Shown: piece after piece, positions 1 to 64,000 of the stretch | Layout: each line of letters begins with the position of its first letter | Numbering within the stretch: the stretch's first letter is position 1 | NCBI RefSeq assembly: GCF_000003815.2 | Contig: NC_049993.1 | Coordinates: 12,453,189-12,517,188, forward strand | DNA: 64,000 bases | Origin: Branchiostoma floridae | Lineage: Eukaryota > Chordata > Leptocardii > Amphioxiformes > Branchiostomatidae | Reading direction: 5' to 3' | Made by a program: the position numbers and the translations under genes | Notes under the pieces: model-generated | Told to the model about the DNA's origin: nothing | What the model saw: the letters and a program-made list of their open reading frames with translations, nothing else | The model's database searches: none

Positions 1-3000
1 AAGAAAGATCCTCAGGGGATATGACGAAAACATTGCTTCGGGATCATGTTAACCCTGATGCCGAAGAACTGGCCTTTGCAGGCGCTTCCAGTAGTATGGA
101 TTTCATATTACTGTGCTCTCTTTATCCCTCCGTTGTAGCGTACCAGTGAGCACATATGGTGCATGCCAAAACACGGTAAAGTCACGTCCATTCAGTCTTG
201 CTTTGTTTACTATTCCGATCGCCTGTAGGTAAGAGTTATCTTCAGTTCCAGCCGGCTGGGTTTGGACGGCGCTTCCATTGCTTGTAAATGTCTTACAGAA
301 CAACAGAAGACGGGATGACGATTGCAGAAAACAAGGTGGCGTTGTTTGGAACAAGCCACCATAAAGGCAGATTGAAATAAGTCGTTTTGAGACCCCAATA
401 TCTCCTTGTACATTTACAGCTCTTTTAGATTTTATGCAGATGTCATTTACATCATACGTGTATGTGATATACAGGTTTAACTAACTTACAAATGTCTCAA
501 GTATGGTTATTTAGCACCACTGAATGATTTCATTTTTTTGCATCAATTGTATGAATTAGGACCATATTTGCGTTTCTGTTATCCGTTAGTGTTGTACCTA
601 TCTTTAATTACACATGGTAGATGTATTGAAATCTTGTTATTGAAAACACTAGAATTATCGAAAATTCCTTATACCTATTTCCTTATACGTATTTATATCT
701 ATCGATGGACTCACTTTGAGTCTCTTTCCAAATTATAAATGACACATGTTTGAATTGTCCTATCATGGAGCCGAAGACCTCTATTTTACATGGAGGTAAA
801 AACCTGCTGTTGCTATGCTCGAGCACATAGAGATAGACCATGATGGACCATCCTCTCCATATCATCTGTCACTGCCATGGGCAGGGATCTGACAGGAAAC
901 ATGCCTTTTGTGACCCCAGCGTACCCATTGTTGCCTGGCTGTCGGCATGCGCTGCCCTAGACGCACGGAGAGGAATGCCGGAACACCAGAAATCATCGCC
1001 TGAAATCATTTTTCTGCACCTCCGAAATAAGAAATTCCAGTTCATGCGTCGCTGTTTTATGCATGTAGTTTCACCGGTACCGAGAAAATGAATCGTTGTA
1101 GAGGATTCCGCATGGAGGCGCTTTTCATGTAGGACGTTACTGCAGACGTCTACATGCAATAACAATAAGGAGTGCCGCCTTTAAGAAAGCAAACAGTCAT
1201 TAGAGGGGGAAGAAGTCATGTGTGTTCACAACAGATAAAGTTTTACGATCTACGCTTTAAAGACCACAAACTTCAACTTGTACTTCAACTTGTACATCCT
1301 TCTACAAAGAAAGTAAATCAAAAGCACATTCTGCATCTAATGTACGTGAGTCAACTTAAGAAAACATTGAAATACAGCCAAGACTAAGAACCTATTTAGC
1401 TATCTTGTACGATTGTGGTTATACCTACACTCAGCAAAATACACATGCATGGTTTGATTATACAGTTTAGCACACATCAAAGATCTTTCTCGCGCGGCAC
1501 GTCTGTGATCATTAGAGTGTGACGGGAAGAACTCTTCAACTCTTAACGTGCCCATGAACTTGTGATGTATCGGGAAAAGTTCTTAATGGTCTTGATGGTG
1601 GGGAAGTCGTGCCGTGAATGCTACATCGGGATCCATTAGGAGAAGTCCTGTCGATCATCACGTTTGTGACTTATTCAAGTGTAAAGTTTGAAGAGAAGAA
1701 GGGACACTCTAGCATCTATGCCAGGTCATTATTTGCATAAATACATCTATAGAGAGGGGGACAGAGATCAACAGATCGAGAGAGAGACAGACAGACAGAG
1801 ACAAATAGATATCGTAATCCGTTTTTATCAATGTAAACTTTGGGAATGTACATGTCAAAACAATGACAGAAGAAACATGCTAAGATATAGACTTCCTCCC
1901 AAGTTCAAAAGAGCAAAACGAAACATATGGCGAATAACCTTGCACATTTTCTCAACAGATAACATTGCACATTTTCTCAACAGACCTATAGTACTTTGTT
2001 CTTTCGCGCCTGCGGGCCTTATCCGACTTTGGGTCGCTAGATATGTTGCTATTGCCGATCCGATGCCATAGCAACACACATATTTATAGTTATAACGGTC
2101 GCCCTTCCTGCTCCATGAATACAGATATAAGGGCGGATTTACACGCGCGCTTGCCGCTCTCCGCATCACCGCGACCTCTCTTGTCGTTTCTCCCCGCGCC
2201 ATTCCGTGTGACTCCGGGGCATGGCAGTTAGTAGTTGCAGATTGTATCAGTAATGGTAATGTCTGTAAAATGGGCAAGGCGACGTACTTCGGAGACAAGT
2301 TCATGCATGGAAAGTTCCTTCAAAGGCTGTTGGAGCGAGCCTATTAACCTTGAGAAGGCAAACTTGGGGACTGTGGGCTGCTGTCGGAAACGATTTGCAG
2401 TTCTTGTAATGACGTGTCTTTGGGAGTTAGTAAACTTGGAGGGAACTCGGTGGAAACTTTGCGGTTGGCGAATGGCTCAATGCAAAAGCTGTGGAACGAC
2501 AGAAGGAAGATTTGAACTCATTTCCGACCTGAAACAAGCTGAAATTACATGCTAACAAACCCCGCCCACTGAGCTTTCCTTAAGGTAAATTTCAATGTAT
2601 CAAGTATCAAATATATCTACCTATTAGTGTAAGTTCGTTTTTGACAGTATTTTTTGTGAGAATCTAGTTATATTTTCTTGGGGAAATGCAACAGCAAATA
2701 GGCAAAAGGAAATAGATTGGCGTTTCCGGACTTTCCATCATATTTTCATATAGCTTTTCAAGGCACATGTGATCATCCAGTGATAATATAATACGACATT
2801 CGAAAACCTTTATCCCATATTGTACAGATTTCATATGCACTCTGTACATTCAGAATTTGTACACTAAGATGTGAATAAATCGACTTAAAGGCGCAAGTAC
2901 TTCAGGCATAGTCTCGACCAGAATAACTACATCGACTGAGAAATAGTAAGGTTTGACCACATAGGAAGAATAATTTGCCAATGGCCACCCATAACCCCCA

Positions 3001-4624
3001 GGGAAGGCCTGATGGAGGCCCGAAGATGACATAAAGTTCAGTCCCGAAGACGACATAAAGCCCATCATAGTTTATGACTTAACGACCTCTCATAAGAGTA
3101 ACGTAGTCATAAACACATTACAAAATATGGCCATGTGATGTCAATGATTGCCATTTTCCGCGAAAACGTTATGTGCATCAAATCATTTTTGTCCGCGAGG
3201 GGTGCTGAGCGGAAAACCATTTTTTGAAAGATGGCTTTCATCCAAAAGCAATTCTGTACATAGTACTTCACCTTTTATTATATAACCTTATATGTACACG
3301 TCGTATCTTGTATGAAGTTGCCATTGTATCTAAAGACTGGAGGCGGTTTGGAAAGTATTTGTGAAGTCGCCAACTTGATCAGTCTGGTCTTATCAGTTAG
3401 GCCTAGAACAAATCGTAGGGCTAGACGTAAATGGCCGTTACCATTTGAGCGGCCGAAAAATGACTACATCTAGCCGCAGGGTCTTTTGAGGGACGTCGTT
3501 TGTCAAGTCGCCTATAACACGGGGTTACCAGCGTTCAGAACTAGAAAAAAATGCCTAGGCTGAAGAAACTCAAAGATATCTTTGATTGTAATGTTAGGAT
3601 GATTTACTACATTCAACAGGGTGATTGTGTGATTTACGACATCCTTATTTTGCGGCAGTCTAGACGTAATTTGCTGCAGGTGAACTAAGAGTTCCCCGCG
3701 ACTTTTCGATTTGCCGGGCAACATGTTACCTGAAAGAGTGCAGTGTCACGTAACGTTATCTCATTTGTCAAAGGAGCTAGAGGTTTTTCGGGGAAAGATG
3801 CCAAAATCAATGGGCGCGCAGATGTCATCTATGGAAACAGGTGGGTGTACGTGCGCCTAAACATACGGCTGGATCACGTGATTACATGCAAACTTGTCGC
3901 ATGTAATGAAAGTAGTTTTATCAACACAACAAAAAAGCACAATGACTTCCATATGGTCAACTACAAACTACAAAATAGAAATACAAAATAACATATGACG
4001 TACAACGGCTTGAAAACTGGCTCTGCAGTTGGTGTCCGCCAGAAAATTGAAATTTTGATTTTGTGGCTAAGAGATTGGTTCACTGACAGCTTTAGAATGC
4101 CTAATCTCATTGGTTTAGATATTTCCTCACTGGAGTCAACGACCTCAGCACAGTTGCAATGTTGTATATTCCGCAGAATAGCTTGCCTTCATCCTACACG
4201 TTGATGCTATTTTCTCTTATCTTTAACGTCATCGTTAGTTTTCATAGTTCATTTTCATCTTGAATGCGCCATTTTTCTTTCAAGACTGTCAAGATTAAAA
4301 GCTACCCACTGTCAATGACAAGTTTGAAGAAACCCTTTAGAATTGAGAGGTCAATGCTATAGATCTTTCAAACTCGTGATGGTAGATTTGAAAACCTCGG
4401 ATACAGTCTTAAGAGCATTACAGAGGACGTCCTGGTCGTTGTGCGACTGAAGAGTTCACATGGGCTTCAACTTTAAGGGCAATACACATTCATCATCCCC
4501 TAGAACGGCCACGGTTGCTGGCTGTGCCTAACCTGGATCGAAAGCTTATTCTCCTTTTATGACACAAACCGATATATTTTGCGAAAGGTTTGTAGTCATA
4601 GAAACATCTTGCTAGACAGATTAC
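1..4624. other. Intergenic, no gene recognised
   Basis: I see no convincing coding exon here. Open frames are short and lack recognisable domains. The longest, on the minus strand at about 1855-2304 and the plus strand at 2235-2555, show no family signature. Small repeats seen: a GA/CA-rich purine run (1751-1806), a 25-bp direct duplication containing TTGCACATTTTCTCAACAGA (about 1939-1985), a doubled CTTCAACTTGTA (about 1270-1295), and a 30-bp duplication around CCGAAGA(T/C)GACATAAAG (about 3018-3061). The stretch 2100-2225 is notably GC and CpG rich compared with its surroundings. A promoter or an old DNA transposon is possible there, but I could not define ends. Confidence 0.5.
2044..2076. 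promoter_or_regulatory. RFX/X-box-like inverted repeat
   Basis: Two perfect 9-bp arms, TGTTGCTAT and ATAGCAACA, are separated by 15 bp. Each arm contains GTTGCTA, close to the half-site bound by RFX-type winged-helix factors, whose usual X-box has half-sites only 1-3 bp apart. The wide spacing argues against a classical X-box. It sits next to the GC-rich block at 2100-2225, which is why a regulatory role is worth considering. It may equally be a chance palindrome or part of an old transposon. Confidence 0.25.
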
Positions 4625-4699
4625 ATGTATGTCCACGCATGTGGTTACCTAACTTCTAGTACCTTGACCTCCAGGTCGTTGGGAGGACAAGGTCGACAT

Positions 4700-7640
4700 A
4701 AACTTCAATATGGTTACACAAACTTCAATATCCATACTACATTCCAGAGAGTATGCAATGATAGTTTGGACAAATCGAAAAGTCGTTTTATTTATGCAAA
4801 AGAAGTCACTGAAAACAAAGACAAATAAACAAACAAAGAAACCCACAAAAAGCGGTAAGAAAAACAAAGTCTGGTTTGATCAATGCTGCTGGTCTTCACG
4901 CCAACGTTTAAAAAGGCTGTCACTAGCATTGAAAAAAGAACCCTGGCTAAAAGAAATTAGATGCAAATATTTCACAGCTTTGCGTGATTACAAGAAACTG
5001 ATCAAACAGCGTAAACAGAAGTACAATTCTGACCTTCTATCAAAATTGGAAGAATTTAACAAAAACAATCCAAAGGAATTTTGGTCACTTTTAAAACATT
5101 TGGACAAAGAAATCAATGGAAAACACAACAAAAATACTTGCGATCCCAATATAACATCTGAAGAATGGATACATCACTTTACAAGCTTAAATAATTTGAT
5201 AAAAGACAACAGTTTTGATACTATCTTCGAAAAAACAGTCACTGAATACCTTAATCAGTTAGATGATCATACCCCAAACCCGTTAGATTTCCCATTCACT
5301 CCAGTGGAAGTCTTAAATGGTTTGAAATTATTAAAAACGGCAAAAGCTTCCGGTATTGACTCAATCTCAAATGAAATGTTAAAGTATGGTGCAAAACATC
5401 TTTGTCAACCTTTAGTGAGTCTATTCAATACTATACTTAATAAAGGCACCTTTCCTTCCAACTGGAATACAAGCATTCTTACGCCAATACATAAATCAGG
5501 TGATAAATGTAATGCAGACAACTATCGAGGAATAGCGATTTCTAGTTGTCTATCCAAATTATTCACACTCATTCTAAACAACAGGCTACAAAACTTTGCA
5601 GAAAGAAATAAACTTCTAGACGACACCCAGTTTGGGTTCCGGAAAAGATGTAGAACCTCTGACAATATTTTTATCTTAAAATCTCTAATAGACAAATACA
5701 CAAAGAAAAAAGGCGGGAAATTATTTGTATGCTTTGTTGACATGAGGAAGGCATTTGACAGTGTCTGGCGAGATGGGCTATTCTATAAGTTGCATAAATG
5801 TGGTATTGGAGGAAATTTCTTTAATATTATAAAATCCATGTATAATGATGTGAAGTATGCAGTTAGATTAGATAATGGATTATCAAACTCTTTTCCTTCT
5901 GTATGCGGAGTAAGGCAGGGATGTAATCTTAGTCCTTTATTATTTAATTTATTCATCAATGATATATCTAAGTGCTTTGACCCCACAAAATGTGATCCTG
6001 CAGTCCTAACCTCAAAATCTCTAAATTGTTTATCCTGGGCAGACGATCTCGCTCTGATTTCATCGTCAAAACAAGGGCTACAGCATTGTATTGACTGCCT
6101 AGAAAAATATTGTAAGAAATGGAAGCTATCTGTCAATGTCTCAAAAACCAAGGTAGTTGTTTTTGGCAAAGGTACTAATAAGAATAACAAAGACAAATTC
6201 CATATTTATGGCAAAAATATAGAAATCACTGACAGCTATACATACCTCGGAATTCCTTTCACATCTTCCGGAAAATTCAAAACCGCCAGGAAATATTTGA
6301 AAACCAAAGCAATGAGAGCACTTTTCAAACTCAAGGCTCTTTTATTCTCCAATAAGGACATTTCAATCAATCTCGGAAAAAATCTATTCGACAAATTCGT
6401 AAAACCCATCTTTATGTACTGTTCAGAAATCACATGCTTTGACCGTTTTTCTAAAAGTATAAGAATCATTGTATCTCATACCAATAACATCTGTGAATCC
6501 TCCTCAAAGGTTTTTTCTACTTTACTTAAAAAACTTGACATTCAAGACAACTTTCCAGCTACCATTAGAAAAACCACATCTTCTGCATTGAATAGTACTT
6601 ATGTTGTATGTTTGGAAAGAAATACAGATAAAGAAACACTACTGCGTCATGCCAATAACCAAATTTTACAAGAGAACGGCTTCCAAATTATAAACCTAGA
6701 TTCAAATCAACAAATTCCAGAATTTGACTACATTGACATGCGCTTCCAAAAATTTCTGTTAGGCATTCATGCCAAAGCCTCAAACGATGGTGTCAGGGGA
6801 GAACTGGGAACTTTCCCAGCTATGATTGATGCCGAAATGCAACTTGTTAAATATTGGCATCGTTTAGTTAACTTGCCCGAAGATGCCCTTCTTCGTGAGA
6901 CTTACAATACTGTTTCATTCGGAGAACATGATTGGATTGTCCACGTAAAAAATATCCTAAATTACCAAGGCTTTGGACACATATGGCTGAACCCGAGATC
7001 ATACCACATAGATACAATCAACACTCAGTTACGACAACGTTTACAAGATATATACGTGCAAAATTGGCATTCCTCTATTCGAACCAATTCTAAACTCTCC
7101 TCTCTTTCTACATTGAATAAGCACTACAAGCAAGAAAATTACATTTCAACCATAAAGAGCCTTGACATTCGTAGGGCAATCACACAACTCAGAATTAGCT
7201 GTCACAAATTAAATATAGAAACCGGGAGATTCAAAAAAATCCCTATCGACCAGAGGGTTTGCCCATTCTGTCCAGAGTTAATTGAAGACGAATATCACTT
7301 TATGATTGTATGTCCCAAATATTCTGAAATACGCAATTCTCTATACAGAAGGTTGTCATTTTATACACAAGGATTTATCTCAATGGACCTGAAGTGCAAA
7401 TTCAAATACATCATGACATGTGACAATCCCTGCATGGCAGATATAGGAAAATATATTAAAGAAGGTTTGGATATTAGAAACTCCTCAACTGATTGTAAAA
7501 GCTTCCAATGATTGTAAGAAGCTTATCCCATACTACAACTCCTGTATTAGTTAGTTAAGCTATAGAACTGTAGTTATGTAGATGCCATACTTTGTACCTC
7601 GTACAATTGTTGTGCAATAAAGTTATACATATTTATGAGG
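4700..7640 (+). mobile_element. LINE retrotransposon copy (5' truncated)
   Basis: The element spans the RT ORF and a short 3' UTR of about 120 bp after the stop at 7511. The UTR holds TTGTGCAATAAAGTTATAC with a polyadenylation signal AATAAA at 7616-7621, the kind of short 3' end typical of CR1/L2/Jockey-like LINEs. No long poly(A) tail is seen. The 5' boundary is not sharp: coding similarity becomes convincing from about 4850. A 12-bp direct repeat AAACTTCAATAT at 4698-4709 and 4719-4730 lies at the probable 5' junction, but I found no matching copy at the 3' end, so the target-site duplication is unresolved. Confidence 0.75.
4710..7511 (+). CDS. LINE non-LTR retrotransposon ORF2-like protein (RT + zinc knuckle), 5' truncated
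   Basis: Uninterrupted 933-codon ORF encoding a non-LTR retrotransposon reverse transcriptase, the enzyme for target-primed reverse transcription. A lysine-rich leader (about residues 1-55) joins a helical linker (60-120) with a W-F-D motif. The RT domain starts near A213-S-G-I-D. The palm carries F342-V-D-M-R-K-A-F-D (first catalytic Asp 344), G400-V-R-Q-G, and the active site W443-A-D-D, where Trp replaces the usual Tyr or Phe. A C-terminal C851-x2-C854-x8-H863-x4-C868 knuckle follows. Full-length relatives of the Jockey/CR1/L2-like groups carry an AP-like endonuclease upstream. None is visible here, so this copy is probably truncated at its 5' end, and the ATG at 4710 is only the first Met in frame and may not be an original start. 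The lack of stops suggests a recent insertion. Clade assignment by eye is uncertain. Confidence 0.9.
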   Translation: MVTQTSISILHSREYAMIVWTNRKVVLFMQKKSLKTKTNKQTKKPTKSGKKNKVWFDQCCWSSRQRLKRLSLALKKEPWLKEIRCKYFTALRDYKKLIKQRKQKYNSDLLSKLEEFNKNNPKEFWSLLKHLDKEINGKHNKNTCDPNITSEEWIHHFTSLNNLIKDNSFDTIFEKTVTEYLNQLDDHTPNPLDFPFTPVEVLNGLKLLKTAKASGIDSISNEMLKYGAKHLCQPLVSLFNTILNKGTFPSNWNTSILTPIHKSGDKCNADNYRGIAISSCLSKLFTLILNNRLQNFAERNKLLDDTQFGFRKRCRTSDNIFILKSLIDKYTKKKGGKLFVCFVDMRKAFDSVWRDGLFYKLHKCGIGGNFFNIIKSMYNDVKYAVRLDNGLSNSFPSVCGVRQGCNLSPLLFNLFINDISKCFDPTKCDPAVLTSKSLNCLSWADDLALISSSKQGLQHCIDCLEKYCKKWKLSVNVSKTKVVVFGKGTNKNNKDKFHIYGKNIEITDSYTYLGIPFTSSGKFKTARKYLKTKAMRALFKLKALLFSNKDISINLGKNLFDKFVKPIFMYCSEITCFDRFSKSIRIIVSHTNNICESSSKVFSTLLKKLDIQDNFPATIRKTTSSALNSTYVVCLERNTDKETLLRHANNQILQENGFQIINLDSNQQIPEFDYIDMRFQKFLLGIHAKASNDGVRGELGTFPAMIDAEMQLVKYWHRLVNLPEDALLRETYNTVSFGEHDWIVHVKNILNYQGFGHIWLNPRSYHIDTINTQLRQRLQDIYVQNWHSSIRTNSKLSSLSTLNKHYKQENYISTIKSLDIRRAITQLRISCHKLNIETGRFKKIPIDQRVCPFCPELIEDEYHFMIVCPKYSEIRNSLYRRLSFYTQGFISMDLKCKFKYIMTCDNPCMADIGKYIKEGLDIRNSSTDCKSFQ

Positions 7641-9185
7641 AAGTATGAGTGAGTCCGATTTAAGTTCGAGTTTCAAAACTTTCTAATTGTTGCATGACAC
7701 ACTCTTGCGGTCAATAATGTACGCACATGCACGGGTGACCAATTTCCTTTCCAAGTAACCGTGAGATGGAAATTGATTTTCAGAAATGAGTTTCAACTTA
7801 TCTGTTTTTGTCCTTTGCCCGGCAACAGCCACGCATGAACCTCTGGAGGCATATGGTTTCTTTTGATACGTACCAGAATGGTATTTGATATCATATACAA
7901 TGACCTATCGGAAGATTAGAGGTATAAGGTGAATGTCCATGGATACTGTGGGTCGATCTCTTCTTCACCACAGACCTACCAACTAACTCAAGATGTTTCT
8001 TGAGGTCAAATCGATGGACCGTTATCTTGGAGTTCTTTCTTTATGTCCTTTTTGGGTATTTTGTACGTGTAAATGTCATGCTACCTAACAGACTACCAAC
8101 AACTTTGTATTCATGTCTCTCCAATAACAGTTACAATACTGCACACCAAAAGGGTGTTATGATCTAGTTGACACCATGTAGTTATATTAGGGTCTATGAA
8201 TCCTTCTGCAAAAGGTAGAATGCAGATGCGGCCGCGAGCCGCAATGTCAATGTTAGTAGATCCCAGCATGACATTGTGCATTCTAGCGTTACTGAAGTAA
8301 AACATTCGGACCAACAATCACTTCTGATGATGCAATTGCAATGACAGCGGCAATCCACAATACTTTTTTCACTATTACTTTATTTATTTATTTTACCAGG
8401 AACATACAACTCAGGTCAGACTAGATTTATGCTGAACTACCTCAGAATTCATAATCATTTCTTGATTTGCTTTTATACTTCATAGTGTGTTTTCTATCGT
8501 AACTGTCTACGTCTTTTCCATATCGTAACTATCTATGGTTCACCATTCCACTGTCTGACTCTTTCATTGTGTGTGTCGCTCTTTAATTTAAACCATGGCT
8601 AAAGTTCTCCGTAAAGACCTTGACACTACTCCCAGTATTGCTCTTATATGACCAAGCGGGGTGCTCTTGTGGCCCAACCGATCATCCATGTCTCTGTGTA
8701 CCTTTGATGAGGTCAAATATCATCTTGTTGAAATCGTGTGGGAGGACGGCCAGTAAAATCTCCTCTGCTCCACGTAACCTTGAGCCCACTGAAGCGGAGT
8801 AGACGCCACGGGAGACAACTCCCTGTCCATTTGAGACGACCTAACATGCACTTAGCCGACTTAATCACATTCTCCTGGTGATGCAGAAAAGACAGTAATC
8901 GAATCAGCCTTCGAAGGTATATAGCGTCCAAGTATCTAGTACGCTCCTATGACTATGTGCAGTAGCATGAAACGACTCTCAGTGTCTAGCTTGAACTACT
9001 AATTGATAGGCTATCTCTGTCTCGATCTTATTTCTTGTCAATAATTGCATCAGAGACACGAAGTCTTCAAAGGCAGACTACCGCCTCAATGAGGCATCTA
9101 GGGCATCTTAAATTGCAGTAATCACTGTAACACTTAAACGACTGTGTGGCAAAGGTTGTGAAGTTTTTAAGAATCTGAGATAGTT
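7640..9185. other. Intergenic, no gene recognised
   Basis: No coding exon or clear repeat apart from the A-rich retroelement-type tail on the minus strand near 8377-8440. It ends at the assembly gap. Confidence 0.5.
8377..8440 (-). repeat. Probable retroelement 3' tail (minus strand)
   Basis: Read on the minus strand this stretch gives TTCCTGGTAAAATAAATAAA followed by further AAAT units. A CCTGG(T)-AAATAAATAAA terminus is a common 3' end of non-LTR elements in invertebrate genomes. The body upstream (minus strand, higher coordinates) is too decayed for me to identify a coding region, so this is a tail fragment only. Confidence 0.4.
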
Positions 9186-9285
9186 NNNNNNNNNNNNNNN
9201 NNNNNNNNNNNNNNNNNNNNNNNNNNNNNNNNNNNNNNNNNNNNNNNNNNNNNNNNNNNNNNNNNNNNNNNNNNNNNNNNNNNNN
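9186..9285. other. Assembly gap (100 N)
   Basis: Exactly 100 unknown bases. A round length of 100 is the usual placeholder for a gap of unknown size, so distance across it should not be trusted. Confidence 0.98.
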
Positions 9286-9492
9286 TGAGAGGTGTCCATT
9301 GAAATGCCAATATCGTTACTAGAAGGGTACTCACACACATTTAACACATCGTGCTATGCATATGCACATGCACGTGGCTGCTGTCATCGTCAATTGCATG
9401 CGCGCGGAAAAAGCATGGCGTTTTCAAGTAGGTGGTAGTAGCGCAACGTGATGTTTTCAGCCCGAAGATCTCCCATACACGGGACCGCCAAC

Positions 9493-9701
9493 TAAAGGTG
9501 GTATCTCACTGCACTTGGGTCACCGGTGCGGCACTGCGGGTTTCGTTCACTGCGGCACTGTTGTGTTGTGTTCTTATCTTCATCGATTTTTTATAACCTA
9601 GATATTGCGTTCTTTACCTCTGTAATTCGTTGAGTAATTTTTCGAACCCCACATGCACAGTGCCGCACCGGTGCCCCAAGTGCAGTGAGATACCACCTTT
9701 A
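9493..9701. mobile_element. MITE with about 44-bp terminal inverted repeats
   Basis: Left end TAAAGGTGGTATCTCACTGC continues for about 44 bp and matches the reverse complement of the right end (about 9658-9701) with a single mismatch (GGGTCACC versus GGGGCACC). The total is about 209 bp with no coding potential. Reading the terminal TA as the target duplication gives TIRs that start AAGGTGG, compatible with a TA-targeting superfamily, but the duplication is too short to prove this. The left half of a second family member ends the window at 63943-64000. Confidence 0.8.
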
Positions 9702-12494
9702 ACGTCCACATCCGAAAGGACGAATGCAAGCCCTAATAACCTTGCCCTAGCGGGGTTTGGAGTACATGTGATATTCGTTACTCATACGGATAAGTTTCCT
9801 TGTTCATACTCACATAGAATTTCATCTAGGTTTACATAATAAGCAAGTAGCACTCTTGTGCTCGTTTTTCTCAACTAAGTTAACGATATTCTCATTCTAA
9901 GCGGCACGCTATCTAAGACATTGGGACGGCTTATTTATCACCCGGAACACTCTTCAAGACACGACCTCCTTATCTGCACTGGTGCAACCGATAGTCTGCC
10001 TGAAAATGTATGACTTTCAAAATCAATCATAACAACGAATAAGAAGAAGTCAATGCTAGAGAATTACACTTTGTGCACCAGCAACCTAATGTTTGCTTTA
10101 TCATAGTTTTCCCGCATGTTTGAGATAGATTGCACTAATGTGTATCATAAGAGTCTTCTTTCGGAATAGTTCCCTCACATGAACATAACCGTGCTTAGAA
10201 TAAGAGAAAACTTTGATGAAGATAGAAGCTACGAAGTTATCCCACATATATCAAAACGAAATGGATATTCGAGTTCAGATTTTATGTTGGTATAAATAGA
10301 CAACGAATAATAACGAACAGGCTTTACAGTCACAGAAAATACGTGCAATGATAGAAGACCCATTTATCTCCCTTTGTTAAGTACATATAGATTATGGACT
10401 TCATCATCAGAAGGATATGGACCACCTCATCACCGCATGGCTTCAACCAGCAGTCTGTATGTCAGGATTTAGAACTCCATTAGGTAGATTTAGATAGGAT
10501 TAAGAACTCTATTAGGCGTCTTTTATTCCACAGGCATCGGTAACAAAAACTTTATACTCGGAAGGTTTGCTTGAGGAATACATTCTGCCCGCGATTCAGA
10601 CATCCCCCTCATAAATCCACAGGTGAGGTATGGAATAAGTAAAAATTCATAGTAAGTGGTTGGCGATGAGTTGATGTGGCCGTAGGGTAGGGGAGATGGT
10701 TCACTCAGAACGTGATGTAAAATGAATTCTAAGACTAAAATTCTAACACAATCCGTGAGGTGAAGTAAAAAAACTGTTGCGCTGGTGCTGGTGCAATCTA
10801 TGAGAAATGCCTTACAGGCAACTAACTATAGATTTATAATTCATAAAACTGCGTCGTGGCCCTGCGATGATACGGTAATAATTGGATTGCATTTATGTCT
10901 TTGTTTCTAATCTTGAATACATTCTACGCTAGAAGCATGAATCGGGTTTGTTTTCGCGATATTTCAATGAGATGGTATCGCAGACGCCATCTTGAATTGC
11001 AGGTTTATTACCGATAGCAGGTGCGCCGAGACTATTCATTGCACCTGTCATATAAGATTAAGCACAGAACCATTCTCTTCGTAATTAGTGTGACTGTCGG
11101 CAATAAATCAGTTTTAGCCTTTAGGCGTCTCAATAATACTAATATGTAATAATAATAATGGCTCTTCTTGTAGTCAGATACAGACGTTAGTTTTCTACAA
11201 ATGCACACACAACACACACACACACACACACAACACACACACACACACACATACACACACACACGTGTACAGGCAGACATGCAAACCATGTATATGTGTA
11301 TATATGTACTTTCATAATTTCTGCACATTAAACGTAATATATCTAAAAGTGTATGAGATTGTGAGAATCATTACAAAAACTTTAAGTGTACGGAAAAGGA
11401 TTTATAGCTTGTTTCGTTGAAAACAAAGCTCGGTAACAAGATGACAAGGACAAATAAAAGAAAAGCCTAAGATCGTTGAAAATGTTACCGGTGTCGTCAG
11501 ACCACATTACAAGACGAATCAGTATACCATTCACGTCTTAAAGAAGCCAAATACTTCCATTAAATTCATGCTACCGCATGCCCGCACCGATCCTCCTGAG
11601 ACGAATCAAATGCGAAGTCTGCTTCAATGCAAATAAAGGTTCCACACTGCCACATCTGTGCCGCAACCCTCTGTGTACAATTACCATTCAAGGCGTGAGT
11701 CATCATCGACATACGGCCTTTAAGCCATGGCCGCTTGGGACCGGCGCTGTTCTTTAGTAACTCCTTTATCGCTGACAGTCCTGCACATTGTGGCCATCGA
11801 CCGAGAATAACACCTGATCCCATCCTAAACGTTTGACATCAATTTTACGTGTTTACAATCTCCGACGGAAAAAGTTTTCCCCTTGTTCAGCAAGTGTCAA
11901 AAGTTTGACCCTCTTTCACGTTCAGCGTAAGTATGTTTGATATTCAGCACGCCTCGGGCACACGGTCTGCGGCTGAAGTCTATTGAACAGTTGTGGAACA
12001 TTGCCAACTCTTTCTAGATTTGCAACATGAATTCAACGCAGTACTAGGTATTTCTAAGATAGTCTTTTGCGACATGTAAGTAGAGCTTCATGCATTATCA
12101 CGTGCCAGACCCGTATAAATGACATGCAGCCATCTGATATAAAGTCTCTCCAACAACTCAGAGGGTGTCTGACATCAACGTCTGATCCTACCAGGCGCCC
12201 CACTTCGCCGTGCATCTCTCCTGAGTTGTGAATTGATGGCATACTTGATTGTGACCAAGATAAAGCGAGCAAACTTTGTCATTAAGAAGCAATTTTCTGC
12301 TTGCCTCCTAGCTGTTCGGTTGATATCAACGATCCGTTCCTCCCACTATAATTCAGTGTCAGATAACAAATAACTGATACTCTTGACCTTCCTTATCTGC
12401 CATTGAAGTATTGGTACCAGCTGCCGTGTAGCAAAGGTTTCGAGTTTTCACCAAATGAAGTCGTGTTCTAGGCCATAGGGGTTGGACAACTGAC
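9702..12494. other. Intergenic, no gene recognised
   Basis: No supported exon. Small features only: a doubled GGATT(T/A)AGAACTC(C/T)ATTAGG at about 10463-10483 and 10497-10517, and the CA microsatellite listed separately. Confidence 0.5.
11204..11264. repeat. (CA)n microsatellite, interrupted
   Basis: About 60 bp of CA dinucleotides with two AA interruptions and one AT interruption, so a compound, partly decayed array. Confidence 0.95.
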
Positions 12495-12534
12495 AAGTAT
12501 ATATTCCTAATACTTCATTTTATCTGAAGTTTGA

Positions 12535-12867
12535 ATGCGCGACTTCGAGACGGCAGCCTCTTCCATGGATTTTCGACGGATTACCAGTTATTTCCCCAGC
12601 CAATTAAAGCGTGTAGAACACGAAGAACTGCCTTTTGACATTTCGGGTGAAAATAGATATTACATCCCCCCCTCCCCAAGGTCTACACGTATTACACAAT
12701 TCTTTGACCCTTCAAAAGAGTCAGCACCTGACTTTTCGCAACACTACTGTAAAAGGCTAAATGTTAACGTTTTATGTGACTCACTTCACTGCGACCTTAA
12801 AACCACAGCGAAAATGTTGGGTTTTGTCTGCTGCCCGACTAGACTCTTATTTCAAACGCGATCTTAA
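12535..12867 (+). CDS. Candidate small ORF (110 aa), function unknown
   Basis: An open frame of 110 codons, preceded by a TATA-like TATATA at about 12498. The predicted peptide carries two similar short motifs, R-R-I-T-S-Y-F-P near residue 14 and T-R-I-T-Q-F-F-D near residue 53. Both have the hydrophobic-x-x-aromatic-aromatic core of PCNA-interacting (PIP-like) peptides, but without the leading Gln. Similar short motifs also appear in some transposon-encoded proteins. No homologue is recognised and no splice structure is evident, so it may be a chance ORF, a first exon or an element relic. Confidence 0.2.
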   Translation: MRDFETAASSMDFRRITSYFPSQLKRVEHEELPFDISGENRYYIPPSPRSTRITQFFDPSKESAPDFSQHYCKRLNVNVLCDSLHCDLKTTAKMLGFVCCPTRLLFQTRS

Positions 12868-15800
12868 TACTACCGCGAACACTCTATTTTCTCCTTAGCA
12901 AGAAACAAAATCTCGCAAACGTTTCCGTTTTTACGGTATATCATGCAGATTATATTTATCAAAGTAATTCTTCAAGGCGTCTTGAGAATCGTTTCTCGGC
13001 TGGTGGATAGCGGGCATGGTCGGTGACCCGATTACAAGGAAATTGGGAGATGAAATCTTCACAAACGTAGCCAATGGGCGATTAATCTTTGTAATCAGAT
13101 TATTAAACAACAAGAATCCTTCGGAGTGTCTCACAGCGGAAGCAATATATTTTCACGGGGTCACATGTACTTCCATCACGATTCCTATCAAAAGTCGCTG
13201 GAGGGCATACTGTCACCCGCTGCTCGAAGATGAATCGGTAAGTTACAACGCTCCTAGGCATAGAGGCCAGCTGTGTAACTGTAAGGAAAATACTGACAGC
13301 TTGAAACCTTATAAGGCCAAGGATGTCACTGATCATGAATAAAGTCCCAGATATTCTCACGAGATAGTGAATACTGGTAATATCTGCTGTCGCGGATTCA
13401 GTTCTAGACAAATCTTAAGTATCACCCGCCGAGACCTGCTTTTGTTCGAAGACGCACGAAGAGCTTTCACCTGTAGGTTTAGGTTTGTTATAATCCTTCT
13501 AATCTTAGAAGGAATTGTCATTGAACAGTCGAGTTTGGTAAGTAGGATCTCCTTATGGGAGTGCAACAACCTTTTTTACTTGAAACACACCAACTCAACT
13601 GCTGCCCAGCTCTGACTCACAATTTACTGTACGTTTCAATATTCACTGGTCGCGGGCTTTCTGTTGGATGGGCACAATGGTTATTCAAATGCAATATATC
13701 TTGCTTTGTCAAAGTTGTGATTAAACGTCCATTGGTATCAGAAGTTGCAAGTTAAAAGCTTTGCTAACACCTGTAAGGCAATGACAAAGTTTCATAATGG
13801 CTAGCGATACATCTACTTGGTTGCGACAAGAAGTTGAATACATAGACATCAGCCGTACTATCGTTAGCAACTTTCAACATCTTTGTCATTAGACTGTTTT
13901 CCGTCCCGAGATATGCCAGCCACCAGTATCGGATGTTTAAGAAAAAAGATGACTGTTGAGGTACATCATTTATGCAATGATACAGTGCAGATATTGCTTC
14001 GATTGATTTCTTCAATTTAAGCGTATTTCAAGAGATGTTCCCATGAGGACATCATAGAATAGATCGGGATCGATGATGAAGTTACAGCCTGTTAAGTCCT
14101 CTGCATTAATGGCTATGTTTATGACACAGTTTTACTCATCCGGTCGATGTGGCCATGGCGTTAAGTTTGGCGGCGTGGGAGTAATAGCCCATGTAATGAC
14201 CCCGACCGGATGTCGATTCGATTGCAACGACAATCAACCTTAACTGCTTCACACCTCCATTCCCATTGATAAGAGAGCGCTGCGATCAAATTACACCCAG
14301 TTATCGATCCCTCACTATTTCAGTTCGGAGGTAACATTTAAACTCTAAAGTTCTAGCTTCAAATCCCTAGCAGGCTCCAGTTTAATGCTCTTAAGAATCC
14401 ACACATATTTTCACACATGACTCACGTAAGAATTAGTACCTAATAGTACCTTTCGTTAAAGACATGTTCTTAAAACTGGAGGTTCCATATTCGAGGAGAG
14501 CCATATACCTCGGGCACGATAAAGAACCGATCACACTTATCAAAACCAGTAGAGGTCCATTCCATCAAACATTAACAGTGGTCTCCGGGTTGACTTCTTG
14601 AAAAGTTGATAGTCACCTGTTACGTCAATCCCTCATTAAAAGTAAATCTCCATAAATAGACGAATAGACATATACAATGTACTAAAACAACTGCCAGGCA
14701 ATCAGCACCGTGGACGTCGACATAGCATTACGAAGATACCGTTTTCTTACGATGGTTTAATTCAGTTGTTTTACAACTTTACGTGCTAAAATCGGAACTT
14801 AAAATTTTACTTTTTATGCACTGTGAACCCCACAATCTACTGACGATGACTGTTAGGTAGATAATGCTAGTAATCTCAAGCCGGCGTCCTGTAGTTAATG
14901 TGGAGAACTGGTTATCAAGACGCTGAAGTGCTCCCACGCAAGAGGTAGTTATGAGCATAAAGTTACTTACTTATGTGTCAAAAATAGTTCTCTCCTACCT
15001 AAGAGTTAAGTACTAACATAAAATGTTACTTCTCAACGTTTGGAAACTTTACAACGTTTATACGAAGTAGCTGTATCTTGCAGATCATTGAAATGGCCCT
15101 AAGACAGGACGGAAGCAATAACAAATATTTTGCTTCTCCCTTGATAATTGGGGTTCAGTTTACGATCTGAGAAGTGTATCTCTGTTCCCTATGTGTGGAA
15201 TTTTATTGACAGGATGCTTGCATTGTAATATACCCCTAGCCCCAGACTATAAGCTATAAGATCATTTACCCTGGGCCTGGGTGAGAAATAAAGTCAAAGT
15301 TTAAACCTTCTGGCAACAGGTAACGCAGCAGGGGTGATTATCTAACTACACTTCTACCCACTGAGAACTTCCCAGAGGCAAATATGTCCCTTAAGTACCT
15401 GCGAAACTACATAATTACGCAGTAAACCAGCATTATACCCCCGCACAGCGTACTTTATACCTTGTTTACGATGTTTCCACTTCGAGGCAGATGATAGTCA
15501 CACAACTCCCTCTTTTATTTATGAGCCGTAATCAGAATCAAAAGAATTCACTCGACATTTTCACAGTAATATGGTTATCGTCAGATTCATTAGACAAGAT
15601 ACATATTCATGGTTGTTTTGTGTTATTTCCAGTTTCGCGATTGCTGCTACATATTTATCGATTCCACAGGGGCCGGATGACTCATTAACCGGTTGTGAGA
15701 TAACATTAGCGTGCTCGTTGAGATGGTTGGCAGCGCTCAAATGCGCCCATGAACTACGTGTTATGCAAAGAGGGGTGTTTACGCGGTCGTCTAGGGGTTA

Positions 15801-18195
15801 GTTTTGCGTTACATCAGCTTCTTTTGAATAATGTGATTGGCATCCCGCTGTGCGCTCTGAATGTCAAGAAGCCGGGCGATCTCTCAGAGGACTGGCAGTC
15901 TGAGAGGCAAGCGTATTGTGAAGATAGATGTTAGTGCTCTGGTAATGAGACATTGGAGCAGCGACAGATGTGCCAGAACTTTAACAAAAGGTGATGCCAT
16001 TGGCAAAATATATATCGTGCCAATCTTTACAAGTAGACGTCAGAGTATATTCAGTCTTCAGCTGCCTAAGGATAAAAGAACAAACGGTAAATCCATCCTC
16101 TTGCAAGAGAAATAAAAAGAACAGCGATGAAAACGTATACATACCCTGGAGGGTTGCTGCCGTGGAGTGTTGATAAATATCGCAAAACATCTGCTGATAT
16201 ACCATATAGATCAAATTATTAAACGCTTACGTAAGAATATCTATGAAGGTTAGATTTGCCCATAGCTAAACTTAGTTATGAATGATTTCTAAACACCTGT
16301 AGCAAATTTGCAAGTACATTCTATTGTATTTTCAGCATATGTCACGATATCTGTCTATAAAACAAAACAAAACAGTCATCAATGAATATTGCTACGTGTA
16401 TATCCGACCATATGGAACTAGAACATTAAACCCTAATTGTTATTTCCGTACACAAGCACTCACCAGCTTTCTGACAGGCCTCTGACCTTTCTGAAGTTGA
16501 AATGACCCAAAGCATAAGTCACGAGGATTGAGCGGAAATGTAGCCTTAGAAATGGGTCACGGGTCAAAGGTGCCGGAAGTCGGTATCGGCCCCCGTCTCT
16601 GGTCAATAGGCTCTAATGTAGATGGCTTCTTTTACTCCTCTTAGGAAATAGAAATACCTGTTCCAATGCCCGACACTAACTCTTCTCTCAATTCTACATT
16701 GTTTTATTAAGACATACCATTCTAAATCATTAACTTGACAGTTGATACTCATCCTTTACGTTCAATACATTTTTTGCCGTAAGAGTACATCAAGCGGCCG
16801 AGAAAGACGAATGTTATTCAAGTATCCAAGCTGATATATTGCAGTGGCTCAACAAGTCATTACACATTCGTGACCACACGCAGGAGTCAGGAGAGATCAG
16901 CACATTCATGCTGCGCAGGTGGATGATTCATTGTGCCGACTAAGAGTCATGGCACGATATAAATAACGGACGTATCTTAGTAGACATTTCAAGAACGTCT
17001 TCTGAATATCTACCGTTGTTCAAGGACAATCTTAAGTAAATATCCTGACGTCTTGTACAGTGTATCTTTAAATTGTTACAAATGATGCAACATGTGTGCT
17101 GATGTTAAGTCATAAAACAATTGTTGAAATAAGTTATAACAAGCAGTGTACCACAGGTATCTATTCTTGGCCCACTCTGCCCTTCCTATATGACGTGTAA
17201 CCATACTAAGTGGTCAGAGTAAATGTCAACATTTGTATATGCGTATTTTCAGTACCTAATTCATTGCCCCTCACTAGTCAAACATGGTTAGACATGGTTA
17301 ATGGACAAGCATTAGGGTGAATAAAGACCCAAAACTCATTGAGGGGAAACAAAAGTACACATTTACTTATATTCAAATGACATGTATGTATTATTCTACA
17401 ACAATCACCAAAGTTTTATCCCAACAAGTTCCCAGTTCTAACTGTAATCAATGGGAACTGGCGGCGCACCGCAAAATAATTGACAGTTCCCAATTAAAAT
17501 CTGACATTGGCCAGCAGCAATTGTTACAAATGGTTGTCTGTTTTAGTATTATGGATAGTAATTAGAATTGGCCAGTATTAGACGAATCGTATCGAAAAAG
17601 TCAAACGTAAATACTGACTATTGGCATTAATCCAAATATCTGATAAACCGATTAGGAAAGTTGGATATTTTTACTAGCAATGCGCCTGATACCAGTAGTC
17701 TTTTACGTTGATGGTCTGCTAAATAAGTGCTGTTTTTTTACCTTTTCTAAAAAGATGCATGTTTCACTGCATGTCTCTGTTATCGCAAATGTACATATAA
17801 GCAGTATAATGATATTCATGCGTATTACATTGCCACAAGTAGCAGCCTCGAGTAGCCTAAGAAGAAATACATTGTAACATTTCTTATATTGTTTGCACTT
17901 TTATGAAGCGTACAGGTGGCTTTTTGTGATTGCTAGGTCACCAACCTGTCTTCTTAACATCTACGTTTACTTTTTTATTCATATGTTAAATCCCGTTTGT
18001 ATTCATAGGTTAAATTATGTTTTTACTCAATGTTATTGCTTTATTTAATATCTATGCTCATAAGTACTTTTCTTTTCTCCAGATCCTTATTCAATATGTA
18101 CAATTTAGAAAAAAAAATATTTGCCATTGCTTTCTGTCTATTCCAATCTCATGAGTTTCATTGATTGTGCTAATATTGTGATATACCCATAGTAG
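12868..18195. other. Intergenic, no gene recognised
   Basis: Only short open frames without recognisable domains. A sequence with polyadenylation-like GAGAAATAAAGTCAAAG at about 15284-15300 could be the 3' end of a decayed retroelement. A short hairpin (AGTTCCCA at 17427-17434 and TGGGAACT at 17452-17459) is followed by a third AGTTCCCA at about 17483. A dispersed repeat copy lies at 16540-16635. Confidence 0.45.
16540..16635 (+). repeat. Dispersed repeat, copy 1
   Basis: Shares AAATGGGTCA...GGGTCAAAGG and CCCCCGTC blocks with 52795-52870, and ATCGGCCCCCGTCTCTG plus TGTAGATGGC(T/C)TC with 55575-55660. All three are in the same orientation. Family identity and ends are unknown. Confidence 0.55.
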
Positions 18196-18203
18196 GGCCG
18201 CTG
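18196..18203. repeat. 8-bp target-site duplication, left
   Basis: GGCCGCTG immediately flanks the left end of the hAT-type element and is repeated exactly at 18556-18563. Confidence 0.9.
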
Positions 18204-18555
18204 CAGGGCTCTAGCCAGCTCGAATTTTTTTTTCCGTCAGCCAATTCCCATTGTCGCGAAAACCGCGAAAACACTATTCCAGGAGTCAGAGAGACTGAAT
18301 TGAGACCTTTAAAAACTGGTTTTTAATGAGATTATCGTATGCAAAAGGGCGCCAACATGCATCGTCAACAATAATAACAATAGCAAAACAAACGGTGTGT
18401 GGCTTTTACGGCTGTGGACGGCATCCCCAAGCCGCCCGTAGCTTCCATCAAGGATTTTTGTCCGTCAAGGTTGACGGATTGGTTTTAAAATTTTTCCGTC
18501 ACATGCAGCAAATTTCTGTCAATTGACGGAAAAACGGACGCTGGCTAGAGCCCTG
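18204..18555. mobile_element. Non-autonomous hAT-type DNA transposon (352 bp)
   Basis: Perfect 15-bp terminal inverted repeats: CAGGGCTCTAGCCAG at the left end and its reverse complement at 18541-18555. Identical 8-bp direct repeats of GGCCGCTG flank it. The 8-bp duplication and a TIR beginning CAGGG are hallmarks of the hAT superfamily. The interior is too short for a transposase. Several CCGTCA/TGACGG motifs sit near both ends (one near 18235, at least five between 18468 and 18536), as expected for subterminal transposase-binding repeats. The exact TSD suggests a fairly recent insertion. Confidence 0.92.
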
Positions 18556-18563
18556 GGCCGCTG
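18556..18563. repeat. 8-bp target-site duplication, right
   Basis: GGCCGCTG, identical to 18196-18203. Confidence 0.9.
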
Positions 18564-21044
18564 TCATATTCTGGGAATATTGACCCTCCTGACAGCTCAT
18601 ATGAAAGTCACTTAAGCGTGAGTAGCCCCACATGACGTCAGAACTGGGTTAACGGATCCAATTCCCTGATATGTGTTAGGATTGCTGTGACACCGCCGTC
18701 TCTAAGGTAATCCTGGTCCTGCTGACGCATTTGCGTGATTGCAAGAAACACATTTGCTCTGGATATACATGTAGGTTAAGGGTTTTGATTCATGTATGGT
18801 GAATGCCTTCTGGTAGCGGTTTGATTTGCCCAAGAACTATTTAACGAAACTGTTGAACTCTTGAAAAACGGATAAGACCGACGAGTATGTAAAATTTGAA
18901 GAAAAAAACAAGGACGTTCGAAGATTTCTGTATTGCAAGCCAGTTTCTTGAAACTAAGCAAGGGATGACCTCATTCAATGCCTTTGGTCAAAGAAAGCAG
19001 ACATAACGCGACAAGTATTAGGCAAATCAAAATACGAAAAATCTATGCCTTTCGTTGACAATCTAATTCTAATTCGTCTGGAGAAATCTGTGTGTCGCGA
19101 CGCGTGAATAACACCTACATATTACTGCACTTCCAGTGCGCTCCACAGAAGGCGTGCTTCCGGCTTCTGGGGGAAAATTCCTGGAACCTTTTCGCTTTGA
19201 CAAACCGCAGGAGAGAGCAGCTAGATTTAAGTAGCTCCTGAGAGCCGATCCATCTGTGTCTGCAGCGTCTGTGTGCCAAACACAGTCTCCAGTGTTGGCT
19301 GGGTACAAAACACAGGCGGAGATAATGCATGGCCCGGTGCGCCCGTCCATAGCACAGCGCCTTTTGTACGTGACTAAAATGACAGCAACCAGCCCGGAGT
19401 GGGCTCAGCGGCAGTAATCTGAAGATATCGACGGAAGGAGGGCTAGACGTTTACCAAGGCTTATTGCTTCATCTCCGCCGGGGGAATTCCGATGTCTTGA
19501 GGGTCAGTTTTCCGCTGGTAGATGTTAATCATACAGACGTATCGTTGATTGCAATATTCATCACTCTGAGATAAGGTGCGCTAGTGAAGATGTAAATATG
19601 TTGGGTTGAAGGGATCTTTTGTGCATATGTCAGACCTTGTACACTAGCGGCCACCTTGCAGAAATCTGGGTGCCAATCATGTAATGTATATGTATAATTA
19701 CCTTTGTCAGGTGTTGCAGATAGCCCTGTGTTGGAAGCAATTTGGAAGAGTTTGGCGGTTTCTACTTGCAGATGCATTTACAAAGATGAGGTGAGTATCT
19801 TCTTGTTGCTCTCCCGTCGACCATTCGATCGGTTCAGGCCAGCGGTTTCAGATATCAACGGTTCCAGCCGTAAATAGTAGGTATAGTAAGAGTGATGGTA
19901 CCTGGTTTGTAGAAGCTTTGTATTTGATGTTCCTTTTGTGCCAGAGTGATTGGAGCTTGAGGCACTGACATAGCAAGCTCGTTTACTACGCTGTCGGAGA
20001 AAAGACACTCTCCGATTTCTGTAGCGCCCAGCAAATTGGTAAAGCTCGCTTCAGCTGGCGCCGTCATTTGTTTTGGGATATAATGAATGCGCGCCTGACG
20101 ACCGCTACAGTTGTTATGCCCCCCACCCTCCTATTTCCCCTCCCCTACAAGCTTGACTGATTAGGTACCACTACGGCTAACACTGCTACATGAAAAGCAG
20201 TGGGCGGCCAAATAGGTTTGCCATGATTGAAGGATATTTCCCAGTGATATCACCATGCACCATCCGTGTCTCTTCACAGAATAATGTATCATATAACGTA
20301 ACACAAACTTGTAGCGTCGCGAAAGCTAACAGCAATTCTTTCTCAACTTTGGTAAAAGCGTTCACATCTACGGTGTTGGGTAAACAGTCCCAAATTGGAC
20401 GTTTTTATGACCTATCGTAAAATAACGTGCAACAAGAAAGCGCCCTTAAGGGATAGACACGAATATATAATAGGGGGTTGTAAAAACGGGGTTTAGGTGA
20501 TAATACCAGAGGGATAGTGGATTAGAACAGAAATTGACAAAAAACGGAAAATATAAAATCGACAAAATGACCAAACCAATCATCTACCCCTCCCAGTCCA
20601 TTCTGTACCGCCCCTTCGAAAAATTCAAGGTTTCCGTTGTATCCAAGTGGCGCAGCAACAGGGCCAGCAAGCCAAAGTTCGAAATAAATAGCCCACTGTC
20701 TTCACAACACAGGGGCCGGATAAACAGTGTCCTCGCATGAGAGGACTTCCTTCCCAGTATGCCTCTTGGGAATGTCAAAGGTCAGAAAGAAATTTGACCC
20801 ATGGTCTCAACACGCGTATTCGTTATCGTCCCCGCGTTGTTAATGTATTCGTCAAGTGTCAATCTTGATTTTGTCATTTGTTGCTGACAAGGTTTGGATA
20901 CCAATGGTGAGAAAAATTGTCTCTTTTTTTACACACACGCATAGTATGTGTTTCGTGATGAAAGTCAGTACATATTGCGTTAACAACATTTTAATTATTT
21001 CACTTTGTTTTTTCATATATACAAACAAAATCCATACAGTGGAT

Positions 21045-21365
21045 AGTACCTTTCAGCCTTTTCGGCCTATACTATTTTTACCAAGGTCATAGATATCATT
21101 CAACATACAGTATTCATCTTATATTACATATATCGAAAAAGATTTACAGAGAGCGTAATACGACATATAGTGCATTGGACCTTCTGGCCTATATTTCCTT
21201 CACTACCATAATAGATATTGTTGCATGAAACAATTCATTATGCATTATCCTATATTAAATGTCTTAAAGAATATTGAATATGGACAGAAAAGTCTATTCA
21301 ACTTGTGGTGCATTGGGCTATACTGGCATCGTTTGATTTTATTACCGTAATAACGAACGTGCGGG
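21045..21365 (+). repeat. Degenerate tandem array, about 130-bp unit, about 2.5 copies
   Basis: Landmarks recur at about 122-138 bp spacing: GGCCTATA with CATAGATATC (21063), GGCCTATA with AATAGATATTG (21186), and GGGCTATA with a TACCGTAATAACG block (21316). The TAGTGCATTGG-type landmark occurs at about 21168 and 21304. The units are AT-rich and strongly diverged. Confidence 0.6.
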
Positions 21366-21589
21366 ACCCTGTTAATATCTTTTTCATATTTTTTTTCATA
21401 TCTTGGAATGTATTGAAAATGTAATGACCGTCCACCTCAAGTGACCCCCTCTCTTTAATTTGGTGAGCTCTGATAGATTTATGAGTAAAGCATATATGGC
21501 ACCATCACAATATGATGTGCCATATGTAGGTTACGGGAAAATATGAACGTTTTCGCATATTACACTCAATATCATTGAGGCATTGAATT

Positions 21590-21745
21590 TGTTTCCGGTG
21601 TGTCTAGATGTTTGTGGCTGTGTTTGTTCGTAGATATATGAATACATTAGACTCATTAGAGTGATAGGAAGTGATAGGGAATATGGTGCCTTGCGGGATT
21701 GACAGGATGTGGAGTTCAGAGGTGGTAGAATTAGTCGTTTGCGAG
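21590..21745 (+). repeat. Dispersed repeat pair, copy 1
   Basis: Similar over about 155 bp, same orientation, to 32125-32290. Shared blocks include TTTCCG(G/A)TGTGTCT, GTTCGTA...ATGAATACA-type sequence, AGTG(A/G)-rich runs, CTTGCGGGA and GTTCAGAGGTG. No TIR or coding capacity recognised. Confidence 0.6.
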
Positions 21746-23212
21746 ACATTCCAGGTCATGGGGTCAACGGAAGAAAGAGGCCATTAACTAAGGTTTCGGT
21801 CTGTCTGTTTGCATAATCAATTAACTACAATTAAAGAAGACATACATTGCAATGGGCACTAAATATTCCACGAAGGCGTAAGATCTTTGACCTCTTGTTG
21901 CCTGAGTAAAAAAAAAAGGATGAACCTAGCCGACCAAAATGGCCACTGAATTGCTCGAAGCACAGCTTAACCGTACTGACCCGCATACCTCATAAACTAC
22001 GGCCATGCATGTGAATAAACCCACCGAACCTGTGGCAATAACCTTCAAGCCGACCCGCGCCTGATATTGGCAATGACCGAACACCGCATCCCATATTGGC
22101 AGCAGAAGTTCTGCGGGCCGTGACGGCATCACGTCCGGACAGTCTCCCGGCTTAACGCCTCAGAACAAGCCTCGCCACCGTGAATACGTAAAACTCTGCA
22201 TTTTATATTCCCGTACAGAATAAATGGACCGGCTCATGTTCACTGGAACTACTGTGTAGTAAAAGATCGGGACCTTGTGGTTGGTTAGACCCGACTCACG
22301 GCCGTGACTGTGGGTTTCATAGGCCTCCTTTCCGCTAGACTGCGATAGCTGAACGACCAAATTAGATTTGTGTGATTCTTGATTTTATAGTTGGAACATG
22401 ATACAGTATGATTTAAAAGACAAAAAACTTTGGTGAAGTTTGAGAGGTTGTACGTGTAAGCAACATCGTTATTACATCTGTGTAAACAATTGGATGGGCG
22501 ATCTGTGAAATATTCAGTCACCCAGCGTCGCAGCCTCTGGCAGTTGTATTAAGCGACATTGTGATTGCATAATGTACTATATCAATTAGACCTCGCGCTG
22601 AATCGGTAGACAGAACTATAACGGCCACCGGTTGACATAGAAATGATCAATTTACGCTTCGTATTACACCCTAAGCTGTCTACTTCTATGTCACTTAAAA
22701 GTTAGCCTCCATCTGTTCGCTTTTGTTATCATTAGTATCGAGTCCGTTACAGGCATGTTATTAAAAAAATGATAAAAATCATCTTTTGCATGTACAACTG
22801 AATAAATTAAGGTGCGCTTCTTGATAACAACAAAGGTGGTTTGCAATTAAACTAATGTGTTCTAGATTTTAGTCTCGTAAACTTTTCGAACACGACTTAA
22901 GACATAAGACTCCTGAAAGTCTCTCCTAGCTTATATTTTACAGTGTGCAAATGGGTGAGTGCTCTAGAGAGTGTTAACATCTTAGAAAATGAATTGTAGA
23001 CGGTATTCGTATATTGATATACTCATATACATATACATTGTACTGTTATCATATATGTTACAATCATGTTATGTTTGCGTATCTATAGTTGTAGAAGCAC
23101 CTATATGAAAATCACTGTTCTTTCGTATATGTCAATAAAGTTTATTAGTAATAGTTAATTCACATAGAAACTGATATTAAAGAATACATTTGCCAAAGAG
23201 AAAATTCCTACG

Positions 23213-23296
23213 ATACAATACAATACAATACAATACAATACAATACAATACAATACAATACAATACAATACAATACAATACAATACAATACAATAC
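23213..23296. repeat. (AATAC)n pentanucleotide microsatellite
   Basis: About 84 bp, nearly 17 units, without an interruption. It is followed by degenerate CGCTACAATGCG sequence. Such a pure array is expected to be length-polymorphic. Confidence 0.98.
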
Positions 23297-24769
23297 GCTA
23301 CAATGCGATTTGGAATTGTACACGTACAGTGTTAACGACCTCTGACAAGACTTGCGGTGTTGTTAGTCTATTCCGTTAGAACAACAGAGCCGTTGGCAAT
23401 CTCCATCCCTTGCCAGTCATAGCTCTAAAAATATCTTCCCGGCGCTGGTACACGAGTTTGTCTTCATGGAGACGAATAAGCTCCGAAATTGGACGGCGCC
23501 TGAGGGACAAAGTGAGGCATAGAGTCGATCATTGCCAGTGTCACGATTTCATTTTTGCAAGGCGAGCCAAAAATTGTGCGCATATGATGATAACTAGCTG
23601 TTGCTTTGTTTCGACTCCACTGATATGAAAGTATGGATGTCGGGTATGTGTCACCAAAAAGCGTATTTTCCTCTCGCCGGGCATCATGACAGGAAAAGAA
23701 GCATCAACTTTTAGTTCAGCTCTTATTAGTGACTTACTTTGAGTAGGAAGACTGATAGTTTTGAATCGGAAAAGAGTTCAAAGTCCTTTCAATGGTCTTG
23801 TTTGATTCGACTAACATTTGAATAATGATAATCTTTTCTATGCATGTGTGTAACATAACGCTGATCCACTAATTGTATGTAATCGTCCTATAGATTAGAT
23901 TTAATGGCATCTTCAAGGCCATTCTTGTGTTTTGCCTGACGTTACTTTGATATCACAGCGGCACAGCCGCACAGCTAAGAGCGGTGTTTGCTTCTGTATG
24001 GCTTCCTAAAAGCGTGCTGACAAGCTCCTCTCGTGTAGAATAATAAAAGGTGCATTGTAAATAAAAGGAACGTATATCACAGATTGTCGTCGGCACTTTT
24101 AGACCGAGCTTGTAATGCTCTCACCGAAAGGGGAACTGAAGTCGGAAGGATTTTTTCCAATTATGTTCTCTAAGCTTGTAATTTTTCAGACGCCTTTAGT
24201 CGTTACCTTCCCAACGTTGTCTTTCCTGCCACCCACACAGAGCGTAACGCCAGCCTTTTCGTCCATTTGCCGTAAAAAGTTCCCAAATTGTTGTTGGGAT
24301 GCGCTAAGGGAAACTTGATGATTTCTGTCTCGCGTATTTCAGGGATTTTAGCACCACCTAATAAGCTCTTTTTGAATTTGTTGATGCCCGGCGGCATCTA
24401 CTTACTTGGTTTCTTCCTATCTCAATGGCACAGGCAACCAACTAAGACATGCATTACTTCTAAGATCAAGTAATTGTTAGTATTTCTTTTAAAAACTTTG
24501 CCAAGAGGGTTATTTTTGGTGGTGGTTTTATTGCTTAGCAGTAGTCAATACAGGTATTCATGTAATGCTTTGATATTTGGTACATGGATAGCTGTCGGCA
24601 AATCAAAGGACATGTTCTATTATGGGCTACGGTAACGATGTTTAAGTTTCGGGTAATTTTAAGGCTGGGGACTAGTTAGCGTAGGTCTGGACAATCTGGT
24701 AGCTTTCCTTAGATCTGCAGCCTTCCTTTGGTCTTACAAAAGACAGTCAAAGAAGTTTTTCGTGTTTTA

Positions 24770-24942
24770 CAGTAGACGCCGCTTAATTGCACGGCCTATT
24801 TGCCAGTGAATTTCGTGCAATTATCCGGCTGGTGCAATAATGCGAAGTTATCTAGCTGGATTGCACCGGTTTTGGATTTTGGGATTCCGTGCAGTTAACA
24901 GAAGTGTGCGTTAATGCGTTATCCAATTACTGGATTCTACTG
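24770..24942. mobile_element. pogo/Tigger-like MITE (173 bp)
   Basis: The left end CAGTAGACGCCGCTTAATTG and the reverse complement of the right end, CAGTAGAATCCAGTAATTGG, are imperfect TIRs, flanked by TA on both sides (24768-24769 and 24943-24944). CAGTAGA ends with a TA target are typical of pogo/Tigger-type Tc1/mariner elements. The interior has repeated TTGCAC/GTGCAA motifs and no transposase. Confidence 0.8.
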
Positions 24943-25706
24943 TATTTTGAGTGACTTGTTTAAAATGATATTTCTGTTCCCATGTAAAAATAAAGTTTTA
25001 AGCGGAAATTCATGTCAGCCTACCCTTGAATAATTCCGACGTCACCGCACAAGAAAGTTTGGGGTGAATGTCCGGTATAGTCACGTACATGGAGAATCTC
25101 CGGCCTTAGAACCTTGTTAACATCAGTGATGGGCCGGGGATCGTGTGATCTCCCCGGTTTGGAAGGATCTCTCTCCCAGTACTAACTAGGCTCCGTACGA
25201 GTAATCCACCGTAATGATTTCCATCCGCTGTCGACGCGTGTGGTTAATGGAACGATGAATAATTTAGGTTCCTATACAGAAAGCCAATAGCAGGGTTTGT
25301 CATGCACTGTTCAAACGAATTATGCTCTTCTTCGTGTTAACAGAATTAGAAAGGAGTCTTGTTGCTCTTTGGTCGTTCTTTCTGCCGTCTTCAAAGCACA
25401 TTTTAATTCACTGCCAATTTTGTGTATCCTATGTATCCAATACATGTCACCTTTTCGGTATAGTCTCTACTTTCTACCAAGCTCATTGCGTTATACAGGT
25501 GAAATAGTCGATATTTGCCAAATAGGATGAAAATTTTGCTGGAGAAGTTAGCCGGCCATATTATTAGATACATACGCATGGATAAGGCTTTGCTTGAGAA
25601 TTCGTTGAATATTGTCATATTTGTTGTATATTATTTCCTTCTGTAATGAAGAAAACTAAGATCTTAGCTCATCAATTCATTAACAGAAGAAATGTTCTTA
25701 ACCAAT

Positions 25707-25818
25707 ACGAGTCTTCTAGTGAAAAAAATAAGTTAGAGGGGTCTTATCTCATTAATTCACCAACGAGTCTTCTAATGAAAAACTAAGTTAGAGGGGTCTT
25801 ACCTCATTAATTCACCAG
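25707..25818 (+). repeat. Two-copy 56-bp tandem repeat
   Basis: Units beginning ACGAGTCTTCTA(G/A)TGAAAAA start at 25707 and 25763 and end in CTCATTAATTCACCA. The copies differ at only a few sites. A weaker third unit may precede them (about 25660-25690). Confidence 0.85.
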
Positions 25819-26689
25819 TAGAGTAGATTTTTATTAAAATAACTAAGCAAAAACAGGTTATCACAAAGTTTCCAAATATCACGTTTTTTGTCTTAAGATT
25901 CTTTTCAGAACTAAATAAATGTGACAAATAATCAAGCCTAAACTTTTGTTATGAAGAAAGTTAAAATATATTCTTCTATGTGCTGTGTGAAATTTAGGTT
26001 TCAGTATTCCGTGGGGCTCCAAGGACACAAAAATGAAGAATAAACAGCTACTGCAAAGCACTATATTATGCAAACAGCTGGAAGGGGAACGCGATGTCTT
26101 ATTTGTATTTGTTGCTAGTCCCACGGTGCCGGTAACCAGCTCCCAAAAGTCACATGAAAACCTATAGATCTTTGCCTGATCATATACGCGACAATACCGA
26201 GCCACTCAAAACATCGCCACAGGGCAGCATTATTTATCAAACCGCAGCATAGTGGATAATCTTGTTAAAGTGAGCCGGCATCTTGTCTCCTACCCCATTC
26301 GTCATGCGTTACACCGTCCTCCCTTTCTGTTCATTATTGGTACAGTGCTCCCATATTTATGTTTCAAGCTACCTTCTCCCTCCTAAAACCACATATAGTA
26401 CCATCAATGTTGATAAAAAGGCGATAAAATGGCAAGAGATACGAAAAAAGGGACCTGCACTTTGATCTTGTATGCTGAATATAGCATTACGTCCTTTGGT
26501 ATCTATGTTTTTGATAGGATCATTGTCGACTGAAGTTTGTCCATAAAACCGTCCCATGACATATGTTGCTGGGTACAAATAGAAGGACGTCTTTGAAGTT
26601 TTCATTGATTATATCGCTAGGTATTTTTCTATAACATAGGGTAAGGTCATGGGGATATTCGACGTCATCATGGAACGAACTTTTTGCAT

Positions 26690-26950
26690 CAAGACAGCAT
26701 CACCAAGAAAATGTGTTTTTGCACCAATACGTTAACACAAAACGCTCTTTTTTGTAAAATGAAATGCGCTATCATCAGGGAACGTGTATTTTGCACCAAA
26801 GCAACATCAACAGGAAATGTGTTTTGCACCGTCCAATACAGTTTTGACAGGGAACGTGTGTTTTGCACCAATGCAGCATCAACAGGGAACACGTCCGTTT
26901 TGCACAAAATATGGAATAGAGCATCAACAGGGAACGTAAATTTTGCATTT
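26690..26950 (+). repeat. Degenerate minisatellite, about 35-45 bp unit, about 6 copies
   Basis: The core CATCAACAGGGAACGTGT followed by TTTTGCACCAA recurs from about 26697, 26769, 26806, 26843, 26877 and 26921. Open frames on both strands through this block are by-products of the repetition. Confidence 0.85.
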
Positions 26951-29932
26951 GAAGACTTACCACCATACGTTTTTACCCTTTTGCAAAGAAATTCGCGATT
27001 ATTGTCAATTCTATCATCACGTGGTACAATCTGAAGTATAAGTCTTAAGACAAGATATTAAACGGTCTTAATTTGACAGTCGAATTGAGATAAACCAAAA
27101 GTGTTGTATATACAGAATTGTTAATTTTACGTAACACTGACTCTGAATTCAAGTCTTTTTGTCACTGTCTGACCACAGTTGTAAACGCGCCAGACAGTCT
27201 CCAATCATAAGCTTGTGGTCTAAGCTACTAATGGAAGGTTACATGTGCTTGAATTTTCTCGCCAGATAAAATCATTTTCATCATGGAATAACACAGCATT
27301 TTGAGTTTTAGCTTTCACCTTTGTTTATGTTACGTTATCAAAAATTTGTGCAGTTCGGTTCAACTGTGAACCCTGGTAGACTAGCCATAAATAGGGCTAA
27401 AGGGTATCGGAATAAAGGAATAAAGGAACTGAGCATATATTGTGCGGCTCTTTCTTATTTAATGAAATAGAACGAAGTGACGACCGAAGTCGTAAACGAA
27501 GCGATTTCGTCTGTAGAGTTAATAAGAAGTGTTGCACAACCCTCAAGACACGCAGTATACACAGCTATAATTGAATGAAGTAAGCGCCATGTTTTGTACA
27601 TGCCACATGATATCTTAGCATACCTGGAAAAATTGTCAAAAATATACTATCATTAGAGACACGGGCGAGTATTGATCGGAAGATTACGTAGCAAAAATGG
27701 GGGTCTTGGTTTTTACTACATTGTAAGCACTGGATGGGGCAATTGTGTTCCTGGAAATGCAAAACCTTGCGAAACAGTTTGTCACAGTTTGAACGACTCA
27801 TGTACAGTTTAGTGCAGTGTATGTTATACATCAACGTTAAAGGCTCCTGAGACATAAACAAAATACGTCTGAAAGTATATGAAGAATGGTATTAACGAGA
27901 ATTATCTGACCTTAACCTTTGACCTCACGCATGAGAAGTTCAAAACATGAACTGGCTTATTTCTAACCTAGCGCACACTGGTCTTTGATGCGATTAACGA
28001 TTTCATGTATAACATTAAGGGGAATGGCAAAGTTGAGAATGCAGCGTGACCCTATCCAGGTAATATCGGTGATGTCGCAAAGCCAACAAGAACCGTAAAT
28101 TAACATCTAAATTTAGAACCGCGATCGACTTTCTCTGTTCGTTTGACGAATATGCCCTTGTTTGGTAAGGTTGAATTGAATCCCAGATAGAAACACCTGA
28201 TGGCCCACCTCAGGCCAGTTTATTTACAATGTGTGTGCTGTCCACGGTATTGGGCCACCCGTCAAACCAGTACTGGAAACCGATTCTCCATCTTGAAAGA
28301 TGAAGATGGCGATCTCTGTCGAATAACGTGGAAAAAGTAGCTCTCATGTGATGTATTGTGGAACGAAAGGAATGTTTCCTCTCCGTATTGGCAGTCAGTA
28401 GTTGACGCGCGGTGCCTTGGGTATTGGTGATTATATTACCATAGCCGTTCATAAGAAGAGGGGGAGGCAGTTGATATGTGGTGTCAGACCAGATCGTGAC
28501 TTGGCTGCAGCACAATATTGAACGCCAGAACAAGAAGCCGTTACTTAATTTTCTAACAGATAGTCAGATGTCAGGCTTGAGATTAGACTGTCAATACTTG
28601 GAGGCAGATGTACGTAGGTTAATAGAACGCGGTATGGATTTTTTGCATGATGAATGCGAGTTCAGTTGCAGAGGGGATATAGTTGGTCTACAAGGCGTGG
28701 GTTGAGACTGATGGGACAGATGAAAGTGTAATAGCAACAGCCTTCCGTCCGAGACAAGGACGTGACAAGCGATCACGGCTTACACAAATGAAGTTCTCCT
28801 CATTGAACTAGTGTTTCTCAAAATGACAGGAAAGCTTTGACCTTGTAACAATCGATTAAAGATGCTCTCTGAAAAGTCTTGGAGCACTTGGTTTCCTTAT
28901 AATTACAACTGACAATAAACGACCTTGGCATGGATTTCGTGCCGTTTGTGTCTCAGACTCGCATCACTAATTTGACCTTTACGACGCTCGTCACAGGTGT
29001 CGTAGGCTGTTGTCGGACGATTTTGATGTCCTAGAGTTTTCAGGCAGGTTATTACAGAATCAACCGCCGAAGAAGAATTTGTTTTGTAGACAACTTAATT
29101 CGTACGACGTATTCACAATCATCACAAGAATGCCCCCAGCTTGTTTGCAATCGCACGAAAATGTGAGTAGCTCTTATTTTGTTTTTGTGTGTGTGCGTTT
29201 GCCATCCAGTCGTATCGACAACTGGTGCCCTCCCCTCTCCAATAACACAGCAATAAATACCCACAAACAGCGTTGCCAATTACCACAAACAGATAATCTA
29301 TGTCCAGATGCTTTCGCCGCCATCTTAGCTCCAGCTAAGACCCAATTTTCGGAACCCACGGTTGGAATAATTGATACGACACGAGGCCACATTGATCGAG
29401 CCAGGACGGCCGGCCGACATTTCTCTTCGACGCGATGTGCGCTCTCTTGGCCTATTCACGTTTCCCATGGGTGGTAATTAAGTTACGATGGCTGTGTAGC
29501 TTCACCGCTCCGTAAACTGACAGGTAAATACTCGGCTTTGCCAACAGAGAAGAGTGAGGCTGACGGGATTAATGTCCAACTGTGCGCGGTGGAAATCATC
29601 AGCGACATCCGTCGTCAAATATTGGTTCAGATATAGAGCGACACGTCCCATTTTTAGATGAAGTTTTAAAGACCTTATTGCTGTCGCTAAAGGCGGATGG
29701 GCTGCTGAAGTTGCTCCTTTGGGAAGCATCATTGCTTCGGTTGGTGCCCAGAATAACGATTCCTGCAAGTAATCAGAATGCACGTGAGAATCAAGGAAAA
29801 TACCCCCACCCCCTAAAAGGACCAATTACGTCAAAGATAATCCTATAGTCAAGAGTGCAGCAAGTTTATGTCTTTTATATAGTATACTTAGTTAGTCTGT
29901 GACCAGACCCTCTGGTTGACAGACTTTTAGTT

Positions 29933-30760
29933 TTGTCACGTTTACGCGCGTTCGCAGCTGTATCTGTATGTTCCCGTTGTCTGAATTCTATGTGGTTTGG
30001 CAGGTCCTTTGTACTGAGGTTGACGATGATGCACGTGAACTTTTTTTTGCGGCAGGTGGTTTTATTATGGATTTTATAAAAATAACACCCCTACAATTTG
30101 TTCGTCTTGCGGTGTTTTGGTCCAGATCCTCTGTATGTGGGTCATGGTGTCATTGGAATTTGTCAAGCAGATGCGTGGTGTTACCTGATCGTCAAAGTTA
30201 TTCGCGTTCGCATCGGTATCTGCATGTTCCCGTTGTCGCATACGTACGTTGTTTGGCAGGTCATCTGCACTGAGGTTGACGATGATGCACGTTGTTTTTT
30301 TTTTTGTTGTTTTTGCGGCAGTTGGTTTTATTAGGGACGCAATAAAAATAACACCCCTACAAAATGTTCATCTTTCGGTGTATTAGTCCAGATCCCCTGT
30401 ATATGGGTCATGCTGTAATTGAGATATTGCAAGCAGATACGTGATGTTCTCTGGTCGTCAATGTAACGCGCGTTCGCATCTATATCTGCATGTTCCCGTT
30501 GTCGCATACGTTTGTGGTTTGGCAGGTTCTCTACACATAGTTGGACGATGATGCAAGGTGTTTTATTTTTTCGGCAGCTGTTTTTATTATGTATGTAATA
30601 ATTTCAGAAATCACCCCTGCAAATTGTACGTTTCACAGTGTATTGGCCCATGTCTGCATATGGTGCCCGTTGAGGTAATTGGGTATAGTTAAGCAGATGC
30701 GCGATATGTGCAAGAATTTTACGCGCGTTTGCTTTCTACCTCTTATTCAACAAGTTTATC
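29933..30760 (+). repeat. Tandem array, about 256-266 bp unit, 3 copies plus a partial
   Basis: The landmark CGTTCGCA...TGCATGTTCCCGTTGTC recurs at 29951, 30207 and 30473, with a fourth degenerate GCGTTTGC at about 30728, giving periods of 256, 266 and 255 bp. Other blocks shared by the units are TTTGGCAGGT, GACGATGATGCA, a T-rich tract with GCGGCAG, and AATAACACCCCTACAA. The open frame at 29968-30273 lies inside and is not judged a gene. Confidence 0.9.
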
Positions 30761-31478
30761 CGTACTACTTTATGTACCAGCATCATGGACCCCGGGATTC
30801 ACCCATTAACACTGTGTCATGCTACCTTATGGCTTCACACTAGTTAAAAACTTATCGCACAGTTCATCATCAACAGCTGTGTGTTATCGTATGTGGGACA
30901 TGGGAACCGACATCTAATGTTCCACTAATGACCCTGTCAATCAAATACCTCCTGTCGCCGTTTGCAATGAAGCGTGTAAGAATTCTCGTCCCAAATGAAG
31001 TTTAGCCATATTATATTCCCGGACTTCGACTAAGAAACATCAAGGTCCTATTCCGTGCTTCATACTTATTACGTCCATAACAGAAACATGTTAATACTTG
31101 GTGCGTTTGTCAGTCTGCCTGTCGGTCTTGTAGGTGTGTCTGTGTGTGAATGTGCCTGTGTATTAGAGTAGACCATCCGGTAACTTATCGTCACCATATC
31201 TTTTTGACTTTGGCCACATGTTATCTCACAATCCATACCTGTTTAGTAAGATTCACATGACACAGAAATATTAGGCAACTTTAGATACAACGATATATCT
31301 AACACCATGAAAAGAATCATATAGGATATAAGCACAACGTCACACACCAAAGAAGACAAAACAACCAACATATACCAGACCGACGTCACAGACTATGTTA
31401 CCTACGGTCACTTGTTTTGTTTTTCGAACTAAAAGTCGTGTTTTAGAGGACAGGCTGTCCGACAGCCTGTCTTGTTGA

Positions 31479-31541
31479 AAAACAAGCGAGCGTCTCATTA
31501 GCTCAGGTGTTCCTCAAGGTTACGTAATAGGACCTCTTACC
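31479..31541 (+). pseudogene. Reverse-transcriptase relic (LINE fragment)
   Basis: Twenty-one codons read K-T-S-E-R-L-I-S-S-G-V-P-Q-G-Y-V-I-G-P-L-T, bounded by stops at 31476 and 31542. S-G-V-P-Q-G-x-V-x-G-P-L is the conserved RT block just after the first half of the palm in Jockey/CR1/L2-like LINEs. The DNA just upstream (about 31449-31476) could once have encoded the usual L-S-D-x segment. The stops and the absence of flanking RT motifs in the same frame make it a decayed fragment. It is clearly different from the G-V-R-Q-G of the intact element at 4.7-7.5 kb. Confidence 0.7.
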
Positions 31542-32124
31542 TAACTTTTGTTACATCATATTGTAGTATTGGCAAGGATGTTTCATTTATGTCCTCTATT
31601 AAAAATTTGAGTTTGATGTCTTAATCATTAGGTTAGTAACATACTTATTAACAAGATGATATTTACGTTTATGCCATTTCTGTCTTCGTTAACGTCAACG
31701 ATATCTATAAACCCTTCTAAAGCAGCAGTAACTGTAGTTATTACTCGCGTACTGTTATACGAAGGGGCTTCGATGAATCCAATTCAGACATCTGTATTCA
31801 ACAGGACCGGCCTATTTTCAACCCAAGCACCATGATAAATCCCCCGTTGGGACACCGGCCATTTTTCTCTGAACTCCCCATTTTCAGAAGTTCAAAAGCG
31901 CTGTCCTTATCTCTAGAATGACAGGCTTTCGTTCCGTGGGGACCAGACGAACTTTATGCGCACATTATCATTTCTTTCTTGCAAATTGATCGCTGTAGCC
32001 TGAGCAAAAATTGCTGGTCATACAAGAGTTCTATTCTAATCTATTACGTCTTTGGAATACACAACAGGCCTCTTCGTCAAAGTCAGCACACTGAAAGTAT
32101 TGACTCCGTGAGCGGGGTCTGTTG

Positions 32125-32290
32125 TTTCCGATGTGTCTGTGTGTTACGGAGTTGTATGTTCGTACGTATTTGAATACACTGTCAGCTAGAAGAGTGGCAG
32201 GGAGTGAGTGGGAAAATGATATCTCCGAAATTGTTAAACTTGCGGGAGTGGCAGGAAGTAGTGTTCAGAGGTGTTAGTGCTAGTCAATAA
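32125..32290 (+). repeat. Dispersed repeat pair, copy 2
   Basis: Same family and orientation as 21590-21745, with an extra insertion of about 15 bp before the CTTGCGGGA block. Confidence 0.6.
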
Positions 32291-33540
32291 TCAAACATGG
32301 CATTTTAGTGTTATAAAACTTACGTTTTTAGCCAACCAGCCGACAAGAAGAGAACCAAAACTCCAGAAATTCAAAATGTGGATAGCATCTCAAAGTTTTA
32401 TCATTTGGACAAGATATAGGAATCAATTCAAACTTATTTGAGCTACCCTAGTATGTGGACATCTAAAGTCTAGACTGAAAGCATAACCTCTTTGTACATT
32501 TTTTTTTCTAAAATCAATGAATGTACACATAGAGGACTGGCTCGGCTGTCATATTGATAAATTGATACGTAGACGCGATACAGAAACCAGGTCACTTGGC
32601 TATTCCGGTAATGAATGGAATAGGCAAGGGAATGAAAACTCCGTTTCGGTAGTCACAACGAATTTTGGTGAAAAGGCACGAAGTTGGATCGCTGGCCCTG
32701 TAGGAGACTTGGGGTTGCACAGTTTCTCAAAGAATCGGTCTTGTCTGGATGACTAGAGCGTATGTCGCAATTACCGAGCAAAATGTCAACTGAAAGACCT
32801 TAAAATATGGCCTTGCGAATCTTTTTCTTTCACGCTGTACCTATTTCGTCTTTGATATGTACCCATTCAACAATGATAAATGACCATAATAAGAGCCACA
32901 GCATGTACCAGTTATAATGATAGATATCTACCCATACATTTATGGTGCGCAATAGATTATTACCTGTTATATGCAGGGCTTTTGTGTTTCCTATTTTGCT
33001 TTGGTAAGGTATTTAAACGGAATGCTGCAAATTTTGACAAATTATACTACACATTTAAGGACAGGCATTTTTTTCTGGGACAGAAGTTAATCTTCCAAAC
33101 CGCCTTACACGTACTTTGCATGTGTTATGACCGTTGAGAAACCCTTGGACGGTTGGTCATCTTTTTCCTCTCCATGATTGGTAACACTTTTAATTATTGA
33201 AAGCCAGCTGTCACCATGGCTCGGCAATGTTTTGACGTGATGATTGATGTACCGAGTCCGTATTGAAATATAGATTGGATGTCCAATTGCCCCCCTCCCC
33301 CTACCGCCGTGACAATCTGTTTGCACATATTTGATTGATTTTTTACTTCACGTATTATTTTCTCAGAGTCAGAAAGGTAAATGAAGGATTACGAGATGGT
33401 AGAAATTTTGTTATTTTGCAAACAAAATGAAGTTTGCCATAATCAATTTATCTTGTATATGACTGGCTTGTAGTTGTCATTTGTTCTTAACAATATGGAT
33501 ATTAGGATAGCTTGTTGATTGCTCTGCATTTCTATGGCAC

Positions 33541-33620
33541 GGGGTGTGTATGTGCATACATGTGTGCGAATGTATGTATGTATGCATGTTTGTGTGTATA
33601 TGTACGCATGTGTGTGCGTT
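33541..33620. repeat. TG/TGTA-rich microsatellite
   Basis: Compound run of TG, TGTA and TGCA units over about 80 bp, alternating purine-pyrimidine throughout. Confidence 0.85.
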
Positions 33621-33679
33621 AATGCGTTTGTTCACAAGTTAAAATAAGAGGTCATTGACCTTTCCTTTAGTACAAGCTC

Positions 33680-35345
33680 TATGGCAAACTTATGCCAATA
33701 GAAGTTTCTACTCCAAGCGTAGTCCTCAATAACCCTTGTTGCTTGGTAGTTACTGTCTTCGTGCCTAGCAAACCGTTAATGTATACGGGGATATATAAGA
33801 CATCACCCTATACCCCTTCTACTACTGAGCTTGATGGTAATCTTTCGTTCAAAGTTACTCCGAGCGCATTCCTCCTGAATCCTGTGGGAGATTTGTGAGT
33901 CACTAGGGCGGTGCCCAGCATCTCGTTTATTCACCAGCCAGACGTTACCCATTTCCATTCTTGTTTGCTGATGGCAAACTTTTGTCCTTTTGCTCCATGC
34001 GTATTCCTAGATCCTTAAAGTTCCTTTGGGGGATTTGTGAGTTGCTGGCATCGCGCCTAGCAGACCGTTGATAATACACCGGACGCACCAACAGTACTGA
34101 ACAACCTGCTACCGGGGGCCTGCGTACACCGAGAAACTCGTCTATCAACATCCCAACACAGCGTAGCCCTTGAACCTGTCAAGTCATCCTCCTCCTGTCA
34201 CAAAAGTACCTTTATCCCTGCTACAGTTTAGGTATGGAACTGCCTACCGCAGGACACTGTAAATTAAACATCAGAGACTTAAAGAACATCAAACGTAATG
34301 TAAGCGCCCAACTCAGTGCTACTCATCAGCGTACTGTATTCAGCATAGTTGCTAAGCTGATGTGATGGAAACAGCATAGAAAAAAAGAACAAGGTATCAC
34401 CATTCTTTTGCTGAGCTTGATTGCAAACTTTTACCCAGCGAATCTATTACTCCAGGCTTATCCCTCCAAACTGTTGTGGGAGATTTTGTTCATCGCTAGC
34501 GTGGTGCCTAACATACCGTTAATTCACCAGTCAGACATTTCTCATAGCATGTAGAAGACCCTGTCCCTTCTTTTGCTGAACTTGATGGCAAACCTTTGCC
34601 CAAGGTTCCTATTACTCCAAGCATATTCTTCCAGGAGATTTGCAAGTCGCTACTGTGGTGCCCAGTAGACCGTTAAGTCTCCGTTGCGACGGTTTCATGA
34701 GAATATGAAAGACATCCTCCTAGCTCTTCATTAGGATGATCTGGATGGCAAAATTTTGTTCAAAGAACTTCTTACTAGATCCTAGAAAATCCTTTGGGCG
34801 AGTTGTGAGTCCCTGGCGTCGAGCCTGACGGGCTGTTAATACATAAAGATAAGAATAAAGAATACACAGTAAGACATCGCCCTATCGTTTTTGCTGAACT
34901 TGATGAAAACTTTTACCCAAGGTATCTATTACTCCAAGCGTATTCTTTCGGGAGATTTGCGTGTGCCTTAGTGTGGTGCCCTGTCCAGTAGACCGTCAAT
35001 TCTCCAGGCAGACAGTTTTATCAGAATATGAAAGACATCTTCACGTGAACCCTTCATTAGAATGAGCTGGCTGGCAAACTTTTGTCCAAGGCACTTAAAT
35101 TGCTCCAATGTATTCCCAGATCCTAGAAAATCTTCTGCTTGAGTTGGGAGTCCCTGGCGTTGTGCCTAGCAGACCGGTAATTCACAGACACACACATGAG
35201 AATATACAAGATAAAGCCCTATTTCTTTTTGTTGAGCTGGGTGGCAAACTTTTGCCTAAAGTTTTTTTTTTTTACTCCAAGTGTATTCCTCCAAAATCAT
35301 GCATATAAGAGATTTGGGACTAACCTGTCTCGTGCCTAACAGACC
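33680..35345 (+). repeat. Degenerate tandem array, about 135-170 bp unit, about 9-10 copies
   Basis: The unit is marked by GGCAAACTTTTG(C/T)CC, then ATTACTCCAAGCGTATTCCT, GGGAGATTTGTGAGTC and GTGCCTAGCAGACCGTTAAT. The GCAAACTTT-type landmark occurs near 33685, 33837, 33972, 34430, 34591, 34747, 34902, 35070 and 35242. The stretch about 34090-34420 interrupts the register and shows no clear unit. Copies have diverged by substitutions and small indels, so the array looks old. Confidence 0.88.
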
Positions 35346-35689
35346 GTTAACGCACCTGTCTAACACTTCAACAAAAATACACCCAAGCTTTCCATTCTTC
35401 GGTAAGATTATAGACCACTGTTCCCACCCAGTCTAGCCAGAGTATCCCCGATTTCAGAAAATCCTACATAAACCCAGTGCCGAGGCAAATAGGGACCGTA
35501 AAGCTCTTGCTAAAATGCCCTGGTGCTCGTTCATGCAAACGTCCATCTCCTTACATTATAGTTTCAAAAGCGTTATCAAAACGCCGTGTTCTCATAAGGC
35601 TTTGACTTCGCCTATAAACCCCAGAGTGCGTCGTTTATCGATCTCAACTAAGAGTGTATACAGCGACAACGCCCAGTAGGAATGGATGA

Positions 35690-36360
35690 TAATCCAAACA
35701 GCGCTCTGATGAAAGCAATCTTGATGAACTGGGGTCAATCATTCAAACAGCGCGTTAGGGATAACAGTCACGGCATTTGAGATAGCCGGCGTGTGCACTG
35801 ATGATATGATCCCTACACAACAGGAGACATAACTCCCTCAACAACTTTCTTCGAAAGGTGGTTAGAATACCATATGCTCTGATAAATCAGAGAGTACGCA
35901 CTGTATTGAACTCAAAGGAAATGTGTACATGTACAATGATGCTAGATGAGTGATTATCAAAACATCGCCGTCATGAAAGCTATCTGGATAAACCTAGGTC
36001 AATCATTCATTTGGCAGAACCCCATTGGTCTACCGCTTGATGTAATCGCCCACCACACAAGATATAACTCCCTCAGGCAACTTTGTTGAAAGGGAATTTA
36101 AAATTCCATAGACGCTGATAAACCAGAGAGCACCGCATTCTATTGATCCCAGGTAAGTCTGTAAATGGACATTGGTAGGTAGATATGTCACAATCGAAAC
36201 ATGGCATCCGATGAAAGCTATTCTTTATGAACCAAGGTCACCGACGTGTACATTACCGATAGGATCATGTTGCAAGGATAATATGATAACTTCATTTGAA
36301 ATGGAATCTAAAATTCCATATGCTCAGATATCTTTGTGGGGAAGGTTGTTACTGGTGATC
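35690..36360 (+). repeat. Degenerate tandem array, about 238-264 bp unit, about 2.7 copies
   Basis: The GATGAAAGC(A/T)AT(C/T) landmark recurs at about 35709, 35973 and 36211, followed each time by GAAC(T/C)(G/A)(G/A)GGTCA-like sequence, ATAACTCCCTCA, AATTCCATA(T/G)(G/A)CTC and AGAGAGTA-type blocks. It starts shortly after the about 160-bp array but shares no obvious unit with it. Confidence 0.8.
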
Positions 36361-36510
36361 AAGACAGAATTCTGATGATTGAGCATGGCATGCACAACAA
36401 CACTCTTTTCAGAACGTTTGAATTTTTAATATCTATCGATTCAGGACTATACATATCTTAGAGTATGCATTGCAACTTTTATGCATACCAAAAAATTAAG
36501 CAATTGCACA

Positions 36511-36650
36511 TACTTCTTTCTATGCTTAGCACTTTTGAGAAAGAGTATGGGAGTTGAACACACACCATTACCAGTGGACTATATGCTTGATGTAGTTCTT
36601 GAACAACTGTGTGGTCCACGGGCTATGAAAACGGAGATTGGCGCCACCCT
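36511..36650 (+). repeat. SINE body fragment, + orientation (copy 3)
   Basis: Matches the reverse complement of the body of the SINE copies at 36910-37165 and 37545-37795 (AGTATGGGAGTTGAACACAC ... GAGATTGGCGCCA). The tRNA-like head is missing, so it is a truncated copy inserted opposite to the other two. Confidence 0.75.
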
Positions 36651-36909
36651 ATACAGCGGCATTGGTCGGACTTTATATATGGGAACGGTTTAAACATTTA
36701 TTTCATAACACGCTCCCTTGAACCGTTTGCCTTCCAAACGTGATGATTTGGCCGGTTTGTCAGGTTGACGTCGATGATGCTTCAGGAGCTAACAGCAGTG
36801 GGAGTTATTGGATACCGTATTAGACAGGTTGCACCTGTTTTCTGGCGGGGAGATATGTGATTTCCGGCAAAAAAGGTTGAAGTTGCCAGTGCATCTGTGC
36901 AGGTGCTTA

Positions 36910-37165
36910 GAGATGGCGCCCATCTCCATTTCGAGTAGCCCTTGGGCCACACATTTGTGCAAGCCACTCCAGCAGGAGACTGATCCCCTGGTAGTGATGT
37001 GTGATTAACTTCCATATTCTTCCTCATCAGTGCTGAGTGCTAAACAGAGAAAGCAGCATGAAGCATTTTTAAAGTCTTTGGTATGACTCGGCCGGGGATC
37101 GAACTCACGACCTACCGAATGCAAGGTGAACACTCTACCCACTCGGTCATTGCACCGATTTCCGA
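36910..37165 (-). mobile_element. tRNA-derived SINE, copy 1
   Basis: On the minus strand the element begins with a tRNA-like head about 80 bp long. It has an A box TGACCGAGTGGG (complement of 37138-37149) and a B box GAGTTCGATCC (complement of 37096-37106), the split internal promoter for RNA polymerase III. A body of about 170 bp follows, ending near GGAGATGGGCGCCATC. Spacing between the boxes (about 32 bp) is tRNA-like. Being internal, the promoter should transcribe leftward. SINEs rely on LINE enzymes for movement; I cannot identify the partner, and no obvious shared 3' tail with the LINE at 4.7 kb is seen. Confidence 0.85.
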
Positions 37166-37544
37166 GAAGGTTGCTGGAAATCCTGTCGACACACCCCATC
37201 AATATACAGTTCATATGATGTCATCAAATCAATGGAAAAGGCTGCTAATAGTTCTTGGAAGCCCATACTGGTTTAACGGTGTCATCTTCCATGAATTTGC
37301 GTCTATTCCCAGTGCTATATAGTTCTGTATATTTACCTTCGACAAGAAGATCATACTTTGATATCGCTTGTATGTTATTTTGTAACGGTGTTGTGATTGA
37401 ACTTTAACTAGCGATAGACTGTTATGGCATATTGTGTGTGGCCAGGTCTCAACCTATGAAATGCTTCGAGTTTGATGCCCCTGGCTCCCGTTTTTGGTTT
37501 TAAAGTTAATTTAAAAGTCTTTCCCGCACCAGATCGTCAATAGG

Positions 37545-37795
37545 GCGGCGCCCATCTCCGTTTCAGTAGCCCTGGGCCACACAACGTTTGTGCAATCACT
37601 ACAGCAGGGGGCTAGTCCACTGGTAGTGGTGTATGTGTTCAACGTCCATGATCTTTCTCAAATGCTGTCTGCTAAGCAGAGAAAGCAGAATGTACCATCT
37701 TATAGTCTTTGCATGGTTTGACTCGGCCAAAGATCGGACTCTCGATCTACCGCATGCAAGGCAAACACTCAGTCGGCCATTGCACCGGTCCTGTT
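37545..37795 (-). mobile_element. tRNA-derived SINE, copy 2
   Basis: Same head and body as copy 1, about 380 bp to its right and in the same orientation, but more decayed. The B box has drifted (GAGAGTCCGATCT on the minus strand, complement of about 37732-37744), so Pol III activity is less likely. Confidence 0.82.
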
Positions 37796-37799
37796 TTTA

Positions 37800-39880
37800 T
37801 TCTTTCAGTGACTTCTTTGGTACTACAGCAGAACTTTATTGTATCTTGTTGATAGTTATGTTAAAGGCCACCATTTATTCGACTCATATAATCTTTGTAA
37901 TTATATCGTGTCGACATCTCATCGTGCATGGCATGGGCGCAGAATCCCCAAGCAAAGTTCTAATGTCATGTAAAAAAACCGTTAAGATCAGAAAGTACTA
38001 TCATTTACCTCCCAACTTCTGTTTGGGGATAAATGTGACTATACACTTACAGTAGACAGCAGTACCATGGCGCCTCAAACGACTCACCAAGGCGATGTTT
38101 ATAAAGGCACGTGTCACTGGATATGTTGAGTGCCAGATGTGAATCACCCTTAATGACACACAAGTCATCGACCATGGCCTCTCAGCCGCAGCACTTGGCA
38201 ATCTGAATCACCGTCATCAAGGGACGGAAAGCATAAATGTCTCCTACAGAAAAAGTGAAATGGTTTTGCACGTTGAGTGACTCTCCAGTTTCTACAACGC
38301 TCGAGGGACAAGAAGTGAAGTATCCATAGATTTTGGCTCCATGCTCAATTACCAACGACATTTCCAGCCAACGTACAGGAGTAGAATCTAGCTACTTTAT
38401 GCATGCAGGCTGGCAAGAATCCAGTCACATCAAGGTTTCACTCTGCTTCTATTAGTAGTGCCACTAGATACGATATGCAACATTAGACAAAGGTAACACA
38501 CATACAAGAATGACACGTGGATTTGCTCATTGTCATTATTTTACCTTGTTGATTGTATGACTACAGAAATGTTACCGTTGATAGCCTTGTTGCATTTGGT
38601 TTTATTGCCTATATCGTTCTTATCGCATTCATGAACAAATGCTGTTCTCCTGTGATATCATTGGCTTGTTCGTTTGTCGTAGTATCTATCTTTCCATGTC
38701 TTTCCTCCAGGCACCAATACGTTTGATTTGTTATGGTGTTCTCTCGTCTACGACTGTTAAACATGCAATAGATAAGAGTTCAAATTCCCATCTCTGTGAA
38801 ATATGTAGTTTCTCATGTGTCGCGTTTAATTGTGGTTCATTGTGGTTCATATCAATACGATGAACGCGACTAGAATATGGAAAATAGATGTATTCAAACG
38901 TGGAAACACAGACAAAGGCAGACTAGAAACACTTCTCAATGACGTGTATTGTCTGTCAGGGAAGATAAACGACCAATTCTACCAACTCTGAACTCTGCTT
39001 CCTGTCACAGCCACAACTCATCTTTTGCATGCCCTTCACTTTCTGTTACTCGGGGTGAGACGTGCCTGTATGTATAGCAGGCAAACAGACATACCGACAA
39101 ACAGACCCAACGTAGGTGATAATTACCATGCACATGTAGGTGACACAGAAAACACTATTACCGAGCCTTGATTAGAAGGCGTCTGCAAAACTGAAGCCTC
39201 CGATAATGTAATGCAATTATCAACCGTCGCAGTCCCGTTTTTATTACAGCACTTGGTATGGTGCAGACACTACAGTTTTGATTGAACTACAAACTGAAGA
39301 TGAAATAGTAAGGAGAACACAAGGTCGTCGGGTAAATCTACGACCTTATCGCGAAGTTGCCACTAATAGTAGTCTTTTGGCTGATGAACTTTCCCCGTTT
39401 CAGTGCAAGCTCAATGTCATATCAGCTGAATGGCATTATAGAGATCAGGTGTACACTTTAATATATCCGTGATGATACTGTGTTTATCGTTATTGCTAAA
39501 GCGATAAGTCTAGTTCAGGACCAACCATTTGTTTGCGAGAAGCTGCTGGGATGTAAGGGTTGTTCTGATTGCATGGTGCAAGCCCTAAGGGCATTGGCCT
39601 TGCTGTTGAACAGGTCAATTCATTAGATGAATCGCTGGAAGGTGTTTTGGAGCCACGAGAACATGCTCATGTCACATTTATAGCTCATCTAGGGAAATTT
39701 ACGGAAGGTAGGGCAGCTTAACGGGCAATTTGGCAGGGGATTCATGAGTGGAGATAAAACTACAGCGTCTCATCTCAATGATCCTGCCATCTCCAACACG
39801 CTCCATGGTAGACTGGCAGGGTAATAGGTCATTCTAATGCGCCGCGCATTCTCGTGTGTGTTTCCACAGGATCAGGTCAA
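37800..39880. other. Intergenic, 5' flank of gene A
   Basis: No coding exon recognised. Any distal promoter or untranslated first exon of gene A would lie here. A possible splice acceptor TTTCCACAG ends at 39869, which would allow a 5' UTR exon boundary upstream of the start codon. Confidence 0.4.
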
Positions 39881-39883
39881 GTT

Positions 39884-39889
39884 TATAAA
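39884..39889 (+). promoter_or_regulatory. TATA-like box of gene A
   Basis: TATAAA, within GTTTATAAACCCC, lies 118 bp upstream of the ATG of gene A. A start site about 30 bp downstream (about 39915) would give an 85-90 nt 5' UTR without introns. The acceptor-like sequence ending at 39869 is an alternative explanation for the 5' end. RNA data would decide. Confidence 0.4.
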
Positions 39890-40001
39890 CCCCGGCAACA
39901 AGTCGATAGAAGCTGAGGGTCCATTGGGGGAGGATTGATCTCCTGATACGACAGATGCAGCAGGAGAAGAGATAAGTATCCAGACTGAGAGTGGGGACAT
40001 C

Positions 40002-40389
40002 ATGGCGTGCGTTGTCGTCCTCTCCATCATGTACTGCGGCCTGGTGCAGGTCCTCGCCACCCTGACACCAGAACCAGATGTTGTGCACGGTAAAGTAGGA
40101 TCTGACGTGACTCTAACGGTTCGACCGCAGGGGGACCACAGTGTCATCGCTCAAACCTGGAACAAACTGTACGGAGGTGTCCACAGCATGCGCCTGGCGG
40201 TCTACATGTACTCGCCCACCACGGGGACGGCGATGTCGCTCGGGCCGCTGGAGGGGCGCGCATCGCTCGGCAAGTACGGCTCGCTGGTCATACACGACGC
40301 CAGGAAGGAAGATGAAGGTCTGTACGTCCTGACCAGCTTAGTGGATGTTGTTGGACAAGAGGAGCAATACTTTGACTTGAAAATGCGTG
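40002..40389 (+). CDS. Gene A exon 1: signal peptide + cysteine-less V-like Ig domain
   Basis: The ATG in GACATCATGG starts a hydrophobic 19-residue leader (M-A-C-V-V-V-L-S-I-M-Y-C-G-L-V-Q-V-L-A) with likely cleavage before T20. The Ig fold is indicated by G-S-D-V-T-L-T-V (B strand, 33-40), W53 (C strand) and the F-strand block D104-E-G106-L-Y108-V-L110. The B-strand cysteine is replaced by V40 and the F-strand cysteine by L110, so the conserved disulfide cannot form. Such disulfide-less N-terminal V domains are known in vertebrate CEACAM and CD2/SLAM families, where they mediate homophilic or heterophilic binding. The resemblance here is structural, not proof of orthology. The donor is GTGGTAAGT (GT at 40390), phase 1. 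Confidence 0.85.
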
Positions 40390-43300
40390 GTAAGTATTGC
40401 CGCCTTGACCTTCAAATGCATGGTAAAACCTTTCCATTCTATCTTATATTTTATTACATTAATAATGTTTGTCTTAATCTTAGATAGAAGCTTCTTTTGC
40501 AGGTATATTAAGACATAATGCTGTATAAGTCATCGGCTGTTTGCAATGGATAGCTGCATGGGTCTGCAGCAGGGATTATATCTAGTCACTCATTCAATGA
40601 CGCACGCCCATTTCTGTCCTTACTGCCACCTTGAGTGACCGCTATCTCTCATTCATAGTAAAGTGGCTTATTGCCTAAGCGAAAATGGAATAAAAGCATA
40701 GAATACCCATGTCAACGTAGTCCCAGTTAGTTGTGCCACTTTGCCAAATTTTGTTACTCCTAGCTGTGCATAAATAATGTATATTAACGTACAATTTTGC
40801 ATCAACATAACCTTCTAGGAAACTAAAGATCCGACGTCCAAAAGAATATTTCATAAATCTTTCCATACACCCTTTGGTGTATACACGTTCAATTCTTTCC
40901 GTGTAAAATCATATTGCAATTGGTGTATTGCTATACATTCATAGGTTATATTGCGATATGTTGCATGCTTTTGCTTATTAATGTAATACTATATATATTT
41001 AGAGCTAGAGCTGATGGCGCCTTGCCTGTTCAATTATTGCGGAAACATAACCGTCAATCATGCATTTTCGAGGTCGAGAGGTCACTGAATGTCGGACAAA
41101 GGTCACCGTTATTGTTGGGGAGATATTGGCGCGCCGTAACGAACTGTCTGCCGCCAGCCGCCATGACGTGATGGTTTAAACATGTCATTGCAACCCAGAA
41201 GATATGCTGTGTCCTAGCAGAAAGGAACTATAATGCACTATTGACTAGAAAGATTTCGTCTGGACGCGTATGTCTTGATAAGAATGTGCGATACGAAGTT
41301 TATACATCGTTAGCCTCCAGCCCAACGGTTGTCAGATAGATGGACAGCAAATGATTAGCAAAGGACATCTTGCTAGCTCGCATATTCAAGAACAATGTCC
41401 CTAAATGGGAATTGAGCCAAGAACCTTTGAGACGGTTGGGTTAGCCGTCAGACAAGGCGCGCCTCTCCGTTTATTCTGTCTAGTTTGGAAATCCGTGAAA
41501 TCTGGCAATCAGGTAACTCGCCTACCGTTGAAAGTAAATGCGAAACGTCAAAGATGTTTAGAATGACCTTCTGTCAAGGCGAGATATGATTTACTTTCAT
41601 TAAAACCGCAGTGATGTGGAGTAAGGGGTGCGTGTCAGCGCGCAGTTCTCATCCACGTCGCCCCGAATGTCACGTCCTTCCAGAGAAGTAATATTCGTCA
41701 GGTGATTTGCTTGGCATTTCATAAAAATAGGACTTAACCTTGTCAGAGGCAATAACGTGCACCATAGCTAACATACGTACACAGCCTTTATCAACATAGG
41801 AATGAAATACAGCTATGAGAAAGCTATTATGTCATCAAAAGAGAAATGGATTGTTTTATTAATCCAATAAAATGACGAAAATATTTCATCCCCGGGGCAC
41901 AGAAATAAAGACACCATAGCTTTTATAGTTTTCTTTGATATCGGAAATCGAATGTCACATTCAATATTTAACCCTAAGCTCGTATCATTTATGACATTGC
42001 TCAGACATTATTCATATCATTCTAAAGGATGGATATTAATACTGATCACCTGAAAGGTGTTATCAATGGCACCATTAAATTGATCATTTTGCAGACAGAG
42101 GAAAAATATTAATCGTAGCTGTCAAACTCCTCTGAAGCCAATTTTCACAAGGGCGCATGTACATGTTAAGAAGCATATTTCGCAATTCATGGATCCAAGG
42201 CGTTCAAGATTCATCGCTATCTTTAATGCTTTGCAAGTGTAATTCCAACTCGCCTGACTACCTTAAGTCTTACAAATGGACCCATCTAACAAACTGATGA
42301 ATGTTTTCACCGTGCAATTCATTGCTGAACTCAAATTGCCCGTATAAATCTTATCCTAAAGAAATATTGCATTCCGTTACCAAACTACCTCAAAACGATC
42401 CACTTAATTATGGCGAAATGGATTCGGCGTTGCTGTGTATGATAAAGGAAACAATATTAACTACTTCGTGATGTCTTATATTAAGCAGGCGTGAATGCGC
42501 CTTGAGCGATATTTGGCAATTTTGAAAATTATGCCATATTTCAGGTATTTGAGTGGTGGGTATACTGACATCAGTGATGTATACGTGCGCTTAAAGTACC
42601 CTGTTTGGCAAAGCAATTGAAAATAGATCAACGGCATATTCCATGTGATGAATGGAGGCTATGTAGAACGAGGCCGCGGCTGATGGCAATGATTTTGATA
42701 AATTGCAAACAATTCTGAACTATCAAATAAACCGTCTGCATGGGTTCTGAATCGCCGTAAGTGATCATTAAACTTAGAGCTATTAGACTTTATCAAGAAG
42801 ATCAAAAGTGTCCTTGTCCACACTGTTAGTTCAGGTATACATACATGTAGGTAAAATAGGAGACTCAGTACGTCTTCTGAGAATTTCTTTCCCATCGTAT
42901 ACGTAAGAAAACTGTAGAAAGTGACATCAAAACAGAAGGGACAAAGTTTTATGCAAATATATATTTCAACAAGTAATACTGAATGGAATATATCACTACT
43001 TCTAACTACTTATTACTTACCTCTAGGAATACCACATGTAGAGAGTGGCATTCGTTGACAGCTCGCAACAAAGATTGATGAAAATTTATTCTAATAAGAA
43101 CTAGATTACCGTAAATGTTTGCATCCAAGTCATCCATATCTGATGATACGTCGCTCAATGTGTCACTGGAAAAGTGGTTCGATTGGCTGGTGTTGACCAA
43201 ATTCCATTTTATCAGAAAATTGGATTTTTACGGTGCCGACAGGCATACAGTGTTATCTGTTCCAAGTTTTTCAATAAAATCCTGTCGACCCTGAAGTTTG

Positions 43301-45637
43301 GGTCTTGAATTGCCCACCAGTAGTGGTGACCCCAGGTGACCGCGCACTTAAAGTGCGTGAAAGACTTTGACTAGAACTCCATGTTTTCATACACCAACAA
43401 TATCACTTAACACAACATCTACGTAACTGAATATCTAATACTCATTGGCAGAAGAAAATATAGCGACCTTCGTATCGTCTTAGCTACAACTAGATAATGT
43501 AAAAAAAACCTAGTAATGAAAATAAAGTAAAGATTAAACAACCTACGTACGAACGTGTAAATTAATAGGCACATTTAAGTTTGACGTATCTTTTACACTA
43601 CCGGTTCTAATGTCAAAACTTTCTTTGATGTATTGACGTATTTATGCACTGCAAGGAATATCTTGTGGAATGTACTAGTAATTTAATTTATCTGAAGGAT
43701 AGAATGTATCATTTTGGCGAGCGGAATAAAGATGAGTGCACTTTGAACGTTTATCATCATATCGGGAACAACCCATAGAAAAAGCTAATGTATACTCTTT
43801 TAGTGTACTAACGTGAGGTGATATAAGCCTAAATAAGTTTTTTTCCATTCATTCTTATATTATTAATTGTGTTCTAATTCAATATACCAGCTATAATCTA
43901 ATTGATTCTGTGACAAAGAAACGGCATTTGAAAACGTAAATGGCCCCAAACTACATTCTACGAAATTTGCTTGAGGCACTAAGAATTCATGGGTCAATAT
44001 ACCAGGTGATCCAACCTTTGACTCCATGTGAAATTGGCCGCGCGCGGTGGAAAGTACAATATTAAAGGATTAGCCACAAGACTGGCGCAAGTTAATCCCC
44101 GTTTTTATGTAGCCTTCAGAAGGAAAGTGGACCATTATTGTTGGCAACCCGTGAAATTGGGGTGATGGACACCACATGTACGGACCGCTTGTCAAACGTG
44201 AACCGTTTTCAGAGTAAGAAATAAATATTTACACTTCATGCAGATTTCCGTTCAAACGCACGATGTCAGTTAATATTGCGGATAGACACAGTATATAAGA
44301 TTACTAAAGATACTACAAATAGTCACGTATAATCGCAAATCTCCATGGTATGTAAATTTGTATGTCCCAAACCATACTTGTTGCCAATATCGGTATTGCC
44401 AGCACGGCGAGAATTGTGCTAGCCATCGGCTAGTTGGGCAGCCTTAGCTGTTTGTCTTAAGCAGCCAAACTAAAAGTTAGATGAATAAAAAGTTTTTCTA
44501 TGAACATGTATGTTATATATTTACATATGAAGAATATGATTAAGTTAAAGTCTTATCTCATTTTACCACTATGTCATGTCATGGCAATCCTTGATGTCTT
44601 GCTTCGTTTTCTGTTATCATGTTTACGTTTACTTATTAACTTTTTTCATACTCTTTCTATCAAAGGAGCATATACAGACAACGACCGTATTATATTTTCA
44701 ACAATTGTACTAACACCAAAACAACAAAATCACGAATTAAACCGTAGCAAGCTAACAAGCGGAAATGATCAATTAGTCGAAAAGCATGGCTCGTTTCGTT
44801 GATAGTTACGCGCCCCAAATGTAAAGTTCTACCACCTCACGAGACAGATTGTGCGTTGATCTGGCACCTAGATAACGATATAGAGACGACAAATTAAAGG
44901 TAATGACAACACAGTGACTCCTATATCTACTCCAATGAATGGTAATCAGTCAATCACAGCTAGTGGCGCGCGATAAAACAGAATCAATTTGCATCTCAGC
45001 GTCTTACAAATTAGTCGTCTTTATCTCTGTATATTGCTTTTGTAAATGGGTTGATACCCCATGTGTCATTGAATATTAGTCCTGAAGGAAAAGAGTCTTA
45101 GATACTGCAATACAGAATGATGTAGTGTGATTTGGCGTCATAGACATCCCGAACTGCTTTTAAACACATCGACTATAATTAGCTTGACTTAAGGCGCAAA
45201 TAGATATCAATTTCAAGCTATTTTGCAAGCTTTAAGGTAGGTCCACGCGTGCGTGTATATTCAAGTCCGCATGAGGTCGACCCGTTTGGCAGTCTTATCC
45301 TCTACCAGGCTCCACAAATCGTTGGAAAATAGTAGAAATTGGATAAAAATAGACAGATAGCACGCCAAACAAGTTAGCTGGCCAAGGGATATGGTCTGCT
45401 ACACAACAGCTCGTTTTGCATGTTATCTGTCTATATTTGTCCAAATACTATTTTTTTCATTGTCCTATGAAGACTGGTAGAGGCCTGAAGACTTTCCATA
45501 TTGACCTCATACGGACTTGAATATATACGCACGTGTAAACCAATCCTAAGCTAAGGAAAGAGAACCCTGTGCCAGTGTACTGTTTCGCATGTTAGCCGTT
45601 TCATTTAATTGCCATTAATGTTTTGTATTGCTTCCAG
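40390..45637 (+). other. Gene A intron 1 (5.2 kb)
   Basis: Runs from a strong GTAAGT donor to TTGCTTCCAG. It holds an inverted-repeat MITE (45232-45550). I found no additional Ig-like open frame on + in this intron. Confidence 0.75.
45232..45550. mobile_element. MITE with about 130-bp imperfect inverted-repeat arms
   Basis: The left arm from TTAAGGTAGGTCCACGCGTG and the reverse complement of the right arm from CTTAGGATTGGTTTACACGT align for about 130 bp. Shared blocks include TATATTCAAGTCCG(C/T)ATGA, CCTCTACCAG and ATAGACAGATA. The total is about 319 bp with no ORF. It could form a long hairpin in the gene A pre-mRNA, ending only about 90 bp before exon 2. Target duplication is unclear. Confidence 0.82.
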
Positions 45638-46009
45638 TGCCACCGCAGATATCGTTCGGTGAGCAGAGCCCTCTCCACGTCGTGCAGAACTCCCAAGTCT
45701 ACCTAAACTGCACCGTTAGATACGCCAAGTCCTCTACTGCACACGACATCCAGTGGAGGAAGGACGGCTCACGGCTCTGGGGACGAGTCACCATCATCGG
45801 CAGAGCTACCCAGGGAATGAGATTCACCAACTACCATCGCGAGGGGAACGGACGTCGGATGGAGGTAGAGACCGTTCGAGAGAGCGATGACCTTTGGACG
45901 TCTGTTCTGACGTTTCAGTCCGTACGGAAGGAAGACACGGGCAACTACAGCTGCCACGCCCAGCATGAAGATGGTGCCGTGGCTGCTAGTCTATACCTAG
46001 AAGTCTATT
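45638..46009 (+). CDS. Gene A exon 2: second Ig domain
   Basis: A symmetrical phase 1-1 exon of 372 bp encodes one complete Ig domain, residues 130-253. It begins V-P-P-Q-I-S-F-G and ends Y-L-E-V-Y. Canonical residues are present: C154 (in N-C-T), W169, the L-T-F-Q-S-V-x-K-E-D-T-G-N-Y-S-C block with D229 and Y233, and C235. N153 and N232 are glycosylation sequons. Codon use and splice signals (TTCCAG acceptor, TTGTAAGT donor) look normal. The intermediate C'-D region is long and charged (T-N-Y-H-R-E-G-N-G-R-R region), which suits a V/I-type fold. Confidence 0.92.
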
Positions 46010-46040
46010 GTAAGTTAACAATCAACACTATAAGCGCATT

Positions 46041-46101
46041 CACACGTACACACACGCACGCACGCACACACACCCCACACACACACGTGCGCGCGCGCGC
46101 T
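46041..46101. repeat. CA/CG compound microsatellite
   Basis: ACAC, CGCA and GCGC dinucleotide runs, beginning about 30 bp after the exon 2 donor of gene A. Confidence 0.9.
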
Positions 46102-46877
46102 CTACAAATAAAGAAATGATTTCAAGATTTCTTTAAATCACTTTTGTTAGGGAATCGTCATATGGACGAGAATGGGATGATTGACAGAGATCAATTATTG
46201 GCTCAAAGCATGCTAGGGAGAATTTAATGTTGCTAAGGCTATGATTTGGTAAACAAGTATCCACAAAATTTCTACAAAAAAATAGTTTTTGGTTAAGAGT
46301 CACCCCAAGATTTCATAAGATGAACTTCATATTGTTGGTTTATACATTATAACTTCTGCTTAGTCTAAAATTCAATTTGAGATTCAGAGAAAACAGTACC
46401 TGCCAAAAGAGAACATCATTTTCTTGAGTTAAGCTCTCTTTTAAATCATTATCATCTTCACCGTCTTTCACACAAGTGTGCACAGTCTACCTGTCTCTAA
46501 CAACTATCTATCAGAATAGTCTTGATTTAGTGCCTTGTGACCTAGATCCATATTTGAATAAGTTCAAAACTACCAGGGTCGATCGATATCTTTACTCCCC
46601 TGGTAATCAAGGCGCTGCCGACATGTCGACAAGATTTCAGATGATTTAGTTAATGTATCATTCTCTTTCATCTTTGGAATTAAGATACCAACCAAGGTTC
46701 GTAACATGCACATTAACTAGCAAGTCTCAGGGAAGAAGATACCGATAAAAATGAACAGGCAAGTCTAATAAAACCATTGGAGGACATAGGAATATGGTGG
46801 GGGATCAAACTACATCATCTCGAAACAACAATGGCACCGGCTCACTAATGAATGACCTATGACCGGAGATCACGCGA

Positions 46878-46911
46878 CGTTGATTAACCAATCAGAGTTG
46901 ATTAACCAATC
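46878..46911 (+). repeat. Tandem GTTGATTAACCAATCAG x2
   Basis: A 17-bp unit present twice in a row (first copy starts CGTTGATT, second GAGTTGATT), each with an ATTAACCAATCAG core that includes a CCAAT box. It lies inside intron 2 of gene A. Confidence 0.85.
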
Positions 46912-47886
46912 AGCAGCTGACGCTGCCGTTGTCGTCAGGTGTCTATTGTCCTATAAAGAAATCATGGATCATAATGATAAGCATATCATAAACAATTTCG
47001 ACGTGCACTACCGTATGCTTCCGTATGAGGTTGTTCTTTTATCACTAGCTATTGCGTACGCCTACTCGTTCCATCAAGCAGACAGGGACTTTACAAGCAT
47101 GACATTTGGATCGTTTCCCTGACATCTTTTCTCTGCAACAGCAAAACATCATGTCAGAGAGTAATGTCATTTCTACTCATTAAGCTTCCGTATATGTCCC
47201 TTATCAACGACATATATCACTCCTTTGGCGCCGTCACATATTTTACGACGTACTACACAGAGAGGAAATATCATGGATCGACGTTTATTGTGGAAGTTAC
47301 CATCTATTTCTGGCACTGATTTACGTAGGGTTTAATCCTACTTTCGTCATACCACCTGATCCCTATGGTATAATCCGGGTTATGTGGCATTCTATGTCTA
47401 ATCTTCTAAATCTGATCACATGGAATTCCAATCTAACGTACGGCTTAAAACGGGATAGATTCTTTTCCCAATTGGAATGTAAAAAGGAAAATTATCACCA
47501 ATGTAGTATCGACTGTACTGTCCGTTTGAATTTTATGACAGATGAATCATACAGATGCAGTGAAAGGGGAGGTGATGAAGTATTGTTACGAGATGTGCCA
47601 TGAAAATGAAAGTAAATCACAGCGGCGATGGAACATACGGCGACCGTTGTTAACGTCATATCCAACGAAAATAGATAGAAAGAAATAAAGGGTAATTTCT
47701 TTTATGGGGCAATCTATGTAAATCCCATTCTATGGTATAGGGCTTATGATATAATGAATCTTTAGTATGGAATGCCACATAACAAGTGCCTCATTACGGA
47801 ATAGGCCATAACAAGGACATCATTATAGATTTGTCTATAATAAGTGAATAATTATAGAGTCAGCAATAGCACGGCATCCATATAGG

Positions 47887-47907
47887 AACACACACACACA
47901 CACACAG
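47887..47907. repeat. Short (CA)n microsatellite
   Basis: About ten uninterrupted CA units in intron 2 of gene A. Confidence 0.85.
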
Positions 47908-48140
47908 TCATGTATGTACCGTACTAGTTATATTATAGTCAGTATACGGGTATTAAACTTTGAACGGTTTGATGGCAATTTGAACCTTTTCTGGTATTCA
48001 GATGCCGTCATTTTCTTTCAACACTTTAGAAATAGGAATGAGGAGAAACTATATTATGCGAGCTAGTGTGCTATGTGCTCTTTGAATAGTGAATTACTTG
48101 TAGAATCATGGTCGACATGGTCATACAATGTGTCAACGCA

Positions 48141-48585
48141 AATATAATGGATAAACGTAAAATTAATAACTTACTTCTTCTGTAATCCACGTACGAACTG
48201 AATATGTTTTTTATTGAAATTAGAAAAATTTGCAGGCAACTTATATTTCACATACCTCGTTCAAATCGACAATTAACCACCTACCAAAAGTTACGTGTAA
48301 CAGCCAAGTAAATCTTTTTAACAGCTGTCGAGTTTTTGAACGCGGTGGGAATCTTGTTCATCAACTACCTTAATTAAAAAATAAGTACAATTTGTCGCAA
48401 ATCGTTTGGGACATAACATGTGGGCAACCAAATTTCCTATAATTCAAATATAATGTATGAATGTAAACTCAATACCTTACTTCTACGGGTACTTCAAGTA
48501 CGTGTAACAACCGAGTAAAACTTTTTTAACAGCTGTCTGTTTGGGAACGCGGCGGGAAGCTTGCCCATCATGATAGCAACCAGGA
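48141..48585 (+). repeat. Two-copy tandem duplication, second copy internally deleted
   Basis: AATATAATG...CTTACTTCT opens the two copies at 48141 and 48448. TACGTGTAACA(G/A)CC(A/G)AGTAAA...AACAGCTGTC...GAACGCGG(T/C)GGGAA follows at 48292 and 48499. The first interval is 151 bp and the second 51 bp, so about 100 bp is missing from the second copy or was added to the first. Confidence 0.75.
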
Positions 48586-49337
48586 GGCGCCTCTGGAGAC
48601 ATTTCACCAATTACCGCACCAAATTGCCACCGAAGCGATAGGACACCCAGCAATCCGAGCTTACCACTCATCCTTCCTCGTAAGATCCCGTCACAAAAAG
48701 GCACCATTAGGGGAACAAAGCGACCGTTTCTGCATAAAACACTATCGTTATCTTGCCTTTCCTTCGACGTGATTTCTAATTTAAACGTAATGACAGTATT
48801 TTGGGCAGACGAGGAATGGTCATGAAATCACAAGATTGCAGCTCTCGCGAGAATTGATGGAGCTATGAACATGCCCTCCATTAAGTAACAATTAATGGTC
48901 CGTATATAGAACCGAAGGAATGAAAATGAGAGACAAGTGTTGGAAATGGGCAATATTTTTCTCTTTTAACAGCAGGCTAATGTTCGTTAATGGTCACCTT
49001 TAGACAATCTATAACTTTTACGCCAGAAAAATTGGTTCCTTCCGCTCGATTTATAGTCGGCAGTTACGTTAAAAGGCGCGATGTTTTAGACTGAATTTGG
49101 AATCGCCAATCTATATGCTTTGCATTGCAATTTATTTTCATAACAACTTTGCCTCAATAGTTAACCCGCACAGTGTCACATAAATCTTAAATAGATTATT
49201 TGAAAAGAGAAGTAATCTCAACAAATACATGGGTTGGCTGAATCGATGAATATGGTTGTTTGCCTTCACGAAGCGAGCGAATTCCTACTTAACTGCACCA
49301 TTTATATAATTTTGTCCATTTGTTAATTCCATTTCAG

Positions 49338-49715
49338 ATGCTGCAAAGATCACCAACATCTCAGATTCACCACAGGTAGTTTCCGCCGGAAGTAACGTCA
49401 CACTGGAATGCATCGCCCAGGGCAACCCTCCTCCAATCATCGCCTGGCACAAAGAGGACGACCATACGCCCCTCAGGTCGGCCTTCTCAGACGCCAACGG
49501 TGAAACAGGCCGCCTGAACTTGACCTTGACGAAACTCGATGAGAATGCTAGCGGGAACTACACGTGCGTTGCTACCAATGGAGTCCCTATGGGAAAGAAA
49601 GATCGTAGAACTGTGCAGGTTAACGTGTTGACGTCCATGGACAAGTACTTTCCTCCCTCACCAGTCAGCAGCTCCCCCAGACCGAAGACAGAGGCATACA
49701 GCATTACAACGACAG
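49338..49715 (+). CDS. Gene A exon 3: third Ig domain and upper stalk
   Basis: A 378-bp symmetrical phase 1-1 exon encoding residues 254-379. The Ig domain (about 254-352) has N-V-T-L-E-C278, the G-N-P-P-P-I-I-A-W290-H-K block typical of I-set/C2 domains, R-L-N-L-T-L, and D321-x4-G-N-Y-T-C330. Sequons are N260, N273, N314, N323 and N327. It is followed by a Ser/Pro-rich stretch (P-P-S-P-V-S-S-S-P-R-P-K). The domain aligns closely with gene B exon 59553-59912. Shared: N-I-S-(D/E)-S-P-Q, G-N-P-P-P-I, W-H-K, G-R-L-N-L-T-L and A-T-N-G-V-P. Donor CAGGTACT, acceptor ATTTCAG. Confidence 0.93.
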
Positions 49716-50180
49716 GTACTCAAAACAATTACGCATTACTGTATATGCATGTTAGTCATCCCAGAGCGATATTTCTCATTACATGGTATCTTGCTCACTT
49801 GCACACAGTAAAATCAATGATCCAACGCTGTTTCGCAAGATTCCCAAAGGACAGCGTCGTTTTCTTTCATGCCACGTCTAGCTAAACTATGATAAATTGA
49901 TATTTTCATATAGCCAGGCTACTTGTGGACCGATACCAAGCCTCCATTCATATTGGATACACAGCCGAATGGTCGAATAAATGAGAATTTTGCATATGAT
50001 AATACCGTGAATGTCCTACTTTAATTTCATCCTCGATGTTTACATATGGACAAAACCCCATATACCCGCCGAATAAACCACCCCAATCGCTTCGCTCACC
50101 CGGTGGTTTGTGATGTGCTTATAACAGCGTAAACACTATGATCAACAATCCTCAATTACATACTTCTTCATTTTTTCTAG
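49716..50180 (+). other. Gene A intron 3 (465 bp)
   Basis: GT at 49716 to CTAG at 50180. The corresponding intron of gene B is 464 bp. It contains a potential hairpin with arms AAACCACC (50075-50082) and GGTGGTTT (50102-50109). Confidence 0.85.
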
Positions 50181-50530
50181 TTGCTAGCCAGGGTTCTACA
50201 ATAGAAGAGAAGACACCCTTGTCGCCCGTCGTGGAGGCTGAGCCACCCGTCCAGGAGGTTCAACCGCCCGTAGTGGAGGTTAAACCGCCCGTCCAGGAGG
50301 TAGAACCCCCCGATGGAAACCTCGAAGCAGACGACCCGTTCTACGCCACGTTCGTGACCGTTGGAATCGTGACCGTGACCGCCTTCTCTCTGCTGCTGCT
50401 CATGATCGTGGCTGTCCTGCTCTGCCGAAGGACAAGTTCATCAACCAAGGTCATGCGGACCCACATCAGCGGTGACATCATCAGACACCGGCCGCTAAAC
50501 CCTGACGTATACGCAAATGTCTACCGATAA
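50181..50530 (+). CDS. Gene A exon 4: repeat stalk, transmembrane helix, cytosolic tail
   Basis: Terminal coding exon, residues 380-495. A 21-bp unit repeated four times (50231-50314) encodes a heptad of the form (V/Q)-E-(A/V)-x-P-P-(V/D), giving a stiff Pro/Val/Glu stalk just outside the membrane. D-P-F433-Y-A-T precedes a hydrophobic helix (about F437-L460, V-T-V-G-I-V-T-V-T-A...). The stop-transfer sequence is C461-R-R. The 35-residue tail ends D488-V-Y490-A-N-V-Y494-R. Y490-A-N fits the pY-x-N consensus recognised by Grb2-type SH2 domains. It is not a classical ITIM, because the -2 residue is Asp. The stop codon TAA is at 50528-50530. Gene B shares the helix and the V-Y-R end. Confidence 0.92.
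50231..50314 (+). repeat. Coding 21-bp minisatellite x4
   Basis: Units start GTGGAGGCT, CAGGAGGTT, GTGGAGGTT and CAGGAGGTA. First codons alternate GTG and CAG, implying a 42-bp dimer that duplicated. Unit length is a multiple of three, so copy-number change keeps the frame. Confidence 0.92.
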
Positions 50531-50576
50531 GGTCAATTGGATTGCGGAAAGACGTTTCTAGAAAAAAGGATAAAAC

Positions 50577-50589
50577 AATAAAAAATAAA
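50577..50589 (+). terminator. Gene A polyadenylation signals
   Basis: Two overlapping-type AATAAA hexamers at 50577-50582 and 50584-50589, 47-60 nt after the stop, imply a very short 3' UTR of about 70-80 nt. Confidence 0.75.
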
Positions 50590-51115
50590 GAATCAAGCAA
50601 AACCATGGAAAAGGGCAAAAAGGACCAAATCTTGACAAACAAAAGTAAATGCGATAGCGGGTACAACGTTTTGGAGCAGTGGAGTATGATTTGAAATCGT
50701 TGATCATGGTTATCGTTGTGTTTCTGAAATGGCTATTAATTATGGTAGTCTAGGAGCAAAGCAACAACTTAGGTTTTGGATGATGAACAATTATCTTTAA
50801 CCAGCATATGTCGCAAAGTAACTGTTTGCTGCTGTGGTTTTGTGATTTTCAAGCTGTCCGTATGCATTGCACACAACGTAACAGTGAGCATACTCAAGTA
50901 ATCTTACACTAGCTTAAACGGAAGAATGATAAATGTTCACTTACAGTCATTACGATATCTTCAGGTTTGTCTGTCGGATTATTGGACAACATCAGCCCAC
51001 GCAGGTTGTGCGGATGTATATATGAAATATAACTCGTTTTGTGAGCAGATGGCTGTTGGCTTGACTGAGTGAATCTTCAACGCAACGTAGGTCACAACAA
51101 CCATGGTGTTCTGTA

Positions 51116-51238
51116 ACTCCCTCTCTCCCTCTTTCTCTCTCTTTCGCTCTCTCTCTCCCTTCCCTTTCAATTCTTTCCCTCTTTCCTCCACCTCTCCCTC
51201 TATGGCTCTTTTCCTCCCTCACCCTCTGTCTCTCTTTA
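51116..51238. repeat. Polypyrimidine (CT)-rich tract
   Basis: About 120 bp with CTCT/CCCT runs on + and very few purines. Minus-strand open frames here (R/E/K-rich) are low-complexity artefacts. Confidence 0.9.
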
Positions 51239-52794
51239 TAACGGCACACTATATGACACCACGTTCCCTTTGCACATATTCTACAACGGGAAGAAATGAC
51301 TCAGAATCAGGGTTATATTGCCATTGTCTCTCAACGGCATGCCGGCAACATGACATATTTGAACGGCCGCTGCATCTCGGGAAGGTTGTACAATCTGCTA
51401 AGTGATTGTGGTTCCGTCAGTACACTCTTGGCCTACTGAACCACAGAGAAACTCCTCTATAAATTTTTCGCCGTGCCCTTTATCAAATGCCATCTAGCCA
51501 CCCTGAACTCTGCTGCAGTATCCCCTGAGGACGAGCTGAACTTTTCAAGGGGTTAAGAGTGGCATGCAGTCTGTTATGTGCAGGTCACCAGAGGATTTAT
51601 TATGGCAGGAACTCATTGTGCTGATGGAATCTGCTTAGTGGCCTTGACGTATTAATGACATCTTACGAATAAGTGGGGAACATGCTTTTTATGTCATTGG
51701 AAAGGGGTGTGAAGGAAAGGCTTGTGAGTAGAATAGACAAAAAGTGTTTCGTATGTGTTACACCTTTATTCAACACAAAGGAATGAGTTTTATCGGGAAT
51801 TTGACCCACATATTTGACGCGCACTTGTCCACGGGATGTGTGGCGTCAACAGCGGGTCAAAGGTCTCCAGCTCAGAAGTCGATATCTGCCGCCGTCCTAG
51901 TTCAACCTGGGTTGACTGGCCCTGGTGTAAGGGTTGAAGGGACTTTGTTGGATTTGGTACGGAGAGATTTTCGCTGTAAAACTCTTATGAGATGCAAAAA
52001 AAGTTGCAGGCCGTACTTGTGGTAACACTAAACCCCCCCCCTCCACCATTTAAAACCACTGTGGACATGTTAACGTTGATAGCATTCAAACATGGGATCC
52101 GGATAGCTACCCGACAGCACATTAGCGAACAATCATATCAATTAGGAGTTCATATTACATTTGGAGCTGAGGATAAATGCCACAATCGTTCAGCTGTCAC
52201 ATCAAAAGAGAAGTGAGTTAAAGAGCCTGGCGGTATGATAGCGGCGGCAATTATGTAGCTGTCAGTCTGAGCACGCAAACGATAAACATCCCTTTCTGCT
52301 GAACTAATGAACACGTTCATAGGCAGTAACCATTCATCTCACGCCACATGACGTAGCTTCTTCCGTCTTAATGGCCAAGTCTTTTGTGTGCGGAGTAATT
52401 CGGGATTACGGGGAGAGATTTTGAAGAGAACTCGTTTTGGCAAAGAGATGAATCTGGTTAATCAGCCGAGGAAACAGTCGGAGCTAACTCTTCGTTTGGG
52501 CTTTTCGGAAGTGGAGTGCAAACTTCTTCATCAAGTTTCGCGGACTAATACGGCTTTAGCTCAGTAGTTCTATTGAGGAATGTCATCACAAGGACTAGTT
52601 CAATTTGGTTTGGTCTAGTGATTCTGAAAAGCTGTTTTGGTTTTGCTATAACCATACAACTCTATTATATCATGGAGGAATTGAATTGTTCTCCATCTGA
52701 AAACTGGAATTGGATTCACTGGAATTTTCCTCAGCTATTTGACCCGAGTGCGCTAAACACGTGCACGAAATTAAATCTAATGTAATTGTGGCGT

Positions 52795-52870
52795 CAGAAA
52801 TGGGTCAAAGGTTGTTGGAAGTCTATATCATCCCCCGTCCCGGCGGTGTCGCCCTGATGTCTATTTCCTC
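52795..52870 (+). repeat. Dispersed repeat, copy 2
   Basis: AGAAATGGGTCAAAGG ... GGAAGTC ... CCCCCGTC matches 16545-16605. Confidence 0.5.
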
Positions 52871-55574
52871 ATCAAATCCTTTTACATGTATGATGTAAGT
52901 ATGTTCGGTTTCCAGGATTTCAATACCTTCAACAACCTTTTAAAAATTTGAGTGAAATTTAGAACAATTCGATTTATCCGTGATATAATTTCAACTTGGT
53001 TGAAATTTCATATTTATGTAACTATAAACCTAAAAGAGATTTAGAAACCAACACTACGAAAGTGTACTCTTTGTTACCAACTATTAAAGATATCAGTTAC
53101 AGAATATCATAATAACATATAAAACGGTGACATAGTTATCCTCTCTACAAACAAGTCACGTTTCGAAATGTCGGTGAAAAATAGTTGTCCGTGAACCCCC
53201 CTCTGTATCAGCACCGCATATCAGATAGCTTTGGAAATGCCAAGGCAATAAAAGGAGACGCATAACTTCGTTAAGCTTGCTTAAATGGCTAATAACCTTT
53301 CGGTAAAGTCTGAACATAATCCCGCTTTTAATTATTGTGGTATTTGTGGACTCTTCCACAAAGGGCTGTTCACCAAAAGTGACATGAGATGCTGGAAAGC
53401 AGTTACAAAGCAGTTCAAAACTAAGGCGTAAATGTAGTGTGTGACAAGTCCAAACTATTAGTATTCATTAGATAATTTTTAATCGGGTTATTAGTTTGAC
53501 TAGTACTTGTTGGTAAAGAAATCGGATCAATGTAATATGCCTGAAGAAAAATCGACCTAGGACGAACCTATGTAATCTCCAAGTAGATTTCGGGAGGTAA
53601 ATCCTTACCTTTATTCTAAATGCCCGTTACTATGACAAACTGAGTTTTAGAGCATCTAAGAAAACGTAATTATTTTGCCTCCAAACATCTGCTTGCAGAT
53701 TAGTAACCCGTAATAATGAACGCAGCTCTGCAGCAGCTCCCATGGTTCAGAGGTGGTATGGCATAATTTGATATATCTGCTTACACACCTTTACGGAATG
53801 CCACGCGGTCCACGTTTGGCCTGACATTATATCTCTGGGGGGACATTGAACTTTTCAAAAGAGCGCCATGATTTACTGCGACACCCGGTATCGCCTTTCG
53901 AGTACACAGCGTATTTTCTTCGATCGACCACACACCGCACATGCAGGGAAAGTTCAACCCAGGTCTTTAACCTGTCCTATAGAGACCCGGGGTATATGCC
54001 CTTTACAACAACCACCTGTCCTGGTGGGTTAAGAACCCACAATAAACCTGTTTTATTGCCATAATCAACCAGTTGTGATGCGTAGCGTGGCCTACTGTTT
54101 CTGGAATAATGTTCCCAGCGTGGCCATATGAGCAATCACACAGAATAATTACACACGGCTAAAAAGCCATGTGGGTCTTTATGGCTCTAAAACCTAGAAG
54201 TACGACGTATGTTTGTTTATCCTGTTGTTGAACATCTGCCGTTATCCAGCCAGCCTCGAGTGTGCATCACTTATTAGCCCCAAATCCCCCAGGGGACCTA
54301 TTAGTGTATTGTTGTTTACTGCATGTAAGTGGTTGCGCATGTCATTAACTAAAGGGCTTCTTCTGGTTGAAAATCCGTGGGCCCGGTCGTGCCCAAAAAC
54401 AGCCCGGTAGCCTCATGGTGTCCCACGGGATCACGCCTGGAAAAACAAACAGCCCGGAAACTACCCGGCAGAGCCTCTTTCTCACAACGTCTCCGTATCA
54501 TAACCTTGGATGCGTAAGCTTTCGGTATTAGGAGAACCGCATACTAGTATTTATCTTATCAAAGTTTTACATGTTTTCTTTGTTCAGCTCAACCATCAGC
54601 TCTAGATATTGTGTCCAAGTTACAGATTTTGCCAGTTCATTGTAAAAAAAGGGCTGCTAAATAACTTTGTAAAAGTCTACTGTGTGAAATAACAAAATAA
54701 CATACACAACTCGACGTGAAACCCTGACATATCTTTTTCCAGTCCTACCTAGTTGCCTCGCCGTAAAAGTTATACTTGGGTAATGAAGTAACATACAAGC
54801 CTATTACCACCAAAGATCAATCTTAGGCGGCAAGTTCGCAGCCTCTTTACAATGGCCGTCGGTTCGATCGTATCTCCTCTTTCAACTCTGTAATGAAAAG
54901 TGACGCTTCCCTGCGGTGTAGAAGATAGTCTACACTTTCCAAAGGCTAAACAGCAAGTCATCACTAGTGTAGTGTGTGCGGATGAGTCCACACTAATACC
55001 GTTAGTACAACATGCTATTCATTACGTGCGGTTGATGTACACCGTACGGGCACACTGTAATGAGTTAGCTTGTCACGACATTAATGCTCGTAATGCTCAT
55101 AGACATCAGCGTCAGGTTCCATTGAATACGTACATAGGTACGGATACTCCATACTAATTCAGTATATTTGCTCCAGTCGTTTTCAAAGGGATTGCTTGAT
55201 CCCTGTTCCGGTGTATCCATCCATTAGCCTAATGCTGAAAATCCCAAACATATGTTTTGAATAATGCTAATATATAGCTTCCTATCCATAATGAGCGCGC
55301 TATTAAACACGTTCAAGTACATGTGCATGATCACTCGTCAATTTAATTTCTATCTACACAAATAATGAGGCAAATACGTCTACATTATGATCTGTTTCTG
55401 GAGTTTGTAACTATCGCTCAACACCAGCAAATTGCTTAAATGTACTTCCAATTTTCGGTCGTACAGCCGTCGACCTTCTTCAGGAGTACATTTGCAATTG
55501 TAGTAAACCAATTACTCTGAGCACGTGACTTTTGGGACACGTGACTTGAGTAATGAATCGTATTGCCTGGTTAG

Positions 55575-55660
55575 CGATATCGGCCCCCGTCTCTGTTGAG
55601 TGTCGGCTGGTGTATATTTATGTAGATGGCCTCCTGTACCCCCCTCACGAAGTAATCCGC
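55575..55660 (+). repeat. Dispersed repeat, copy 3
   Basis: ATATCGGCCCCCGTCTCTG and TGTAGATGGCCTCC match the right part of 16540-16635. Confidence 0.5.
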
Positions 55661-56390
55661 TTCAGTGTCCATATTTTTTTGTATTTTTCTATTACTGCAC
55701 AATCCATTCCGAAGCTAGATAGCTGCGGATGGACTTACACGTTGCTTATTAATATCGTAAGTAGATATCTCATTGAACTGCGGCACGTTGGCGACGTCAC
55801 TGCGTCCCGAATTGGATTTATGTTACCCTTGACTTCATAGTGGGAATATCATGTAAAACGTATACGTACTACAACTATGATTATCAATACAACAAAACAC
55901 ACAAATCTTTGAAGTTTCGTTTAGCTCTCTGACCAACCCCTTCCCTACAGCGAAGTCCTGAATACTGAATAGTTTTGAATCTTTTATTGACGACATTCAG
56001 CGTATTGAAATAAAGAAATAAAGATCATAGAGGTAAATTTGGGTGTGTATGGACGGACACTGTAGAGAAATAGCTTCCTGCTAGCGGAGTTTGTAGGTCC
56101 ACAATGGCCCGAGCATTAACGTAATGGCTTATTGACGAGTGATGTGTGGACCCTATACTCTCCTAGCTGCTCATAAAAACACAAGAAGAACATAGTTAGG
56201 AAGTCCATAATCATCTGGTACTGCTTCGGCGTGCCTTTGATCTTATTTATGTAAGAATGCTAGCACTTTGCAGGTAATGATGTCCGAGAGAAAGAAGAGC
56301 AAGCTATTCGTCATTCCCTGTTACATTACCGGGTCTACTTACGTCCCATATGTAAAGCTGTCACACAAAGCTGAAATGATGCAATATACT

Positions 56391-56592
56391 TAGCCTCTAC
56401 CAGGCCTTCCTACGAGGTGCGGGGATAGTAGAATTCTGCATCAAACTCGGGAGATTGGCCAGGGGAGTCAGTCCACGCTAAGGTTCATGTGACCCCTTCG
56501 GCTGCGCGGCCGATCAACTCCTCTGGTAGCAAAACTCCCCTGGCAAATTATTCTCTCTATAATAGCAAGCATAGTCAGTCTGGTAGAGACTA
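56391..56592. mobile_element. MITE-like inverted-repeat element (about 200 bp)
   Basis: The left end TAGCCTCTACCAGGC pairs with the right end GTCTGGTAGAGACTA (reverse complement TAGTCTCTACCAGAC). An internal pair is also present: GGCCAGGGGAGT (about 56457-56468) with ACTCCCCTGGCA (about 56535-56546). The arms are imperfect and the TSD is not defined. The CCTCTACCAGGC block also occurs inside the MITE of gene A intron 1, so the two may be distantly related. Confidence 0.65.
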
Positions 56593-58705
56593 CAAAACAC
56601 TACATCTGGCAAATGTAGCATGTTAATCCAGACAGTATCGTACTTCGACGTCTTGCAGTTCCATGGTGAAAACTTCTAAATCATTCATTTATATTATTTC
56701 TTATTAGTCTTTATTTGTCATTCATATGCGTCAAAGAGTGCTATGGCTATTCGACCGCTATATGAAAACCAGCATTCCCTTAGAAAATAGGATCTGATGT
56801 TCTCTTCCCGTATACAACACAAAATATTCAAAGGGCAACTCATTAACATAATGCACCAAGTAACAGAGACAATACCCACAGGTCACTTTGTTTCACAGTT
56901 GGAACCTCCAGTTTTAAGAAAGCTGATAGGTCTGAAGCTAATACACTTTTCTGATCCAATAATCTCACAAATTTTTACTATGACATGTTAAGTTTATACG
57001 ACGACTGATACGGTACCATAGAAAGTCACTAGGAGGCGCGTAATCATATTTTTCTTGGCTTTACTCTATCAACATTTATCCACATACCAAGTGCCATAAT
57101 AATTCATCAATAGCTTCTTGAGTTACACTGTTAAACGATAAAACATAAACAAAATCTTCTAAAAACAAAACCATCTTGACAAAGGCAATCAATTAAATGA
57201 TGATCTCATCAGGGCTAATGAATTCGAACCACGCGTAGCTTGTGTTAACATGCAAATGCTGTGTACTGGTAGCGTCTGTGCTGATGTTCGAAAGGAAGCT
57301 ATGGTGCTGCCTCACAAGGAATGAACTGTAAATGAACTGTGCATGTGGGGACGTCTTTGTTCGCAAATCTTTCATCTTAAAGGGAAAGGACGCGTTGATT
57401 GGGGGAACCAAGGACACCAGGTTGCCTGTGGCGAACGTCTTAAGTGACAGTAGAGTGTTGCATCCATCATGAGGTGACTGTTGAATCGGCAGGGGATACA
57501 TCACTCACCTCGGCGTGGCGCCTCGCACAATCGGCATGGCGTCTGGTAGGTAGAAACTCGTTTGTACAACAATCAGTTCCGCTGAGGAGTGTAAAATGGA
57601 TAAGCATCCTTCTTCTAAGGCCATTGTTACAAGTATAGTTCTTGGTTCTGTGAGCCATATGCTACTTTGTTGTAATATATAACATCCAATAGCAACATCA
57701 AGAGACAATTTTGGGATAAATGAGATATACCAAGGATATCTCGAAGGATGTTTGCAAATTAACCCAGAAAAGACTCAAAGAATCATATTGTGGTAAGTCA
57801 GATAACATTGAAAGAATATAGAGATAACTCAGAAATTACTTTGGAAGATAATTCGGAGGTAACTCAAAGATAACAAAGGCTATGCGACAAGTAAATGCCA
57901 TATGAGGCATGTTTGTAACTTTTGACAATTATGACAAAACGTTATCATAAAAGCATACCAAAATGATTAGTGTAGTGCTGTTTCACTGTGCTTACCGTGT
58001 CTTGTCCAAACGTACCTGTCTGTTATGCCAGGTAGTGTTTTGTTCTCATCGTCGTTTATAAAGTTCTTAAATACAATTATGAAAGAAAGATGTTATCATC
58101 ACATATATATCATAATGAATATTTATTAGCCTCCATCAAGTGTCATCAAAAACGTCACCGATCACTGGTAAGACGGATATGGACCAGACTTCAACGAAGC
58201 ACAATATTTGACGAACAAGGAATGCATCCAAACGCATCTTCACTAACACAGCATTGAAATACCAACGCCACCACAAGATGCTAGCATAAACGATTATCCC
58301 CCTTGTAATCGACAATAACTACAACTGTGAGAACAAAGCTTTATGCTAGAAGGTAGTCCACACTCTTAAATAATACATGTATTGCAGGTTGACTGAGAGT
58401 GATATCGCAAGACACGTACTGCAACTAACAAGGCACAAGTGCAACCCTTGCTCACAGAGTTTCTTTTTATCAAAGACACTTCGAAAAAAGTGCGCGAAAA
58501 ATAAAGGACGATGCTCTCGAGTGTCCGGTTTTATATTACGACTATTCGTAACTAGTCGCACGCCATTTGTATTTTTGTCGTAGGGCGTTCTTTGCCTCTC
58601 CATGGAAGAGAAAATAACCTCTAGACTGTGGATGTTGATTTGATCGTTCACTCGGGATTTGGTCCAGCAGTATAAGCCAGTTCAAAGTGCGCATGTGCAA
58701 TTTGG

Positions 58706-58773
58706 TGCATTGCGGTCCAAGGTCAAAGTCTAAATCCAGGGCTTTGAACTTTGACCTTAAACCACAATGCATC
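58706..58773 (-). other. Long hairpin in the predicted 3' UTR of gene B
   Basis: The left arm (about 58706-58729, TGCATTGCGGTCCAAGGTCA) and right arm (about 58748-58773) are inverted repeats of about 24 bp with four mismatches and an 18-nt loop. On the gene B transcript the hairpin would begin about 60 nt after the stop codon. It could be a cis-acting RNA structure or a small palindromic repeat. Confidence 0.65.
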
Positions 58774-58831
58774 ACATTGCGAGACGGCTCATTGTTAAGA
58801 ACGTATTGGCGCCGCAGTATGAGCCAAGCGG

Positions 58832-59088
58832 TCACCGATAGACTTCAACCTCTCTGCTTTGCTCCAAATGTCTGTGTCTGACAACGTCTCGTCTGATGTT
58901 TGTCTTCAGGATTTTTGTCCCGGCAGCTTTCTTTCTTCGACATAGTAGAAAGCCCACAGCGAGCAGTAAGAGCAAAGACAGGGCAGTGACTGTGACGATA
59001 CCAACAGTTACCAACGTGCTGTAGAAGCCATTGTCTATTTCTCCACCTTGTTGGTACACGTCGTTTGGTGATGAGCGGTCTCTCTCGA
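58832..59088 (-). CDS. Gene B last exon: transmembrane helix and tail
   Basis: Phase-1 exon after acceptor TTTTGTCTACAG. It encodes V-E-R-D-R-S-S-P..., a short stalk without the Pro/Val repeat of gene A, then G-F-Y-S-T-L and a helix sharing V-T-V-G-I-V-T-V-T-A with gene A, followed by C-R-R-K-K. The tail shares K-x-L-(K/R)-T-(N/H)-I, D-(V/I)-(V/I)-R-H-R and the terminal V-Y-R. The Y-A-N motif of gene A is replaced by R-E-V-E, so only the penultimate Tyr remains. The stop codon is TGA (complement of 58832-58834). The similarity leaves little doubt that it is a gene A paralogue. Confidence 0.92.
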
Positions 59089-59552
59089 CTGTAGACAAAA
59101 CAAAGAGAACATATTATATTTAAACTGGAATGTCTATCGCAGAATGGCGGTCATAAACCTTTTCAGACAAATTCTCCCTACAAATATCACAAAAAGGATT
59201 ACAGAAGTTTCACAACTTTTCAAACATTTACATGACCTACAGCGTTATATGAAACTTGAAAGGTACCTACTGTTGCATTCTTAGGGCCAAAGATGGAAAA
59301 AGTGAATACCATTTTCCTGAAGTTTTCATCGATAATGGTAATTGTCGTTTAATTCTTTATCCTATACCATAAGGCCACCACTACATTGTGTGTTGAACTT
59401 GTCCGGACTAAAACAAAGCTGATTGAATATTGTAAAGAAATTCCATGTTTTCAACATGTTCATACCGCACATTACCCCCGTTTGTACAAGCTTAAGATAT
59501 GTCAAAAAAAGTACACTAATTCTGATCCTACAATAGGGACTTTTCATCATAC
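59089..59552 (-). other. Gene B last intron (464 bp)
   Basis: On the minus strand it runs from donor GTATGATG (starting at 59552) to acceptor CTACAG ending at 59089. It is phase 1 and one base shorter than the equivalent gene A intron. Confidence 0.85.
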
Positions 59553-59912
59553 CAATTATTGTGTCATCAGCTTCCGTTTCCGGTCCAGGTGCGGTGATTG
59601 CCTTGACCTGCATCATGGCCACCAGCACACTCTTGTTGTCCTTCATCCCGCTGGGCACGCCGTTCGTGGCCTCGCACATGTACACACCGCTGTCCTTCTC
59701 CCCGAACCTCAGCAGGGTCAGGTTCAGCCGCCCCTCCCTCTCCCTGTGCGAGGCTGCGCCCGAGAAGGTGGACTTGAGGGAGGAGTAGTCGCCATCTTTG
59801 TGCCAGGAGAGGATGGGGGGAGGGTTTCCCTCGGCCACGCAGTCTAGAGTCACGTTCGCGTTCTCCAGGACAAGCTGCGGCGATTCCGAGATGTTGATGA
59901 TCTTGGCAGAAT
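59553..59912 (-). CDS. Gene B Ig domain exon (partial gene, penultimate exon)
   Basis: 360-bp phase 1-1 exon after acceptor TTTCTTTAG. It encodes S-A-K-I-I-N-I-S-E-S-P-Q..., N-V-T-L-D-C, E-G-N-P-P-P-I-L-S-W-H-K, R-L-N-L-T-L and D-S-G-V-Y-M-C-E-A-T-N-G-V-P: one intact C2/I-type Ig domain with both cysteines and the core Trp. It has a few residues inserted (S-H-R-E-R-E region) relative to gene A exon 3 and a shorter post-domain stalk (T-A-P-G-P-E-T-E-A-D-D). Upstream exons (signal peptide and other Ig domains) are not found up to 64000 and must lie beyond the window, so the gene is incomplete here. Confidence 0.92.
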
Positions 59913-60305
59913 CTAAAGAAATTCACAAAAAACAAGAAGGCAACAATTTGTCAGCCTACGGATACATACTGAGAAACAGCTGAGGAATCCGCTGGTATCT
60001 GATAAAAGCTTCTTGATATGATTGAGTACTTGGCTTTTTTTGCTGCTGGGTATTGTCAACATCATAAATCATCAATATAGATTTGAGGAAATCCAGGATG
60101 CGGTCTTATCGAGATTCAACAAGTTACTCATTGACTGTCGATTCAATGGTTATATACACTAAAAGATATCAAGACTAGAGGTTCTGCTGCAGGAATACAG
60201 ACTACTAGGGGGGCCAATATCCTCTGTTTTGCCAACAAATATAATACAATTATGCATGCCAAATATTGTTAAGATCTCGCTACAGATTCTTGAGTTGTGC
60301 TGGTC

Positions 60306-60342
60306 ATCACACACACGCGCACACGCGCACACGCGCACACGC

Positions 60343-60404
<62 letters not shown>

Positions 60405-60420
60405 ACACTCGCACACAAGC
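60306..60420. repeat. (CA)n microsatellite, about 115 bp
   Basis: CACACGCG/CACACA compound at the left, then about 25 pure CA units, then CACT/CGCA variants. Open frames of alternating His-Thr or Val-Cys here are artefacts. Confidence 0.97.
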
Positions 60421-61964
60421 ACGCAGGCACTTTTGAGAAAGATAGATATCGAAGTTACAGTGCACTTAGTGTTCCTATCAAGCAACGAAAATATGAGATC
60501 CGTCAATTAGGCTAGTACTAGCATGTTAACTTTGTACATAGTATACGTCATCGATCATCCAGAGTAACAAAGGTCCTTATCATCATTTCAGCTATGACAA
60601 GAGCAATATTTAGACTTATGGATGGCTCCTATTAGATGATTGAACACGAGTATTAAAGACGATATTACATATTTCTAGGTCACCTGCCATAACCCCTAAG
60701 CTGTAGTAAAATGTAAAAAAACAAGACCGTCAAATTTCTGATAAAAGAAGTATAGTGGCCGTAAAGTACAACTGCATGCTTGAATTTTCCGATTTACCAA
60801 GAATATACATTTACAACAGATTCCACCCCAATGATCGCACAACTTTATAGGGACCCAATAAGCCGAAAGCTAGCTGCCAATAACTCTTAGTAAAACGTTT
60901 AACCAATGACATAATGAACGGCCATTAACTACACCGCTTCCTAAGGAAATGTTACACCGGACTGCGCATTTATCGAAAATAAGAAGAAGACAGCCATCTT
61001 CAATAGATATGGTCTCCATAGACACTATCAATCCCCTACGGCAGTCTCCCCTTTGTATGCCGTTGTGATTCCATCTCCATTAACGCGCGGCCCATGTGTC
61101 CTAAAGAGACGATTAGTCCTTCTCGTCTCTTCCTTTGAGAGATTACAATCAAAGCGGGGAGGCGAGGTCGTCCTCCTGATTTCAGCACACGAGCTTTGTT
61201 CACCTAATGGCGGAGGGGTTTTGCTCCGGAGATGATAAAGCGAGGCGGCGGATGAATGAGATGTCGGAATCGTTGCACGGTCTTTATCGACTGCGAGGCA
61301 ATTTGGGCAGGTAATTGCCGTCAGTCTAATATGGCAACGGTCTTAATCCCTGGTAATGCGAGGAGAACATTCGATTCGTGGTGCATCAAACTGTGCAATA
61401 GACAAAGTTTGAATCGCATCCAATAAAATAGAGTTTCAAAACTTCGTAAGACAAAGTAAAAGACATTACTTCTAAATCTGTAGTTTACCTTTGTAATGTT
61501 CTATAATCTAAGCTTGATCTCAACACTAGATCGTGAAGATTAAGACAACTTCGGATATATTTAGGTAAAAGAATTGGTACGAGTATTCAAGATATTGAAC
61601 AGTTTCAACACTATGTAAGAGTTATTCTTGATAACATGTTGGTAACATTATGACATCTATACAAATATATATATATGTGCGGCGCCAAGAATTCGGCGCC
61701 AAGATATTCAGAACTGGATATACTCTGATGCATATTCATATTGGTATCTCTGCGTATATGCATTTATCTTCAAAGACGAACGCATTCTTCCGAAAGTTAA
61801 AGCTGGCTGTTAGAAATCGAAGAAAGTAAACATGGTAGCAATCCCTCAAAAAACAAAGCTTCTATCAATTAGTACTTTATTGTTGACTTTGCATAGAGAT
61901 TTCAGAGTCCCGATAGACTTTAAAAATGACCTTTGAACAGGACATAACGTTCGTCACATTATCA

Positions 61965-62800
61965 TTCCCTTTGTCTTACCTTACCTTACCTTAGACCTTA
62001 GGTCCTCCTGTGCCATTGTCTATGTAATGCCAATGTTCATGCTGATTCTTCCAGGCTGGTGCATCATATTTCAAAGTTCAAGCTAGTATATCTGAACGTT
62101 ACGATGAGCATATCAAATAATGTTTTTTTTCCAATAAAATGAGTCACAAATAAGCGATACTAACGTTACAATGATCATAAATTAAGTCTTTTTAATATAA
62201 TGAGTCATGAATAATCGATACTCTTGGTGTTTGTCCAATGAATGGCTGATTTTCAGATCATTTCAGGTTACTTGAGGTTATTGTCCTCCTTGTATAATGG
62301 AGGAGCTGAGAGATTCCCGGAAAGTTAAACCAGGCAGGTTTGATTAATGACATTATAGGATTAGCATTCCCTCTATCTATGTAATGCCGATGTCCTTGCT
62401 GATTCTTACAGGCTGGTGCATCATATTTCAAAGTTCAAGCTAGTATTTCTTAACGTTATGATAATCATAAATAATGTTTTTTAAGGAAATGGGTAAAAAG
62501 AGTGATTTTCTTGGGATTTTTTTTAACAAAAACTACAAAAAATCCCGCTATTATCTAGGGGGTGACCCTCTTGAAACTATGTCTACAGGTAAGCCGTATA
62601 TAATGGGAAATACGTGTTGTGTACCGTTGAACCTCCAAGGCGATGATCCGTTTTATATCCTTGTGGATTCCAATATATTGCTGACTTTCAGATTATTTCA
62701 GGTTATTTGAGGTTATTGACCTCCTTATGTATAATGGAGGAGCTGACAGATTCCCGGAAAGTTAAACCAGGCAGGTCTGATTGATAGGATTATAGGATTA
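61965..62800 (+). repeat. Two-copy long tandem duplication (about 360-440 bp unit)
   Basis: AGGCTGGTGCATCATATTTC with following TTCAAGCTAGTAT occurs at 62053 and 62410. TTTCAGGTTA(C/T)TTGAGGTTATTG...AGGAGCTGA(G/C)AGATTCCCGG occurs at about 62265-62320 and 62697-62757. The middle differs. Copy 1 has an internal 66-bp duplication (ACGTTAC(G/A)ATGA...TCGATACT type, 62097 and 62164). Copy 2 has about 190 bp of unrelated sequence (about 62485-62675) holding a hairpin GGGATTTTTT/AAAAAATCCC at 62513-62546. Confidence 0.85.
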
Positions 62801-63942
62801 GCTTTCCTGATGAGGTCATCAGGGCGAGCACTGATTGGGTGGTGCGAACAGGGCGTTAAATCTAGAACAAATCCTTCAAGACCAGGATGGAAGATGACCT
62901 GCAGTTGTTTTGGATTGTATTGCGAAGGTAAAAGAAACGAAAGTATGATTATATATCAAATGTAAAGAAGTTTGTTTGTTTATTTTGAAGCTACAAATAT
63001 ATGTATATTCATCAAGGGTTGGAGTATATGGTATCAAAAGGTCAGGTCATTTGAAGTAATGACGGAATAAAATGCCGTGTGAGCGAAGCGGCTACAATGT
63101 GGCAATGTGATCATGCTTACCCCTCAGCACATCAGGTTTTCGAATTGTAACTGAGCAGTATATAGATTCAGCAAATTATTTTTGTAGTGCACTATTCAAC
63201 TCTTCACTTCCTTCTACATTTGCTTAGGCTAACGTAACATTTGCACAAAGGGCAGTTTTGGGGAACGAAAAGTATGACATAAAAGACAACAAAACACAAA
63301 ACGGACCAAAAGTAATTCAACGGCATACTGTACCATGTGCATATTTATTGGCATTAACTTTATTTTTTTCTTTTCCGCAAACAGCCCGGCCTGGCCCCGA
63401 GTAGAAAATGTGACATAGGCCGTAGTGTTTAGTGGCACTGCCTTAGTGACTTCGATTCCAATCCACTCAGTGATGACAGACCATCTCATTAGCCTAACGC
63501 CCCCCTCCCATCGCGCCTGCTCCAACCCATTTACTCCTCGCTAACTTAATTTTGACACATTCCGTGACCCTGCCGGCTCCAGCCGTGTTTATTAGTATTA
63601 GACATCGTAAAGACGACACTTTTATTACCGTCCCGCAGCCTTAAGGGTTAATGTAAAGGTAAAGTGAATGCCAGGTACAATGATAACTTATTTATATTAT
63701 TACTCATAACCGTCGGGCTGTATCGTTACGGTAATAACTTTGAGGCATTAGCTAGTAGTGCAGATTAGTTGGAAGAAAAATTAAAGTTTCCTCTGACGTA
63801 ATGGATGAAGCATTTATGCCATTTTGATACTGGCATCCTGATCAAATTTGATCCTCGTGATTGACATGAAACATCATCTGAAAGTTATCTAGAGGACGTC
63901 TTAGGGGAAGGACGGAGGACAGGACCTAGGGGTCATCCGAGC

Positions 63943-64000
63943 TAAAGGTGCCCTCTCACCGCACTTGTGTCAAGCTTGCGTCACTGCGGGGTTCGTTCAC
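63943..64000. mobile_element. Left end of a second MITE copy, cut by window edge
   Basis: CTAAAGGTG, then C(T)CTCAC-GCACTTG and CACTGCGGG(G/T)TTCGTTCAC line up without a gap with 9492-9550, the left arm of the MITE at 9.5 kb. Divergence is moderate, about 10 substitutions in 59 bp. The rest of the element lies beyond 64000. Confidence 0.8.

Follow-up and report, generated by a model that had tools for sequence, protein, structure and literature searches.

The missing B-F disulfide in the V-type immunoglobulin (Ig) domain of a predicted Branchiostoma floridae receptor is a common, conserved trait of a large receptor family rather than a local change. The gene lies in a 64,000-nucleotide stretch of DNA (C15:12453189-12517188, hereafter the window), and relatives were sought in the genome to which it belongs (513,431,437 bases in 431 contigs, one haplotype). 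We consider it fairly likely that these genes form an expanded family of V-C2-C2 single-pass receptors with a disulfide-free V tip, for which we propose adhesion-type binding. The anatomy of the gene, the family-wide absence of the cysteines and purifying selection in the tested pairs are demonstrated below at the sequence level. Cysteine-free V tips are best known from the vertebrate adhesion and immune receptors CEACAM, CD2, CD48 and CD58. In this invertebrate chordate, at least 60 such loci coexist with V domains that nearly all retain the disulfide, a large natural experiment on the requirements of a V domain that has no bridge, and the same contrast tests whether disulfide loss accompanies a role as receptor tip.

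Anatomy of the window gene and its V domain

The four-exon gene model predicted from the sequence is open throughout, with GT-AG introns all in phase 1, and encodes 495 aa before the stop (Table 1). The protein runs from a signal peptide through D1 (the V domain), D2 and D3 to a stalk with a PPVQEV-type repeat, a transmembrane (TM) helix and a tail, which bears out the V-Ig-Ig-stalk-TM layout proposed in an earlier sequence-only reading of this stretch, including its claim that the two Ig domains after D1 carry their cysteines (two in D2 and two in D3). That reading had delimited the domain as 40059-40389, which corresponds to the mature V domain inside exon 1. It had also described a short tyrosine tail; two tyrosines (Y490 and Y494) are present in the window gene, but this feature is not common to the family, in which tails vary. 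A Pfam search of exon 4 found no family.

Two exons of a sister gene also fall within the window, and the two genes are convergent copies. The sister gene keeps only the last tail tyrosine, in VYR, and does not keep the YANV of the window gene, which we take to be a motif of the YxN kind bound by Grb2 SH2 domains. Among nine other open reading frames of the window that were tested, reverse transcriptase was the only match, and Rfam (gathering scores) and tRNA scans of the 64 kb returned none.

Table 1. Positions of the window gene, its sister gene and other features; positions without a contig name are those of the window.
Feature	Position	Strand	Evidence
Exon 1: V domain D1, free of cysteines, after a signal peptide (residues ~1-19)	40002..40389	+	Open frame from ATG, GTAAGT donor, phase 1; Pfam V-set
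Val40 codon GTT at B-strand cysteine position	40119..40121	+	Cys in 0/53 family exon rows spanning the position
Leu110 codon CTG at F-strand cysteine position, within DEGLYVL	40329..40331	+	Cys in 0/60 family rows spanning the position
Exon 2: Ig domain D2, both cysteines	45638..46009	+	Phase-1 GT-AG exon; Pfam Ig_3 45.9 bits
Exon 3: Ig domain D3 (C2/I-set like), both cysteines, stalk start	49338..49715	+	Pfam Ig_3 63.6 bits
Exon 4: proline-rich stalk repeat, TM helix, short tail NPDVYANVYR, stop	50181..50530	+	Last 68 residues 55% identical to sister gene
Sister gene, D3 exon	59553..59912	-	48% identical to D3, E 3.5e-33
Sister gene, stalk, TM and tail exon	58832..59088	-	Matches exon 4 at 55% identity across 69 alignment columns, E 3.8e-19
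Sister gene (L009), V exon	C15:12527178-12527570, outside window		66% identical over exon, ~70% in V domain
Sister gene (L009), D2	near C15:12518107-12518442, outside window		
Long open frame, LINE-like	4668-7511	+	Reverse transcriptase domain

Within D1, Val40 and Leu110 replace the B- and F-strand cysteines while Trp53 is retained, as had been read from the letters, and the mature domain contains no cysteine, leaving it without the usual B-F disulfide of V-set domains. A sequencing error is an unlikely cause of the missing cysteines, since the GTT codon is two or three bases and the CTG codon three bases away from cysteine codons. The assignment of D1 as a V-type Ig domain is upheld by Pfam V-set (PF07686; 29.4 bits against a cut-off of 26, E 9.8e-7), the match covering profile positions 2-104 of 109. 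Seven glycosylation sequons are present in the window protein, none of them in D1; as sequons are also absent from 37 of 45 family V domains, the protein faces of the domain are left free.

Structure prediction of D1 from the single sequence reached a pLDDT of 47.6. When D1 was instead aligned to the other Ig domains encoded in the window (D2, D3 and the D3 of the sister gene), which biases the model towards an Ig fold, one of five models folded well (pLDDT 68.1 vs 33.6-37.4). Comparison of the D1 model by Foldseek and VIA-align agreed with a V-type Ig domain, with many tied rows. Antibody and T-cell receptor V domains matched the model at nearly the same Z, indicating that the structure matches report a V fold and not adhesion. 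CEACAM chains were absent among the 50 structure matches listed, which excludes nothing.

A family-wide absence of both cysteines

Genome searches gave 56 matches with the exon-1 protein (E up to 0.001) and 65 matches each with a distant and with a third family member (E up to 0.01 in both). We read 68 family exon rows, made up of the 56 from the exon-1 search, eight from the distant-member search and four half exons from the distant- and third-member searches. Counted by position, with half exons a few kb apart taken as one locus and some loci possibly being pseudogenes, the family has at least 60 loci: 31 on C14, 17 on C15, seven on C16, two on C2 and one each on C18, C9 and C7. Cysteine was found at the B position in 0/53 rows and at the F position in 0/60, counts that omit rows without the position (15/68 at B, 8/68 at F). 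Cysteines in relatives, which the sequence-only reading had named as the sign of a merely local change, are thus missing from the same-genome paralogues.

The replacements are mostly small or aliphatic residues, chiefly Ala at B and Leu, Met, Ile or Val at F. Among the 64 aligned rows, 50 cover the B position (Ala 41, Val 6, Gly 2, Ser 1, Cys 0) and 59 the F position (Leu 36, Met 10, Ile 7, Val 5, Gln 1, Cys 0), and the four further half exons contribute Ala at three more B positions and Val at one more F position. Invariant in the family rows are the core Trp (51/51), Arg86 (60/60), Asp104 (59/59) and Gly106 (59/59); Arg86 and Asp104 also occur in 10/10 outgroup V domains, so the Arg-Asp pair is not diagnostic of CEACAM. 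The sole family row with a cysteine anywhere in the aligned stretch is a half exon, L066b, where it lies away from both positions. Pfam V-set matches 40/40 family members at E up to 1, and Pfam Receptor_2B4 matches 11/40.

Some members differ in exon structure. The V domain is seemingly split by an intron before a GR motif in L023, L034, L057, L065, L066 and the half exons L142-L145, whereas that of the window gene is encoded by a single exon. The V exons of L049 (C9:7254113) and L053 (C14:14716688) are near-identical, with 12 synonymous differences and one nonsynonymous; located on two chromosome-size contigs, the pair is either a recent copy or an assembly duplicate.

The family border was tested with both trait columns masked in the profile, so that the trait does not itself draw the border. 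With this masked profile, four full-length members outside its training scored 88.1-97.3 bits, against at most 53.9 bits for 70 other V-set exons; half exons of the family scored 37.5-70.3 bits, overlapping the range of the other V-set exons. Ten weaker matches of the distant-member search (E 2.6e-6 to 0.0075) were placed outside the family, nine of them with both cysteines and one, L072, with the F cysteine only. The 56 exon-1 matches, taken without any border drawn by us, had no cysteine at the 44 B and 53 F positions that they cover.

An independent sample came from a Pfam V-set search of the genome, which gave at least 120 matches (150 of 694 candidates scored). Judged by their positions, 45 of these are family members; the other 75 were all read. 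The F cysteine is present in 75/75 of these non-family exons and the B cysteine in 63/66 that span strand B, the exceptions being L072 (Ser), L113 (Trp) and L128 (Trp); none of the 75 that spans both positions lacks both cysteines. Across the exons read, we thus observed loss of both cysteines in no V domain outside this family and in all of its member rows.

The three exceptions deserve separate description. L113 (C337:9201-9506) and L128 (C17:13373846-13374151) are related V-set exons with Trp at the B position and the F cysteine kept, which would be unpaired unless it has a partner elsewhere. L072 (C5:8023369-8023650), with Ser at B and Cys at F, is the nearest to an intermediate state that we found, and it groups with the cysteine-bearing L074 (95/90) in the tree.

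Twenty family loci were taken at 10 kb and searched with the window domains. Cysteine-bearing Ig exons, some partial, lie downstream on the same strand in 15/20 loci, and 11/20 have two Ig exons in D1-D2-D3 order; within the 10-kb stretch no downstream Ig exon was found in L009, L016, L018, L019 or L025, the D2 of L009 being located just beyond it. In 9/12 loci with a D3, the next exon encodes a hydrophobic helix followed by basic residues, as judged by hydrophobicity only. Tails differ between family members: two C14 members, L024 and L027, have an FYYNMG motif in common in the cytoplasmic tail, and the L012 tail carries EYIPM, a YxxM-type motif that is presumably of the PI3-kinase type.

Origin and role of the cysteine-free tip

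D1 was compared with CEACAM N domains alone before the family was identified, and the CEACAM N profile gave it 14.6 bits, the same level as CD2 and CD48. A single-sequence search of the PDB with D1 returned nectin-1 D1 as the best match (E 0.012) and CEACAM15 as the second (E 0.14). Against whole PDB chains, a 40-row family profile without masking found JAML (63.7 bits across two domains, 38.8 for the better one), nectin-1 D1 alone (37.7), CEACAM6 N (35.0), CEACAM15 (33.8), mouse CD48 (32.6), CEACAM1 N (31.8) and other V domains. With the trait columns masked, the highest scores outside the family went to four cysteine-bearing V domains from this genome: L074 (53.9 bits), L067 (48.4), L069 (46.0) and L078 (44.1). 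Next came others of the genome and JAML D2 (41.9), nectin-1 D1 (34.8), CD48 of mouse (32.0), rat (31.8) and human (23.3), and the CEACAM N pieces (24.7-28.2). Some of these pieces had been cut to 80 residues, which lowers their score; longer ones reached 28.2 (85 residues) and 28.1 (87 residues). Altogether 17/70 other V-set exons of the genome scored above the best CEACAM piece and 53/70 did not. Two features of this comparison favour the genome rows: ten of the 70 were picked for being the next-best matches to a family member, and the PDB pieces score lower for having been cut by the alignments that supplied them. Special kinship with CEACAM and CD2, as an old adhesion module of the kind that the sequence-only reading offered beside convergent loss, is therefore not supported, as the masked family profile ranks some cysteine-bearing V domains of the same genome above the CEACAM pieces.

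A first tree that included the trait columns placed the family and CEACAM together (96/88) and was set aside, because those columns are the trait and the CEACAM branch is very long. For a second tree we removed the trait columns, left out six near-duplicate family rows and CD226, and added CD48 and CD58. Here CEACAM joined CD48 and CD58 (92/75) and nectin-1 (82/61), apart from the family, none of these groupings being strongly supported; the family itself was not one clade, with ten other same-genome V domains beside its C14 members. One-clade tests rejected neither the family alone (p 0.166) nor the family with CEACAM (p 0.165) or with CEACAM, CD48 and CD58 (p 0.12). The tree is poorly resolved since it rests on only ~100 columns. 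Descent of the family from CEACAM or CD2 is not supported by these sequences.

We judge convergent loss of both cysteines quite likely: it would have happened on one or a few occasions, in a V lineage of cephalochordates with an existing role in adhesion or recognition, before that lineage expanded. The masked profile, which puts same-genome cysteine-bearing V domains first, argues for this, as do the position of those rows nearest to family members in the tree without trait columns and the sharp split inside one genome. The poor resolution of the tree, the picking of some genome rows as next-best matches of a family member, and the 53/70 other V-set exons that score no better than CEACAM all weigh on the other side. 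On balance, convergence appears likelier than a common origin with CEACAM or CD2. One loss and a few losses within the genome are both possible; most simply, the loss would have preceded diversification of the family, though several losses are also compatible with the tree. Genomes of further cephalochordates and of tunicates, lampreys and sharks would allow convergence to be tested against common origin.

Selection on D1 bears on what the receptors may do. We estimated Nei-Gojobori dN/dS over the whole domain for 12 paralogue pairs of our own choosing. Ten were estimable, with dN/dS of 0.02-0.55, and two were saturated; dS exceeded 1.2, near saturation, in five of the ten. The window D1 against its sister gave dN/dS 0.14 at a dS of 1.9. 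By these estimates D1 is under purifying selection in the 10/12 pairs that could be estimated and appears maintained, not decaying, and the whole-domain dN/dS of the ten pairs gives no overall sign of diversifying selection across D1. We think it rather unlikely that these proteins are diversified receptors for non-self or allorecognition and not adhesion molecules. The size of the family (its loci lie mostly on C14, C15 and C16), its heterogeneous tails and the variable segments of its V domain (around residues 57-63, 71-78 and 98-103) would suit such a role, but dN/dS stays below 1 in the ten estimable pairs, albeit as a figure for the whole domain only.

Still less probable is that D1 is cysteine-free by common descent with the V domains of the CEACAM and CD2 families, all of them belonging to one ancient chordate adhesion module. 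The kinds of replacement are the same (Val/Ala and Leu in CEACAM, Ile and Met in CD48), as are the Arg-Asp pair and the cysteine-bearing Ig domains behind; CEACAM15 is the second PDB match of D1, the trait-column tree joins the family and CEACAM against cysteine-bearing rows, and the one-clade groupings with CEACAM or with CEACAM, CD48 and CD58 were not rejected once those columns were out. Set against this are the weakly supported placement of CEACAM with CD48, CD58 and nectin-1 in the same tree, the CEACAM N profile score at only CD2/CD48 level, and the higher masked scores of same-genome cysteine-bearing V domains. Moreover, the available text of PMC3628338 reports no CEACAM homologue in amphioxus (B. 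floridae), and that of PMC4079198 none of CEA/CEACAM in cephalochordates. We give marginally less credence again to the broader proposal that one pre-vertebrate lineage of adhesion V domains without cysteines gave rise both to this family, as its cephalochordate branch, and to the CEACAM and CD2/SLAM tips; if true, disulfide loss in a membrane-distal V domain would mark one ancient chordate module and not repeated convergence. A local sequence change, allele peculiarity or decaying gene is scarcely credible and was rejected, given that the family rows all lack the B and F cysteines, the four-exon gene is intact, and dN/dS against the sister is low with dS near saturation.

In the proposed receptors, packing of a small and a larger aliphatic residue at the B and F sites probably holds the disulfide-free V fold together, along with two invariant elements, the Trp of the core and the Arg-Asp pair. 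D1 most likely serves as the binding tip, its GFCC'C'' face pairing with a V-type domain of the same or a different receptor on the facing cell, while D2, D3 and the stalk would act as spacer and the tail would signal in a gene-specific way. The V tip probably binds partners as CEACAM, CD2 and nectin tips do. We propose V-V contacts on the precedent of the CEA V domain, the Arg-Asp pair, the aliphatic replacements and the sequon-free faces. According to the available portion of PMC4079198, the CEA V domain without B-F cysteines is stabilised by an Arg64-Asp82 salt bridge, and homotypic as well as heterotypic adhesion takes place through its CFG face. Arg86 and Asp104 of the window protein align with this Arg64-Asp82 pair.

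Comparison with known receptor systems

Cysteine-free V tips as such are already known; an amphioxus family of them is apparently new, although the evidence for this is weak, as we found none in the amphioxus and lancelet literature by title or abstract start, where subscription papers are poorly covered. One close parallel in anatomy is with the CEACAM N domains (CEACAM1, 6 and 15), which likewise combine a membrane-distal V domain carrying Val/Ala and Leu for the cysteines with the Arg-Asp pair and cysteine-bearing Ig domains behind. Signalling CEACAMs carry an ITIM or ITAM tail; measured against the familiar ITIM pattern, the window tail has no ITIM, as Asp at Tyr minus 2 breaks it. The window gene further differs in that preferential sequence kinship with CEACAM is missing once trait columns are masked, and in that D1 has no sequon, whereas CEA V domains keep N70 (PMC4079198, in the text available).

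The CD2/SLAM receptors (CD48, CD58, NTB-A) have in common with D1 a V domain without the disulfide, and by eye the family's G-strand GxEE motif recalls GNEQE of human CD48. Unlike their two-domain V-C2 ectodomain, the window gene has three Ig exons, and the CD2/SLAM switch motif TxYxx[VI] (ITSM) is absent from the window tail. According to the accessible part of PMC12051499, CD2 departs from the usual Ig disulfide.

With nectins the window gene has a V-C-C ectodomain in common, and nectin-1 D1 and JAML are the best PDB matches of the single sequence and of the family profile, respectively; however, the V domains of nectin-1 and JAML that were compared keep both cysteines and D1 has neither. 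Nectins end in a C-terminal afadin PDZ motif, which is not found at the window C terminus (NVYR). A lancelet protein of IgV/IgC/IgC/TM/SH3 layout is described as a possible distant nectin relative in the available text of PMC7286890; it has an SH3 domain, while exon 4 of the window gene is without a Pfam domain. The VCBPs, immune genes of V type, are a comparable case from amphioxus itself. Among other invertebrates, the Hydractinia Alr allorecognition proteins have V-set domains with unusual cysteine patterns.
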